Of a DNA stretch of 48,163 nucleotides, positions 1 through 48,163 are shown in pieces. A program made the position numbers and the translations under genes. Position 1 is the stretch's first letter; each line of letters opens with the position of its first letter. The stretch is from a virus, in IMG/VR virus record IMGVR_UViG_3300040958_000041, positions 1-48,163 of that record. One strand, given 5' to 3'. The notes under the pieces were generated by a model, which saw only the letters and a program-made list of their open reading frames with translations, was not told where the DNA came from and did no database searches.

Positions 1-50
1 TTGATTAAGCCCTTTAAAGTGTCTTTGAATGAGGTTTTTTATTTTTTTTA

Positions 51-78
51 CTTGAACTTCTCACGGCTCACCCCATAT
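51..78 (+). promoter_or_regulatory. sigma-32 (heat-shock) promoter of host htpG
   Basis: CTTGAA at 51-56 and CCCCATAT at 71-78 are separated by 14 bases. This matches the known sigma-32 pattern CTTGAA-N(13-17)-CCCCATNT. It lies about 40 bases upstream of the htpG start at 121, and htpG is a classical sigma-32 gene in enterobacteria. No terminator is visible between this promoter and the integrase at 399, so its transcript should run into the prophage. Confidence 0.85.
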
Positions 79-120
79 TAAGTGCATAACGCAGACACTT
101 TGCAAATTGGAGATACATAA

Positions 121-201
121 ATGACTGCAGCACAAAAAGAAACATTAGGCTTTCAAACAGAAGTAAAACAACTATTAAACTTAATGATTCATTCTATATA
201 G
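121..201 (+). pseudogene. htpG: 5' fragment of htpG (Hsp90 chaperone), interrupted by the prophage
   Basis: The ATG at 121 follows a GGAG ribosome site nine bases upstream. The 26-codon reading frame ends at TAG (199-201). Its residues include GFQTEVKQLLNLMIHS, the near-invariant N-terminus of bacterial HtpG, which normally continues LYSNKEIF and runs to more than 600 residues. The bases after the break (tatatagtaac) still resemble the expected YSN codons, but out of frame. The integration core is therefore probably at about 190-206, inside the GHKL ATPase domain coding region. The remainder of htpG should lie beyond the right end of the prophage and is not in this window. The encoded peptide is unlikely to function. 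Confidence 0.85.
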
Positions 202-216
202 TAACTCCGCACTAAA
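188..216. other. probable attL (host/prophage junction)
   Basis: Similarity to htpG coding sequence stops around 195-206, and the integrase gene starts about 195 bases further on. This is the normal arrangement for a tyrosine-integrase prophage. TCCGCACTAAA at 206-216 recurs at 299-309, and both copies are preceded by CTATATA, giving a direct repeat of about 25 bases with a three-base gap (194-219 and 291-312). The repeats may be core-type or arm-type integrase sites. The exact core cannot be fixed without attR or an uninfected strain. Confidence 0.6.
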
Positions 217-343
217 TATTTATACCCCGCAATAATTAATCTTATCAGTTTTAAATCAATCACTTAAATAGTATTTATGGCGTTTTAACGCTATATAATC
301 CGCACTAAACATGACTATTATAGATAGCAACTGCGTACCAAGC

Positions 344-382
344 TGTGTACCATTAATTAATTAAACTAAAATTTGGTACACA
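344..382. repeat. 9-bp inverted repeat just upstream of the integrase
   Basis: TGTGTACCA (344-352) and TGGTACACA (374-382) are exact reverse complements separated by 21 AT-rich bases. A partial third copy, GCGTACCA, lies at 333-340. The element ends three bases before the integrase ribosome site (cggag, 385-389). Binding by Int or Xis, or control of int expression, is plausible; no specific protein is indicated. Confidence 0.5.
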
Positions 383-398
383 TTCGGAGTTAATACCA

Positions 399-1595
399 GT
401 GAATATAACGGCGGCAAAGCTTAAGAGTATAAGCGGCAAAACCTACGATGGCGCGGCGGAGGTTTCCGACGGTGATAACTTATCGCTGCGCATTTCACCC
501 AAGGGTAAAATCACATTTCAAATACGATTTAGATTAAACGGCAAGGCTGTACGCTATAAGCTGGGGACTTACCCTGAGCTTACACTTGCTAAAGCGCGTG
601 AAGAATGCGAAGCGCATATGGCCCAAGTTAGAAAGGATCTTGATCCTCGTAAAATGAAAGCGGTTAACAGCGTTGCGGTACTTGATAATAAAAACCCTAC
701 GCTTATGGATGCGATTAACTATTGGTACACACTTTACTGTGAACCTATGCGCGATAACCCTAAAGGTATTTTTCATCGCATTACGTCGTGCATTAATGAG
801 CAGTGGCGAGATCAATATATATCAGAAATTAATAAGCAGCATTTTTCTGCTTTGTTTAAATCCATAAATGATGAAAGCTTATTGGGTAAACGGGGCAGTG
901 GCTTTTCGTTTAATGCGATTATTGAGCTTAGATCGGCGCTTAGGTTTTGTTTGCGCCAGGGGTTTATTAATAACGCTGAGTTTGAAGCACTAAGACCAAG
1001 TGACTTTGCGACTGACTACATGCCGCGCGAGCACTTTTTAACAATAGAAGAGTGTAAGTTGATTTGGTCTAACATCGATAACCTTGCTTTAACTGATAGA
1101 AACAAAGTTATTTTACGCTGTGTTATGGTGTTTGGTTGTCGTATTAGCGAGCTATACACGGCTTTTAAAGATGACTTTGATTTAACAAACCAGTTATTCA
1201 CTGTGCGCAGAGAAAATACAAAAGGGGGCGTGCACTCTATTGTTAGGCCAATACCCGTTATATTAATTGAAGATCTGCAGCATATTAAAAGCTTAACACC
1301 TGCCTTTAAGTACATGTTTAATAATAGAGGGGGTGATAAGCCGGCTAGCGGTTCGAGCGTTAGTTTAATTGCTAATGCCTGCTATGAAAACATAGAGGGC
1401 TTAAGGCCGTTTAGAATGCACGATTTTAGACGAACCATATCAACGCACTTAACCGATGCGGGATGCCCTTTGCAGTTTACTGAAAAATTGCTAGGGCACA
1501 AAATGAAAGGCGTACTGGCGATATACAATAAATCGCCAATGCTTGATGGCTTAACTGAGTGGGTGAATAAGTGGGTTGCTATGATCACTAAGTAG
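399..1595 (+). CDS. int: tyrosine integrase
   Basis: This 398-residue site-specific recombinase would insert and excise the prophage at the htpG site. Residues 1-90 form a DUF4102-type arm-binding domain (IRFRLNGKAVRYKLGTYPEL). Residues about 95-200 form a SAM-like core-binding domain. The catalytic domain shows R249 (GCRISEL), K275, H341-x-x-R344 (HDFRR), H367 (LLGH) and the nucleophile Y376. All active-site residues are present, so the enzyme looks intact. The start is GTG at 399 with cggag nine bases upstream. It is transcribed away from the attL junction in the same direction as the interrupted htpG, so the host heat-shock promoter at 51-78 reads into it. It converges with the excisionase-like gene at 1609. 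Confidence 0.95.
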   Translation: MNITAAKLKSISGKTYDGAAEVSDGDNLSLRISPKGKITFQIRFRLNGKAVRYKLGTYPELTLAKAREECEAHMAQVRKDLDPRKMKAVNSVAVLDNKNPTLMDAINYWYTLYCEPMRDNPKGIFHRITSCINEQWRDQYISEINKQHFSALFKSINDESLLGKRGSGFSFNAIIELRSALRFCLRQGFINNAEFEALRPSDFATDYMPREHFLTIEECKLIWSNIDNLALTDRNKVILRCVMVFGCRISELYTAFKDDFDLTNQLFTVRRENTKGGVHSIVRPIPVILIEDLQHIKSLTPAFKYMFNNRGGDKPASGSSVSLIANACYENIEGLRPFRMHDFRRTISTHLTDAGCPLQFTEKLLGHKMKGVLAIYNKSPMLDGLTEWVNKWVAMITK

Positions 1596-1601
1596 CAGCG
1601 C

Positions 1602-1632
1602 CAAGCCATTAAGCGCTGTGCTTAATGGCTTG
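1602..1632. terminator. hairpin between convergent int and early operon
   Basis: CAAGCCATTAAG (1602-1613) pairs perfectly with CTTAATGGCTTG (1621-1632) around a 7-base loop. The hairpin sits at the convergence point of int and the leftward operon and overlaps the last codons of the latter. Neither strand has a strong T-run, so termination would be weak or factor-assisted. Confidence 0.5.
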
Positions 1633-1812
1633 CTCGTTCATATCTCTGTAGTGTTTGTCTATTACTGCTTTTAACCAGCGGTGCGGCCTGCCTACGTGCG
1701 TAGGCTTTATAAATTCGCCTTTGCTTACTTGTTTACGCAAGTAATCCTCTGTTACGCCCTCAAAGGCAGCCACTTCTTTAGTCGTGTAAAATTTGCTAGA
1801 TGGTAAACTCAT
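1609..1812 (-). CDS. excisionase-like small HTH protein
   Basis: This 67-residue protein contains FYTTKEVAAFEGVTEDYLRKQVSKGEF...GRPHRWLKAVIDKHY, which is the MerR/AlpA-type winged helix found in phage excisionases. Such proteins bind attachment DNA and direct the integrase toward excision. The start at ATG 1812 is favoured over the longer frame (1851). It has TTGGAG upstream, and its ATG overlaps the TGA of the preceding gene (ATGA), like most junctions in this operon. It is the last gene of the leftward operon and converges with int, so it would be made only when the repressor is inactivated. The role is inferred from fold and position; a transcription regulator is the alternative. Confidence 0.7.
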   Translation of the reverse strand: MSLPSSKFYTTKEVAAFEGVTEDYLRKQVSKGEFIKPTHVGRPHRWLKAVIDKHYRDMNEQAIKHSA

Positions 1813-1991
1813 TTGTCGCTCCAAGGGTAAAGAAGAAGTAAAATAGGCCATAACAATACGGCAGCCATGTAAACAGGTAAGCTTACTTCGTCGCTTTTAC
1901 CCGTCATGTAAACAAAACTAAGTCCGCACTTTATGTAAAAACAACATAAAATGAGTGCGACGATTAAAAATATTATTGCGTCATTGCTCAT
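1809..1991 (-). CDS. small two-helix membrane protein
   Basis: A 60-residue protein with two hydrophobic segments, about 5-28 (AIIFLIVALILCCFYIKCGL) and 38-56 (VYMAAVLLWPILLLLYPW). It should lie in the inner membrane. The ribosome site is strong (GGAGG, nine bases from ATG 1991). The start overlaps the stop of the upstream gene and the stop overlaps the start of the excisionase-like gene, so it is translationally coupled on both sides. No family is recognised. Small membrane proteins in phage early operons often affect superinfection or host physiology, but nothing here identifies a target. Confidence 0.7.
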   Translation of the reverse strand: MSNDAIIFLIVALILCCFYIKCGLSFVYMTGKSDEVSLPVYMAAVLLWPILLLLYPWSDK

Positions 1992-2296
1992 AGCCTAAAC
2001 CTCCCTGCATTAAATTCATTCCAATGCTCCCAGTCTTTACCGTATATATAACCAGCCACAGTGGTGTGCATGTTTTGATTTAATTCCATAAGCTCTATAA
2101 TTCGCTTTATGTCCGATAGTGAGCGAGTGGTAAGAAGCTCTGATTTTTCTATGCGGCGCCAAGAATCAAGCTTTGAAGCGCAGCAATAATAACTACCATT
2201 ACTGAATTTTATGTAATAACCCTCAGCATCAACGCTACTAGCATCATCCGGTGCATCGGCATCAATCGCCTTTAACTCTTCTAATGATTCAATCAT
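1988..2296 (-). CDS. hypothetical phage protein (102 aa)
   Basis: No family recognised. The protein is soluble and acidic, with several aromatic residues (GYYIKFSNGSYYCCASKLDSW). The ATG at 2296 is preceded by AGGTGATTT, the same junction cassette used by the next genes upstream, and it overlaps the stop of the 2293-2541 gene. It belongs to the leftward early operon. A small accessory or host-takeover protein is likely; no activity can be assigned. Confidence 0.7.
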   Translation of the reverse strand: MIESLEELKAIDADAPDDASSVDAEGYYIKFSNGSYYCCASKLDSWRRIEKSELLTTRSLSDIKRIIELMELNQNMHTTVAGYIYGKDWEHWNEFNAGRFRL

Positions 2297-2541
2297 AAAT
2301 CACCTATCACTTCATTTAATTCCATTAAATCCAAAACGTGTTGATCAGTTCTAAAATAATAATCCCAATCCTGCTGATGCTTATCTCTCTTTACTATTTG
2401 CCACTTTAGTTGCTTAAAAGCGCCCATTACAACCCTGCATTTTCTGGTTGTATGTGAATCAAATTCGCAAAAACCACCGTTTGTACCTAACCCACCACGG
2501 AAAGTTGAAAATGTTATTTTTCTAATTTGTCCAATTTTCAT
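2293..2541 (-). CDS. hypothetical phage protein (82 aa)
   Basis: No family recognised. It has a basic N-terminal half (KIGQIRKITFSTFRGGLGTNGGFCEF) and a C-terminus ending in GDL. That ending arises because the final codons double as the ribosome site of the next gene (ggtgatttatga). The start at 2541 lies in the same cassette and overlaps the stop of the 2538-2840 gene. It is expressed as part of the chained leftward operon. Confidence 0.7.
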   Translation of the reverse strand: MKIGQIRKITFSTFRGGLGTNGGFCEFDSHTTRKCRVVMGAFKQLKWQIVKRDKHQQDWDYYFRTDQHVLDLMELNEVIGDL

Positions 2542-2840
2542 AAATCACCTTTAGCTTTTATTTTTACTTGCCTTAACTTCCCACGGTAAACAAGAACCAT
2601 TGAATTAACGCCAAAAGCAAATGCCTTACCTTCTTTCATGCTCAAATTAACGCAGTTACCTCTAAAGGTTGCATCGGTAAAATTAACCACATCACCGATC
2701 TTTTTATTGTCATGCTCTGCTTTTTCAGCCCAGCAATCATGTGAGTTTATTTGCTCTGCCATTTTCAACCAATTTTCACGACCCTTTGCGGTTCTTTGAT
2801 TGTTTGCAAGTTCTATTCTTAATTCGTTTGCTGTTTTCAT
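2538..2840 (-). CDS. hypothetical phage protein (100 aa)
   Basis: No family recognised. Residues about 1-40 look helical (ANELRIELANNQRTAKGRENWLKMAEQINSHD, seen in part). The C-terminal half looks like a small beta domain (GDVVNFTDATFRGNCVNLS). It ends KAKGDL, encoded by the ribosome-site/overlap cassette of the following gene. The start ATG 2840 is preceded by AAAGGTGATTT and overlaps the upstream stop. Confidence 0.7.
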   Translation of the reverse strand: MKTANELRIELANNQRTAKGRENWLKMAEQINSHDCWAEKAEHDNKKIGDVVNFTDATFRGNCVNLSMKEGKAFAFGVNSMVLVYRGKLRQVKIKAKGDL

Positions 2841-3049
2841 AAATCACCTTTACCTTTTATCTTGCCTTGCTTTCTCAAGCTGTTTGCCATTTCAGTAATG
2901 GCTTTGTAGGTTCGACCCAATGACAAGCACAACTCTGACACTGGCACTTTGCCGTAAAACTCAATTAAGTATTTTTGATCCGTGGTGGTCATTGGCTTTT
3001 TGTGGTTAAAGTGAACCTGTGGATCGTATTTGCACATTAGCTCTTTCAT
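2837..3049 (-). CDS. small HTH-like protein (70 aa)
   Basis: Residues 20-65 (MTTTDQKYLIEFYGKVPVSE, then LCLSLGRTYKAITEMANSLRK) resemble the homeodomain-like helix-turn-helix of short phage proteins in which a SANT/Myb-like segment recognises DNA. The protein is basic at both ends, consistent with DNA binding. The start is ATG 3049 with AGGTGACTT upstream. It ends GKGDL, the shared junction cassette. A regulator within the early operon is possible. The HTH call is by pattern only. Confidence 0.6.
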   Translation of the reverse strand: MKELMCKYDPQVHFNHKKPMTTTDQKYLIEFYGKVPVSELCLSLGRTYKAITEMANSLRKQGKIKGKGDL

Positions 3050-3056
3050 AAGTCAC

Positions 3057-3473
3057 CTATGCTAATTTTTTTGCGTAATCAGGGTTCATTGCTCTATAAC
3101 ACGCCGACTTCATACAGCCTTTGGCGTTGTTAATGCGCTTGTTTAAATCTTCGCGGGTGTCTGGTATTTCCACCTCAAAAGCGTCGCGCTTTACCCCGTT
3201 GTAAAAGTCCCACTGCATGCGCGGCTCGTCTTTACATACATCGTTAGCGTAAATATTAACGCGGTAACCGCCGCTTTTTTCGGGGATGCAATCAGCCGCA
3301 TCTTTTAACAAGTCAGCCAAGTACGCTTTATGCGATACATTTGGCTGGCCGCTTTGCAGTAGTGCCCAGGCGAATGAATAAACGTAGTCGTTTAAATCCA
3401 TTTCACCGCTAGCCTGCTGCTCTAATTTAAAGCCATGTTTTAGCGCCAAGGCTTTGATTTTTGCGTTGTTCAT
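3057..3473 (-). CDS. hypothetical phage protein (138 aa)
   Basis: The start at ATG 3473 (MNNAKIKALALKHGFKL) is chosen because it forms an ATGA overlap with the stop of the upstream gene; the longer frame to 3518 would run deep into that gene. The N-terminus reads like a short DNA- or protein-binding helix followed by EMDLNDYVYSFAWALL. No family is recognised. It lies in the leftward early operon, four genes below the MT-A70 methyltransferase. Confidence 0.7.
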   Translation of the reverse strand: MNNAKIKALALKHGFKLEQQASGEMDLNDYVYSFAWALLQSGQPNVSHKAYLADLLKDAADCIPEKSGGYRVNIYANDVCKDEPRMQWDFYNGVKRDAFEVEIPDTREDLNKRINNAKGCMKSACYRAMNPDYAKKLA

Positions 3474-3760
3474 GACTCTAGCTCCTGCAGCATTTGCTCT
3501 GCATAATATGAGCGCCAAGCAAAAAATAATTTTTCACAACCTTTATCGCTCAATTTGTCCTTATACCCTGTGCCGGTGTTTTGAAAGACCAATTCTTTGT
3601 TGTTGCGCTTAAACTCTCTTGCAAACCAAGATGGGCATTGAGGTGCGTGCATTGCAAACATTTCACGTTTAGTTAATCCTTTACCATAACCTACAGCGCA
3701 AGGTGTTGGGTATGCTTCAGGATTGCTGTTTGGCATTGCCGGTAAATCTGCATTATTCAT
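3470..3760 (-). CDS. hypothetical phage protein (96 aa)
   Basis: The protein begins MNNADLPAMPNSNPEAYPTPCAVGYGKGLTKREMFAMHAPQ, a pattern (short Pro-rich lead, then GLTKREMFAMHAP) that recurs in small uncharacterised proteins of many tailed phages. A helical C-terminus follows (FFAWRSYYAEQMLQELES). The start at 3760 has AAGGTGAAATC upstream and overlaps the stop of the 3757-3999 gene. The function is unknown. Confidence 0.75.
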   Translation of the reverse strand: MNNADLPAMPNSNPEAYPTPCAVGYGKGLTKREMFAMHAPQCPSWFAREFKRNNKELVFQNTGTGYKDKLSDKGCEKLFFAWRSYYAEQMLQELES

Positions 3761-3999
3761 GATTTCACCTTGCTTTCATTAGCTGCTACTTTATGCTCGC
3801 ACTTGGTGTTGCCATGCGCGCCACAGCCGCCTTTTATTTTGTGTTTACCGCAAAGCGCCACTGCCTTTCCCGCTTTGCCAAGAACACCATTTACATTGCA
3901 CTGATAAATAACTTTGCTCTTATTGCTCATGCTCGCTAGCTCCGATTTAGGTTTAAGCGCATACCAGTTATGCGCTCTGCGTTTGACTTGTGGCTTCAT
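3757..3999 (-). CDS. small basic Cys/His-rich protein (80 aa)
   Basis: Very basic, with Cys and His in the second half (YQCNVNG, ALCGKHKIKGGCGAHG, CEHK). These could bind zinc, although the spacing matches no finger I know. The ribosome site AGAGGT lies eight bases from ATG 3999. A nucleic-acid-binding role is an inference from charge alone. It is translationally coupled to the next gene. Confidence 0.6.
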   Translation of the reverse strand: MKPQVKRRAHNWYALKPKSELASMSNKSKVIYQCNVNGVLGKAGKAVALCGKHKIKGGCGAHGNTKCEHKVAANESKVKS

Positions 4000-4035
4000 T
4001 AGGCTGTTACCTCTGCACCTCTATAAAGTTAATAA

Positions 4036-4338
4036 TTAATCCGGTCTGTTGCTTATGTTGTAAAGATCTGTTTTGCCATCTAAAATTTTGTGAATCTTAA
4101 ACTTTTCACATAATTGATTTCCGAATAGCTTTTTCTTATCTTTCAACTCGCATAATCCAACCACGGTTTTACACTCTGTTTTAAGTAGTGCATTTAAGGG
4201 GTGTAGCGGGTCATTTTCCCAACCAATATTAATAAAATAATCGCAGTTATCACATGCTTTTGGCAGTGACAATCTGTCTCTTGTTTTCACCACTTCTTGC
4301 TTTTCTGCTTCAAGCAAAATGAATTCTATTTGCTCCAT
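4036..4338 (-). CDS. hypothetical Cys-rich phage protein (100 aa)
   Basis: The start ATG 4338 (MEQIEFILLEAEKQ) has AAGGTGGTGAG directly upstream; frames beginning three codons earlier use GTG inside that ribosome site and are less likely. Five cysteines are spread as CDNC...C...C...C, which suggests a small zinc-binding or disulfide domain. No family recognised. It lies directly downstream of the methyltransferase gene in the same operon. Confidence 0.65.
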   Translation of the reverse strand: MEQIEFILLEAEKQEVVKTRDRLSLPKACDNCDYFINIGWENDPLHPLNALLKTECKTVVGLCELKDKKKLFGNQLCEKFKIHKILDGKTDLYNISNRPD

Positions 4339-4349
4339 ACTCACCACCT

Positions 4350-4991
4350 TTAAGCTGCTTTTTGGTTGGGTTTTCTTTTATTCAACTTGCCCACTTCATT
4401 ACCCCAAACAGCCCAGCCTTTAACACGCTTGCGTGAAAATAACTCAATGCGCGGTACGTCACCGGCTAATTCAACGCATGCTTCTCTAAACTCGTTAGGC
4501 TTTTCGCTATGCTGTAAAACAGGGTAGGCGCCACTAAAAACAGTAAAGCCTAATAAGTCGTCAAGGCTTGCTGCGTCATAGTTGCCAACCGCTCGCACTG
4601 AACGGCTTGCAACTTTTGGCTTGCCCTTGATGGCAATAATGGCCGACTCACTACCTTGGCGGGTCCAAAAGCCCATACCAAACATGGGGTTGTTATTAAC
4701 AGTGAGTTTGTTCCATACAAACCCGCTCATCGTTTTAATTGTGAAGCCCCATGATTTAACAACGTCTAGGGCTTCTTGTGGCATTGAACCAACCCACCAC
4801 ATAACCAATATGCAATCGTCCGCTGCAATATCATCAATAGGCATCGCTTTTAGCTCGTCTACGCTCATTGTTGATTTGTAGTGATGTGCTGCACCGCTTT
4901 TCATACTGCCGCCGGTCTTTTTATTGCTGAATTGCCAGGCTGGGTCCGAGTAAATAAGGTTAAATTTTTGGCCGTTAAATTGTTCAAACAT
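4350..4991 (-). CDS. MT-A70-family adenine-N6 methyltransferase
   Basis: This 213-residue SAM-dependent methyltransferase would transfer a methyl group to N6 of adenine, most likely in DNA. The catalytic motif DPAW is at residues 16-19 (LIYSDPAW), followed by the family's ADDCILVMWW segment, the substrate-side HHYKSTMS segment and the FSRKRVKGWAVWGNEV end. The length fits phage MT-A70 enzymes. The start at 4991 has AAGGAG upstream, which overlaps the SSB stop. No restriction endonuclease is nearby, so it is an orphan. Protection of phage DNA from host restriction, or marking of phage DNA, are the likely roles. The target site is unknown. Confidence 0.85.
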   Translation of the reverse strand: MFEQFNGQKFNLIYSDPAWQFSNKKTGGSMKSGAAHHYKSTMSVDELKAMPIDDIAADDCILVMWWVGSMPQEALDVVKSWGFTIKTMSGFVWNKLTVNNNPMFGMGFWTRQGSESAIIAIKGKPKVASRSVRAVGNYDAASLDDLLGFTVFSGAYPVLQHSEKPNEFREACVELAGDVPRIELFSRKRVKGWAVWGNEVGKLNKRKPNQKAA

Positions 4992-5001
4992 GGGGCGCTC
5001 C

Positions 5002-5676
5002 TTACATGCACATTAAGAGTGCTGGGTATTGCAGGCCGATTGGACCGAACGGAATATCATCATCCATAAATTCACCCGCGCCTTGCTGTCCGCCGCTCAT
5101 GTATTGGCTATTTGATACGCCTTGCTGCGCTTGACCTCCTTGCTGTTGGCCTTGGTTATTTTGTCGCTGAGCTTGTCCGCTACCTTGGCGCTGCGCTTGG
5201 TTGTTGCCTTGGTGATTATTATTACTATTGCCGTAAGAATTATTACCCTGCACTTGGCCTTGGTTATCGCCTTGTGCGTGGCTGTTTTGTTGGCCTTGGT
5301 AATTATTATTACCTTGGTTGCCCTGATGTTGATTATCTTGTCGCGAATCGAGCATTTGCATATTTTCTACTACAAACTCTGACGTATAACGATCTGCGCC
5401 GCTTTGGTCTTGCCATTTTCTGGTTCTGAATTTTGCTGTAACAAAAATCTGTGAGCCTTTGCGCAGATATTCGCCCATTATTTCGGCTAGCTTGCCGAAC
5501 GCAACAAGATTTACCCATTCGGTATTTTCCTTTTGCTGGCCTGTGTTTTTATCTTTCCATTTGCTACCAACAGCAATAGAAAATGATGCCGCAGCTTGCC
5601 CTGATTGGGTGTAGCGAATTTCAGGATCTTTACCTAATCTTCCGATAAAGTTAGCTTGATTTAGATCGTTAGCCAT
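5002..5676 (-). CDS. ssb: single-stranded DNA-binding protein with C-terminal extension
   Basis: Residues 1-110 form the OB fold of bacterial-type SSB (NFIGRLGKDPEIRYTQSGQA, then TEWVNLVAFGKLAEI, SQIFVTAKFRTRKWQDQSG). Residues 115-200 are a low-complexity Gln/Asn/Gly linker. The acidic tip DDDIPF, normally the last residues of SSB and the docking site for partner proteins, is present but followed by 14 more residues (GPIGLQYPALLMCM). The start at 5676 has TTGGAGA upstream. It coats single-stranded DNA during replication and annealing and probably works with the Rad52-like protein encoded upstream in the same operon. Confidence 0.92.
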   Translation of the reverse strand: MANDLNQANFIGRLGKDPEIRYTQSGQAAASFSIAVGSKWKDKNTGQQKENTEWVNLVAFGKLAEIMGEYLRKGSQIFVTAKFRTRKWQDQSGADRYTSEFVVENMQMLDSRQDNQHQGNQGNNNYQGQQNSHAQGDNQGQVQGNNSYGNSNNNHQGNNQAQRQGSGQAQRQNNQGQQQGGQAQQGVSNSQYMSGGQQGAGEFMDDDIPFGPIGLQYPALLMCM

Positions 5677-5767
5677 TTACATGTCTCCAAGTTTTATTTC
5701 TTAATATTGAACCGATTGCGGGTTGCGTTACCCCGTAGAGCTCGGCAAGTTCGTACTGGTTTTTCAT
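5669..5767 (-). CDS. 32-residue helix-turn-helix micropeptide overlapping ssb
   Basis: The frame reads MKNQYELAELYGVTQPAIGS, then ILRNKTWRHVNG. It consists almost entirely of one HTH unit (ELAELYGVTQPAIGSILRNKTW) of the kind seen at the ends of HNH homing endonucleases and in Cro-like proteins. A GCAGG ribosome site lies eight bases before ATG 5767, and the stop overlaps the ssb start by eight bases. It may be a real coupled micropeptide, for example a small repressor, or the remnant of a larger HNH or regulator gene. Confidence 0.5.
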   Translation of the reverse strand: MKNQYELAELYGVTQPAIGSILRNKTWRHVNG

Positions 5768-5769
5768 TG

Positions 5770-5904
5770 CTATGCCTGCTTAGTTGTTATTAAAACGATG
5801 ATGGCTAGCACTAAAACGCGTACCGTATTTACTGCTGCCATCTTTAAAAACTCTTTGCGCTGCTGCTTTGCAATAGCGCTTGAGCTGTTACCTTTGATTG
5901 CCAT
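5770..5904 (-). CDS. 44-residue single-pass membrane peptide
   Basis: The frame begins MAIKGNSSSAIAKQQRKEFL and ends in the hydrophobic run VRVLVLAIIVLITTKQA, giving a basic N-terminal half and one membrane helix. It fills the gap between the 5919-6695 gene and the HTH micropeptide. The ribosome site is weak, so the call rests on composition and on the tight fit in the operon. Confidence 0.4.
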   Translation of the reverse strand: MAIKGNSSSAIAKQQRKEFLKMAAVNTVRVLVLAIIVLITTKQA

Positions 5905-5918
5905 GTAATCGTGTAGCA

Positions 5919-6695
5919 TTAGTAGTGGCACCAGGTGGTTTCGTAGTCGTCGGCATCAAGCCCTTGGTCAAGTTCGATGCGGCCTTTCATTGCGTACACA
6001 TTGAAAAGTATTTTTTCCATACCATATAAGCGGCCCATAGACATCGCTTCACCGGGCTTTTTATCGTCAACTCGAATACCTAAAATGTCATACTTGCCAG
6101 TTTCCTTGTCTTTACTTAAATGCAGGTCGTAGGCGCAGTTACGGCTATCTTGATCAGGCTCTTTATCTATATATACAGAGAGTGAGTCGCCATACTCGCC
6201 AAATTTCCAATCATATTTATCTTTAAAATCTTCTATAATCAGCGTTATTTCACCCTCGCCACCACCATCTTCTTGAGCGTCTTTTAGTAGCGACTCAACA
6301 ATGTAAGAAAGCGTTATTTTTTCTGGCACTTCTGCTAATATTTCGGCAAATTCTTTATCAAGCACTTCGGTTAGGCGTGAGTCGTAAAACCCTTGCGCAG
6401 CTACTTTTAAGCGGTTTAATACAAAGTCGTGATACGTTGGTAAGTCATCCATTTCTTCTAGCTGCGGCATGATGGCTTTAGTTATTTTTTCTTTTAATGC
6501 TTTGCCTAGATCGCCATAGCTACGGAAAACGTCATCAGCGGTAGCTTCGATTAGAGAATCGACCTTTTTGCTAATTGCTATTTCAAGCGCGCCAGCTTGG
6601 ATTTTTTCATTTAAAATACTGCCAAACATTTCTTGAACTGTAGTGCTGCTTGGGTCAATCGTTGGTTCAAATACTTCTTTGGTTTCGTTGCTCAT
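5919..6695 (-). CDS. hypothetical phage protein (258 aa)
   Basis: No family recognised. Residues 1-110 look helical and partly coiled-coil (MFGSILNEKIQAGALEIAIS, then KITKAIMPQLEEMDDL). The middle is acidic (KDAQEDGGGEGE). The C-terminal part looks like an alpha/beta domain (YDWKFGEYGDSLSVYIDKEP). It is encoded between the 79-residue protein and the ssb cluster. Position suggests a role in phage recombination or replication, but this is context only. The start ATG 6695 has a purine-rich AATAAG stretch upstream. Confidence 0.65.
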   Translation of the reverse strand: MSNETKEVFEPTIDPSSTTVQEMFGSILNEKIQAGALEIAISKKVDSLIEATADDVFRSYGDLGKALKEKITKAIMPQLEEMDDLPTYHDFVLNRLKVAAQGFYDSRLTEVLDKEFAEILAEVPEKITLSYIVESLLKDAQEDGGGEGEITLIIEDFKDKYDWKFGEYGDSLSVYIDKEPDQDSRNCAYDLHLSKDKETGKYDILGIRVDDKKPGEAMSMGRLYGMEKILFNVYAMKGRIELDQGLDADDYETTWCHY

Positions 6696-6711
6696 TTTTA
6701 TTCCTTATTGC

Positions 6712-6951
6712 TTACGCTGCTCGGTTGATTTTTTCTGCTGGCTTAATACCGCCAAGGCCCTCAATTAAGTAGTGCATTTTTTCGCATACACTTGACGCTT
6801 TTTCTCGGTTAGTTGTGAATGCGCAACCAGGTAATGCCCATCCGTCTTTACCGTGTTTTTTTGCGCTTACAACGGTTGCTAGTCCTACCGTGATATTGTT
6901 GCAGTTAAGATGCTCGACCATTCTCAATTGCGGAACTCTTGAATTAGTCAT
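6712..6951 (-). CDS. hypothetical phage protein (79 aa)
   Basis: No family recognised. It is small and basic, with three cysteines and the segment KKHGKDGWALPGCAFTTNREKA. The ribosome site CGAGGT lies six bases before ATG 6951. It sits just after the GC-rich hairpin at 6970-6993, which may set its level relative to the upstream recombination genes. Confidence 0.6.
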   Translation of the reverse strand: MTNSRVPQLRMVEHLNCNNITVGLATVVSAKKHGKDGWALPGCAFTTNREKASSVCEKMHYLIEGLGGIKPAEKINRAA

Positions 6952-6969
6952 ATAAACCTCGTTTAAAAG

Positions 6970-6993
6970 AGCCGCGCCCGCGGGCGCTTGGCT
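6970..6993 (-). terminator. GC-rich hairpin, probable attenuator in the leftward operon
   Basis: The 14-base perfect palindrome GCGCCCGCGGGCGC (6974-6987) is flanked by AGCC and GGCT. On the - strand it is followed by CTTTT. It lies between the DUF1351 gene (ending 7010) and the gene starting at 6951. Its GC content stands out strongly from the surrounding AT-rich DNA. A partial terminator that lowers expression of downstream genes is the simplest reading. Confidence 0.5.
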
Positions 6994-7009
6994 TAGGTCG
7001 GAGTTAAAA

Positions 7010-8236
7010 TTAAGCGGCTAACGCTTTGTTTAAGCGTTGCTCTAGCACTTCGATATAGCTCTCAGCTAACGCTAGTTGGTCGCAGATGCGGTCTAGCTCG
7101 TCGCTGTTTGCGCGGTCTGCATCGCTTGGCCATACATCAAGTGGTGTGTAGTCGGTTGGGGCGCTTGTGCTTTCAAACACTGGCGATTTGAACGACTCAC
7201 CTAATAGCGGTTCGTTTTGGCCTAGCATGCGGTTAACGTCGGTTAGCGCTTCATGCTCTTGTTGCTCAGCCGGTGCTTGCTCAACTTCAATAGCTTGATG
7301 CTCTGCATTGCGCTGTTCGCTTAAGTCGACTTGCGCTGTTTGTTGTTGTGCTTCTACTTGGTTAGCTGCTTGCTGCGCTTGCTCAACTTGTGATTGCTGC
7401 GTGTGCATCATGGTTAATTGCTGGATAACTTGTGCTAGCACTTGCGTTACTTCGTTGGTGCGATCACCAAACTTTTCTTCGCTTGGTGTAAAGTTTTCAA
7501 GCTGTTGAATGCGCGCCATAACCTCTTGGCTCGATTTGCCAAAGTAGTTCATAGGATCATTGCGCAGATTATTAATGCGCTGTTCGATTTCTTGCGCTTG
7601 TTTTTGTAGGCGTTCTTGCTGTGCAATGGCTTCTTGCTGAATGCGTAATTGTTCGCGCTCTGCTTCTACCGCTTCGGCTGCTTTAGCGGCTTGGTACATG
7701 TTGTTAAGCGCTTCAAGAATGCTTTTCTTGGTGTCGATAGCTTCGTGTATAAGCTCTTTGTCAAACGCTTCTGTATCAACAAGATCTACTGCTTCAATGG
7801 TGTCGGCAATAAACTGTGAGTTTTGGCCTTTACATTGCTCGGTAAAGTACCCCATTTGTGCAATTTCATCGCGCTGCTTACTCAAAAACTCTTCACGTTC
7901 TTTAGCTATGCGTGCGGCTTCGTCTTTACGGCGCTTATCTTCAAGCTCAAACGCGTTAATGATTGGATCGTAAATTACATCTACTTTTGAAATTAATTCA
8001 TCACCGTACGCTTTTAGTTCGTTAGTGAAGCCAATGCGGCGATCGTTAATGGCTTTAACCAGTTTGTTGCGTTCGGTGCGAATTTTGCGGCCTTGCTTAA
8101 ACTCGTCGTCTTTTGCCATATCTAACGAAAACGACTTAGGGTATTGCTTGCGTAAATCAGCAAGTCCTTTTTTAGTTAAATCTTCTTGGTAAACAACTTC
8201 TACCAAGTTGGTTGCTGTATTTTGATTAGTAGCCAT
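7010..8236 (-). CDS. DUF1351-type coiled-coil phage protein
   Basis: 408 residues. The N-terminal 180 residues match the phage DUF1351 pattern: FKQGRKIRTERNKLVKAIND, then IDPII-like DVIYDPIINAFELEDKRRK. A long Gln/Glu-rich coiled coil spans about 190-330 and a looser acidic C-terminus follows. Proteins of this family are encoded next to phage recombination genes, and here the gene lies three bases from the Rad52-like gene, so a partner role in annealing or exonuclease function is likely but unproven. The ribosome site CGGAG lies eight bases from ATG 8236. Confidence 0.75.
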   Translation of the reverse strand: MATNQNTATNLVEVVYQEDLTKKGLADLRKQYPKSFSLDMAKDDEFKQGRKIRTERNKLVKAINDRRIGFTNELKAYGDELISKVDVIYDPIINAFELEDKRRKDEAARIAKEREEFLSKQRDEIAQMGYFTEQCKGQNSQFIADTIEAVDLVDTEAFDKELIHEAIDTKKSILEALNNMYQAAKAAEAVEAEREQLRIQQEAIAQQERLQKQAQEIEQRINNLRNDPMNYFGKSSQEVMARIQQLENFTPSEEKFGDRTNEVTQVLAQVIQQLTMMHTQQSQVEQAQQAANQVEAQQQTAQVDLSEQRNAEHQAIEVEQAPAEQQEHEALTDVNRMLGQNEPLLGESFKSPVFESTSAPTDYTPLDVWPSDADRANSDELDRICDQLALAESYIEVLEQRLNKALAA

Positions 8237-8238
8237 GG

Positions 8239-9168
8239 TTATACTCCGTTTCTTAGGTTGTTAAGCGCCTCTGTATGCGCTTTGTTTACTTGAGCTACAA
8301 AGTTACTGCTGTCTACTTTGTTGGCTCGGCAATGACCTTCAAGCTCTTGCAATAAGTGCTTATGGTTCATGTTTAATACTGATTCGTTTTCTGCGGTGGT
8401 TATGCGGTCTTTAATGGCCGTGTTTAACCAGGTGATAAACTTTTGATTAGCCGCTAGGGTGTTTTCTTGCGCTTTTGCTTCAAGTTCTGCTTTTTTGTGG
8501 TCTTTTATTTCAATCGCTTTATCGCGTATATCAATGCGGTTAACAGCCATTGCAAACTTATAAGCTTGCTCGTAATGCTCGCGCAGCGCTTCTAGGCTTG
8601 CGGCTTGTTTAATAGCGGTTAGGTAATTATCAAACTTGGCAGATGGCAAAGCCCAATCAGGCAAAATTGGTGGGAACCATTCTGCGCTAATATCTAAACC
8701 GCTCTTATTTTGCTTTTTGCTTTTTGCTATAAATATATATTCGCCGTTCGCTTGGAACCTGCTTTCTACAAGAGAGCATGTAGCAAATTCAGTTTCTAAA
8801 GAGTAAAGATAACGACCAATGCCAAACTGCACTGCTGTGCGTTTCATGGCACCAGATAGCGCGCCTTTTAACGCTTCTACTTGCGTGTACTCTGAGCCAT
8901 CCCACTTGGTGATCCAGTTATCGCCAAAGCGAATACTTAAACCACATAAGTAACCTTTGCCGCTGGTTGCTTCTTTAAATTCGTTTTTCCAGCCATCAAT
9001 ACCCACCACATCATCTAGTCGTTGCTGAATAGCGCGGTTAGTAATGTAAGGAATAACCATTACCCACGGCTTGCTTGAGCCAGATACGCCGCTTTGTTGA
9101 ACGCGCCATTCAATATCGTGCGCTTCAAATGGGTCGGCTAATAAGCGTTGAATTTTTTTAATATCCAT
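8239..9168 (-). CDS. Rad52/22-family single-strand annealing protein
   Basis: 309 residues. Residues 1-140 hold the Rad52/Rad22 fold: VMVIPYITNRAIQQRLDDVV, GWKNEFK, GYLCGLSIRFGDNW, DGSEYTQVEALKGALSGAMKRTAVQFGIGRYLY (seen in pieces). The GALSGAMKRTAVQFGIGRYLY stretch is the family signature. Such phage proteins form rings on single-stranded DNA and anneal complementary strands during replication and repair. The C-terminal half is helical and would bind partners. It is the second gene of the leftward operon. SSB is encoded downstream, but no clear exonuclease gene is present. Confidence 0.88.
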   Translation of the reverse strand: MDIKKIQRLLADPFEAHDIEWRVQQSGVSGSSKPWVMVIPYITNRAIQQRLDDVVGIDGWKNEFKEATSGKGYLCGLSIRFGDNWITKWDGSEYTQVEALKGALSGAMKRTAVQFGIGRYLYSLETEFATCSLVESRFQANGEYIFIAKSKKQNKSGLDISAEWFPPILPDWALPSAKFDNYLTAIKQAASLEALREHYEQAYKFAMAVNRIDIRDKAIEIKDHKKAELEAKAQENTLAANQKFITWLNTAIKDRITTAENESVLNMNHKHLLQELEGHCRANKVDSSNFVAQVNKAHTEALNNLRNGV

Positions 9169-9172
9169 CGTC

Positions 9173-9469
9173 TTAGCTCGCTAACTTAATATTTTGACCA
9201 AATAGCTTGTCTTGCTTTTTGTAGTGAAGAACTTGATCGAGTGTGTGTTTAAGTTGCGCTTCTGCGTCATCGTCAGTTAGCGTGATCATGAATGATTCAG
9301 CTGATACGCCATTGATATACACATACACGTTAATAAACGGCTCTTGCGCGTTGGTAACTACGTTTACCGCAACATTCTCGCGAAAGTTGAATGATTCAAT
9401 AGCCAGTGCTGCAACTAGCCCTTTTATTTCTAGCGTGACCGCTGGGTGTGTTTTAGTGTTGATAGTCAT
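9173..9469 (-). CDS. hypothetical phage protein (98 aa), first gene of leftward operon
   Basis: The start ATG 9469 (MTINTKTHPAVTLEIKGLVA) is chosen because the longer frame would use TTG inside the pL -10 region. A CAGGGT stretch lies about eight bases upstream. The sequence reads as an alternating beta/helix protein (FINVYVYINGVSAESFMITL). No family recognised. As the first gene after pL it sits where lambda has N, but nothing in it resembles an antiterminator: it has no arginine-rich motif. Confidence 0.7.
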   Translation of the reverse strand: MTINTKTHPAVTLEIKGLVAALAIESFNFRENVAVNVVTNAQEPFINVYVYINGVSAESFMITLTDDDAEAQLKHTLDQVLHYKKQDKLFGQNIKLAS

Positions 9470-9489
9470 TTTTAAAACCCTGATGTTCG

Positions 9490-9554
9490 CTTTAGGAAAC
9501 TTTAAGGTAAGTTTACACAAGGAAACAAAAAGGTCAACAAAAAGTTTCTTAAAG
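9490..9554. promoter_or_regulatory. left operator cluster (three repressor-site candidates)
   Basis: Three related sequences share the core (G/A)GAAAC: CTTTAGGAAACTTTAAGG (9490-9507), CAAGGAAACAAAAAGG (9518-9533) and, inverted, CTTTAAGAAACTTTTT (9554-9539). They overlap and flank pL. The same core appears twice at pR (11509-11528 and 11557-11575), as expected for sites of one repressor. Which sites bind CI and which bind Cro is unknown. Confidence 0.6.
9510..9537 (-). promoter_or_regulatory. leftward early promoter pL
   Basis: On the - strand TTGACC (9537-9532) is followed after 16 bases by TAAACT (9515-9510). Transcription would start near 9503, about 34 bases before the first gene. The promoter is surrounded by three operator-like sequences. 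Confidence 0.7.
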
Positions 9555-9664
9555 TTGACTTTTATTTTTGCTGCATTTTAAAGTTGCAAGCTTCTTACTG
9601 GTTTTGATTTAATTGTCTACTTGATTTAGATAAATATTGATCTAACATAGTGGGGAGGGTTAAT

Positions 9665-9684
9665 GGTGGCAGTTACCTGCCACC
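9665..9684. terminator. perfect 8-bp hairpin
   Basis: GGTGGCAG (9665-9672) pairs with CTGCCACC (9677-9684) around a four-base loop. There is no T-run on either strand, so it is not a standard intrinsic terminator. It directly follows the small hydrophobic frame when read on the - strand. Confidence 0.45.
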
Positions 9685-9691
9685 AATTAGG

Positions 9692-9784
9692 TCACAAGAT
9701 AGCGTATATAACAATAAACCTTAATATAATTAAGATTATTGCTGCTACATCTATCTTCACCTTTACGATAACATTAACTTTCAT
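9692..9784 (-). CDS. possible 30-residue hydrophobic peptide
   Basis: The frame begins MKVNVIVKVKIDVAAIILII and ends LRFIVIYAIL: a basic start followed by a single membrane helix. It is followed at once by the hairpin at 9665-9684. The shape resembles type I toxins and other phage membrane micropeptides. The ribosome site is poor and AT-rich DNA gives such frames by chance, so this is only a candidate. Confidence 0.25.
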   Translation of the reverse strand: MKVNVIVKVKIDVAAIILIILRFIVIYAIL

Positions 9785-9802
9785 AATAAATACCAAAGTA
9801 AT

Positions 9803-9935
9803 GTCTCGCAGCGCTGCAAGACCAAAAAGTAAGGACGTGCTTTGGCAGGTACGGAGCACCTAAGAGTTAATTGCTTGTACAATTCACTGTAGGGTGTGCC
9901 TTTACTGCCTAACGGCGCGATAGCTGAGCGCGCCG
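9803..9935. ncRNA. candidate structured RNA (four consecutive hairpins)
   Basis: Consecutive inverted repeats: GTCTCGCAGC/GCTGCAAGAC (9803-9822, one mismatch); GTGCT/AGCAC (9838-9860); AATTG/CAATT (near 9874-9889); CGGCGCG/CGCGCCG (9913-9935, 9-base loop). GGCAG in the loop of the second can pair with CTGCC at 9906-9910. The strand is not decidable by eye. Phage immunity regions sometimes encode antisense RNAs such as c4 of P1, but no match to a known class is claimed. Confidence 0.35.
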
Positions 9936-10000
9936 GGGACGTGGCTGGGGTAAGTTTTGCTAATTTAATAGTTTGGCTTATGCCCAGCCTATCCCAATTT

Positions 10001-10804
10001 CTAATAGGCGATGTTTGTATCTGTTATTGTAAATGTTGATACTGTCGTTCCCTCGTAATCCTTTTCATTTAAAATAGCTTTTATAATCCCTATAGAGGGA
10101 TGTATATATAAAGTAGCATCGAGAGTGTAGTCGCTATAATCATTTGAATTTGCAATTAACTTGTTATTTAATTTTACAGGATAAACTTCAAAAACCCCTA
10201 AATCAGTGGCAATGTTGACCTTGTTTTTCACTTCAACAGAGTAGCTTGCAGACCACTCTTTTGATTCATAGCTCGTTACCCCCCAATATGTTTGACCTAT
10301 TGACTGGTAGCCTGAATAGCTGTCTTTGTAGCCTGCTGTTAAAGGGCTGGGAATTTCTATTCTTGAATAGCAAACAGATGCTTCATCAACAAGTGGACAG
10401 GTAAACGTATTCCCATTAGTTTCATTATGAACAAACAAAGTTGAACTATGATCAGGGTTGTTCTTGTCAAACTGGGCTACTTCTGATGTTCTAGTGAATG
10501 TTTGATTGTTAGATGTTATAGCGTCAATCATTTTAAATGATTCAGTAAAATCACCATTTTCAGAATTAAAGCTTATTGGTAGTGATGATAGCTCGAAAGA
10601 GCGTGTTAGTGTTGCATTGGTATTATCTACAGTTCCTTTGTATTTTATCCAGTATCCTGGTGCATAGTTTATTAGCTTGTTGTCATTAATCTTAAAGTCA
10701 GCAGATTGCGCATCTTCGCTAACACCTGCAACTGCTGACTCACTACCGCCACCGCAGCCAAAAAGCGATAGTGCACTGGCTAAAATAATTATTTCTTTTT
10801 TCAT
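10001..10804 (-). CDS. secreted lipoprotein, likely lysogenic-conversion gene
   Basis: 267 residues starting MKKEIIILASALSLFGCGGG: a charged N-terminus, a hydrophobic segment and the lipobox LFGC, so it would be exported, lipidated at Cys and anchored in a membrane. A Gly/Ser linker and a beta-rich body follow (YWIKYKGTVDN, TYWGVTSYESKEWSASYSV). No family recognised. ATG 10804 is preferred over 10807 because GGAG is only two bases from the latter. The gene lies 22 bases after the repressor stop on the same strand, so it is probably transcribed in the lysogen, like lambda rex or bor-type morons. It is not needed for virion structure by position. Surface modification or phage exclusion are possible roles. 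Confidence 0.8.
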   Translation of the reverse strand: MKKEIIILASALSLFGCGGGSESAVAGVSEDAQSADFKINDNKLINYAPGYWIKYKGTVDNTNATLTRSFELSSLPISFNSENGDFTESFKMIDAITSNNQTFTRTSEVAQFDKNNPDHSSTLFVHNETNGNTFTCPLVDEASVCYSRIEIPSPLTAGYKDSYSGYQSIGQTYWGVTSYESKEWSASYSVEVKNKVNIATDLGVFEVYPVKLNNKLIANSNDYSDYTLDATLYIHPSIGIIKAILNEKDYEGTTVSTFTITDTNIAY

Positions 10805-10826
10805 CATAACTCCATTTACTTTGTTA

Positions 10827-11501
10827 TTAAAAATCTTGTATTACCTGCTTTACCACCCCAATAATAGTGCAGTTTCCGTTAATTGGCATAGTGGGGTAGC
10901 TGTTATTAAACGGTTTTAAGTACTTGGTTCCGCCATCTATAACAAGCTGCTTTAGCGTGGCTTCTTCACTGTCGTCTAACATGGCCACAACCACTTTACT
11001 GTGCTCGGCCTGCATATTTGGATCAACAATAATTACTGAACCTTCAGGGATTGACTTACCGCCCGTAAAGCTGGTCATGCTGTCGCCTTTTACACGCAGT
11101 GCAAATGCGTTCTCACTCACGTTAGCGGTATGTTGATAAAACGTAGTATCTGCTTGGTGCAAGCTTTCCATATCTATTTCTTTCCATTTACCTGCTTGCA
11201 CCCATGAAATTAACGGCGCTTGACCTCTTAAGTCGGGGCCCAGCTCTAATTCTACATTTTTATTAGGTGATCCCTTGCCTTCCATTAGCCAAGACACGTT
11301 GCACCTTAATATTTTTGCTAATTTAACAGCGTTTTCACCGCCAGGCTTGCCTATTCCATTGACCCACTTACTCACCGTACTTTTAGTTATCCCTAGCTTG
11401 CGGTGAATTTCAGCAGCTTTTATTTCGCAGGCTTCCATTTGGGAGTTCAGTCGTTCTTCAAATGACATAACTTTTATTTCTAAGTTCACATAGGGAAACA
11501 T
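10827..11501 (-). CDS. CI/LexA-type phage repressor
   Basis: 224 residues from ATG 11501, which has AAAGGA five bases upstream (ATG 11468 is an alternative; the frame to 11534 uses GTG inside the operators). Residues about 25-65 hold a helix-turn-helix (AAEIHRKLGITKSTVSKWVN). The C-terminal half is an S24 peptidase domain with Ser141 (GDSM) and Lys184 (ATLKQL). A likely self-cleavage site is Ala103-Gly104 (WVQAG). It would bind the GGAAAC operators at pL and pR, maintain lysogeny, and cut itself when RecA filaments form, so SOS induction is expected. It is divergent from cro. Confidence 0.93.
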   Translation of the reverse strand: MFPYVNLEIKVMSFEERLNSQMEACEIKAAEIHRKLGITKSTVSKWVNGIGKPGGENAVKLAKILRCNVSWLMEGKGSPNKNVELELGPDLRGQAPLISWVQAGKWKEIDMESLHQADTTFYQHTANVSENAFALRVKGDSMTSFTGGKSIPEGSVIIVDPNMQAEHSKVVVAMLDDSEEATLKQLVIDGGTKYLKPFNNSYPTMPINGNCTIIGVVKQVIQDF

Positions 11502-11508
11502 AATAGTC

Positions 11509-11575
11509 CTTTTGGAGTTTCTTTTGGTTGACACTTGCGCCTTTTACAGCGTACACTTTTGGAAACTATTTCTTT
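11509..11575. promoter_or_regulatory. right operators flanking pR
   Basis: Two operator-like sequences: CCAAAAGAAACTCCAAAAGG read on the - strand (11528-11509), and TTTTGGAAACTATTTCTTT (11557-11575), an imperfect inverted repeat GGAAA-CTA-TTTCT. Both share the (G/A)GAAAC core with the three sites at pL. One abuts the -35 of pR and the other follows its -10. Confidence 0.6.
11528..11557 (+). promoter_or_regulatory. rightward early promoter pR
   Basis: TTGACA (11528-11533), an 18-base spacer, then TACACT (11552-11557). The start site would fall near 11565, about 25 bases before the cro ATG at 11590. It is overlapped by the operators. Confidence 0.75.
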
Positions 11576-11589
11576 AAAAGGTTCGCACA

Positions 11590-11805
11590 ATGAAATTTTC
11601 TGACGCCATTAAGTATTTTGATGGAGATCGTGAGGCTCTTGGCGCCTCTTTTCTATTCCCTGTTAATAAATCGACCGTTAGTAAGTGGTTTAAAGCGGGG
11701 CGTCTTCCTTATGCTCGCGCGATAGAGCTTGAAAAAGAAACCAACGGCGCACTAAAAGTTGACCTTTCACTTTATGAAAGTGATCAACCCAAATCAGCAG
11801 CATAG
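11590..11805 (+). CDS. Cro-like repressor
   Basis: 71 residues with a Cro/YdaS-type helix-turn-helix in the middle (LFPVNKSTVSKWFKAGRLPYARAIELEKET, seen in part). It is the first gene of the rightward operon and divergent from the repressor, the standard cro position. It would bind the shared operators and turn down repressor synthesis when the lytic programme starts. The start ATG 11590 is the first after pR. Confidence 0.85.
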   Translation: MKFSDAIKYFDGDREALGASFLFPVNKSTVSKWFKAGRLPYARAIELEKETNGALKVDLSLYESDQPKSAA

Positions 11806-11816
11806 GAGAACTATAG

Positions 11817-12344
11817 ATGCTTTTATCACGAAAAAGTACGTTTGACGCCAAGCCTAGCGCACGTTGCCCTATGGCTGCGGCTGAAAGCTATAAAAATGAT
11901 TTTAATATTGCTGACATAGCTAGAAAGATGGGGGTTAACCCAACTGTGTTGCGTAGCAAATTAGCTGAGGATTGTGATACGCATATTCTTGGTTTTCAGC
12001 AAGTGATTGCGATTGGTGATTTAACCGGTGACCACCGCGCTTTAGAAGCGTGGGCCTACAGCTTGGGTAAAACCGTGATTGATTTGCCGGAAGTTGGCTT
12101 GTCGGATGATGAAGTGGCCGACCAGCTTTTAACGCTACAAGAAACGATTGGTGATTTTGCTAAAACGTTTCGCCTGGCACGACAAAAAGGCGTGATCACG
12201 CAATCTGATTTTGATGCCATTCAAAAAAATACCCTTTCAATTATTTCTACAGCGCTACAGCTCAATGCGGAAATTGAGCAAATGATTAGGCCTGATCCTA
12301 ATGAACCAGTTGCGGCTAAAGCTACATCGTTAAAGGTGGCGTGA
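11817..12344 (+). CDS. phage regulatory protein CII (CP76 family)
   Basis: 175 residues resembling the Phage_CP76 CII family. It has a Cys-containing N-terminus (ARCPMAAAESY), a helix-turn-helix (NIADIARKMGVNPTVLRSKLAE, seen in part), a middle segment (LTGDHRALEAWAYSLGKTVIDLPE), and a long helical C-terminus. Family members act as transcriptional regulators in the lysis/lysogeny decision. GGAGAAC lies seven bases before ATG 11817. The second gene after cro is the usual CII position. Confidence 0.8.
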   Translation: MLLSRKSTFDAKPSARCPMAAAESYKNDFNIADIARKMGVNPTVLRSKLAEDCDTHILGFQQVIAIGDLTGDHRALEAWAYSLGKTVIDLPEVGLSDDEVADQLLTLQETIGDFAKTFRLARQKGVITQSDFDAIQKNTLSIISTALQLNAEIEQMIRPDPNEPVAAKATSLKVA

Positions 12345-12556
12345 TGAGTGATAAAAAACCTTTAATGAGCTCTAAAGAGTACGAAGATTTGGTTAAGCAG
12401 CAAGCTAAAAAGTTAGACCTTGCATGCACCGAGAATGGTCTGCTTGGGACTTCAAGAGCGGCTTTTATTTTGGATGTATTAACAAGCCGAACTGTAATGA
12501 AAGACCACCAAATAAAGCAGTTGGCGGCCTTGTTAGGGTGTACTTCTAATGACTAG
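12344..12556 (+). CDS. hypothetical phage protein (70 aa)
   Basis: Starts MSDKKPLMSSKEYEDLVKQQ at ATG 12344, overlapping the CII stop by one base (TGATG), so the two are coupled. The C-terminal half (RAAFILDVLTSRTVMKDHQI) looks helical. No family recognised. Transcription of the opposing gene at 12557-12844 would run antisense over this gene. Confidence 0.65.
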   Translation: MSDKKPLMSSKEYEDLVKQQAKKLDLACTENGLLGTSRAAFILDVLTSRTVMKDHQIKQLAALLGCTSND

Positions 12557-12844
12557 TTACAACCAGTCAGCAATAGAGCCTTCATTTGTTAGCTTTGCTT
12601 TTAGCTCTTTTTCAATGTCGACTCCAAATAGAAGAGCGCCTTTAGCTGTAAGCCAAAATATATCATTTGCACTATTTGCTCTTAAATACCCCTCGGCTAT
12701 TAAAAACTTAGCGGTTGATATAAACGGCTCGCTTGATGACAGGCTTGCTGATACCTCAGTTGACTCAGGAAATGTTTCAGATGCGTCGGCCAGTAACTTT
12801 ATAGCCACGCTGTTAAACCGTTCTGTTAGAGAATTATTTTTCAT
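12557..12844 (-). CDS. small winged-helix-like protein on the opposite strand
   Basis: 95 residues. The central part (SEPFISTAKFLIAEGYLRAN, then SANDIFWLTAKGALLFG) has the shape of a winged helix: a recognition helix followed by a beta wing with a conserved LTAKG turn. AAAGGA lies seven bases before ATG 12844. It is the only gene facing left inside the rightward early operon and ends one base from its neighbour. It could be an independently expressed regulator or moron. The overlapping rightward frame at 12549 has biased, Ser-rich composition and looks like a shadow. Confidence 0.75.
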   Translation of the reverse strand: MKNNSLTERFNSVAIKLLADASETFPESTEVSASLSSSEPFISTAKFLIAEGYLRANSANDIFWLTAKGALLFGVDIEKELKAKLTNEGSIADWL

Positions 12845-12939
12845 TTTTAGTCCTTTTGTTTGTTGGTTTAGTAATTCGCACTTGCATGCTAGCAGACAAA
12901 AGGGCGCTTTTTAATCAGTTTTAATTTTAGGTTTTATTT

Positions 12940-13155
12940 ATGGATGCCGCAGATAACGCACAAATAGAAATAGACCGCGAGCAAGCGCGGCAAATTGCCA
13001 ATTTAAAACAAGCTGAGGTTGTTGCAACTGATGAATGTATTGAATGCGGTAACGAAATACCAGAAGAACGTCGCAAGGCGGTGAATACCAATTTATGTAT
13101 TGGTTGTGCAGAGATTCGCGAGTTACGCAGTAAGAACTACGCAACTCGCAGGTAA
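12940..13155 (+). CDS. DksA/TraR-type C4 zinc-finger protein
   Basis: 71 residues: a helical N-terminus (NAQIEIDREQARQIANLKQA) and a zinc finger CIECGNEIPEERRKA...CIGC with the Cys-x2-Cys spacing of TraR/DksA. Phage TraR-like proteins bind the secondary channel of host RNA polymerase and change promoter choice, mimicking DksA plus ppGpp. It has the short TraR form, lacking the long DksA coiled coil. A hairpin follows at 13160-13196. Confidence 0.85.
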   Translation: MDAADNAQIEIDREQARQIANLKQAEVVATDECIECGNEIPEERRKAVNTNLCIGCAEIRELRSKNYATRR

Positions 13156-13159
13156 AACA

Positions 13160-13196
13160 AAACCCGCATCAGCTTAGGAGGCACGATAGCGGGTTT
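13160..13196 (+). terminator. hairpin between the zinc-finger gene and the initiator gene
   Basis: AAACCCGC (13160-13167) pairs with GCGGGTTT (13189-13196) around a 21-base loop. The T-run is short. The loop holds a perfect AGGAGG with no start codon near it. It is a probable partial terminator in the pR operon. Confidence 0.5.
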
Positions 13197-13214
13197 CAAT
13201 TCAACGAGGCAATT

Positions 13215-14111
13215 ATGACCAATTTAGCAGAAGTTTACAAGTTCCCTGATAACCGAGGGGACGATATTAATCAACATAGCGCAGGTGGTTATGTGAAAGC
13301 AGATATTGAGCAAGGCTACGACAGGCTCGCGCAAAAGCTAACCGATACACTTGCTAACCCGCCAGTAAAGCTAAGCGCACGCGAGTATCAAATTGTATTT
13401 GCTGTTATGAGTAAAACATACCGTTGGCACAAACGCACTGATTGGATAAACAACGTTCAGTTAAGTGAGCTAACCGGTATATCGCAATCTCATATTAGTG
13501 AAATTAAAAATACACTTGTAGAAAAAGGCGTTTTATTTTTTGAGGGGCGCAACATTGGGATAAACCCTGTTGTATCTGATTGGGGTAAAACTTACCCAAA
13601 AACGGGTAAAAAGAAAGTTACCCAAAAACGGGTAAAAACTTACCCAAAAACGGGTAACGACTTACCCGAAAATGGGGGAAAAGTTACCCAAAAACGGGTA
13701 ACACAAAAGAAAGATACTATTACAAAAGAAAGAACTAAAAAAATAAACAAAAAAAGTTTACTAGACTCGCTCGATTTTTCTAAGTGGCCAGCACTGCCAA
13801 ACACTCAAATTTTTGATGATTGGATAGCCATGCGTAAAACCAAAAAAGCGAGCGTTAGCCAAACTGTGATAAACGCATTTGGAACACAATTGCAAATTGC
13901 CTACGAGAACGGGGTTAGCGTTGATGATTGTTTGACTGAGTGCATAACGCGAAATTGGCAAGGCTTTAAATATTCTTGGCTGGTGAACGCAAACCAAGCT
14001 CAACATTCAAATTTCAACCAGCGCCCATCTAACAACGTGGGCGATCAGCTCGCTTACTTGCAGAACTCACTTGCGCACATTCCAACACCACATGATGACG
14101 AGGTGCTGTAA
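13215..14111 (+). CDS. lambda O-like replication initiator
   Basis: 298 residues. Residues 25-125 match the phage replication protein O N-terminal domain: ANPPVKLSAREYQIVFAVMS, KTYRWHKRTDWI, QLSELTGISQSHISEIKNTL, VEKGVLFFEGRNIGINP. This is a winged-helix origin-binding domain. Residues about 125-175 are a low-complexity KTYPKTG/KVTQKR linker, because the origin iterons lie in this part of the gene. The C-terminal domain would recruit the P-like loader encoded by the next gene. The start ATG 13215 has CGAGG upstream. Confidence 0.88.
   Translation: MTNLAEVYKFPDNRGDDINQHSAGGYVKADIEQGYDRLAQKLTDTLANPPVKLSAREYQIVFAVMSKTYRWHKRTDWINNVQLSELTGISQSHISEIKNTLVEKGVLFFEGRNIGINPVVSDWGKTYPKTGKKKVTQKRVKTYPKTGNDLPENGGKVTQKRVTQKKDTITKERTKKINKKSLLDSLDFSKWPALPNTQIFDDWIAMRKTKKASVSQTVINAFGTQLQIAYENGVSVDDCLTECITRNWQGFKYSWLVNANQAQHSNFNQRPSNNVGDQLAYLQNSLAHIPTPHDDEVL
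13591..13765. other. phage replication origin: five iterons plus AT-rich tract
   Basis: Five copies of (C/G)TTACCCAAAAACGGGTAA start at 13591, 13617, 13639, 13661 and 13683. The fourth is degenerate (cttacccgaaaatggggga). The last four are spaced exactly 22 bases, two DNA turns. Each is itself an inverted repeat TTACCC/GGGTAA. A purine-rich AT tract follows (about 13707-13765) and would be the unwinding element. This is the same layout as the lambda origin inside gene O. Confidence 0.85.
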
Positions 14112-14677
14112 TGAGCTCACAACTTGCACTAAGCCAAAGCGATAAGCCACAAGCGAATAGCGTACTTGTAAAAATTATTGGAGACGAAGTATTACCGTCG
14201 CTTAAGGCGTACTACCCAAACAGTGATTTTAATTGGCGTGGCAACCTGGCGTTATTTGCAAACGAATACGCGGGCCAGTTATACGGCATGGGCATTGTGG
14301 CTAAGCATGTTCGCATGGCGCTTGAAGCAGCACGCATACGATCAGCCACCGAACGACACGCACCAAACCCCATTGAGTTCAAAATTTTATGCCTGCAGGC
14401 ACGCGGTATGCCAACGCTTGAACGCTGTATGCAAGAAATTAACGAGCAGCGCATAGTGAACTACGGCAAAGATAAAGAGTGGTCAGAGCCTTTAGTTTAT
14501 TGGCTTAACCAGCAAATAGCCGCCGCACGCGCAACACTGGCGGATAACGCGTGGCAAAAGATGGCTAAGGACAGATACACGAAGCTTGCTGATAAGTACG
14601 GTAAGAACGAATTAAGTCCGATACCGCTCAAGCTTGAGCATAATGAGCCACCGGCCTACCTAAAGTATGTGGGGTGA
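14111..14677 (+). CDS. lambda P-like helicase loader
   Basis: 188 residues resembling phage replication protein P. It has an N-terminal helical domain (NWRGNLALFANEYAGQLYGM), followed by VRMALEAARIR and PNPIEFKILCLQARGMP. P-type proteins bind host DnaB helicase and deliver it to O at the origin. It directly follows the O-like gene with an overlapping TAATG junction. The C-terminus is charged and loosely ordered. Confidence 0.8.
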   Translation: MSSQLALSQSDKPQANSVLVKIIGDEVLPSLKAYYPNSDFNWRGNLALFANEYAGQLYGMGIVAKHVRMALEAARIRSATERHAPNPIEFKILCLQARGMPTLERCMQEINEQRIVNYGKDKEWSEPLVYWLNQQIAAARATLADNAWQKMAKDRYTKLADKYGKNELSPIPLKLEHNEPPAYLKYVG

Positions 14678-14679
14678 TC

Positions 14680-15108
14680 ATGGCTAAATCATACGAGCAA
14701 GACCAAAAAGAGTTTATTCGTGCGCTTAAGCAGATTTTAGGTAGCGATTACCAAACGGCATTGGTTGACGCAAAAGCAGCTAAGGCGGCAGCACTTGAGG
14801 GGATAAGTAACCCAACACCAAAACAGATTGGCTTTGCTAAGGCAGAAGCTAACCGCGCTATGGCAAGGCACGCTAAAGCCCATGGTGTTGATAGTGTGCC
14901 GCAGTACATTAAGGACCAAAAAGAAGCGGCTAAGAACAGACACGCACAGCGCAATAATTCACATAGCCAAAACCGCCAAGCGGCTAACCGCATGCAAAAC
15001 ATTAAAGCGAACCCCGGTAACTTCACATCAAACAAGGTGCCAGCTAACCAAGGCTATTCGCTTAACGCTGAGCTTGAAAAAACATACAGGGCAAAGGTGG
15101 CGTCATGA
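14680..15108 (+). CDS. hypothetical basic phage protein (142 aa)
   Basis: The start ATG 14680 (MAKSYEQDQKEFIRALKQIL) has GGGGTGAT upstream. It is Ala-, Lys- and Asn-rich with a helical first half and a disordered basic second half (KNRHAQRNNSHSQNRQAANR). No family recognised. A nucleic-acid-binding accessory of replication is possible from charge and position only. Confidence 0.65.
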   Translation: MAKSYEQDQKEFIRALKQILGSDYQTALVDAKAAKAAALEGISNPTPKQIGFAKAEANRAMARHAKAHGVDSVPQYIKDQKEAAKNRHAQRNNSHSQNRQAANRMQNIKANPGNFTSNKVPANQGYSLNAELEKTYRAKVAS

Positions 15109-15302
15109 AGCTAAGAGAACTTAAGCCAGGCACTGAGTTTATTCTAGTGAGAACAGGCCAGCGCTACAGAAAGAAGATAAACCAGAATGGCAATAAATTA
15201 GGCTTTATTGCTTGCTCAAGAGTGATAAGCACAAAGCAAAGCGCGCACATAGACATTAACGGCCAGTGTTTAGTTGAGATAGCGAGTAACGACGATGAGT
15301 AA
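15105..15302 (+). CDS. hypothetical phage protein (65 aa)
   Basis: A small, probably beta-rich protein (MKLRELKPGTEFILVRTGQR, then RVISTKQSAHIDINGQCLVE). GGTGG lies upstream of ATG 15105, and the start overlaps the previous stop. It resembles the short proteins between P and ninB in other lambdoid phages, without a known function. Confidence 0.65.
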   Translation: MKLRELKPGTEFILVRTGQRYRKKINQNGNKLGFIACSRVISTKQSAHIDINGQCLVEIASNDDE

Positions 15303-15747
15303 GAAAGTAGTAACCACTACTAACGCCCAATACCTCATGCCGCAGATAGGCCAAGCAGTAAGAGACTTGTTACGCCAAGGCAAGGACGTGGTTATTGAGT
15401 TTAAAGAGCACAAAGCTGAGCGCTCTTTAGCTCAAAACAGATTGCTTTGGATGTGGAACCAAGAAATAGCCAATCATTTTCGTGATCACTTTGGTCAAGA
15501 AAACAGCTCGCAAGATGTGCACGAAGTATTTGTGCGTAAGAAATTCGGCGTAGACGTTATTCGAGTTGGTAGAGAGGAACCCATCATTGTTCGCAAGCGG
15601 ACCCGCAAGCTAAACACAAAAGAGTTTTGCGAGTATCTAAATTGGTTAGAGCAATACTGCGCTGAATATTTAGAGCTCATGCTTCCGCAACCAGAGGACT
15701 TATATCACTTAGCTATTTACGGGGAGACAAATAATGCCAGTCATTAG
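15295..15747 (+). CDS. ninB: NinB recombination protein
   Basis: 150 residues of the NinB family: GKDVVIEFKEHKAERSLAQN, then RLLWMWNQEIANHF, RKLNTKEFCEYLNWLEQYCA. Lambda NinB (Orf) binds single-stranded DNA and helps load strand-annealing and RecA-type proteins, replacing RecFOR. It overlaps genes on both sides. With the YbcO-like and RuvC-like proteins that follow it forms a nin-type recombination cluster. Confidence 0.88.
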   Translation: MSKKVVTTTNAQYLMPQIGQAVRDLLRQGKDVVIEFKEHKAERSLAQNRLLWMWNQEIANHFRDHFGQENSSQDVHEVFVRKKFGVDVIRVGREEPIIVRKRTRKLNTKEFCEYLNWLEQYCAEYLELMLPQPEDLYHLAIYGETNNASH

Positions 15748-16036
15748 TAAAAAAATACGTAACAGCGCTCGCGGTCAAAACTGCCAAGCGCGCATACCTG
15801 GTGTATGCAACCATAACCCTGAAACCGTAATACTTGCTCATGTTGGTAAAGGCGCTGGTATGGGCCAGAAGTGTGACGATATACATGCCACTTACGCATG
15901 CTCTGCTTGTCACGATGTAATTGATAGACGAGTACGCCAAGGAAGCGCAAACGAAGTGATGGTTTATGCCTATGAGGGCATGGTTAGAACTCAAAAGCTT
16001 TTGCTCGAGCAAGAACTAATACAGGTGGCTAAATGA
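15734..16036 (+). CDS. YbcO-like nuclease (DUF1364)
   Basis: 100 residues with the DUF1364 pattern: RGQNCQARIPGVCNHNPETV, then LAHVGKGAGMGQKCDD, YACSACHDVIDRR. The Cys pairs and the CHDVIDRR segment resemble the zinc/HNH-like site of YbcO, a DNase of the E. coli DLP12 prophage. It probably processes DNA intermediates. GGGGAGA lies upstream of ATG 15734. Confidence 0.85.
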   Translation: MPVISKKIRNSARGQNCQARIPGVCNHNPETVILAHVGKGAGMGQKCDDIHATYACSACHDVIDRRVRQGSANEVMVYAYEGMVRTQKLLLEQELIQVAK

Positions 16037-16473
16037 AACTAACCATTGGTATTGATCCCGACTTTGTTAAAAGCGGCATAGCAGTTACCCAAAATGAAAC
16101 GATTGTTCATTTAGAGTCATTGGGCTTTGTAGATTTGTTTGAGTACATAGCCGCCGCAGGTGATAAGCAAAGCATTTTAATTAAGCTTGAGAACCCAAGC
16201 GCTATAAAGCCGCTGTTTGGCGTAAAGGCTAAAAACAAACGCTCTATACGTGAAAAGATTTGTCAGGACGTAGGCAAATGCAAAGCAACCGGCTCACTCA
16301 TTCAGCAAGTGCTAGAAAGCCAAGGTTATAAAGTAAAACTAGTTAAGCCACTTAAGGGCCCTGTTAAACGCCAAGCAAAGAATGACGCTGTTTACTTTAA
16401 CAAGTTAACTGGCTGGAAAGGGCGAAGCAACGAAGATAAGCGCGATGCGGCATTGGTGGCGCTTTATGGGTAG
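16033..16473 (+). CDS. RuvC-like Holliday junction resolvase
   Basis: 146 residues with an RNase H-like fold: LTIGIDPDFVKSGIAV with Asp8, KLEN with Glu53, and a C-terminal acidic pair Asp135/Asp138 in NEDKRDAALVAL. These are the expected metal-binding acidic residues of RuvC-type enzymes, which cut four-way junctions. It takes the place held by Rus or RusA in other lambdoid phages. The start overlaps the YbcO-like stop by four bases. Confidence 0.8.
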   Translation: MKLTIGIDPDFVKSGIAVTQNETIVHLESLGFVDLFEYIAAAGDKQSILIKLENPSAIKPLFGVKAKNKRSIREKICQDVGKCKATGSLIQQVLESQGYKVKLVKPLKGPVKRQAKNDAVYFNKLTGWKGRSNEDKRDAALVALYG

Positions 16474-16654
16474 CCACAGAGCCTCAATGACTTACTACCA
16501 GCATCGCTATGCAGTAATGCTAAAACACAGCAAGCTAGAAACATTTGATTTGTCGTGGCCGTGTTTAACAGCAACGCCCCCAGTTGCGACAGATGAAGAG
16601 CTAGCGGCACATAGAGAAGTGCTAGAGATATTTAAGAGTATGGGCGTTAATTAA
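16466..16654 (+). CDS. hypothetical phage protein (62 aa)
   Basis: The start ATG 16466 (MGSHRASMTYYQHRYAVMLK) overlaps the resolvase stop and has GGTGG upstream. It is short and basic with a helical end (EELAAHREVLEIFKSMGVN). No family recognised. It is coupled to the recombination cluster. Confidence 0.55.
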   Translation: MGSHRASMTYYQHRYAVMLKHSKLETFDLSWPCLTATPPVATDEELAAHREVLEIFKSMGVN

Positions 16655-16678
16655 CAATAAAACATAAGTGAGAGATAC

Positions 16679-17023
16679 ATGAACACGATAACAGTAAACG
16701 GTAAAACAATTAAGCATTCAGGCCGTGGCAGTGTTTGCATAAGTAATGGGAAAGTAACTATTGGTGGTGTAGACGTTGAAGATTTAGACGCCATCGATGA
16801 AAAGGTTATCAATATTGTAGTTGAGGGGGATATAGAAAACCTTCACACCGATGATGCAGACGTAACGGTAAATGGAAGCGCTAATATGGTAAGCACAAAG
16901 AACGGAAACATAACATGTAATGACGTTGTAGGTGATGTTGAAACTAAGAATGGAAACGTCATGTGCGGCATTGTTGGCGGTGACGTTACAACAAAAAACG
17001 GCAACATAATGAAAGGGCGATAA
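16679..17023 (+). CDS. small beta-solenoid-like repeat protein (114 aa)
   Basis: The second half repeats a short unit: STKNGNITCNDVVGDV, ETKNGNVMCGIVGGDV, TTKNGNIMKGR. Preceding parts follow the same rhythm (VEGDIENLHTDDADVTVNGS). Repeats of this type form right-handed beta-solenoids as in bactofilins. Cys recurs at one position of each turn. The function in the phage is unknown. It is the last gene before the Q promoter region, and a purine-rich GAGAGA lies upstream of ATG 16679. Confidence 0.7.
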   Translation: MNTITVNGKTIKHSGRGSVCISNGKVTIGGVDVEDLDAIDEKVINIVVEGDIENLHTDDADVTVNGSANMVSTKNGNITCNDVVGDVETKNGNVMCGIVGGDVTTKNGNIMKGR

Positions 17024-17164
17024 ATCATAGTTTAACACATTGATTTTAAATAGGTTTAAAACTAATTAGCGAAGTGAGCGGGAAAGTTATTACAATTGGA
17101 AATGTTAAAAATTGTGTACTTTACCCGTTTTGTAAACATTTTCTTACACATGGGGCGCATACCG

Positions 17165-17764
17165 ATGATGTCAATACAATTGCTTTACAGCAGACAAGTG
17201 CCAAGAACAATAAATTGCGATCCTGCAATGCTTACGCGCAGCGCTAACGCAATAACCAAAGAAGAGATATTAGCCATACTAGGCCAAGTACAGCACAAGC
17301 ACCCAATTGGTAACGCGGTACTTGATGCGCAGATAGCGATGGACGAATCAGCAAAGGCTTTATTGCAAGGCGCGTTAATGCGTTCGCTAATAAGTCAGGG
17401 CTATGATGAGTTTATATCTCAAGCGCTCGCTACAGTTGCCGTAATTGAGGTGTGCGACAGCCCTGCTTGTTCACGATGCAAAGGTACAGGTTTATTTATG
17501 AAAGCGGGGCAAGGCATGATTGAATGCTCTAAATGTCATGGTGTAGGTTCGTTTGTACCAAGCGGGCGCGAGTTGCACCGAATGGTGCTGCAGGCACTAC
17601 CGTTGGGTAAAGGCTTTAGCAGAGACACATTTAAACGCAAGTGGTACGATATTTACATGGGCGCTGTTGATACGCTGCACACAGAAGCAGGCGACGCCGC
17701 TGCATATGCTAAAGACATATTACGCAAGATTGAAAGCGAAAACGAATACAGAGAGGTTGGTTAA
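17165..17764 (+). CDS. antitermination protein Q
   Basis: 199 residues from ATG 17165 (MMSIQLLYSRQVPRTINCDP); GGGG lies nine bases upstream. Starts at 17102 or 17150 are possible but less like the family. The core holds a zinc finger CSRCKGTG...CSKCHGVG and a helix-turn-helix-like C-terminus (FKRKWYDIYMGAVDTLHTEA), as in phage 82-type Q. It would load onto RNA polymerase paused just after pR' (18265-18292) and allow it to pass terminators through the late genes. Confidence 0.85.
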   Translation: MMSIQLLYSRQVPRTINCDPAMLTRSANAITKEEILAILGQVQHKHPIGNAVLDAQIAMDESAKALLQGALMRSLISQGYDEFISQALATVAVIEVCDSPACSRCKGTGLFMKAGQGMIECSKCHGVGSFVPSGRELHRMVLQALPLGKGFSRDTFKRKWYDIYMGAVDTLHTEAGDAAAYAKDILRKIESENEYREVG

Positions 17765-18066
17765 TGAAACTAAAACAACTAAGTAACCATTTTACCTTTT
17801 GGAATAAAGTATGGGCTACTCATTTAAGGGATGCTTATAGTGATCATCAAGTAAACGAGCAAGCGATTAATGAAATTATTTTGCGCAGAGGCAAGAGCTT
17901 TACTCAGAGGCTGGTTATTCCGCCTAGCTTAATGCGCGATATAAGCGAAAAGGAAAGGAAAGCTGTTATCTTGGATGAATTAAGCGTACACGAGCAAGTT
18001 GCTAGGCAGTTAGCAATGCAAATGACAGATGATGACTTTAAAGTTATGGGAGCAGGCAATGACTGA
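17764..18066 (+). CDS. hypothetical phage protein (100 aa)
   Basis: A helical protein (MKLKQLSNHFTFWNKVWATH, then DISEKERKAVILDELSVHEQ). GAGAGGTT lies upstream of ATG 17764, which overlaps the Q stop. No family recognised. It belongs to the distal end of the pR operon. Confidence 0.65.
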   Translation: MKLKQLSNHFTFWNKVWATHLRDAYSDHQVNEQAINEIILRRGKSFTQRLVIPPSLMRDISEKERKAVILDELSVHEQVARQLAMQMTDDDFKVMGAGND

Positions 18067-18268
18067 TAAAACTAAAAAAGAGATTGAAGCAACCGAAGCA
18101 AAAGTAATGGCAATGCTTGAGCTAGGTGAATTAGATAGCGCAGTAGTTGATTATATTGAACTGCTACAAGAAACAATTACAACTTACCAAGGCGAGCTTT
18201 ACGCTAAGAATAGTCAAATAAGCAGCCTTGAATATAAACTAGCCAATATAGATAAAGTTGAATCTTGA
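18059..18268 (+). CDS. small acidic helical protein (69 aa)
   Basis: The start ATG 18059 (MTDKTKKEIEATEAKVMAML) overlaps the previous stop and has GGAG upstream. The whole protein looks like one helical hairpin or coiled coil (VDYIELLQETITTYQGELYA). No function recognised. Its last codons overlap the -35 of the late promoter. Confidence 0.65.
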   Translation: MTDKTKKEIEATEAKVMAMLELGELDSAVVDYIELLQETITTYQGELYAKNSQISSLEYKLANIDKVES

Positions 18269-18292
18269 CTTTCGACCACTTATTGCTACTAT
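18265..18292 (+). promoter_or_regulatory. late promoter pR'
   Basis: TTGACT (18265-18270), a 16-base spacer, TACTAT (18287-18292). The start site would be near 18299. A small hairpin CTAGG/CCTAG (18302-18320) follows in the first 25 bases, then two terminators. The arrangement copies lambda pR'-tR' and is the expected loading site for Q. Confidence 0.8.
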
Positions 18293-18326
18293 TTCACCAA
18301 GCTAGGTATTTTACGCCTAGTTAGAA

Positions 18327-18351
18327 AAGCCCGCTTAACTGCGGGCTTTTT
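18327..18351 (+). terminator. late-leader terminator tR'1
   Basis: AAGCCCGC (18327-18334), loop TTAACT, GCGGGCTT (18341-18348), then TTT. The identical 22-base stem-loop recurs at 47079-47100. Confidence 0.88.
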
Positions 18352-18399
18352 CGTATGCGCACAAAAGTAAGGTTTTATTAGTCATTTTACTCCTTAGTA

Positions 18400-18427
18400 A
18401 GTCCAGCCTAACCCGCTGGGCTTTTTT
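18400..18427 (+). terminator. late-leader terminator tR'2
   Basis: AGTCCAGC (18400-18407) pairs with GCTGGGCT (18415-18422), with one G-U pair and loop CTAACCC, followed by a run of six T. A near copy with the same loop is at 28041-28068. Confidence 0.85.
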
Positions 18428-18457
18428 ATGCGCGAAACAAATTTACAGGTGGGTGTT

Positions 18458-19018
18458 ATGACAAGCGATAAAGAAATGTGTAAAGACTTTGAAGATAGCG
18501 GTGCGGTGTTTCCAAAAGTAACGCCTGAACGTATTCAAGAGCTAATGAAGCAGGTTCGATACATTCCGTCATTAGTAGAGGGCACCACAACAACGCTTGT
18601 TGTTAGCGTCCTACCAATTGGCTTAACAGACTTTACTTTAGCCACTACTACAATGGCGTGCGTAGATAAGCGTAACTTTAATGCTGAACTTGGTGTTAAG
18701 TATTGCATTGAGAAATGCGAAAAAGAAACACGCAATAAGTTGTGGGAGCTTGAGGGTTACACCTTAGCGCAATTCATTCAAGCTGGTCATTACAAGAGTG
18801 ACAATCAAAAAGACGATCAACTCATAAGCCTTAAAGACGGTTTGCTTATAGAGCTGAACGAATTGCAAGTTAAGGCAAAAGCACTTAGCAAGTTCATTCT
18901 TAGTAAGTTGTACGATAATTTGCCTGAGATTGAGCGCAAGGCATTAAAAGAGCAGCTAGCACACATGCAGTCTTATGAAGTTGTTTTGCGTGCTCGCGTA
19001 TCAAGAATCTGTGCGTAA
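18458..19018 (+). CDS. N4 Gp49 / Sf6 Gp66 family protein
   Basis: 186 residues with the family pattern TPERIQELMKQVRYIPSLVE, then ATTTMACVDKRNFNAELGVK, YCIEKCEKETRNKLWELEGY. This family is common near phage lysis genes; its function is not established. ATG 18458 follows AGGTGGG and is preferred to ATG 18428, which sits on the terminator T-run with no ribosome site. It is the first gene of the late operon, just after tR'2. Confidence 0.85.
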   Translation: MTSDKEMCKDFEDSGAVFPKVTPERIQELMKQVRYIPSLVEGTTTTLVVSVLPIGLTDFTLATTTMACVDKRNFNAELGVKYCIEKCEKETRNKLWELEGYTLAQFIQAGHYKSDNQKDDQLISLKDGLLIELNELQVKAKALSKFILSKLYDNLPEIERKALKEQLAHMQSYEVVLRARVSRICA

Positions 19019-19028
19019 GGTTTTGAGC

Positions 19029-19514
19029 ATGAAAGCTAAAAGTTTAATTGCTCTAGGCCTATCAGGTGTTCTTGCTGCAGTTGGTGTAACGGTTGCTAAC
19101 TTTGAGGGTAAAGAGTTAACCGGTTATGTTGATCCCGTTGGTATTGAAACAACGTGCTACGGCCACACAAAAACAGCGCAAGCAGGTAAGCGCTACACAG
19201 AAGATGAATGCTTAAACCTATTAGCTCAAGACCTAGCAGAGCATAACAAGCAGCTAATGAGCGCGGTTAACGTTCCACTTTCTCAGGGTGAGCATATGGC
19301 TTACCTTTCTTTTATTTATAACGTGGGCGCGGGTAACTTTCGCCGCAGCTCATTACTACGTTATTTAAACGAAAATCAGCGCAATCGTGCTTGTGATGAA
19401 TTATCACGCTGGGTTTATGCCAAAGGGCGCAAGCTTACGGGGCTTGTAAAACGCAGAGAGCAAGAGCGCCAAATGTGCTTACAGGGTGTTAGTAATGCTA
19501 AAGCTACTTGGTAG
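19029..19514 (+). CDS. SAR-type endolysin (phage lysozyme)
   Basis: 161 residues. The catalytic triad Glu26-x8-Asp35-x5-Thr41 (NFEGKELTGYVDPVGIETTC) is exactly that of T4/P21-type muramidases (GH24), followed by HMAYLSFIYNVGAG and WVYAKGRKLTGLVKRRE. The N-terminus (ALGLSGVLAAVGVTVA) is a weakly hydrophobic signal-anchor-release segment. The enzyme would therefore be exported by the host Sec system, held inactive in the membrane and released when the membrane depolarises. ATG 19029 has TAAGGT upstream. Confidence 0.92.
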   Translation: MKAKSLIALGLSGVLAAVGVTVANFEGKELTGYVDPVGIETTCYGHTKTAQAGKRYTEDECLNLLAQDLAEHNKQLMSAVNVPLSQGEHMAYLSFIYNVGAGNFRRSSLLRYLNENQRNRACDELSRWVYAKGRKLTGLVKRREQERQMCLQGVSNAKATW

Positions 19515-19998
19515 TGTTGAGCGACTGATTATAGTAGGGCTGTTAATTGCAATAGCGGCGCTCACTTATTCAGCAAGCAGCATTAAAGCTGAACTTAAAA
19601 CAGCCAAGCAAACTATTGAGCAAAAGGATTTAGCAATAGAGAACGCCGCCATCCAAGCTGAATATCTAACACAAAGCGTTAAATTATCAGAGCAAACAAA
19701 CGCCAGGCTAATGAAAGAGCGTGAATCACTTGCCAAAATTAACGCCCAGCACAGCGCTGAAATTGCCAAATTAAATAAACAGTTCCACTTCGCGCAAACT
19801 CAAATTGCAAAATTAAGGTCGTCAAATGATAAAGCCGTTAAAGATTGGGCTAATAGCGCTATCCCTTGCGATGCTATCAGCTTGCTCAAGTACGCCAGCA
19901 ACAAAAGTTGTGACGAGAACAGTAGTGCAAACGCAGTACAAGTACGTGACACCGCCCTTACAAATAATCCAGCAGTGCGAAGTGGAATCAAATTTTAA
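19495..19998 (+). CDS. Rz-type inner-membrane spanin
   Basis: 167 residues: an N-terminal membrane anchor (LIIVGLLIAIAALTYSAS) and a long periplasmic coiled coil (KAELKTAKQTIEQKDLAIEN and on). This is the Rz layout. It pairs with the Rz1 lipoprotein to fuse inner and outer membranes at the end of lysis. ATG 19495 overlaps the endolysin end; the GTG at 19486 is a less likely start. Confidence 0.85.
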   Translation: MLKLLGSVERLIIVGLLIAIAALTYSASSIKAELKTAKQTIEQKDLAIENAAIQAEYLTQSVKLSEQTNARLMKERESLAKINAQHSAEIAKLNKQFHFAQTQIAKLRSSNDKAVKDWANSAIPCDAISLLKYASNKSCDENSSANAVQVRDTALTNNPAVRSGIKF

Positions 19999-20110
19999 CA
20001 TGACCGACTCGGCTAGCTTATTAAACTATGCCCGACAGTTAGAGCAAAACATAGATGAATGCAACAAAGGCATTGAACGCGTCAAAAAATGGGTTATTGA
20101 CAATGGATAA
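19826..20110 (+). CDS. Rz1-type outer-membrane spanin lipoprotein
   Basis: 94 residues starting MIKPLKIGLIALSLAMLSAC: a signal peptide with lipobox LSAC, then a Thr/Val/Gln-rich stretch and a helical end. It starts in another frame inside the last third of Rz and runs 112 bases past its stop, a partly embedded Rz/Rz1 pair. After lipidation it sits in the outer membrane and binds the Rz C-terminus. Confidence 0.88.
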   Translation: MIKPLKIGLIALSLAMLSACSSTPATKVVTRTVVQTQYKYVTPPLQIIQQCEVESNFNMTDSASLLNYARQLEQNIDECNKGIERVKKWVIDNG

Positions 20111-20393
20111 AACAACACCAGCAAGCTATATCGCAAGTTTCATTACTGCGGTTGGCGGTTTAATATCTCTTAACGATATAGCTCTAATGCTGGGCATAAT
20201 TTTTGCCGCTCTAACTTTTTGGATTAATAAAGAAAGCCAGAGAAAGCGCTTAGAACTTGATATGCAAAAGCGCCAAGAAGATGCTGAGTTTCATAAAGCA
20301 AGAATGGCCGAGCTGTTAAAACAAGATAGCTTAGAAATGATTGAGCAGCAGCCATCAGCTAACGACGATAAAGAAGTAAGCAACAATGCCTAA
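20103..20393 (+). CDS. holin (one membrane helix, HP1-like)
   Basis: 96 residues. The start ATG 20103 overlaps the Rz1 stop. A hydrophobic segment (ASFITAVGGLISLNDIALML, then GIIFAALTFWI) is followed by a charged tail (KESQRKRLELDMQKRQEDAE). The arrangement resembles HP1-family holins. It would form holes or depolarise the membrane, timing lysis and activating the SAR endolysin. The gene order endolysin-Rz-Rz1-holin is the reverse of lambda. Confidence 0.75.
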   Translation: MDKTTPASYIASFITAVGGLISLNDIALMLGIIFAALTFWINKESQRKRLELDMQKRQEDAEFHKARMAELLKQDSLEMIEQQPSANDDKEVSNNA

Positions 20394-20973
20394 AATTGTA
20401 TACGCACCAATATTAGAACAAGCTGGGTTTTTAAAGCGCAAAGCCGCTGATGTAGTAGAGCAATGGGTAGCGCAGTCAGATGGTGCTACTCAGTATTGGC
20501 AGTTGAGTGAGCCTATACCTTTATTATCAGGGTATAAAGTTAGGTATAAAATTAACGTTGCTGGGGGTAATAGTAATGTTGCTTACATACACGGAAACAG
20601 CAAGCAGTCAGGATCGTTGTACGTATACTTATCACCGATAAGTGGTCAGCTGTCCTTTCTTGGTTCTATAAATGAAAAGTTAGACGGAGTTCCATTCGTT
20701 AACAACTCAGAAGTACAGCTTGGAGTAGAGTACGAAGTTGAGTTTGAGGTTAGCTCTAATAAAGACATTGCAACACTGTTTAGGTTTCAAGATGTTGAAA
20801 AATATACAGCCGGTTACATATACGATTTAGAAGTCTTAAACGAGTTGGGAGTAGTGGTTAATAAAATCCCACTAACAAACAAAGCCCAAGGCGCTACACA
20901 GCTAGCTACAGTCGGTAGCATTAACGCCACTATGATTAACTACACTGGTGACGAGTGGGAGCAATTGCCATGA
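20386..20973 (+). CDS. hypothetical beta-sandwich protein (195 aa)
   Basis: The sequence alternates short hydrophobic strands with polar turns (YKVRYKINVAGGNSNVAYIH, GSLYVYLSPISGQLSFLGSI, YEVEFEVSSNKDIATLFRFQ), the look of a lectin-like jelly roll. No family is recognised. It lies between the lysis and packaging genes. A virion decoration or receptor-binding role is possible from fold alone. Confidence 0.65.
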   Translation: MPKIVYAPILEQAGFLKRKAADVVEQWVAQSDGATQYWQLSEPIPLLSGYKVRYKINVAGGNSNVAYIHGNSKQSGSLYVYLSPISGQLSFLGSINEKLDGVPFVNNSEVQLGVEYEVEFEVSSNKDIATLFRFQDVEKYTAGYIYDLEVLNELGVVVNKIPLTNKAQGATQLATVGSINATMINYTGDEWEQLP

Positions 20974-21257
20974 GTACATACGCAATAATCCCACAAGAGC
21001 AGTGGGTAGATGAATTAGTAGAGCGATTCCCGCATGCCCCACTTGTGCAAAATTGCAGAGTGCTGGTTTTTGCTGATGCCGAAACCGAGCAGTTAAAAGC
21101 TGATTATGCAGAGCGTGGAATAGTTGAGCTGTCATCATCTAGCGAAATTATTGAACACATGCAAAGCGGCTTAAATGAATGGGTTATATGTAAAGTAGAA
21201 CCGCTACGCGAAGTAATGAACCATTTTGCACCACCCGACGAATTAACGCAGGATTAA
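20970..21257 (+). CDS. hypothetical phage protein (95 aa)
   Basis: The start ATG 20970 (MSTYAIIPQEQWVDELVERF) overlaps the upstream stop (ATGA). It is an alpha/beta protein with a possible Rossmann-like segment (CRVLVFADAETEQLKADYAE). No family recognised. It belongs to the late operon. Confidence 0.65.
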   Translation: MSTYAIIPQEQWVDELVERFPHAPLVQNCRVLVFADAETEQLKADYAERGIVELSSSSEIIEHMQSGLNEWVICKVEPLREVMNHFAPPDELTQD

Positions 21258-21260
21258 ACC

Positions 21261-21557
21261 ATGTCTATAACCAGACCAGATATTATTGTAAAGCCAAATA
21301 AAGATAACGACTTGATAGCGCTATTGAACCAGCAAACAGGATTTGATGCGGTTGCCGTTGGTACTGTGTTGCGCATTCAAAACAAGAGCGATAACTATGT
21401 GTATGTTCAGCAATCAGACCAAGTAACCACTGAGTTTGATAGCGGTACAGAGTTAAAGCGCTCATGGGCTACAGAGACAGATGCAGCGGCATTAGGCGTT
21501 AGAGTTAGTTGCGGCGGTAAAGAAAGCACAATCAGCGTTGAGGTAGTGAATGCCTAA
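21261..21557 (+). CDS. hypothetical phage protein (98 aa), possible virion component
   Basis: A beta-rich small protein (FDAVAVGTVLRIQNKSDNYV, then YVQQSDQVTTEFDSGTELKR). The second half reads like short structural phage proteins. No family assigned. Its stop overlaps the TerS start by eight bases. Confidence 0.6.
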   Translation: MSITRPDIIVKPNKDNDLIALLNQQTGFDAVAVGTVLRIQNKSDNYVYVQQSDQVTTEFDSGTELKRSWATETDAAALGVRVSCGGKESTISVEVVNA

Positions 21558-22089
21558 ATTCAAAGAATACGATTGGTCAGGCTACACAACGCTTGAACGA
21601 TTGTACTGCTATGAATTTATGGTTGATAGAAGTAAAGGCGAAGCGGCTATTCGTGCTGGCTATAAAAAGCAAGCGGCCAAGCAGCAAGCTACGCGTGTAT
21701 ATAAAAAATGTGAGTCACGCATTAACGAAATGCTTAACGACTTAACTGAGCCGCACAATGTAACCGTAGACCGCATTGTTCAGGAGCTTGCAAAAATAGG
21801 CTTTATGGACGCACGTCAGTTCTTTGATGCCAACGGCAACCCAATACCTATACAAAGTTTGAGCGATGATGCGGCTAGCGTTATTGCAGGCATGAAAGTG
21901 CGTAGTGAAAGCGATGGTGATGATGGCGAAGTAGCCACAATTACTGAATACAAGCTCAATGACAAGATTGATGCGCTGCGCCTGCTAGGCCAAAACCTAC
22001 AAATGTTCACTAAGAAACTCGTTATTGACGATAAGCGCCCGCTTGTTGTTGTTAAAGATATGACGGGTCGCAAGAAGAAAGAGCAGTAA
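21550..22089 (+). CDS. terminase small subunit
   Basis: 179 residues of the Terminase_2 type: an N-terminal helix-turn-helix (LYCYEFMVDRSKGEAAIRAG, YKKQAAKQQATRVYKK), then NVTVDRIVQELAKIGFMDAR and a C-terminal KIDALRLLGQNLQMF. It recognises phage DNA and recruits the large subunit for packaging. It lies six bases before the TerL gene. Confidence 0.88.
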   Translation: MPKFKEYDWSGYTTLERLYCYEFMVDRSKGEAAIRAGYKKQAAKQQATRVYKKCESRINEMLNDLTEPHNVTVDRIVQELAKIGFMDARQFFDANGNPIPIQSLSDDAASVIAGMKVRSESDGDDGEVATITEYKLNDKIDALRLLGQNLQMFTKKLVIDDKRPLVVVKDMTGRKKKEQ

Positions 22090-22095
22090 GCGCGT

Positions 22096-23595
22096 GTGTC
22101 TCAAACTACTTATGAATTTTTGTATGCGCCGCAAGGTGACGTACTCGATCAGTATTATGTTGGGCGTGACCGTGTAACGCTGATTATGGGCCCGCTTGGC
22201 TCAGGTAAAACAACCGTATCGTGCATGCGTGTGTTTGACCAAATATGCGAACAAGCGCCCGACGCACATGGCTCGCGTAAAAGCCGCTGGATAGCAGTTA
22301 GAAATACCTATCCTGATTTAACAGGCACAACAATAAAAGATTGGTCTGACTTGTATCACAATGAGCATACACAGCTAGGCAAGTTTAACAAGGACTTTCC
22401 ACCTACCCACTATTTAGACTTTGATCTAGAAGATGGCACGCGAGTAATTGCAGAGGTGGTGTTTTTGGCATTGGATAGGCCGGACTCAGTTAGAAAACTG
22501 CGAGGACTACAGGCCACAGGGTTTTGGCTAAACGAGGTCAAGGAGCTAGACAAAGCCATAGTTGATATGTGTGACGGGCGACACGGACGTTACCCCAAGG
22601 ACGTAGCGCCAAGCTGGCATGGAATTATAGGCGATACTAACGCGCCTGATACCGATCACTGGTATTACGAACTAGCAGAAAAAGAACACCCCAAAGGCTG
22701 GACATTCTTACGTCAGCCCGGTGGTGTTATTGGCACAGTAACGGGGCCACCTAACGCACGCGTTACTACATGGGAGCCAAATCCAAACGCCGAAAACATT
22801 AATAACTTGCCAGATGGTTACTACATTAACCAAGTGCAAGGTAAAAAGGACGATTGGATCAGGGTTAACCTAGCCAACGAATACGGCAGCGTATCAACCG
22901 GCAAGCCAATTTATCAAGGCGTGTGGAATGATGCAGTGCATGTGTCAGAGCATAAGCTATTACCTATCCCATCGGTTAATAAGCTTTTACTTGGCTTTGA
23001 CTTTGGTAGAACGCCAGCCTGCACTATCGGGCAGTTAATGCCAAACGGTAAGTTGCGAGTGCTGCGCGAGCTAATAGCAACTAGCATGGGTATTCGGTCA
23101 TTCATGGACCAATTAGTAATACCCTGCTTAAAGAAAGATTTCCCAACGTTTGATATTAAAGATATGGAAGCCTACGGCGATCCAAGTGGTGTTGCTAAGT
23201 CAGGAAACGACGAGAACAGCCCAATCGGCATATTAAACGATGAATACAAGCTAACTACTTACCCAACGGCCACAAACATTCCTTTGCGACGCTGGGAGTC
23301 TGTAAACGAATTTTTAATGAACACCATTGACGGCGTGCAAGCATTTGAGCTTAGCAGGTGCTGTGAGGTGATCCGCAAAGGTTTTAACGGCGGGTATCAG
23401 TTTAGACGTTTAAATGTAAGTGGCGAGAAGTACGCAGAAGCCGCAGACAAGAACAAGTTTTCGCATCCACACGATGCGCTGCAATACCTTGCCCAAGGCG
23501 CGCAGGGTGAAATTAATTACGCATGGTTAGATCAACACTTAGCCAATAGCGAAAGCAACCAATCAATTATAGCTGATTCAGTTAGCGGGTATTAA
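22096..23595 (+). CDS. terminase large subunit
   Basis: 499 residues. The ATPase half has Walker A GPLGSGKT (residues 32-39) and a Walker B-like GFWLNEVKEL. The nuclease half has LLGFDFGRTP, then EAYGDPSG and HPHDALQYL, giving the three acidic sites of the RNase H-like nuclease. It is the motor that cuts concatemers and pumps DNA through the portal. The start is GTG 22096. The subtype resembles that of podoviruses with N4-gp56 capsids. Confidence 0.93.
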   Translation: MSQTTYEFLYAPQGDVLDQYYVGRDRVTLIMGPLGSGKTTVSCMRVFDQICEQAPDAHGSRKSRWIAVRNTYPDLTGTTIKDWSDLYHNEHTQLGKFNKDFPPTHYLDFDLEDGTRVIAEVVFLALDRPDSVRKLRGLQATGFWLNEVKELDKAIVDMCDGRHGRYPKDVAPSWHGIIGDTNAPDTDHWYYELAEKEHPKGWTFLRQPGGVIGTVTGPPNARVTTWEPNPNAENINNLPDGYYINQVQGKKDDWIRVNLANEYGSVSTGKPIYQGVWNDAVHVSEHKLLPIPSVNKLLLGFDFGRTPACTIGQLMPNGKLRVLRELIATSMGIRSFMDQLVIPCLKKDFPTFDIKDMEAYGDPSGVAKSGNDENSPIGILNDEYKLTTYPTATNIPLRRWESVNEFLMNTIDGVQAFELSRCCEVIRKGFNGGYQFRRLNVSGEKYAEAADKNKFSHPHDALQYLAQGAQGEINYAWLDQHLANSESNQSIIADSVSGY

Positions 23596-25815
23596 ATGAA
23601 ACAAGAACCGAAAGACTACGAGCACGATTACGATAAAGACAATAAAATCGATATGCTTGCTATGGAGCTTGAGCGCCAGTTAACGCAGGTTATTAACGAT
23701 CGTACTGTGATTGATAGCCGCATGGTAGAAGATTTAAAAAATTACCATGGCAAATTAGACGACGAAACAATCGACGCGCTTAAAAAAGCAAAGCGCTCGC
23801 ACCCGTTTATAAAGCTTACCCGCGCTAAAACAAATGCAGGCGAGTCGCAGTTAGTTGATTTGCTATTCCCTAATGACGATAAAAACTACGGCATTAAACC
23901 AACACCAAGGCCAGAACTAGCCGCAAAGCTTGATAATGAAACCCCTGTAGAAATTGACGGCGAGCAGTACCAAGACGAAGAGGGCAACCCAATCACGCAA
24001 GGTGACTTAGCTGAACGTGAAGTAGAGATAGCCAAAGAGCGCTGCGAAAACATGGAGCTGACTATTGATGATCAGCTAGTTGAAACCAAATACAACAGCC
24101 GATCACGTAAGGCAATACATGATGCGTGTGTAGTTGGCACCGGTATATTAAAAGGCCCCGTTGTAATGGGTAAGCTAAACAAAGCTTACACAGAGCAAAA
24201 TGGTGAATTTGTACTTGAGCTAAAAGAGTCCTTTACGCCAGGCGTTGAAGTTGTGCGCCCTTGGGACTTTTTTCCTGACTTATCAGCCAGTGAAATAAGC
24301 GAAGCTGAGTTCGTGTTCGAGCGCCGCTACATGAGTAAGCAGCAAATAGCAGAACTACCACAGCGTAAAGGCTTTAAAGCAGATCAGGTTAAGCGCGTGC
24401 TTAAAATGACCTCACAGCAAACGCAGCATACAACCAGTTACCAAGATGATGTTCGCAAGCTTGCAGGGCTAAGCGACACCATTAACGATAGTCGCTATGA
24501 AACATGGGAATACCACGGCCCTATAGATAACGATGTGTTAATTGATGTGGGCGCAATTGACTTGCCCGAAGATGAAGAGCAAGCGCTTGCGTTTATTGAT
24601 GAAATGAGCGGCGAAGAAACCATGGCTACCGTGTTTTATTGCGGCGGTATTGTTATGGGCGCACGCGTTCACCTAATGAGCTACGAGGGCTACATGCCAT
24701 ATCGTGTGTTTAATTGGGAGCCTGACGACTCAAGCATTTTTGGTTACGGCATACCGCGTATGGTGCGAGACGAGCAAGGCATTTTAAATACTACATGGCG
24801 CATGATGCTCGATAACGGCGGTATTACCGCAGGTCCACAAATCGGCGTGAACAAAAAACACATACAACCTGCCGATGGCAATTGGAACATAACCCCATTC
24901 AAGCAATGGAACATGACAGGCGGTACAGACGATATACGCAAAGTATTTACTACCGTTGAGTTTAACAGCCACCTAAATGAACTACAGGGCGTTTACCAAG
25001 TTGCTCGCGTGTTGTTTGATGAAGTCTCAGGCGTGCCAATGCTACAGCAAGGCGAGCAAGGCCAATCAACTCAAACACTAGGCGGCATGAGTATGCTAAT
25101 GAACGCAGCTAACACAGTGCGCAGGCGCCAAGTAAAAGATTGGGACGATAATATTACCGAGCCGATGATCAGTGACTTCTATCACTGGAACATGAGCTAT
25201 AACGAAGATAGCAGCATTAAAGGCGATTACCAGGTTGATGCTCGCGGTACTAGCGCGTTACTCGTTAAAGAAACACAAGCGCAGTCGCTCACTAACTTTA
25301 TGAGTGTGGCAGGGAGTAACCCTGTATTTGCACCGGTACTACAACTAAAAGCGGTTGATATATTGCGCGAGTGGGTTAAAACGCAAGGCTTACCGAGCTC
25401 TATTATTCCAACTGATAAAGAGCTTGAGCAATACCAAAAACAACAAGCAGAACAAAATGAGGGTCAACCACAAGATCCCGCCATGATGGTTGAGCAGCTA
25501 CGCATGCAGCAGCTACAAGCTAAGCAAGAATTTGACGCGCAAATGTTTGATAAAAAAGCCCAGCTAGATAGCCAAGAGCAACAAGCAAACATACAGATTA
25601 AATACCAGCAACTAGCCGCTGAAATGCAAGCACAGCAAAGCAAAGAGCGTGTTGAGCTAATGAAGCTCACGCAAAATGAAAAGCTAAGCAGTGAAAAGTT
25701 AATTGTTGAGCTGAAAAAAGTACAAGCTAAAAACGAGCAAGATTGGGCCAAGTTTAGCGCTGAGCTAAAAATAAAACAGCAAGCAGGCCAAACGGCTAAC
25801 TACGGACTTGATTAA
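23596..25815 (+). CDS. portal protein (P22-like size)
   Basis: 739 residues, close to the 725 of P22 portal. It begins with helical DKDNKIDMLAMELERQLTQV and has a portal core (VVRPWDFFPDLSASEISEAE, FNWEPDDSSIFGYGIPRMVR, GVYQVARVLFDEVSGVPMLQ). A C-terminal Gln-rich coiled coil spans residues 630-725 and may form a barrel as in P22. Twelve copies would form the DNA channel at one capsid vertex. ATG directly follows the TerL stop. Confidence 0.9.
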   Translation: MKQEPKDYEHDYDKDNKIDMLAMELERQLTQVINDRTVIDSRMVEDLKNYHGKLDDETIDALKKAKRSHPFIKLTRAKTNAGESQLVDLLFPNDDKNYGIKPTPRPELAAKLDNETPVEIDGEQYQDEEGNPITQGDLAEREVEIAKERCENMELTIDDQLVETKYNSRSRKAIHDACVVGTGILKGPVVMGKLNKAYTEQNGEFVLELKESFTPGVEVVRPWDFFPDLSASEISEAEFVFERRYMSKQQIAELPQRKGFKADQVKRVLKMTSQQTQHTTSYQDDVRKLAGLSDTINDSRYETWEYHGPIDNDVLIDVGAIDLPEDEEQALAFIDEMSGEETMATVFYCGGIVMGARVHLMSYEGYMPYRVFNWEPDDSSIFGYGIPRMVRDEQGILNTTWRMMLDNGGITAGPQIGVNKKHIQPADGNWNITPFKQWNMTGGTDDIRKVFTTVEFNSHLNELQGVYQVARVLFDEVSGVPMLQQGEQGQSTQTLGGMSMLMNAANTVRRRQVKDWDDNITEPMISDFYHWNMSYNEDSSIKGDYQVDARGTSALLVKETQAQSLTNFMSVAGSNPVFAPVLQLKAVDILREWVKTQGLPSSIIPTDKELEQYQKQQAEQNEGQPQDPAMMVEQLRMQQLQAKQEFDAQMFDKKAQLDSQEQQANIQIKYQQLAAEMQAQQSKERVELMKLTQNEKLSSEKLIVELKKVQAKNEQDWAKFSAELKIKQQAGQTANYGLD

Positions 25816-25817
25816 TT

Positions 25818-26012
25818 ATGAGCTTTGTAACAACCAGTACATGGGTAAAAATTAAAAAGCAGCTAAACGAAGATAGGCACGACTTAGTTGAACAGTTAAT
25901 ACAATCAAACACAGAAAAACAATCCGACCAACTGCGCGGTAAAATACAGCAGATTGACGACATACTAGACGGTTACCCAGCCCGTTTAACGCAAACAGAA
26001 TCAGACACGTAG
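25818..26012 (+). CDS. hypothetical small helical protein (64 aa)
   Basis: A short helical protein (VKIKKQLNEDRHDLVEQLIQ, then KIQQIDDILDGYPARL). It lies between portal and scaffold, where several podoviruses have a similar unknown gene. A strong terminator follows at 26035-26060. Confidence 0.65.
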   Translation: MSFVTTSTWVKIKKQLNEDRHDLVEQLIQSNTEKQSDQLRGKIQQIDDILDGYPARLTQTESDT

Positions 26013-26034
26013 CATTTAGCTATCTGTCAAACAG

Positions 26035-26060
26035 AACCCACGCATTGCCGTGGGTTTTTT
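26035..26060 (+). terminator. intrinsic terminator upstream of the scaffold gene
   Basis: AACCCACG (26035-26042), loop CATTGC, CGTGGGTT (26049-26056), ending in a T-run to 26061. It lies inside the late operon, so its effect depends on Q. Confidence 0.85.
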
Positions 26061-26094
26061 TATGACTGCAAGAAAGCACTCACAGGAAAAAACC

Positions 26095-26988
26095 ATGAGC
26101 AATCAAAATGAAAACCCGAATCCTGAGCAAGAAAACGAACAGGATGCGGCAGCGTTATTTACAGCACTAGCAAGCCAAGACTCTAACGACTCTAAGCAAG
26201 CAAGTGATGATGATGCGCTGGACAACAGCGAAGAAAGCTACGGCGATACTGATGCAGAAGAAAACGACCAAGGCGACACCGAGCAAGGCCAAGCCGATGA
26301 CGATCCATGGTCGCAAGTAGATGAATCACTACGCAATGAGTTTTTAACGCTACAGGCTAACCACAGCAAGTTGCAAAACGACCACAAGGCTAACGCTGGC
26401 CGTGTTCAGGCGCTTAATAACAAAGTGGCTGAGTACCAAAAGCTAGTTGAGGGTGCAGAGCAACAAGGTAAGCCAACCGGTGACGGTCCTACTGCCGACG
26501 ACCTTGAGGGTATGAGCTTTGAGGAAGTTGAACAAGAGTGGCCCGAAGTAGCCGGCTATTTAAAGAAACAACTAGAACGCACGCAGCAGCAGCTAACGCA
26601 GCAATTTGAAGAGCGACTAAACCCGCTTAACGAAATGCACACGCAACAGCAGCAAGCACAGCAGCAACAGTATGTTCAATCTGAATTGCAACGACTCCAG
26701 CAAGTACACCCTGATTTTCAGAGTATTGCTAGCGACTCGAAGTTTCACGATTGGGTAAACACTCAGCCCGACTCTGTTAAAGCCATGGCTGGCAGCTTAC
26801 ACGCCGCTGACAACATTGCGTTGTTGAATCTTTACAAAGGCAGTAACGGCAAAGGCCGCACTGCAAAACCGTCGTTATCCGATCACGCAACCATACCCAA
26901 AAAGGGCAGTGGGCGCCAAATACAAACCGATCCGAATAACCTCGATCCCGTCCAGTTATTTACACATCTTGCATCCAAGAAAAAATAG
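26095..26988 (+). CDS. scaffolding protein
   Basis: 297 residues from ATG 26095 (MSNQNENPNPEQENEQDAAA), which has AGGAAAA upstream; ATG 26050 would start inside the terminator stem. The N-terminal 100 residues are very acidic. A Gln-rich coiled coil spans about 150-225, and a basic helical end follows (KGRTAKPSLSDHATIPKKGS). Acidic start, coiled coil, basic end and position just before the capsid gene are typical of podovirus scaffolds, which shape the procapsid and then leave. Confidence 0.8.
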   Translation: MSNQNENPNPEQENEQDAAALFTALASQDSNDSKQASDDDALDNSEESYGDTDAEENDQGDTEQGQADDDPWSQVDESLRNEFLTLQANHSKLQNDHKANAGRVQALNNKVAEYQKLVEGAEQQGKPTGDGPTADDLEGMSFEEVEQEWPEVAGYLKKQLERTQQQLTQQFEERLNPLNEMHTQQQQAQQQQYVQSELQRLQQVHPDFQSIASDSKFHDWVNTQPDSVKAMAGSLHAADNIALLNLYKGSNGKGRTAKPSLSDHATIPKKGSGRQIQTDPNNLDPVQLFTHLASKKK

Positions 26989-26999
26989 GAGCTTAAACC

Positions 27000-28022
27000 A
27001 TGAGCAATAATTATGGTGATTTAGGAGTTGAAGCAGGCGTTTACGCAGAAATGAAAATGCTAGAGCACGCTGAGCCAATTCTTGTACTAAACAAAATGGG
27101 CGATCACAAGCCGATGCCTAAAAACGCATCGAAAGTGATCAAATTCCGCCGCCCTGTACCGTTACCGTTAGCGACTACACCGCTAGCAGAGGGCGTTCGC
27201 CCTGCGGGTTCTAACTTTCGCTATGAGCGCGTGCAAGCCACGTTGCAACAATACGGTGATTGGATGGAGTTAACCGACGTTGTGCATGATTTGCACGAAG
27301 ATCCGGTAGGCTCTGATATGGCAATGATGGCTGGCGAGCAAGCAGCCGAAACCATTGAAACCGTGTGTTTTGGTGAGCTAATTGGTGGCACTAACGTTAT
27401 TTACGCTAACGGTTCAGCACGTAACGAAGTAACTGCAACGATTGGCCTTGGCTCTATTCGTAAAGCGGTTCGCTCGCTTATGTCTAACAAAGCTAAGCGC
27501 TTAACTAGCATCCTGTCTGGTTCGCCAATGATTGGCACCACGCCGATTGAAGCGGCGTTCGTGGGCATCTGTCACACGGATATTGTAGCAAGCTTACGTT
27601 CAGTGAAAGGCTTTGTGCCAGTGGCTGAATACGGCTCACGTAAACCAATTTGCGCAGAAGAAGTGGGCAGCATTGAGGATGTACGTTTTGTTGCATCGCC
27701 ACTGTTTAACTCATGGGCAGACGCAGGCGGTGCTAAAGGAACAGGCGCTACCGAAGCGGTATCAACCACGGGCACAAGTGCCGACGTTTACCCTGTGCTT
27801 ATTATGGGTCAGCACGCGTTTGGTCACATTGCACTAAAAGGCAATAAAGACGCAGGCGGCGCAATTAAGCCAATGGTACGTAACCCAGGCAAGCCAGAAC
27901 ATGGTAATGAGCTAGGCCAAACTGGTTCAGTGTCTTGGAAAACGTTCTATGTGGCTAAAATTCTAAACGACTTATGGATGGTGCGTTTAGAATGTACGGC
28001 GCTTGAGAATCCTCAAGACTAA
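27000..28022 (+). CDS. major capsid protein, N4-gp56 family
   Basis: 340 residues with the clear family pattern: YGDLGVEAGVYAEMKMLEHA, PILVLNKMGDHKPMPKNASK, VIKFRRPVPLPLATTPLAEG, QYGDWMELTDVVHDLHEDPV, GEQAAETIETVCFGELIGGT. This is the HK97-fold capsid protein of N4-type and many environmental podoviruses. AGGAGC lies 8 bases upstream of ATG 27000. A terminator follows directly, which would keep the capsid transcript most abundant. Confidence 0.94.
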   Translation: MSNNYGDLGVEAGVYAEMKMLEHAEPILVLNKMGDHKPMPKNASKVIKFRRPVPLPLATTPLAEGVRPAGSNFRYERVQATLQQYGDWMELTDVVHDLHEDPVGSDMAMMAGEQAAETIETVCFGELIGGTNVIYANGSARNEVTATIGLGSIRKAVRSLMSNKAKRLTSILSGSPMIGTTPIEAAFVGICHTDIVASLRSVKGFVPVAEYGSRKPICAEEVGSIEDVRFVASPLFNSWADAGGAKGTGATEAVSTTGTSADVYPVLIMGQHAFGHIALKGNKDAGGAIKPMVRNPGKPEHGNELGQTGSVSWKTFYVAKILNDLWMVRLECTALENPQD

Positions 28023-28040
28023 TTAACAACACCCAACCAA

Positions 28041-28068
28041 AGCCCAGCCTAACCCGCTGGGCTTTTTT
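28041..28068 (+). terminator. intrinsic terminator after the capsid gene
   Basis: AGCCCAGC (28041-28048), loop CTAACCC, GCTGGGCT (28056-28063), then a run of T. The loop and most of the stem match the terminator at 18400-18427. Confidence 0.88.
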
Positions 28069-28089
28069 ATTATGCCATTGGAGCAAATA

Positions 28090-28611
28090 ATGAAAATTAC
28101 TTCTAAAACAAATAAAGCTGAATTAGTTGCATACGCAGCACAAGCATTGGGCGCACAGTTAGACGAATCAAAATTTAGCCGTGATGAGTTAATTGCCGAA
28201 GTTCGTAAGCTTGAAAAGTCACTAGGCATTGCAAGTGATGATGCAGGCGATGACGATGCTGGTAACGAGGGCGATACTGGTAATGGCAACAACGCTCAAA
28301 ATAATGACGATGCAGACAAAGAACAGGCGCCAAAGAAAAACCCACGCTTTGTATACCTGCGCATTCATACACCGCCATCAATTAACACTGATGAAGATGC
28401 CGAAGAAGAAACACACTGTATTGTGGGCTTTAACGGTAAAAACTACCAAATTCAATACGACGTAGAAGAGGGCGTAAAAGTCCCATACGGCGTATACGAC
28501 GTGCTTAAAAACGCAGTGCAAACCAAGTACCGCCGTGTTAAAGGTAAGCGCGAAATGGAAGAGCGCAAAGAACAGCGTTACAAATTTAACGTTGTTAAGA
28601 CTGTAGACTAA
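28090..28611 (+). CDS. hypothetical head-associated protein (173 aa)
   Basis: The start ATG 28090 (MKITSKTNKAELVAYAAQAL) has TTGGAG upstream. Residues 1-50 form a small helical LEM/SAP-like unit (FSRDELIAEVRKLEKSLG). Residues 50-85 are a very acidic, Asn/Asp-rich linker. The C-terminal half is a compact basic domain (VPYGVYDVLKNAVQTKYRRV). Position between capsid and adaptor suggests a head protein. No family name recognised. Confidence 0.7.
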   Translation: MKITSKTNKAELVAYAAQALGAQLDESKFSRDELIAEVRKLEKSLGIASDDAGDDDAGNEGDTGNGNNAQNNDDADKEQAPKKNPRFVYLRIHTPPSINTDEDAEEETHCIVGFNGKNYQIQYDVEEGVKVPYGVYDVLKNAVQTKYRRVKGKREMEERKEQRYKFNVVKTVD

Positions 28612-28615
28612 AAAC

Positions 28616-29260
28616 ATGACGTTTTTACAGCTATGCCAGCGGGTTAGGCAAGAGTCGGGAATATCCGGCTCGGGCCCTGAATCTGTGCTTAATCAAAAGG
28701 CGATATTACAAAAGGTGGTTGAATGGGTACGTCAAGCCGATCTTGATATTCAACGCCTGCATGGTGATTGGTTTTTCTTATGGAGAATGGGCAACGCAAA
28801 TTTAACTACTGGCATAACTGAGTACACAGGCGCGAGTTTAAACTTAACGGGCACATTACAAGACCTGTTAATGCTCGATATTAACGGCTATCCGTTACGC
28901 AACTATTCATGGAAAGAGTTTAAAGCAGCAAGGCGACAGCTAAACGAACAGCAAGGTTTACCCACCGAATACACGGTAAGGCCTGATAACGTGATTGTTA
29001 TTAATCCTGCGCCAAGTAGCGATATTGTAGCAACCGCTGAATACTCTATTGCCGTTGAGCCACTGACCAACGACAGTGACGAGTCAGTTATACCAGAGCG
29101 CTTTCACGATATTATTGTGCACAAGGCGCTTATGTATTACGCAAGTCACGAAGAAGATGCCAGCTTGTATCAAGTGAGCGAGTCACGTTATGAGCAAGCG
29201 CTAAGTGAGTTAGTGGCCGATCAGCTACCGCAAATTAGCATAAGCGGGAGATTGTACTAA
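28616..29260 (+). CDS. head-tail adaptor protein
   Basis: 214 residues beginning MTFLQLCQRVRQESGISGSG, a start shared by adaptor proteins of SU10-like and related podoviruses. It continues VVEWVRQADLDIQRLHGDWF, then GLPTEYTVRPDNVIVINPAP and a helical end with HDIIVHKALMYYASHEED. It would bind below the portal and connect it to the tail nozzle encoded next. Confidence 0.8.
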   Translation: MTFLQLCQRVRQESGISGSGPESVLNQKAILQKVVEWVRQADLDIQRLHGDWFFLWRMGNANLTTGITEYTGASLNLTGTLQDLLMLDINGYPLRNYSWKEFKAARRQLNEQQGLPTEYTVRPDNVIVINPAPSSDIVATAEYSIAVEPLTNDSDESVIPERFHDIIVHKALMYYASHEEDASLYQVSESRYEQALSELVADQLPQISISGRLY

Positions 29261-30858
29261 TGGCAAGCAACACCAATGTATCAACCGTTGCGCTTGCTGG
29301 CGGGCTTAATGTAACCGCGTCAGATCAAATGCTTGCGCCAGGTGAATGTGTAGAGCTTATAAATTATGAAATAACAACAACAGGGCGCTATAAGCGCATG
29401 CAGGGGTACGAGCGTTTTGACGGACAACCAGCGCCAAGCCAAGTAGTAGCAGCTAATTTACCGGGCTTTCCTTTTCCTAGTGTTGAACAAGCCATAGCAG
29501 CTATAAAGGCAGAGCAGCAACAGCGCCGAAACTTAATCAACAAAGTGCCAGGGGCGGGTCCCGTATTAGGGGTGTTTGGTTTTGAGGGTGATTTATTTGC
29601 CTTTAGAAACACAGCCGACAACAGCGCCGCTAAATTACACAAAGCAACCGCTACCGGCTGGCAAGAAATAACAACGCCTGCGCTATTACCCAATGGCTAC
29701 TATGAAGTGCGCGAGGGTAATTTCACCGGTTCAGCAGGTACTATGGCTATTTATGGGGTTGATGGGAAGAACCCTGCATTTACCTTTGACGGCACAACGT
29801 TTACACAAATACCCAGCATTATTACGCCAGACGCACCAACGCATTTAGATATACTCCCAAGCCAAATTTTACTGCTTTCATTTAGAGGGGGCAGTTTTTT
29901 ATATTCAGCAGTTGGCGATCCTTTTAAGTTTAGCTCTACTGATGGCGGCGGGGAAATAGCCGTAGGCCAAGAAATTACCGGCATTGAAGTGCAAGCTGAT
30001 GCCACAACCGCTATTTTTACCCGCAATAAAAGCTACGTGCTTTATGGCTCAAGCTCAGCAGATTTTCAGCTTAAGTCTTTAGCGCTGCGCTCAGGTGCGC
30101 TTGAAAAAACCATTCAATCAATGGGTAGCTCAATCTATTTAGATGATAGAGGGCTAACACGCCTAGAGCGTGTGCAACAGTTTGGTGACTTTGAGGGCGC
30201 AACAATAAGCCAAAAAGTACAAACCTTACTTACCCAGCGTTTGCAAAATGTAAAAGCAAGCATGATCAAACGCGAAAAAAACCAGTACCACCTTTATTTT
30301 AGTGACCAAACCGCGCTTACACTTACCTTGTACGGTAGCGAGGTGATGGGGTATACGCAATTACGCTTAGGGTTTACACCACACTGCACATGGTCAGGCG
30401 AAAACGCGCAAGGTAAAGAGTCGTGCTACATAGGTGGCGAAGATGGCTACGTATACCAAATGGATAGCGGCAACAGCTTTGATGGTGCTGTGTATGCCAG
30501 TTCATTCCAAACAGGGTTTATGAGTGGTGGTAAGCCTGAATATAAAAAGCGCTGGCGTAAACTGGTTATAGAAATGCAAAGCGTAACGCAGGTAGATGCG
30601 CAATATAAATGCTATTACGACTATGCAGATCCTAACATACCGCTTAGCGATACATTGCTTGGTAGTGGTGCAAAGTGGGATTTAAACGAATGGAACAACG
30701 CACTTTGGGGCGGGGCGAGTACATCATGGAGCGATTTATATATTGATGGTGTAAGCCGTAATATGGCCGTTTACATGCGCTCAGAGTCAGACTATTACCC
30801 ACCTTACGAAATGAGCCTTTTATTTATTCACGCAAGCCCACGCGGGCGCAGGAGATAA
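29260..30858 (+). CDS. tail nozzle / hub protein
   Basis: 532 residues beginning with the characteristic LAGGLNVTASDQMLAPGECV, LINYEITTTGRYKRMQGYER. Repeated short beta segments follow (FTRNKSYVLYGSSSADFQLK; SMGSSIYLDDRGLTRLERV), as in the beta-propeller nozzle proteins of short-tailed phages (comparable to P22 gp10). It would close the tail tube and carry the fibres. It directly follows the adaptor gene (TAATG overlap). Confidence 0.78.
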   Translation: MASNTNVSTVALAGGLNVTASDQMLAPGECVELINYEITTTGRYKRMQGYERFDGQPAPSQVVAANLPGFPFPSVEQAIAAIKAEQQQRRNLINKVPGAGPVLGVFGFEGDLFAFRNTADNSAAKLHKATATGWQEITTPALLPNGYYEVREGNFTGSAGTMAIYGVDGKNPAFTFDGTTFTQIPSIITPDAPTHLDILPSQILLLSFRGGSFLYSAVGDPFKFSSTDGGGEIAVGQEITGIEVQADATTAIFTRNKSYVLYGSSSADFQLKSLALRSGALEKTIQSMGSSIYLDDRGLTRLERVQQFGDFEGATISQKVQTLLTQRLQNVKASMIKREKNQYHLYFSDQTALTLTLYGSEVMGYTQLRLGFTPHCTWSGENAQGKESCYIGGEDGYVYQMDSGNSFDGAVYASSFQTGFMSGGKPEYKKRWRKLVIEMQSVTQVDAQYKCYYDYADPNIPLSDTLLGSGAKWDLNEWNNALWGGASTSWSDLYIDGVSRNMAVYMRSESDYYPPYEMSLLFIHASPRGRRR

Positions 30859-30859
30859 T

Positions 30860-31480
30860 ATGAGCTGGCAACCATGGACGTTTACCGATCCGTTTATAGC
30901 ATACACACCCATACGTGCCGAAGAAATGAACCCGAACTTAAACGGGATCAGCGCAAGCTTTAATTATGTAGCTAACGAGCTTGATAAGTTTAGGCCGCGC
31001 ATGCCAAGTAACTTTAACGGCAACATAGAAATACAAGACTCAACGTATATAAGCACGCTGCTTGGCGTAGATGAAAACGGCAATATGTCACTGATTGATC
31101 AGTCAGCATTTAAAGCGGCAAGTGATAAAGATTTCACCATTAAAAAAAGCAGTGATCAGCAGTTTACTATAAGCGGTGATAATCATGCCGATTGGTTCAT
31201 GCTTAATTACGAAGCGGTTAACGATGAAAATATTGTTGTTGTAGTTGGTCCCGCTATTACCAACGTTGACGGCGTAGACGCAGCCGCACCAGCAACAACT
31301 ATTATTTTCACCCAAGACAGCGCAACCCCGCTTATTTTTGCGCCCGTTGATGGGGTAACCATTAAATCACCTGGCTTGCTAAAAGCCTACGGGCAAAATA
31401 GCACAGTAACTCTAATAGCGGTTGATCAGTATACGTGGGTCCTTGGTGGTGATGTACTCCCAGCTGAGGCTATTGTTTAA
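30860..31480 (+). CDS. tail fibre-type protein
   Basis: 206 residues. The N-terminus (MSWQPWTFTDPFIAYTPIRA, EEMNPNLNGISASFN) is typical of fibre proteins that attach to the tail. The C-terminal 80 residues (TTIIFTQDSATPLIFAPVDG, VTIKSPGLLKAYGQNSTVTL, IAVDQYTWVLGGD) match the small beta domain seen at the ends of many phage fibres. It probably attaches to the nozzle. GGAGATAAT precedes ATG 30860. Confidence 0.7.
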   Translation: MSWQPWTFTDPFIAYTPIRAEEMNPNLNGISASFNYVANELDKFRPRMPSNFNGNIEIQDSTYISTLLGVDENGNMSLIDQSAFKAASDKDFTIKKSSDQQFTISGDNHADWFMLNYEAVNDENIVVVVGPAITNVDGVDAAAPATTIIFTQDSATPLIFAPVDGVTIKSPGLLKAYGQNSTVTLIAVDQYTWVLGGDVLPAEAIV

Positions 31481-31956
31481 TGCAAAAAGTCAGCAGAACC
31501 ATGCTGGCAGTGGTGGCCGCTATTCAAAGTGGTGCACACACAAGGCGCAAACCTAAGTATATAAAAGAGCAGGCGCTAGTGAGTGGCTTGTATCCGTATT
31601 TTTACGAAGAAAGCATAAGCGGAGCGGTCGCGTTTGCGGGTGGCAAGCTATTTGATGTGCCAATTATAACCGACACTATCAATGGCAGTGTAGCTTTTGC
31701 AGGTGGCGAACTAATACAGATTGGCCCAATTGAGTACACCATACAGCCAGAACAAATAACAGGCAGCGCGGTCTTTGCAGGTGGCGAATTAAAAGCCGTG
31801 GTAATTAACCATGCACAACCAGCAGAAACAATAGCAGGCAGTGCCACCTTTGCAGGTGGCGAATTAAAAGTAGTGGTTGTTAATTACGACAACTACGCAC
31901 CCGAAACAGTAACAGGAAGCGTCACATTTGCGGGCGGTTCGTTGGAGACAGTATGA
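31480..31956 (+). CDS. tail-associated protein with five GS-FAGG repeats
   Basis: 158 residues. After 45 residues of basic lead it consists of five repeats of the pattern I-x-G-S-A/V-x-F-A-G-G-x-L-x-x-V starting at bases 31615, 31678, 31756, 31831 and 31909 (spacings 63, 78, 75 and 78). Each repeat would give a few beta strands, perhaps a beta-solenoid or a row of small propeller blades. No family recognised. Position among tail genes suggests a fibre or fibre-associated role. It is coupled to both neighbours. Confidence 0.7.
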   Translation: MQKVSRTMLAVVAAIQSGAHTRRKPKYIKEQALVSGLYPYFYEESISGAVAFAGGKLFDVPIITDTINGSVAFAGGELIQIGPIEYTIQPEQITGSAVFAGGELKAVVINHAQPAETIAGSATFAGGELKVVVVNYDNYAPETVTGSVTFAGGSLETV

Positions 31957-32876
31957 ACATTCAAACCGGCGGTAAAGTAAGCGGCGTTTACGGCATTAAA
32001 GTATTGCGTAATGCAGGCACTGATAAAGAGCACTTAGAAGATTTTGGCGAATCACCTAACATGTTGCTCGATGGTTTTTTTGAACGATTTGCGAGTGGGG
32101 GGTTAATGCCTACCAACTGGTACATGTTTGTAGGTTCAGGAGCTACACCAGTAGACTCCACGCAAACACAGCTAGCCTCACAGGTTGGAAGTTACGTTCA
32201 AATGTCTGTAACTTCAAATAACAATGTAAAAGTGGGTGAAGATTATATAGCATCATCAACAGGCTTAGCTGAGTGGGCGATGGGCGATATTGTAGGCAAT
32301 ATCTCAGAAGTTGGGGTGAGGATTGGGTCGATAATTGGCTCAACCGTGGATAGTCGAGCATTAATTGTTGACACTCAAGGAGCTCCGACAGCCATCACAG
32401 TGACCGCAGAAGATAAGTTATTAATTAGCTACACGTTAAAATACATTATTCCTACACAGCAGCATGTTTCTGTAGTTGATTTTTTGGGAGTGCCTACAAC
32501 CTGCACGCTGGAAACCCTAAACGCGCTGAACAACTTGTTTTGGAACATGGAAATAGCCTTTGCTAATTTTAGGGCATACTTAACCCATTCAAAAACACAA
32601 GAGCTTGTAAATAACCCCGAACTCAATAGGACATCTTCATTCTCTGGATCAACAGTTACTAGATATTACTCATCACCACAAAACGGCGTTAGGCGGGTGT
32701 CTTTTTTTGCCAATACCGATGATGTCAACCAATCGACGGGATTAAAATATGTAATGACAACAGGCAATAGTTCCACTTCCGAAGTACTGCTAGGATTGCA
32801 CTTCGACCCGCCAATACCAAAAGATAACACCAAAACCCTAACCTTAAACTTTGACTTTACCCTAACTAGAGCCTAG
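31953..32876 (+). CDS. hypothetical tail structural protein (307 aa)
   Basis: A beta-rich protein: KVSGVYGIKVLRNAGTDKEH, then FFERFASGGLMPTNWYMFVG, YVQMSVTSNNNVKVGEDYIA, and a C-terminal LTLNFDFTLTRA strand. The start with an Asn/Gly-rich turn followed by a SPNMLLDGFF segment is seen in phage tail proteins that carry a short N-terminal attachment domain. The receptor or enzymatic role is unknown. Confidence 0.65.
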   Translation: MNIQTGGKVSGVYGIKVLRNAGTDKEHLEDFGESPNMLLDGFFERFASGGLMPTNWYMFVGSGATPVDSTQTQLASQVGSYVQMSVTSNNNVKVGEDYIASSTGLAEWAMGDIVGNISEVGVRIGSIIGSTVDSRALIVDTQGAPTAITVTAEDKLLISYTLKYIIPTQQHVSVVDFLGVPTTCTLETLNALNNLFWNMEIAFANFRAYLTHSKTQELVNNPELNRTSSFSGSTVTRYYSSPQNGVRRVSFFANTDDVNQSTGLKYVMTTGNSSTSEVLLGLHFDPPIPKDNTKTLTLNFDFTLTRA

Positions 32877-32879
32877 CCC

Positions 32880-34256
32880 ATGGCAATCCCTAACAGACCA
32901 AATTGGTCTAGCCTTGTTGATATACTTAAATATCAACCGTCAGGACTTACTAAGCCAGACGATCTAGACTTTGATATAGTGCAAGCTATATCACTAGGGC
33001 CTATGGAGTTAAATAATTCAGGCGGCCAGATAAACGAACGCTACTGGATTACTTACGTTGATAATGGCGCTGTGTATATTAAAGGCTCGCAAGGTGAACA
33101 ATGGGTCACTGAAACGCTGTTATTTAATGAGCCTGAGCCAATAAAGCAAATAACACTCACGTTTGACCAGCTAGGTAGGCCGCTCGTGTTTTATCGCGTT
33201 GGCGCCGATACATTAAAGCTTTACTGGTATAACCCTGTACTTGAGCAAACAGAACTTAAAATATTGGCACAAGGTATTGACCCAAACGCAGGATTTGACT
33301 CCCCGCAAGATACAGGGCAAAGCTACTCAGACGCTATGTTGTTTTATGTGCGTGATGATGCTATTTACATGCGTATTCAACGCGACCGCTTTGAAACAGA
33401 ATACGTAACCCCATCAATAGGCAACAACGTAGAACTACGCAGCAGCGGCATGCGGGTAGATAATCGCTACCAAGTAGTTTACCGCCATGAGCTAACTGAT
33501 TACGTGCCAGAGCCACCCGTACCGCCAACACCACCGGTTATAAATGGTCGGTATTATTATGTGATGAATTACCCAACGCAGTTAAAAATAAACAATACAC
33601 TCATAGACAGCCCTGCAAGTAGCGAAATTAAGGTGGAGTTCAACCTGTATGGCGCTACGGGCTCTAAAGAAAAAAGCGGGAACCAATTAGGCGCTTTTGG
33701 CTTTCCTATATATTGCGAAGGTGCCGCGTCAATAATCCATCCAGCCAATAGAACATACAACCGCAGCGTGTTTACTAATAATGGTGTTGCTTTACGTTGG
33801 GAAAAACTAAAGGCGGCGCGTAATTTTTCCCTGTCATTTATGTATGGTGATAGTCAGCAGTTAAACCTTTATTTGGTTATTAACGGAAAGACCAATACTT
33901 TTACTATGCCTTTTGAGTTGGACGATGGATATTGGAGCGTAGAAATAATTGGCAGTAGCGTTATTGTTAGTAACGATACAGGTGTTTTATTTACGGGTGA
34001 TATACAGCGCGGAGAGGATCAGACTAGCTCTACACCTGGCGGGTTCTTTGCTTCTTACAATATGCAACCGGACGGATTCAACTGGCGAGCTAATTTTACC
34101 GGTGCTTACTATGACATAGCCATTACAGTTGATAGTGAGAAAACGAGTTATGCGCTAGCAGATCAAACAACTGACACACAGCCATCTAACCCGACAGGAA
34201 ATAATTTAACTATCAGCAACCACAGGGCAGCAAATTGGAAATACATTATCTATTAA
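32880..34256 (+). CDS. two-domain fibre or spike-like protein (458 aa)
   Basis: Residues 1-210 read like repeated beta blades (INERYWITYVDNGAVYIKGS, QLGRPLVFYRVGADTLKLYW, AMLFYVRDDAIYMRIQRDRF), suggesting a propeller. A proline linker (PEPPVPPTPP, about 212-221) joins them to a C-terminal lectin-like sandwich (YYVMNYPTQLKINNTL; SLSFMYGDSQQLNLYLVING). This build fits a receptor-binding protein with an exchangeable tip. No enzymatic motif is seen. Confidence 0.65.
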   Translation: MAIPNRPNWSSLVDILKYQPSGLTKPDDLDFDIVQAISLGPMELNNSGGQINERYWITYVDNGAVYIKGSQGEQWVTETLLFNEPEPIKQITLTFDQLGRPLVFYRVGADTLKLYWYNPVLEQTELKILAQGIDPNAGFDSPQDTGQSYSDAMLFYVRDDAIYMRIQRDRFETEYVTPSIGNNVELRSSGMRVDNRYQVVYRHELTDYVPEPPVPPTPPVINGRYYYVMNYPTQLKINNTLIDSPASSEIKVEFNLYGATGSKEKSGNQLGAFGFPIYCEGAASIIHPANRTYNRSVFTNNGVALRWEKLKAARNFSLSFMYGDSQQLNLYLVINGKTNTFTMPFELDDGYWSVEIIGSSVIVSNDTGVLFTGDIQRGEDQTSSTPGGFFASYNMQPDGFNWRANFTGAYYDIAITVDSEKTSYALADQTTDTQPSNPTGNNLTISNHRAANWKYIIY

Positions 34257-34341
34257 CGCTTGGAATCCCGACCACTTTAGCCTATTATTTACCCATACTG
34301 CCTATATTACGTATCCCCTTTCCCTTTTAAGGTAACACCCC

Positions 34342-36081
34342 ATGCAACAACAAATTAAACCAACTGCTAACCAGCAGATGGTGCAACCGCTTGCGCCTAA
34401 AAAAAAGGCGATAAATAAAACCGTAACCCCTATAAACAGAAATGACAAACCCGATGATCAAGTGGGTTTTGGTATGCCTGTTAATGGCAATGGCATGGCA
34501 ACCGATGCGCAGCCAAGCTATCAAGGCGGCGTAAAAACGCCTAGCTACTTAAAGCCTAGCAATGGCAAACCTGCGGATAAGCCCGGCTTTGGCATGCCGA
34601 CAACACCAGGCAATGGTAATGCTTCAGATGCACCAAGCAAACCAGCGCCACCACAAACAGGTGGTGACATTCCTTGGCAAAATGGTGGCAGTAATGGGCA
34701 GGCACCAGGCGCAGGGCAAGGATTAATGTGGCAGTCATCACAATACAATCCTGTAGGTGGCAGCGCAGCAAGGCCGGAATATAACGCGCCACAAGGGAAC
34801 TACAAGCCAACAGAATACCAGTCGGTAACAGGCAATGCACCGCAGTTTGAATCAAATACACCGCAAACCGAGTTTACCGGCCGAGATTACCAAAGTAACG
34901 GCTATACCGGCGCGCAAGGTAAAACTGATTACCAGTACGACCCGCGCAGTGAGGCATTGGTGCAAAACCAAATTACCGGATTACTAGATCCAAATAGCGC
35001 GCTAATGCGAAAAGCCATAGCTCAAGCGCAAAACTACAGTGCATCAAGAGGGTTACAGTCTAGCTCTATTGGCAGTGAAACAGCACTATCATCAATGATA
35101 GATAAAGCACTCCCTATTGCGCAGCAAGACGCAGGCGTGTACGCCAATGCAGATCAGGCGGGCTGGCAAAATTCATTTAACGCAGAGCAAAATAACTTAA
35201 GTCGTGAACACGACGCATCCATGTTCGACAAGCAAGGCGAGTTAAACACCAATCTGCAAAACGATCAGCTTAACTTTCAAAATGCGCAAAATAACGCTAA
35301 CCGCGAGCAGCAAACAGAGCTACAACAGCTACAGTACAAGCAAAGCCTTGGGATGCTTGATGCGCAGGGCGAGCAGCGCATGCAGGAGCTTAATGCGCAG
35401 CAAGGCTTCCAAGCCAGTGAAAGTAAGCTTAGTCGCGATCAGCAAGCTGAGCTTCAAGATTTACAATACAAGCAAAGCCTTGGTATGTTGGACGCTCAAG
35501 GTGAGCAGCGTATGCAAGAGCTTAATGCGCAGCAGTCATTCAACTTAAGCACACTAGATAGGCAGGCGGAAATACAGCAAAAACGCGATGAGCTAATGAA
35601 TCAGTTTGACTCTATGAAAATGGATAAAGCGTATCTGCAAGACTTAGAAAAAACTAAGCTCACATGGGAAAAAGCAGACGCCGACTTTGAGAAAAACTTA
35701 AATGCCAACACTAAGCTACAATACCAAAACGCCACGGCTGATGCGTACAACCGTTACTTAGAACAGGTAGCGTTGGTATTTAGTAACCCTAACATGACAC
35801 CAACACAACAAAATGCGGGCGTTAATTATTTAAAAAATATGTTCGAGTCACAACGCCAACAGATGCAGGTTATCTACGGTGTTTCAGGCGGGGGCAACGG
35901 TTCAGGCCAGCAGACAGGCATTAACAACCCAAATCAACAACTTGAAAATCCATCGCCAGGCACAGGACCGCAACTGCCTATTATACCTGGCGGCGGCGGT
36001 GGCGGCGGTGGCGGCGGTGGCAGACCTGGCGGCGGTGGCAGACCTGGCGGCAATGTCCGTCCTAACTTGAAAGAGAGATAG
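34342..36081 (+). CDS. Gln-rich internal virion (ejection) protein with a duplicated segment
   Basis: 579 residues. Residues 1-190 are disordered and rich in Gly, Asn, Gln and Pro. The middle is helical (QNQITGLLDPNSALMRKAIA, QAQNYSASRGLQSSSIGSET). Two copies of a 44-residue coiled-coil unit (LQYKQSLGMLDAQGEQRMQE) start at bases 35302 and 35434. The end is a Gly-run with two RPGG units. Proteins of this style sit among the ejection genes of podoviruses. TAAGGTAAC lies upstream of ATG 34342. Confidence 0.65.
   Translation: MQQQIKPTANQQMVQPLAPKKKAINKTVTPINRNDKPDDQVGFGMPVNGNGMATDAQPSYQGGVKTPSYLKPSNGKPADKPGFGMPTTPGNGNASDAPSKPAPPQTGGDIPWQNGGSNGQAPGAGQGLMWQSSQYNPVGGSAARPEYNAPQGNYKPTEYQSVTGNAPQFESNTPQTEFTGRDYQSNGYTGAQGKTDYQYDPRSEALVQNQITGLLDPNSALMRKAIAQAQNYSASRGLQSSSIGSETALSSMIDKALPIAQQDAGVYANADQAGWQNSFNAEQNNLSREHDASMFDKQGELNTNLQNDQLNFQNAQNNANREQQTELQQLQYKQSLGMLDAQGEQRMQELNAQQGFQASESKLSRDQQAELQDLQYKQSLGMLDAQGEQRMQELNAQQSFNLSTLDRQAEIQQKRDELMNQFDSMKMDKAYLQDLEKTKLTWEKADADFEKNLNANTKLQYQNATADAYNRYLEQVALVFSNPNMTPTQQNAGVNYLKNMFESQRQQMQVIYGVSGGGNGSGQQTGINNPNQQLENPSPGTGPQLPIIPGGGGGGGGGGGRPGGGGRPGGNVRPNLKER
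35302..35541 (+). repeat. 132-base tandem duplication within the ejection-protein gene
   Basis: Units start at 35302 and 35434. Over about 36 of 44 codons the protein sequence is nearly identical, whereas many third positions differ (for example gggatgcttgatgcgcag against ggtatgttggacgctcaa). The duplication is therefore old and the protein sequence has been kept. Confidence 0.8.
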
Positions 36082-36082
36082 T

Positions 36083-36541
36083 ATGATCCGCCTAGCAACG
36101 TATGCAGATATACCAACCATTATCGAAATAGGCCAAAATGTTATTGACCGCTCTAAAACCTACAACGTACAGGTTGACCCTAAACAAACCGCGTACATGA
36201 TACGCCGAGCCATTAACGATAAAAAGATGGATGTATTCATTGCCCAAAAAGCCGACCAAGTAGTCGGCTTTTTAATAGCCTTAAAAGATGAATACTGGTT
36301 TGCAAAAAAATACTACGCCACCGATTTAGCTTTTTGTGTATTGCCAGAGCATGCAGATCAGGGTGTATGGCTATTGCGTCGCTTTATTCGGTGGTGCAAA
36401 CAAAACAGCATTGAAAACATTCAGCTTGGTTTAAGTACAGGCTTAGACCCACAAGGAAGAACAGGCAAGCTTTATGAGTCACACGGATTAACGTTGGTAG
36501 GTGGTATATACGCCACAATTAAAGAGGTTATGCAGCCATGA
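36083..36541 (+). CDS. GNAT-family N-acetyltransferase
   Basis: 152 residues with a GNAT fold: MIRLATYADIPTIIEIGQNV, VFIAQKADQVVGFLIALKDE, DLAFCVLPEHADQGVWLLRR (the acetyl-CoA-binding strand-helix, with the loop DQGVW in place of the usual Q/R-x-x-G-x-G/A), and a C-terminal GLTLVGGIYATIKEV. It would move an acetyl group from acetyl-CoA to an amine. The gene lies inside the virion gene block and is coupled to the ejection-protein gene that follows. The target may be a virion or host protein. The atypical binding loop leaves activity uncertain. Confidence 0.8.
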   Translation: MIRLATYADIPTIIEIGQNVIDRSKTYNVQVDPKQTAYMIRRAINDKKMDVFIAQKADQVVGFLIALKDEYWFAKKYYATDLAFCVLPEHADQGVWLLRRFIRWCKQNSIENIQLGLSTGLDPQGRTGKLYESHGLTLVGGIYATIKEVMQP

Positions 36542-37443
36542 GCTTTATAAAAAAAGCAGTCAAAAAGGTATTTAAAACGGTTAAACGCCACGTTAGCAAG
36601 GTGGTTAAAGTCGTTAAAAAAGTAGCAAAGTCAAAAGTTTTTAAAGTCGTAGCCGGTGCTGCGTTAATTTACTTTGGTGGCGCAGCGCTTATGTCGCTGG
36701 CAGGAGGTGGAACCGCGTCTGCGGGCATCGGCTCCGCATGGGCTGGCGCGCAAAGTGCGGGATCTGCGGTTATGGCTGGTAATTTTAGCGGTGCCGCATC
36801 AGCGCTGGGTAGTGGTTTTACAGGTGGCGCAGCAGCAGGCGCAGGCGCAACCTTTAGCGCAGGGCAGGCAGCAACAGCAGCGGCTATAAATGGCGGAGCG
36901 ACAGCAGCGGCCGCCGGAGCAGCGGCCACCGGAGCAGCGGTACCAAGTGTAGCGTCTGCAGGTGAGCTTGCAGCGCAAGGCGCGTCGCAATTTGGCACTG
37001 CAGCAAGTGTAGCGCCAAGCACGCAAGCGCTCACTGGTTTACAAACAGGCATAAATGCGACCAACGCAGCCGCTAATAGCGCTTTAGCCAGTGGCGCAAC
37101 AAATGCAGGGGCAAGCGCCGCAAGTAAAGGCTTAATGTCTAGCATGTGGAACGGGCTAGGTGAAGCAGGTAAGGCCGCTGCGATAACCAGTGGCGTACAA
37201 ATGGCAGGCTCTATGCTACAAGGAAAAGCGCAACAAGAGGCATCAGAAGAAGAGCGCAAACGCCGCAGCTATTGGGGTGTAGATGGCGAGGGCAACACAG
37301 CAGCTACCGCTGGCGAAATAAACTTTGGACTAATGGACCCTGTAAACTTTAACGGTGCGCAAACTCAAGCGCCGCCTACGTGGCAAACATCAATAGACGA
37401 CTTAATAAATCGTCAAAAAAATGTAGTGTGGAGTAACGGCTAA
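36538..37443 (+). CDS. cationic, Gly/Ala-rich ejection protein
   Basis: 301 residues. Residues 1-40 are an amphipathic Lys/Val helix (KKAVKKVFKTVKRHVSKVVK) resembling membrane-active peptides. Residues 40-65 are hydrophobic (VVAGAALIYFGGAALMSLAG). Residues 65-215 are almost pure Gly/Ala/Ser. The C-terminal part is polar and helical. This composition is typical of podovirus proteins ejected with DNA to form a channel through the cell envelope (the role of T7 gp14 or P22 gp7/gp20). The specific role is inferred. Confidence 0.7.
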   Translation: MSFIKKAVKKVFKTVKRHVSKVVKVVKKVAKSKVFKVVAGAALIYFGGAALMSLAGGGTASAGIGSAWAGAQSAGSAVMAGNFSGAASALGSGFTGGAAAGAGATFSAGQAATAAAINGGATAAAAGAAATGAAVPSVASAGELAAQGASQFGTAASVAPSTQALTGLQTGINATNAAANSALASGATNAGASAASKGLMSSMWNGLGEAGKAAAITSGVQMAGSMLQGKAQQEASEEERKRRSYWGVDGEGNTAATAGEINFGLMDPVNFNGAQTQAPPTWQTSIDDLINRQKNVVWSNG

Positions 37444-38018
37444 TGATCAATCAAAACCAAATGCAGGGTAATGAGCAAACCATTGATCCCGAACAAGAGC
37501 CGTTACAACAAGGCGAAGAACTAGCAACACCAGAAGAGCAGCAACAACTTGAAGCGCTTTACGATATGGGTATAGATATTATTCATAGTGAGGGGCAAGT
37601 AGGCGACCAAATAGCAAACATGGTACTGCAAGCGCAGGATGTATCTATGGGGATTGGTAGTGCAGCATCAGCACTGCTTATTGCTATTGAGAAAAAAGCA
37701 GGCATGGTTCCCGATGAAATAAAGCTACAGTTAGCACAAGAGCTTATTGCAGAACTAACCGGCTTAGCCGTTGAAGCAGGCGCACTGGCAGAAGATGAAG
37801 TAAACGACGGCTTTATCGATGCAGTAGCAAGCCACGCTTACAGCTCGTACATTACCACAAAAGAGTCAATGGGCGAGCTTAACCCGCAAGAGCTTGAAGC
37901 CAGCGTAAAAGAAGCTGAGGAACTAATGGGCACAAGCGCCAGAGGTGGCCAGCCACAGCAGCCACAACAACCAGCAAGCCCTGCAAGCGGTGGCTTAATG
38001 TCAATGGCAGGAGGTTAG
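37443..38018 (+). CDS. hypothetical virion-region protein (191 aa)
   Basis: An acidic, Gln-rich start (QEPLQQGEELATPEEQQQLE) is followed by a helical core (LYDMGIDIIHSEGQVGDQIA; IKLQLAQELIAELTGLAVEA) and a disordered Gly/Pro/Gln tail. It is coupled to the ejection protein genes on both sides. It probably acts as a chaperone or component of the internal proteins; no family name is recognised. Confidence 0.65.
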   Translation: MINQNQMQGNEQTIDPEQEPLQQGEELATPEEQQQLEALYDMGIDIIHSEGQVGDQIANMVLQAQDVSMGIGSAASALLIAIEKKAGMVPDEIKLQLAQELIAELTGLAVEAGALAEDEVNDGFIDAVASHAYSSYITTKESMGELNPQELEASVKEAEELMGTSARGGQPQQPQQPASPASGGLMSMAGG

Positions 38019-38019
38019 T

Positions 38020-38955
38020 ATGGAATGGGGATTACTTGGGGGCCTTGGGCAAGGCTTAAGCCAAGCCGCAGGCACCATTAACCGTGGCATGGCAGAAGAT
38101 AGAGCCGCAGAGCGCGCACGAGAGCTTGAGCAAAAACGAGCCGCCAGCGTAGAGCGACGTTGGCAAGCCAGCGAAGCACGTGCTAATCGTCAAGAACAGG
38201 CACAAGCTACGCGTTGGGCTAAGCAAGACGAACGTCAAGCAAGCCAAGATGCACGCCAACGTGAGCGCGATGCAGTAAGCGACAGCCAGTTTGATCGTCG
38301 TATGAGTGCACAGGAAGCGCAAGCAATAGAGCGTAACTTGTCGGGCATTATTAGCGAAAAGCAAAAAGCCGAAAGCGATATAGTTGAGCGCTATCGTGAA
38401 CTTTCGGTAGACTCGCTTGGACAGCCACTCCCCGCAGAGCAGCTTGAAGCGCTCAAGTCACAAATGGAAAAAGATGTAGACGCTGTAAGAACTAGATATT
38501 CTTTACTTATTGATAACCAAACTAAAAGTTATGGCGATAAATTAAGAGGCACTGGTTTTGCTTATCTGCTTGATACTCCTGAAACCCAAGAAGCGCCAGA
38601 GAAAAAAGATCCACCACCAAGCCAGCAGGTGCAAACCTCAATAGACGACTTTGCGCGTAATTTTCTTGGTAAAAGTAGCGCTCAAAATAAAGGACTCATG
38701 GGTTATGCTGATCTCGATGATAAGATTGTAGCTGAAACTCAATGGGATGATGGCAAAGCAGACCCAACATTTTTAAACGCGTTTAGAAATGAGTTGGCAG
38801 ACAAGCGAGTTCCAATAAGCAATGATAGATCTCCATTAGATCAGCTTGCTGTGATTGCAGGGCATGCGGCAGGCGTGCTACCTGCCACAATAAAGAGCGC
38901 GGTAGAGCCAGTGTATGACTGGGCAGAAACCAAGCCATCAAATAGAAACCAATAA
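38020..38955 (+). CDS. hypothetical internal virion protein, coiled coil (311 aa)
   Basis: A short hydrophobic Gly-rich start (MEWGLLGGLGQGLSQAAGTI) is followed by a long Arg/Ala/Gln coiled coil over residues 25-115 (RARELEQKRAASVERRWQAS) and a looser C-terminal domain. It lies next to the giant polyvalent gene. GGAGG lies ten bases before ATG 38020. A role in the ejected complex is inferred from position and shape. Confidence 0.65.
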   Translation: MEWGLLGGLGQGLSQAAGTINRGMAEDRAAERARELEQKRAASVERRWQASEARANRQEQAQATRWAKQDERQASQDARQRERDAVSDSQFDRRMSAQEAQAIERNLSGIISEKQKAESDIVERYRELSVDSLGQPLPAEQLEALKSQMEKDVDAVRTRYSLLIDNQTKSYGDKLRGTGFAYLLDTPETQEAPEKKDPPPSQQVQTSIDDFARNFLGKSSAQNKGLMGYADLDDKIVAETQWDDGKADPTFLNAFRNELADKRVPISNDRSPLDQLAVIAGHAAGVLPATIKSAVEPVYDWAETKPSNRNQ

Positions 38956-38978
38956 ACCCGCTTTGTAGCGGGTTTTTT
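38954..38978 (+). terminator. intrinsic terminator before the giant gene
   Basis: AAACCCGC (38954-38961), loop TTTGTA, GCGGGTTT (38968-38975) and a T-run. It lies 20 bases before the giant gene start and would limit its expression unless Q is present. Confidence 0.85.
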
Positions 38979-38997
38979 ATTAATAAGAGAAACACTA

Positions 38998-41900
38998 ATG
39001 GCAAAAAATTACTTTGCAGATGAACCAATGCCTACGCTCTTTACGCCTACCGTAGAGCCTGTAACCAAACAAAACAGTCAAGGCTTATTTGGTGATGCCG
39101 TGGACACGTTTCAGTCTAATATATTTACTTCGCTTGGTGGCGTATTTGACTTTGTTGGCGCTGATGGTCTAGCTAAGTCAATGCGTGATAATTCAGAAGA
39201 ACAATATGCAGAGGTTTCTCAGCAAGGAAAAGATGCCTTAGCCAAGGAGTTTGTTAGTGAAGATGAGCGAGGCAATATAACACTTGGCGAGGGCGCTACA
39301 GACTTAGATACATGGCTATTAACCATGGCAAGTGTAGCAGGCCAATTTGCAGGCACTGCAATACCCGGTGCGGGCGCGGCAGGTTTAGCAGGTAAGGCTG
39401 CAAGCTTAGGCGCTAAAGGTAAAAACATTGCTAATATTGCCAGCATGGGCGCAACCGGTGGCGCAGCCGCTACAGGTCAAGGCATGGAGCAAGCGCGCCA
39501 AGAAGTACAAAACATGCCAGACACTTTACTGGCAGAGTCACCATTATTCGGTGATGTGTTTAGAGGTGTGCACGCAAACCAACCAGAACTAAGCAACGTT
39601 GAAAAATGGGAAGCAGCAAAAACCGCACTTGCCAATAAAGTAGCGCAAGAAGTAAGAACGGATCCAAAGGTGCTTATTGCAAATTTTGGCGCAAGTGCGA
39701 TTGGCGATCCTATTATTGGCAAAGCATTAACCGGCGCACGACTAGCTAAAAGCGGGGCGTTACGTAGCGCATTGGCTGGCTTTGTAACTGAGGGCTCAAC
39801 CGAAGCCGTACAGGCGGGCGTGCAACAACTAGGTGTAAACCAAGCTTTACAGCCAATAGATAATCGCGACGAAATGCAAGGTGTAGTTGCTGCAGGTTTA
39901 AACGAGGGTTTAGCCGGTGGCGGCTTTGGTGCCGCTGCGGGTGGTATTGGTGGCTTAGTAAATAGGCAGCCAAGGGAGCAAACACCACAGACTGAACCAA
40001 CAGCAGAGCCAGCACCACAACCAGCGGTTAATCCTGTCACTGAGCAAATGAAAGCAAGCAACCCTAATTTGGGTGAAGCTATGGCCAGCATGGATCAGCA
40101 TTCTACCAACGTTAAAAACGAGGTAGATAATTTAGATATTCCAACCGCTGCAAGGCAGGCAGGCTTTGACACAAACGCGGGTGCGGGGCAGTTTGGCGAC
40201 TTTATAACCAGCCCTAGCCAAGAATCAATCCAAAGCATGCGCAATCAAAGCATTGCCGATATGATTAACGATGCAATTAATAACATAGGCCCTACACCTG
40301 ATGATCGTTTCAGTCCAATAAAATACCAACACGTAGGCGAGTTATTATCACCAGAACAAAGCACAGAGTTGCAACCAGCCCCACGCCAAAATGCACAAAT
40401 TGGTAACGGTTTTATTGATGGTGAAATGGTGCCAGAGCAAGGCTTGTTACCTACACAGCAGCAAACACAAAACCGCCAAGCGTTTGAACGCGTGCAATCT
40501 GAGTTTAATAACCAGCCCGCACAAATTGAAAGTAAAGATATTATATTTGGCGAAGATGGTAGGCCACGCCAGCGAGCAGCAGAACGTGTTAAACAAGCAG
40601 GCAAAAGTGCACAAAACTTACTGCCACAAAAAGACATTATATTTGCAGGCAACGAAAGCGGCGTAAATGTAGCCCGTAACGGCAAGCCATTTAAAAGCAT
40701 GAAAGAAGCGCGTAACAGCAAACTAGCACGCGAGGCAAAACGCCAAGGCTTAACCGTTGACGTTGTACCGTTTGATAATGGTTATGGCTGGATGGTTAAT
40801 AGCAATAATCAAGAGTCCGCACCTATATCCGCACCTATTACAGAAACAAACGCACAGCCAACCGCTAACCTAGCGGGTGATCCTATCGATAGCGAATGGA
40901 CTGCATTTAGCGAGCAAAGCGAAACTAAAAATATACCACGCGCAGAAATGCCACAAATCAAAGCTGAAAATCGCGGCGCCATGGTTAATTTTATGAATGC
41001 ACGTGACATAAGTCATGAGCAAGACGAAGTTCCTGCAAGCTCATTAAAGCCAACGCAGCAAGAGTTTTCACCCGCCAAAGTTAAAAAGGCAATGGAGTTT
41101 GAGGGGGGTAACCGCTCTATATTAGTATCAAGTGATAACTATGTATTAGACGGGCATCACCAATGGTTAGCCGCCCGTGAAAAAGGCGAGCCAGTAAAAG
41201 TGATCCGCTTAAATGCGCCTATTGAACAGCTAGTACCATTAGCTAAAGAAATGCCAAGCACTGAAACGCAAGATAATGCTGGCAACTTAACAGCAACCGG
41301 CAATGAAGAAACTGCCACCACTGGTAAACTAAACAGCGATAGTGGTAAACAATCTGAACAAAAAGCCGTTGAAACTGCCGAAACTGGTAAATTAATTGAA
41401 CAAGAGCCGGCAACTACTGAACAGCAGGCAGAGCTACCGCCAATACTAAAAACAACTAAGCGCAAGTGGCTACAAAGTGAAGCTAAAAAGCTAGGCATTA
41501 AAAAAGGTTCGCCAGGTTATGATGCAGCCGTAGCTAAAATAGAAGAAAGCTACGAGCCAGCTATTGATAAAGCGCTCGCTGAATCATCGTTTGAAACATA
41601 TCAAGAGTTTAATAGCGATACACCGGAAAGCATTAACCGCCAAGCGTATAACGAACTGCGCAAAGAGTTTGGCTATGATAAAGCACCACCGCCAGATGCG
41701 ATTAAGCCAAATGAAGATGCAGAGCCGCCAAAGAGCGGTTTTTCTTTGCCTGAAACACTGAATGCGGATGGCATGACCGCCGATGAAATAGAGGCAGTTA
41801 TCAATAAAACAAAAAACGAATTGGCCAACACAAAAACAGAAGATTGGGGCAATCTGAGAGGACAGGGTAAGCGTACTGGCGGCATGGTTATGGGCGGTAT

Positions 41901-44900
41901 GCGTGATTCATCATTGCAAGGCGAAAAGTCATACTTGAACCCAATAGGTAAGCTTGAGGACGTTAATAAAGCTGACTATGACGATGCTATCGCAACATTT
42001 AATGATAATAGCATGGCAAAATCAGCGTATGGCAAAGCGAGAAGCGCGGGCTTTGATCATGATACATCACTACGGTATGGGTTAAGTAAAGTCGCAGATA
42101 TAGGAATGACATTTTCTGAACTGTTAAAAGTTGCAAAGCAGAAAGATAAAGTGAGCGAGAAGCCTGCCAATAATAAATCAAGCACCAATCAAGCAACGGT
42201 CAAGCAAGAGAATATTGATGACTTTGGAGAGAAGCTAGGCGGTGCACGTAAAGATGTTTGGAGTGGCTTTAGTGAAGCCATTCAAGATCAACAAAGCACA
42301 GCAGAATTACCGTTAGGCAAAGCGTGGCCTGAGCCAAATTATAAAGAGCTTGTTGATAATGGTGCAAGCGTTGAGTCTGTTGCGCTTATGGCTGCAATGC
42401 GCAGTGAAGTACCTGCAAAGCCAAGGCTTTCATATAAAGCATCTCGATGGGCTGAAAAAGTTAATACGTTAAAGTCATTTGCTGCAGACTTAATGAATGG
42501 CGATCGTGACGTAGAAAGCGTAATGCAAAGAATGCGAAACCATAGCTCAAAGCTAGCGGCCATTGTTGATGCTATACCATCCATAGCTAAAGCCGATCTT
42601 GATACACTAAAAAGCGTTGCGGATTACCGTATTAACTCTGGTAGCTTTTCTATTTTTGGCGGTAAAACATATTCACCTAGTAAAGTATTTTACTTTATAG
42701 AGCGCAATGGTCGCCCTGTTTATGATGGCGCTAGTGAAACGCTTAGTGACGTACAGGCACTATTAACTAAAGTAATAAAAGCTGATCAGGCTGATAGTGC
42801 TAGTGCGACCAGCGGCAAAAAAAGTAAAATTAGCGTTTATCGTGATCGTTACACCAAAGATATTTATCTTGGATGGAAAGGTGCAAGCGGCGTTTTAAAA
42901 ATAAAATCATTTAACGATTTGAGCGCTGCAAGAGAATACCTTAAAAACAACCGCGACGAAGTAGAGCAAACGCTACAAAAAATGAAAGAAACCCCAAGCA
43001 TGCGCAAACCGGTTAATGCTGAACGAATGGGCCCTGAACGCTATGCAGAAAACGTAACACCAGATACGTTTGGCGAAACGTTTGGCTTTAGAGGTGTAGA
43101 GTTTGGTAATTGGGTAGAGCAAGCTAAGCGACAAAAGGATTTAAACCAAGCTTACGACGGCTTAATGGATTTAGCAGAAGCACTAGACTTGGAGCCAAAA
43201 GCACTAAGTTTAAATGGCAAGCTAGGACTTGCATTTGGCGCCCGTGGTAAGGGCGGTAAAAATCCTGCAGCAGCACACTACGAACCAAATAGCGTTGTTA
43301 TTAACCTTACCAAAAAGGCAGGTTCAGGATCGCTTGCGCATGAGTGGTGGCACGCCTTAGATAACTATTTTGGTAAGCAAAAAACAAAAGGCGAATTTAT
43401 AACAGAATCGCCGTACTCTATGAGTAGCGATGAAATACGCCCAGAAATGGCAAGTGCATTTAAACATGTAAAAAGCGCTATTGCTCAAAGTGGCTTGCCT
43501 GAGCGTTCAAGAGAACTTGATACAAGACGGTCTAAAGCATATTGGGCAACACCAATAGAAATGACGGCGCGATCATTTGAAACTTACATTATTGATAAGC
43601 TTAATCAGCAAGGTATAACTAACGATTACCTTGCTAACGTAGTGAGTGATGAAGCGTGGACAGCAGCAGAGTCGCTAGGCTTTGAGTCGGACAACACCTA
43701 CCCATACCCCAACAAAGAAGAGCAAGAGAAAATAAACCCTGCTTATCAAACATTGTTTGATACTGTTGAAAGCGAAAATACCAGCGAGGGAATACGGTTA
43801 TTCTCAAAATCTAAAAAGCCAGCTAGCAGCAAATCAATCAGCACTGAGCAAGCGCAGCGTATTGCTGATCAGTTTGTTAAAGACTTAAAAGGCGCTAACG
43901 GGATCACTGTTAGTATTCTTGATGATACCGCCACAGCAGAAAAGTTATGGCGCATGAGCTTAGATGGCGCAACGGTTAAAGGCGCTTATAGCGAGCTGAG
44001 TAAAACGGTTTATATAATTGCAGAAAATATTAATGATTTAACCGATTTAAAACAAACGCTAGCACATGAAACAATAGCCCACGGTGGACTCGACACTGTT
44101 ATTGGCGCCGAAGCCAAGCAGGCGTTTATTGATCGCATCAAGAAAACCAAAGGCCGTAAAGCGTTTGAACAGTATTGGAAAGATGCCAATAACGACTATT
44201 GGGATATGAGTTTAGACGTAAAAGCAGAGGAGATATTTGCCCGCTTTGTAGAGAACGAGCCAAGCAAAGGAGAATTAAAATATTGGTGGAACGCGTTAAA
44301 ACGCTGGATAAAAGCGCAGTTAGATAAAGCGGGGATCATGTACCGTGAAGATGATGAGCTAACCGCTATGCGCGACATGCTTGAAAGCATAGTAAAAGGA
44401 TTTAAAGCGCAGCGTGAACCTATGGTTAGCAGTCAAGCAGAAATGACTTATAGCCAATCAGATAAAAAATTCAGCCGCACAGCGGATAATGATACCCGTA
44501 CAGCAAAACAAAAACTTGGACTTGAAGAGCAGGTACGAGAAACCATAGCCGACAGAGCCAAAGCTAAAACCAATGAAACCGTTGATACATTAAAGAGCTC
44601 GTCATTTTGGCAACGGTTAAATGAGGGTGTATTTGATGGTTTGGCAGGCATTAAACAAGCAGAGGTAAGCGCAGGGGTTACCGACCCAAACAGGCAAGGC
44701 TATGTTAGTGCGCGTTTGGCAAGTGGTTTGGCCGATGTGCTGCATGGCGTATTTAACTACGGTGCGCCAGTGTGGAGAGATGGCATTATTCAGCGCAAAG
44801 AAAACACCAAAGGCTTGCTTGAAGTATTTGGCATGGTGGGCGATGACCTAAACAACTGGCTTGCATGGATGGGCGCAAAGCGTGCTGAAAAATTAAAAGA

Positions 44901-47070
44901 GCAAGGCCGAGAAAACAACTTAACACAAGCCGACATTGATGAGTTGAAAGCATTGGCCAATGGTAAAGAAGAGTTGTTTGAGCAAGTGCGCCAAGAGTAC
45001 AACAAGGTAAATTCAGCTATTCTTGATGTAGCACAGGGCGCGGGCCTACTAAGTGAAGAACAGCGCGCAAGCTTTGATGAAGAATATTACGTGCCGTTTT
45101 TCCGTGATATGGGCGAAACAGATGCAGAAATGGACGATATTAAACGCATGATAGTAGAGCCACATATGCGCAAGGGTATTGCTAGTCAGTCAGCAAAAAT
45201 CAAAGAGCTCAAAGGTGGCAAGCAATCAACCAAAGACCTGCTTGAAAATATCATAGCCCGTCAAAGCACATTGATTGACGCATCATTAAAAAACAAAGCG
45301 ATGCAAGAGGTTACCGACAACCTTGATGGCACTGACTACATGCAGGCAGAAACCAGCGAAGAAATAGCAAGTTTAAGCCAGCAAGAGCTAAACAAACTGC
45401 ATCGCGTAAAAGTAATGCGTAATGGTAAAGCACAGGCCTACATGGTAAGCGACCCCGCATTATTAAGAGCATTAATACAGGTTAATGATGTAGGTAGCCA
45501 AAGCTTATTTAATAAAATGGGGCGCAGTGCTAAGCGGTTTTTAACGGCAGGCATTACATTATCACCCGACTTTATATTTAAAAACTTTGTGCGTGACGCT
45601 GCCCATGCGTGGATGATCAACAAAGACGACTTTAAGTTTGGTACCGATAGTATTAAAGGACTTAAAAAAGCATTCAAAGAAGATGAAGCCTACCGCGATT
45701 TGATATTCAGTGGTGCAGCATTCCAAGGCGGCTACATTCATGGAGCAGATCCAGAAGCAGCAGCACAACAAACAAGGCGCGCACTACGTAGCAAAGGCTT
45801 AACCACCAATGAAATAGACGATTACCTTGATACTGTTGTTAATAGTGGGGCTGAGCTACTAGAAAAATACAGAGGGATAAGCGACAAGGTAGAAAACGCG
45901 AACCGTTTAAGCACGTATGAAGCGGCGCTTGCTGCAGGTAAAAGTAAACGCCAGGCTGCTTATGAAGCTAAAGATTTAATGGATTACAGCTTAAAGGGAA
46001 ACTTTAAACTCATTGGCACCATGATTGATATGCTGCCGTTCTTTAATGCGCGCTTGCAAGGTATGAGCAAATTAGTACGCGCTGCAAAAGCGGGAGACGG
46101 TGATCGGGTTTTAAAAGTGCTAAGCGCCAACCTCGCTATGAAAGGCATTAAAGTTGCCGGTTTTAGTTTAGCGCTTGCTGCAATGAATGACGATGACGAA
46201 CGTTACCAAGAATTGCCAGATTGGGATAAGGATATGAACTGGCATATTTTTGCAGGTGATCAGCACTTCCGCATACCAAAACCATTCGAGCTAGGGATAA
46301 TTTTTGGCACGCTACCAGAGCGTATGCTTCACACCGCAACGGGCACACAAACAGGGGGCGACTTAGGTAAAGCAGTTGCTAATGCCGTATTTAATACACT
46401 TGCATTAAACCCTATTCCACAGTTTGCACTACCTGCAACAGAGGTGTTGGTTAATAAGTCATTCTTTAAAGATGCGCCTATTGAGGGAATGGCCGACGAA
46501 AACAAACAAGCGGAAGATCGCTACAATACATACACAAGCGAAGTGGCAAAAGGAATAGGCTCAACCTTTGGCGTATCACCCAAAAAAGTAGAGCACCTTA
46601 TAAAAGGATATACCGGCACCATTGGCGGTTATGTGTTGGGCGCAAGCGATATTGTTGCCCGCCAGATTATGGGTAAAGAAACCGCCGATACGCCGGCAAG
46701 TCGTTACCCGGTAATAAAAGCGTTCTACCAAGGCAGCGGGCCCAAAGGCAGTACCAAATTTGCAAATGATTTTTATGAATCGTTGGAAGCCGCAAACCAA
46801 GCATACGGAAGTTATAAGCGAGCAATGGAAGAGGGCGACACATCACGGCAGCAAGAGTTAATAGAGGGTGCGGGTGACAAGTTGCGCTCTAGAATAGCGC
46901 TTGGCCGTGTTCAACGTGCTGCATCTAAGCTAGGCAAAATGGCAAGAGCGGTAAACGACAACCCTAACCTAACCGGTGAACAAAAACGCAAGCAGTTAGA
47001 TGATATTCAGCGCCAAAAGAACGCGCTATACCATCAAGCGTATGTCACGTTTAATTTAGGGGAGTGGTAG
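38998..47070 (+). CDS. giant polyvalent ejection protein (2690 aa)
   Basis: By far the longest gene here. Residues about 105-165 and 295-325 are Gly/Ala-rich hydrophobic (GQFAGTAIPGAGAAGLAGKA). About 655-760 resembles a ParB-like domain (YVLDGHHQWLAAREKGEPVK). About 1345-1550 is an LPD1-type polyvalent domain (FGFRGVEFGNWVEQAKRQKD; KALSLNGKLGLAFGARGKGG) with zincin motif HEWWH at 1448-1452. A second metallopeptidase-like motif HETIAH lies at 1690-1695. From about 1825 the C-terminal third matches LPD38 (KNFVRDAAHAW near 2196, PFFNARLQG near 2347). Such proteins are packed in virions and enter the cell with the DNA, where their domains may protect or process DNA and host proteins. The gene is intact, with AAGAGAAAC upstream of ATG. 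Confidence 0.85.
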   Translation: MAKNYFADEPMPTLFTPTVEPVTKQNSQGLFGDAVDTFQSNIFTSLGGVFDFVGADGLAKSMRDNSEEQYAEVSQQGKDALAKEFVSEDERGNITLGEGATDLDTWLLTMASVAGQFAGTAIPGAGAAGLAGKAASLGAKGKNIANIASMGATGGAAATGQGMEQARQEVQNMPDTLLAESPLFGDVFRGVHANQPELSNVEKWEAAKTALANKVAQEVRTDPKVLIANFGASAIGDPIIGKALTGARLAKSGALRSALAGFVTEGSTEAVQAGVQQLGVNQALQPIDNRDEMQGVVAAGLNEGLAGGGFGAAAGGIGGLVNRQPREQTPQTEPTAEPAPQPAVNPVTEQMKASNPNLGEAMASMDQHSTNVKNEVDNLDIPTAARQAGFDTNAGAGQFGDFITSPSQESIQSMRNQSIADMINDAINNIGPTPDDRFSPIKYQHVGELLSPEQSTELQPAPRQNAQIGNGFIDGEMVPEQGLLPTQQQTQNRQAFERVQSEFNNQPAQIESKDIIFGEDGRPRQRAAERVKQAGKSAQNLLPQKDIIFAGNESGVNVARNGKPFKSMKEARNSKLAREAKRQGLTVDVVPFDNGYGWMVNSNNQESAPISAPITETNAQPTANLAGDPIDSEWTAFSEQSETKNIPRAEMPQIKAENRGAMVNFMNARDISHEQDEVPASSLKPTQQEFSPAKVKKAMEFEGGNRSILVSSDNYVLDGHHQWLAAREKGEPVKVIRLNAPIEQLVPLAKEMPSTETQDNAGNLTATGNEETATTGKLNSDSGKQSEQKAVETAETGKLIEQEPATTEQQAELPPILKTTKRKWLQSEAKKLGIKKGSPGYDAAVAKIEESYEPAIDKALAESSFETYQEFNSDTPESINRQAYNELRKEFGYDKAPPPDAIKPNEDAEPPKSGFSLPETLNADGMTADEIEAVINKTKNELANTKTEDWGNLRGQGKRTGGMVMGGMRDSSLQGEKSYLNPIGKLEDVNKADYDDAIATFNDNSMAKSAYGKARSAGFDHDTSLRYGLSKVADIGMTFSELLKVAKQKDKVSEKPANNKSSTNQATVKQENIDDFGEKLGGARKDVWSGFSEAIQDQQSTAELPLGKAWPEPNYKELVDNGASVESVALMAAMRSEVPAKPRLSYKASRWAEKVNTLKSFAADLMNGDRDVESVMQRMRNHSSKLAAIVDAIPSIAKADLDTLKSVADYRINSGSFSIFGGKTYSPSKVFYFIERNGRPVYDGASETLSDVQALLTKVIKADQADSASATSGKKSKISVYRDRYTKDIYLGWKGASGVLKIKSFNDLSAAREYLKNNRDEVEQTLQKMKETPSMRKPVNAERMGPERYAENVTPDTFGETFGFRGVEFGNWVEQAKRQKDLNQAYDGLMDLAEALDLEPKALSLNGKLGLAFGARGKGGKNPAAAHYEPNSVVINLTKKAGSGSLAHEWWHALDNYFGKQKTKGEFITESPYSMSSDEIRPEMASAFKHVKSAIAQSGLPERSRELDTRRSKAYWATPIEMTARSFETYIIDKLNQQGITNDYLANVVSDEAWTAAESLGFESDNTYPYPNKEEQEKINPAYQTLFDTVESENTSEGIRLFSKSKKPASSKSISTEQAQRIADQFVKDLKGANGITVSILDDTATAEKLWRMSLDGATVKGAYSELSKTVYIIAENINDLTDLKQTLAHETIAHGGLDTVIGAEAKQAFIDRIKKTKGRKAFEQYWKDANNDYWDMSLDVKAEEIFARFVENEPSKGELKYWWNALKRWIKAQLDKAGIMYREDDELTAMRDMLESIVKGFKAQREPMVSSQAEMTYSQSDKKFSRTADNDTRTAKQKLGLEEQVRETIADRAKAKTNETVDTLKSSSFWQRLNEGVFDGLAGIKQAEVSAGVTDPNRQGYVSARLASGLADVLHGVFNYGAPVWRDGIIQRKENTKGLLEVFGMVGDDLNNWLAWMGAKRAEKLKEQGRENNLTQADIDELKALANGKEELFEQVRQEYNKVNSAILDVAQGAGLLSEEQRASFDEEYYVPFFRDMGETDAEMDDIKRMIVEPHMRKGIASQSAKIKELKGGKQSTKDLLENIIARQSTLIDASLKNKAMQEVTDNLDGTDYMQAETSEEIASLSQQELNKLHRVKVMRNGKAQAYMVSDPALLRALIQVNDVGSQSLFNKMGRSAKRFLTAGITLSPDFIFKNFVRDAAHAWMINKDDFKFGTDSIKGLKKAFKEDEAYRDLIFSGAAFQGGYIHGADPEAAAQQTRRALRSKGLTTNEIDDYLDTVVNSGAELLEKYRGISDKVENANRLSTYEAALAAGKSKRQAAYEAKDLMDYSLKGNFKLIGTMIDMLPFFNARLQGMSKLVRAAKAGDGDRVLKVLSANLAMKGIKVAGFSLALAAMNDDDERYQELPDWDKDMNWHIFAGDQHFRIPKPFELGIIFGTLPERMLHTATGTQTGGDLGKAVANAVFNTLALNPIPQFALPATEVLVNKSFFKDAPIEGMADENKQAEDRYNTYTSEVAKGIGSTFGVSPKKVEHLIKGYTGTIGGYVLGASDIVARQIMGKETADTPASRYPVIKAFYQGSGPKGSTKFANDFYESLEAANQAYGSYKRAMEEGDTSRQQELIEGAGDKLRSRIALGRVQRAASKLGKMARAVNDNPNLTGEQKRKQLDDIQRQKNALYHQAYVTFNLGEW

Positions 47071-47078
47071 AAAACAAA

Positions 47079-47100
47079 AAGCCCGCTTAACTGCGGGCTT
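47079..47100. terminator. terminator between convergent genes
   Basis: AAGCCCGC, loop TTAACT, GCGGGCTT: the same 22 bases as at 18327-18348. On the - strand it is followed by TTTGTTTT, so it best serves the leftward gene at 47117. On the + strand no T-run follows (AATCAAC). Confidence 0.8.
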
Positions 47101-47116
47101 AATCAACACTATTTTA

Positions 47117-48163
47117 CTATGTGTTTTTAGCTCTTTGTATCCAGCGGTCAACAGTTTCATTCGTGTTAGTTGCATGAATTGTAATTTCAGGGTGTTTTCT
47201 TGCAAAAACACGAAATATTTCATCTGCGAAGGCTTGGCCTATTGTATCTATTTCGCTAAAGTCCAACATAACAATTTTGAACTTGTCCAAACTAGATAAA
47301 ACGCGCTTTGCTTGAGATCTAGAAACAAGGTTTTCTTTACCTTGGATAGCTAAGCGAATTGGAACTACTGTTTTTGAGAACGAAAACTCGTCAGCTGGAG
47401 CGTATTCGTCAAAAACTTTTTGTTGACTGGTTTCGCTATTAGAACTGATTTGCATCTCCACAATTGTACCCTCCACGTCATTATTATGTTCAAGTAAAAA
47501 ATCATGAGAATTGTCTTTGTCATGATTGAAAATATGTCCTGATGAGTAGATATAAAAGTGATCAAAAACTCTTGATGTAAAGTAAATTCCTTCACCAGTA
47601 TGATTGTCTGGATCAGTTGTCAATTTACCTTTAGATAACTCCAGTATTGATTCTTTTTCACTGCCAAGCTCTTTTAAACGAGCTATCCTTTTAAAAATAC
47701 CTTCCCCAGTATCATGCACCATAATATCAACTTCATCATTATGGATACTTGCGCACACATTTAACATCGATGAGTCAGAGTGATCAATTGCATTATTGAC
47801 CATCTCAGTAAAACCATAAAAGCAAATTTCGTGAACGTTTTTTGGCAATGTTTCGAAAATATGCTCAAATTTTTCCCAAATAATATGCTCATCTAACTTA
47901 TTGTTTTTATCCATATTAAAACAATCGTAGTGCGCTCGATTTTTGCCAAGCTTATATGTTCTCGCACTTGTATTTCCATGAGCTTCAATATAGCCAAGAC
48001 TAATCAAATTCTTGATTATTTTACTGATTGTTTGCCTAGAGACCCCTAATGCTGCTGAGCAGACTTTGCTAAAATGCGGAACATCTTTAGAAACAAGAGA
48101 TAAAATTTGTCTTTCATTCATTGAAAGTTTATTGATTATACAATAGCTTTGGTTAAGTTCCAT
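47117..48163 (-). CDS. winged-helix / HATPase / STAS-like (DUF4325) protein
   Basis: 348 residues to the window edge; ATG is exactly the last three bases, so the true start could lie outside. Residues 10-75 form a winged helix (FSKVCSAALGVSRQTISKII). Residues 85-215 form a GHKL ATPase with N box EMVNNAIDHS, G1 DTGEGIF and G2 HTGEGIYF. The C-terminal 75 residues match the STAS-like DUF4325 domain (FKIVMLDFSEIDTIGQAFAD). There is no histidine-kinase phosphorylation domain, so it resembles an anti-sigma/anti-anti-sigma-like switch fused in one chain. It lies outside the late operon on the opposite strand, the usual place for a lysogen-expressed accessory gene. Confidence 0.82.
   Translation of the reverse strand: MELNQSYCIINKLSMNERQILSLVSKDVPHFSKVCSAALGVSRQTISKIIKNLISLGYIEAHGNTSARTYKLGKNRAHYDCFNMDKNNKLDEHIIWEKFEHIFETLPKNVHEICFYGFTEMVNNAIDHSDSSMLNVCASIHNDEVDIMVHDTGEGIFKRIARLKELGSEKESILELSKGKLTTDPDNHTGEGIYFTSRVFDHFYIYSSGHIFNHDKDNSHDFLLEHNNDVEGTIVEMQISSNSETSQQKVFDEYAPADEFSFSKTVVPIRLAIQGKENLVSRSQAKRVLSSLDKFKIVMLDFSEIDTIGQAFADEIFRVFARKHPEITIHATNTNETVDRWIQRAKNT

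Follow-up and report, generated by a model that had tools for sequence, protein, structure and literature searches.

Bxb1 in groEL1 and a Listeria prophage in comK each disrupt the host coding gene that they occupy. SXT/R391 re-supplies the start of its target, prfC, a location reportedly worked out by Hochhut and Waldor in 1999. These integrative and conjugative elements use a tyrosine recombinase, aided by Xis, and enter the conserved gene prfC at its 5′ end (PMC2791158). Islands and prophages that target dusA enter this conserved gene at its 5′ end and replace that end with element sequence, and putative promoters are present before and after insertion (Farrugia et al. 2015, PMC4482086). 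Control of integrase transcription by an alternative sigma factor is known from Staphylococcus aureus prophages, in which the int promoter uses sigma factor H (PMC2869324).

The stretch of DNA analyzed here (the window) is a 48,163-base virus record from IMG/VR, which covers less than a whole genome. It very probably contains the attL of a temperate Pseudoalteromonas phage that integrates into the Hsp90 gene htpG and restarts this gene at attR with a promoter and N-terminus of its own.

The left junction and the integration module

Bases 1–191 of the window are host DNA, corresponding to the 5′ region of htpG in two uninfected Pseudoalteromonas genomes, L038 and L039. The features of this junction and of the adjoining phage genes are as follows.

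51..78, + strand: heat-shock (sigma-32 type) promoter of host htpG, CTTGAA-N14-CCCCATAT (from sequence)
109..113, + strand: host htpG ribosome binding site, GGAGA (from sequence)
121..201, + strand: orphaned htpG 5′ stub, ATG at 121, 26 codons and then TAG (similarity search and sequence)
182..191, + strand: attL crossover core TAATGATTCA, 10 bp, common to attB, attP, attL, and attR
333..351, + strand: two integrase arm-type sites of the P arm (GCGTACC, GTGTACC), 12 bp apart (alignment of members)
375..381, − strand: inverted arm-type site, GGTACAC, immediately before int (alignment of members)
399..1595, + strand: tyrosine integrase, 398 aa, GTG start (Pfam PF13356 and PF00589; phrog_1 integrase)
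1602..1632, no strand assigned: perfect 13-bp hairpin lacking a T tract, between the convergent int and xis (fold −23.4 kcal/mol, z −4.2)
1609..1851, − strand: Xis-like protein, 80 aa (phrog_66 excisionase and transcriptional regulator, E 1.5e-5)
10827..11534, − strand: CI-type repressor with an S24 peptidase domain (Pfam; phrog_4)
11590..11805, + strand: Cro-like regulator (Pfam P22_Cro)

The host promoter fits the sigma-32 consensus CTTGAA-N13/15-CCCCATnT and is the sole match to CTTGAA-N13/16-CCCCATnT on either strand of the window. It is conserved in the genus, where uninfected genomes have it in the same place. Codons 1–25 of the stub align to the HtpG N-terminus (E 3e-11); the stub reads MTAAQKETLGFQTEVKQLLNLMIHSI, and its stop, the TAG at 199–201, is supplied by phage DNA a few codons past the core. 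The core itself sits in htpG codons 21–24, near the beginning of the coding region of this conserved gene, and flanking differences among the four att sites place the switch from host to phage within it. The integrase is intact, with both expected Pfam domains (Arm-DNA-bind_3 and Phage_integrase). No terminator-like site was found between 1 and 399 of the window, nor between stub and int in five relatives, which with the window make six members. An earlier note on this DNA had described a sigma-32 promoter, a ribosome site, and 25 HtpG codons, then a switch to phage DNA and an intact integrase with no terminator in between, and the analysis bears out that description in full.

GTACCA occurs at +153 and +165 from the core in the window, L003, L010, and L014. 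Among seven aligned members the copy at +165 is present in all and the copy at +153 in four, and the spacing from core to arm sites is fixed. Repeats of the GTACCAAA type also precede int where related integrases have other targets, so the arm motif belongs to the integrase. Farther along, the hairpin between int and xis may limit the antisense read-through into xis that the earlier note gave as a caveat.

The phage-carried htpG start

In relatives, attB, attP, attL, attR, and open fused genes can all be observed. The attB sequence is CTATTAAACTTAATGATTCACTCGCTTTATTC, from uninfected L038 and L039, and attP is GGCAAGCTATTAAATCTAATGATTCATTCTATACAG in L003, whose integrase is 99% identical to that of the window; attL is the window itself. 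The fourth site, attR, was found in L136, a contig of the same phage type (99.9% DNA identity to L003 over 797 bp of the phage part) that then reads into host htpG. Further copies of attP are present in L139, L140, and L141, and no similar attP region was found among 50,697 isolated phage records.

Left of the core, L003 has no host htpG. In its place are a heat-shock-type promoter, two arm sites (GTGTACC repeats 12 bp apart, within the replacement start), a ribosome site, and an open reading frame, MTDNKNITKHEFGSDTGKLLNLMIHSIQ followed by a stop, that stands where the host stub would be. This replacement start, an ATG and about 26 codons, is in frame with the core. In L136 the same promoter and N-terminus are fused in frame into LYSNKEIFLREL, and the fused HtpG frame remains open for ∼555 codons before diverging near the C-terminus, possibly at an insertion or a metagenome assembly join. 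The replaced segment aligns to the N-terminal end of Escherichia coli HtpG and stops before LYSNKEIFLREL; the catalytic Glu34 of HtpG remains host-encoded after the exchange.

An integrase search recovered three Pseudoalteromonas relatives (L010, L011, and L014) with the stub before the integrase. Among 108 genomes of the genus, five contain the series of stub, prophage, and fused open htpG, and in a sixth the fused end lies close to a contig edge. Where a single contig holds both prophage ends, they are 41–60 kb apart. In all five lysogens the phage-encoded promoter, ribosome site, and N-terminus join the rest of htpG in frame. Because the fused gene (open for 641–670 aa) is the sole full copy of htpG in each, htpG is kept in these lysogens. 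As a side observation, the right-end region of one htpG-inserted prophage, L158 (G003), has no protein match to the window, unlike those of G001 and G041; the htpG-specific integration module may therefore be carried on differing phage backbones.

The right end of the window departs from this arrangement. Its phage sequence matches L003 and L136 up to base 47103 and then gives way to a cargo gene:

47117..48163, − strand: cargo gene (HTH, HATPase, and STAS-like DUF4325; Pfam)

This gene occupies the place where L003 and L136 lead into the replacement htpG start, and attR of the window's prophage lies beyond base 48163, outside the record. Because the cargo gene replaces the segment leading to attR, we infer the replacement start of this prophage from its closest relatives. 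The close relatives G111–G114, also IMG/VR records, likewise end before attR. No relatives of the cargo gene were found in the viral contigs searched, and 9 of the 108 genus genomes gave weak partial matches (29–36% identity over about 55–95 residues). The stretch from the last large phage gene to attR carries variable cargo genes, as seen in the window (47117–48163) and at the right ends of L156–L159.

Could lysogeny nonetheless silence the chaperone? The earlier note had proposed that the prophage inactivates htpG and that a heat-induced integrase makes excision, and with it htpG restoration, responsive to temperature, a form of active lysogeny. The prophage does interrupt the gene at codon ∼23, leaving the heat-shock promoter of the host pointing into the integrase with no terminator found between them, so the interruption stands. 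Neither the knock-out nor the restoration of htpG by excision is supported: relatives, including L136 of the same phage type with its phage N-terminus in frame at attR, rebuild an open htpG with a start and a heat-shock-type promoter of phage origin, and the closest attP, in L003, already carries the replacement start. The lysogens of this family have a fused open htpG rather than a target left without a functional copy, and a check for a second complete htpG returned the fused gene as their only complete copy. We consider inactivation very improbable.

Whether the replacement start is a working gene start is a separate matter. It could be a chance reading frame kept for the att arms, with the fused htpG poorly made and its promoter outside heat-shock regulation. 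Arm sites and attP geometry do constrain part of the same DNA, and the phage −10 element (CACAATAT) differs from the sigma-32 consensus CCCCATAT; measured against CTTGAA-N13/15-CCCCATnT, the phage promoter matches in its −35 element and spacing, with C(A/T)CAATAT as −10. The codons argue otherwise, with pN/pS of 0.33 over codons 2–22 and 0.23 over codons 7–22. These values indicate purifying selection and therefore conservation of the protein, beyond that of att DNA alone. CTTGAA-N14/15-C(A/T)CAATAT also lies at a similar distance, 98–113 bp before the phage ATG, in all eight distinct phage versions, and none of 16,000 dinucleotide shuffles matched it. Finally, 21 uninfected genomes from two host clades have no obvious htpG promoter other than one of the CACAATAT form, which argues that the phage form works. 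A chance frame is thus quite unlikely, and the phage promoter is predicted to be sigma-32 dependent and heat-induced.

The reading that we prefer, restart of htpG by the phage, can be put as a mechanism. The integrase would recombine the 10-bp core within htpG codons 21–24, with the phage holding a spare htpG start on the other side of the attP core. Integration would leave the host promoter and stub before the integrase at attL and rebuild a full htpG with the phage promoter and N-terminus at attR, so that one heat-shock-type promoter and N-terminus would be swapped for another. The window's prophage would rebuild htpG in the same way at its right end. Sigma-32 would drive both promoters; transcription of the integrase would start at the host promoter in lysogens and at the phage copy when the phage is circular. 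The integrase does lie downstream of a heat-shock-type promoter both in attL, where it is the host's, and in attP, where it is the phage's. Heat control of the integrase is plausible from this layout and, because attP sets the phage's promoter before the integrase, would extend to the free phage.

Phage-type htpG starts in uninfected genomes

Nine uninfected genomes (L070, L075, L085–L088, L090, L093, and L098) have phage-type htpG 5′ regions, in which two strict GYGTACC arm sites and a promoter of the CACAATAT form precede htpG. Their N-terminus is MTTENTKENHSFSANTKQ or nearly so, and in seven of the nine, recR lies about 232–238 bp upstream of the core with no prophage between. A second uninfected clade (n = 12), with the N-terminus MSDIKNKENHQFGTDVGK, is identical to the L084 phage start at 23 of 26 residues and has the same promoter form, with arm sites in degenerate form only. 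We suggest that the phage-type starts in the nine genomes are probably scars of old prophages.

The alternative is that these starts are ancestral host sequence that was captured by the phage, which would alter only the interpretation of the uninfected clades. Three divergent Pseudoalteromonas genomes and Algicola have arm-free N-termini of the KENHxFGTD type, and other Alteromonadales have N-termini of the FSADTGKLL type, which is consistent with such a capture. The arms themselves point the other way: GYGTACC sites precede htpG in nine of nine members of one uninfected clade and in none of 34 canonical Pseudoalteromonas and none of 23 other-family htpG regions, and the GTACCAAA-type repeats go with related integrases at other targets. 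On an rpoB tree the phage-type clades also stand apart from each other, scattered amid canonical relatives, although some nodes are weak (0.73–0.89, some lower). Capture of the coding part from host to phage is a possibility that we take seriously while judging it the less probable, and scars are the simpler reading.

Five small genes lie between recR and htpG in the MSDIKN clade (L154, 11436–14289; L155, 11915–14327), and two of them are apparent HTH regulators. These interval genes were considered as prophage remnants and set aside, having no meaningful similarity to lysogen right-end genes.

Scars of this kind would mean that phages have a route by which to alter both the promoter and the opening segment of a core gene of their hosts, with likely traces in uninfected species. 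We tentatively extend this to the possibility that the integrase of this phage family is tied to the host heat-shock sigma factor at all times, through the spare start that attP carries and that integration exchanges for the host's, and that repeated integration and decay have replaced the Hsp90 heat-shock promoter and N-terminal segment across entire host lineages. The N-terminal strand of Hsp90 swaps between protomers in the ATPase cycle, and for this reason exchange of the N-terminus may alter chaperone activity.

Relation to known integrative elements

Overall, the phage appears to preserve a stress chaperone by bringing a heat-shock-type promoter and N-terminus rather than breaking the gene, and its integrase comes to lie behind a stress-type promoter whether the phage is integrated or circular. 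This arrangement opens the way to a direct test of heat shock as a driver of integration or excision. We found no report of htpG as a phage attachment site in the literature searched. What appears to be new is the chaperone target, the replaced heat-shock-type promoter, the position of the integrase after such a promoter in prophage and circular phage alike, and the likely scars in uninfected lineages.

Bxb1 and the comK prophage resemble the htpG phage in occupying a host coding gene, in one case that of a chaperone, but they disrupt it, whereas htpG is rebuilt in the relatives studied here. The S. aureus prophages share the use of a host alternative sigma factor to govern integrase transcription, which is predicted for the htpG phage; their int promoter is the phage's own, however, is not exchanged with a host gene, and uses a different sigma factor (PMC2869324). 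Alternative-sigma control of an integrase is thus already known, as are elements that replace the 5′ end of their target (PMC4482086). The in-frame start and N-terminal codons supplied by elements of that kind are present in L003, L136, and the five lysogens, and an element-supplied promoter is indicated by its sequence motif. Elements of that kind would also give back the original gene on excision, and for the htpG phage both an attP and an attB sequence exist. Like the htpG phage, SXT/R391 has a tyrosine recombinase and Xis and enters the 5′ end of a conserved gene, but it is a conjugative element and its target encodes release factor 3 (PMC2791158). The dusA islands share 5′-end entry and replacement of the gene start; they differ in target and integrase family, and the section of their description that was consulted mentions no replacement of a heat-shock promoter (PMC4482086). 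The htpG phage is best filed with these 5′-end-replacing elements, the dusA islands and SXT in prfC.
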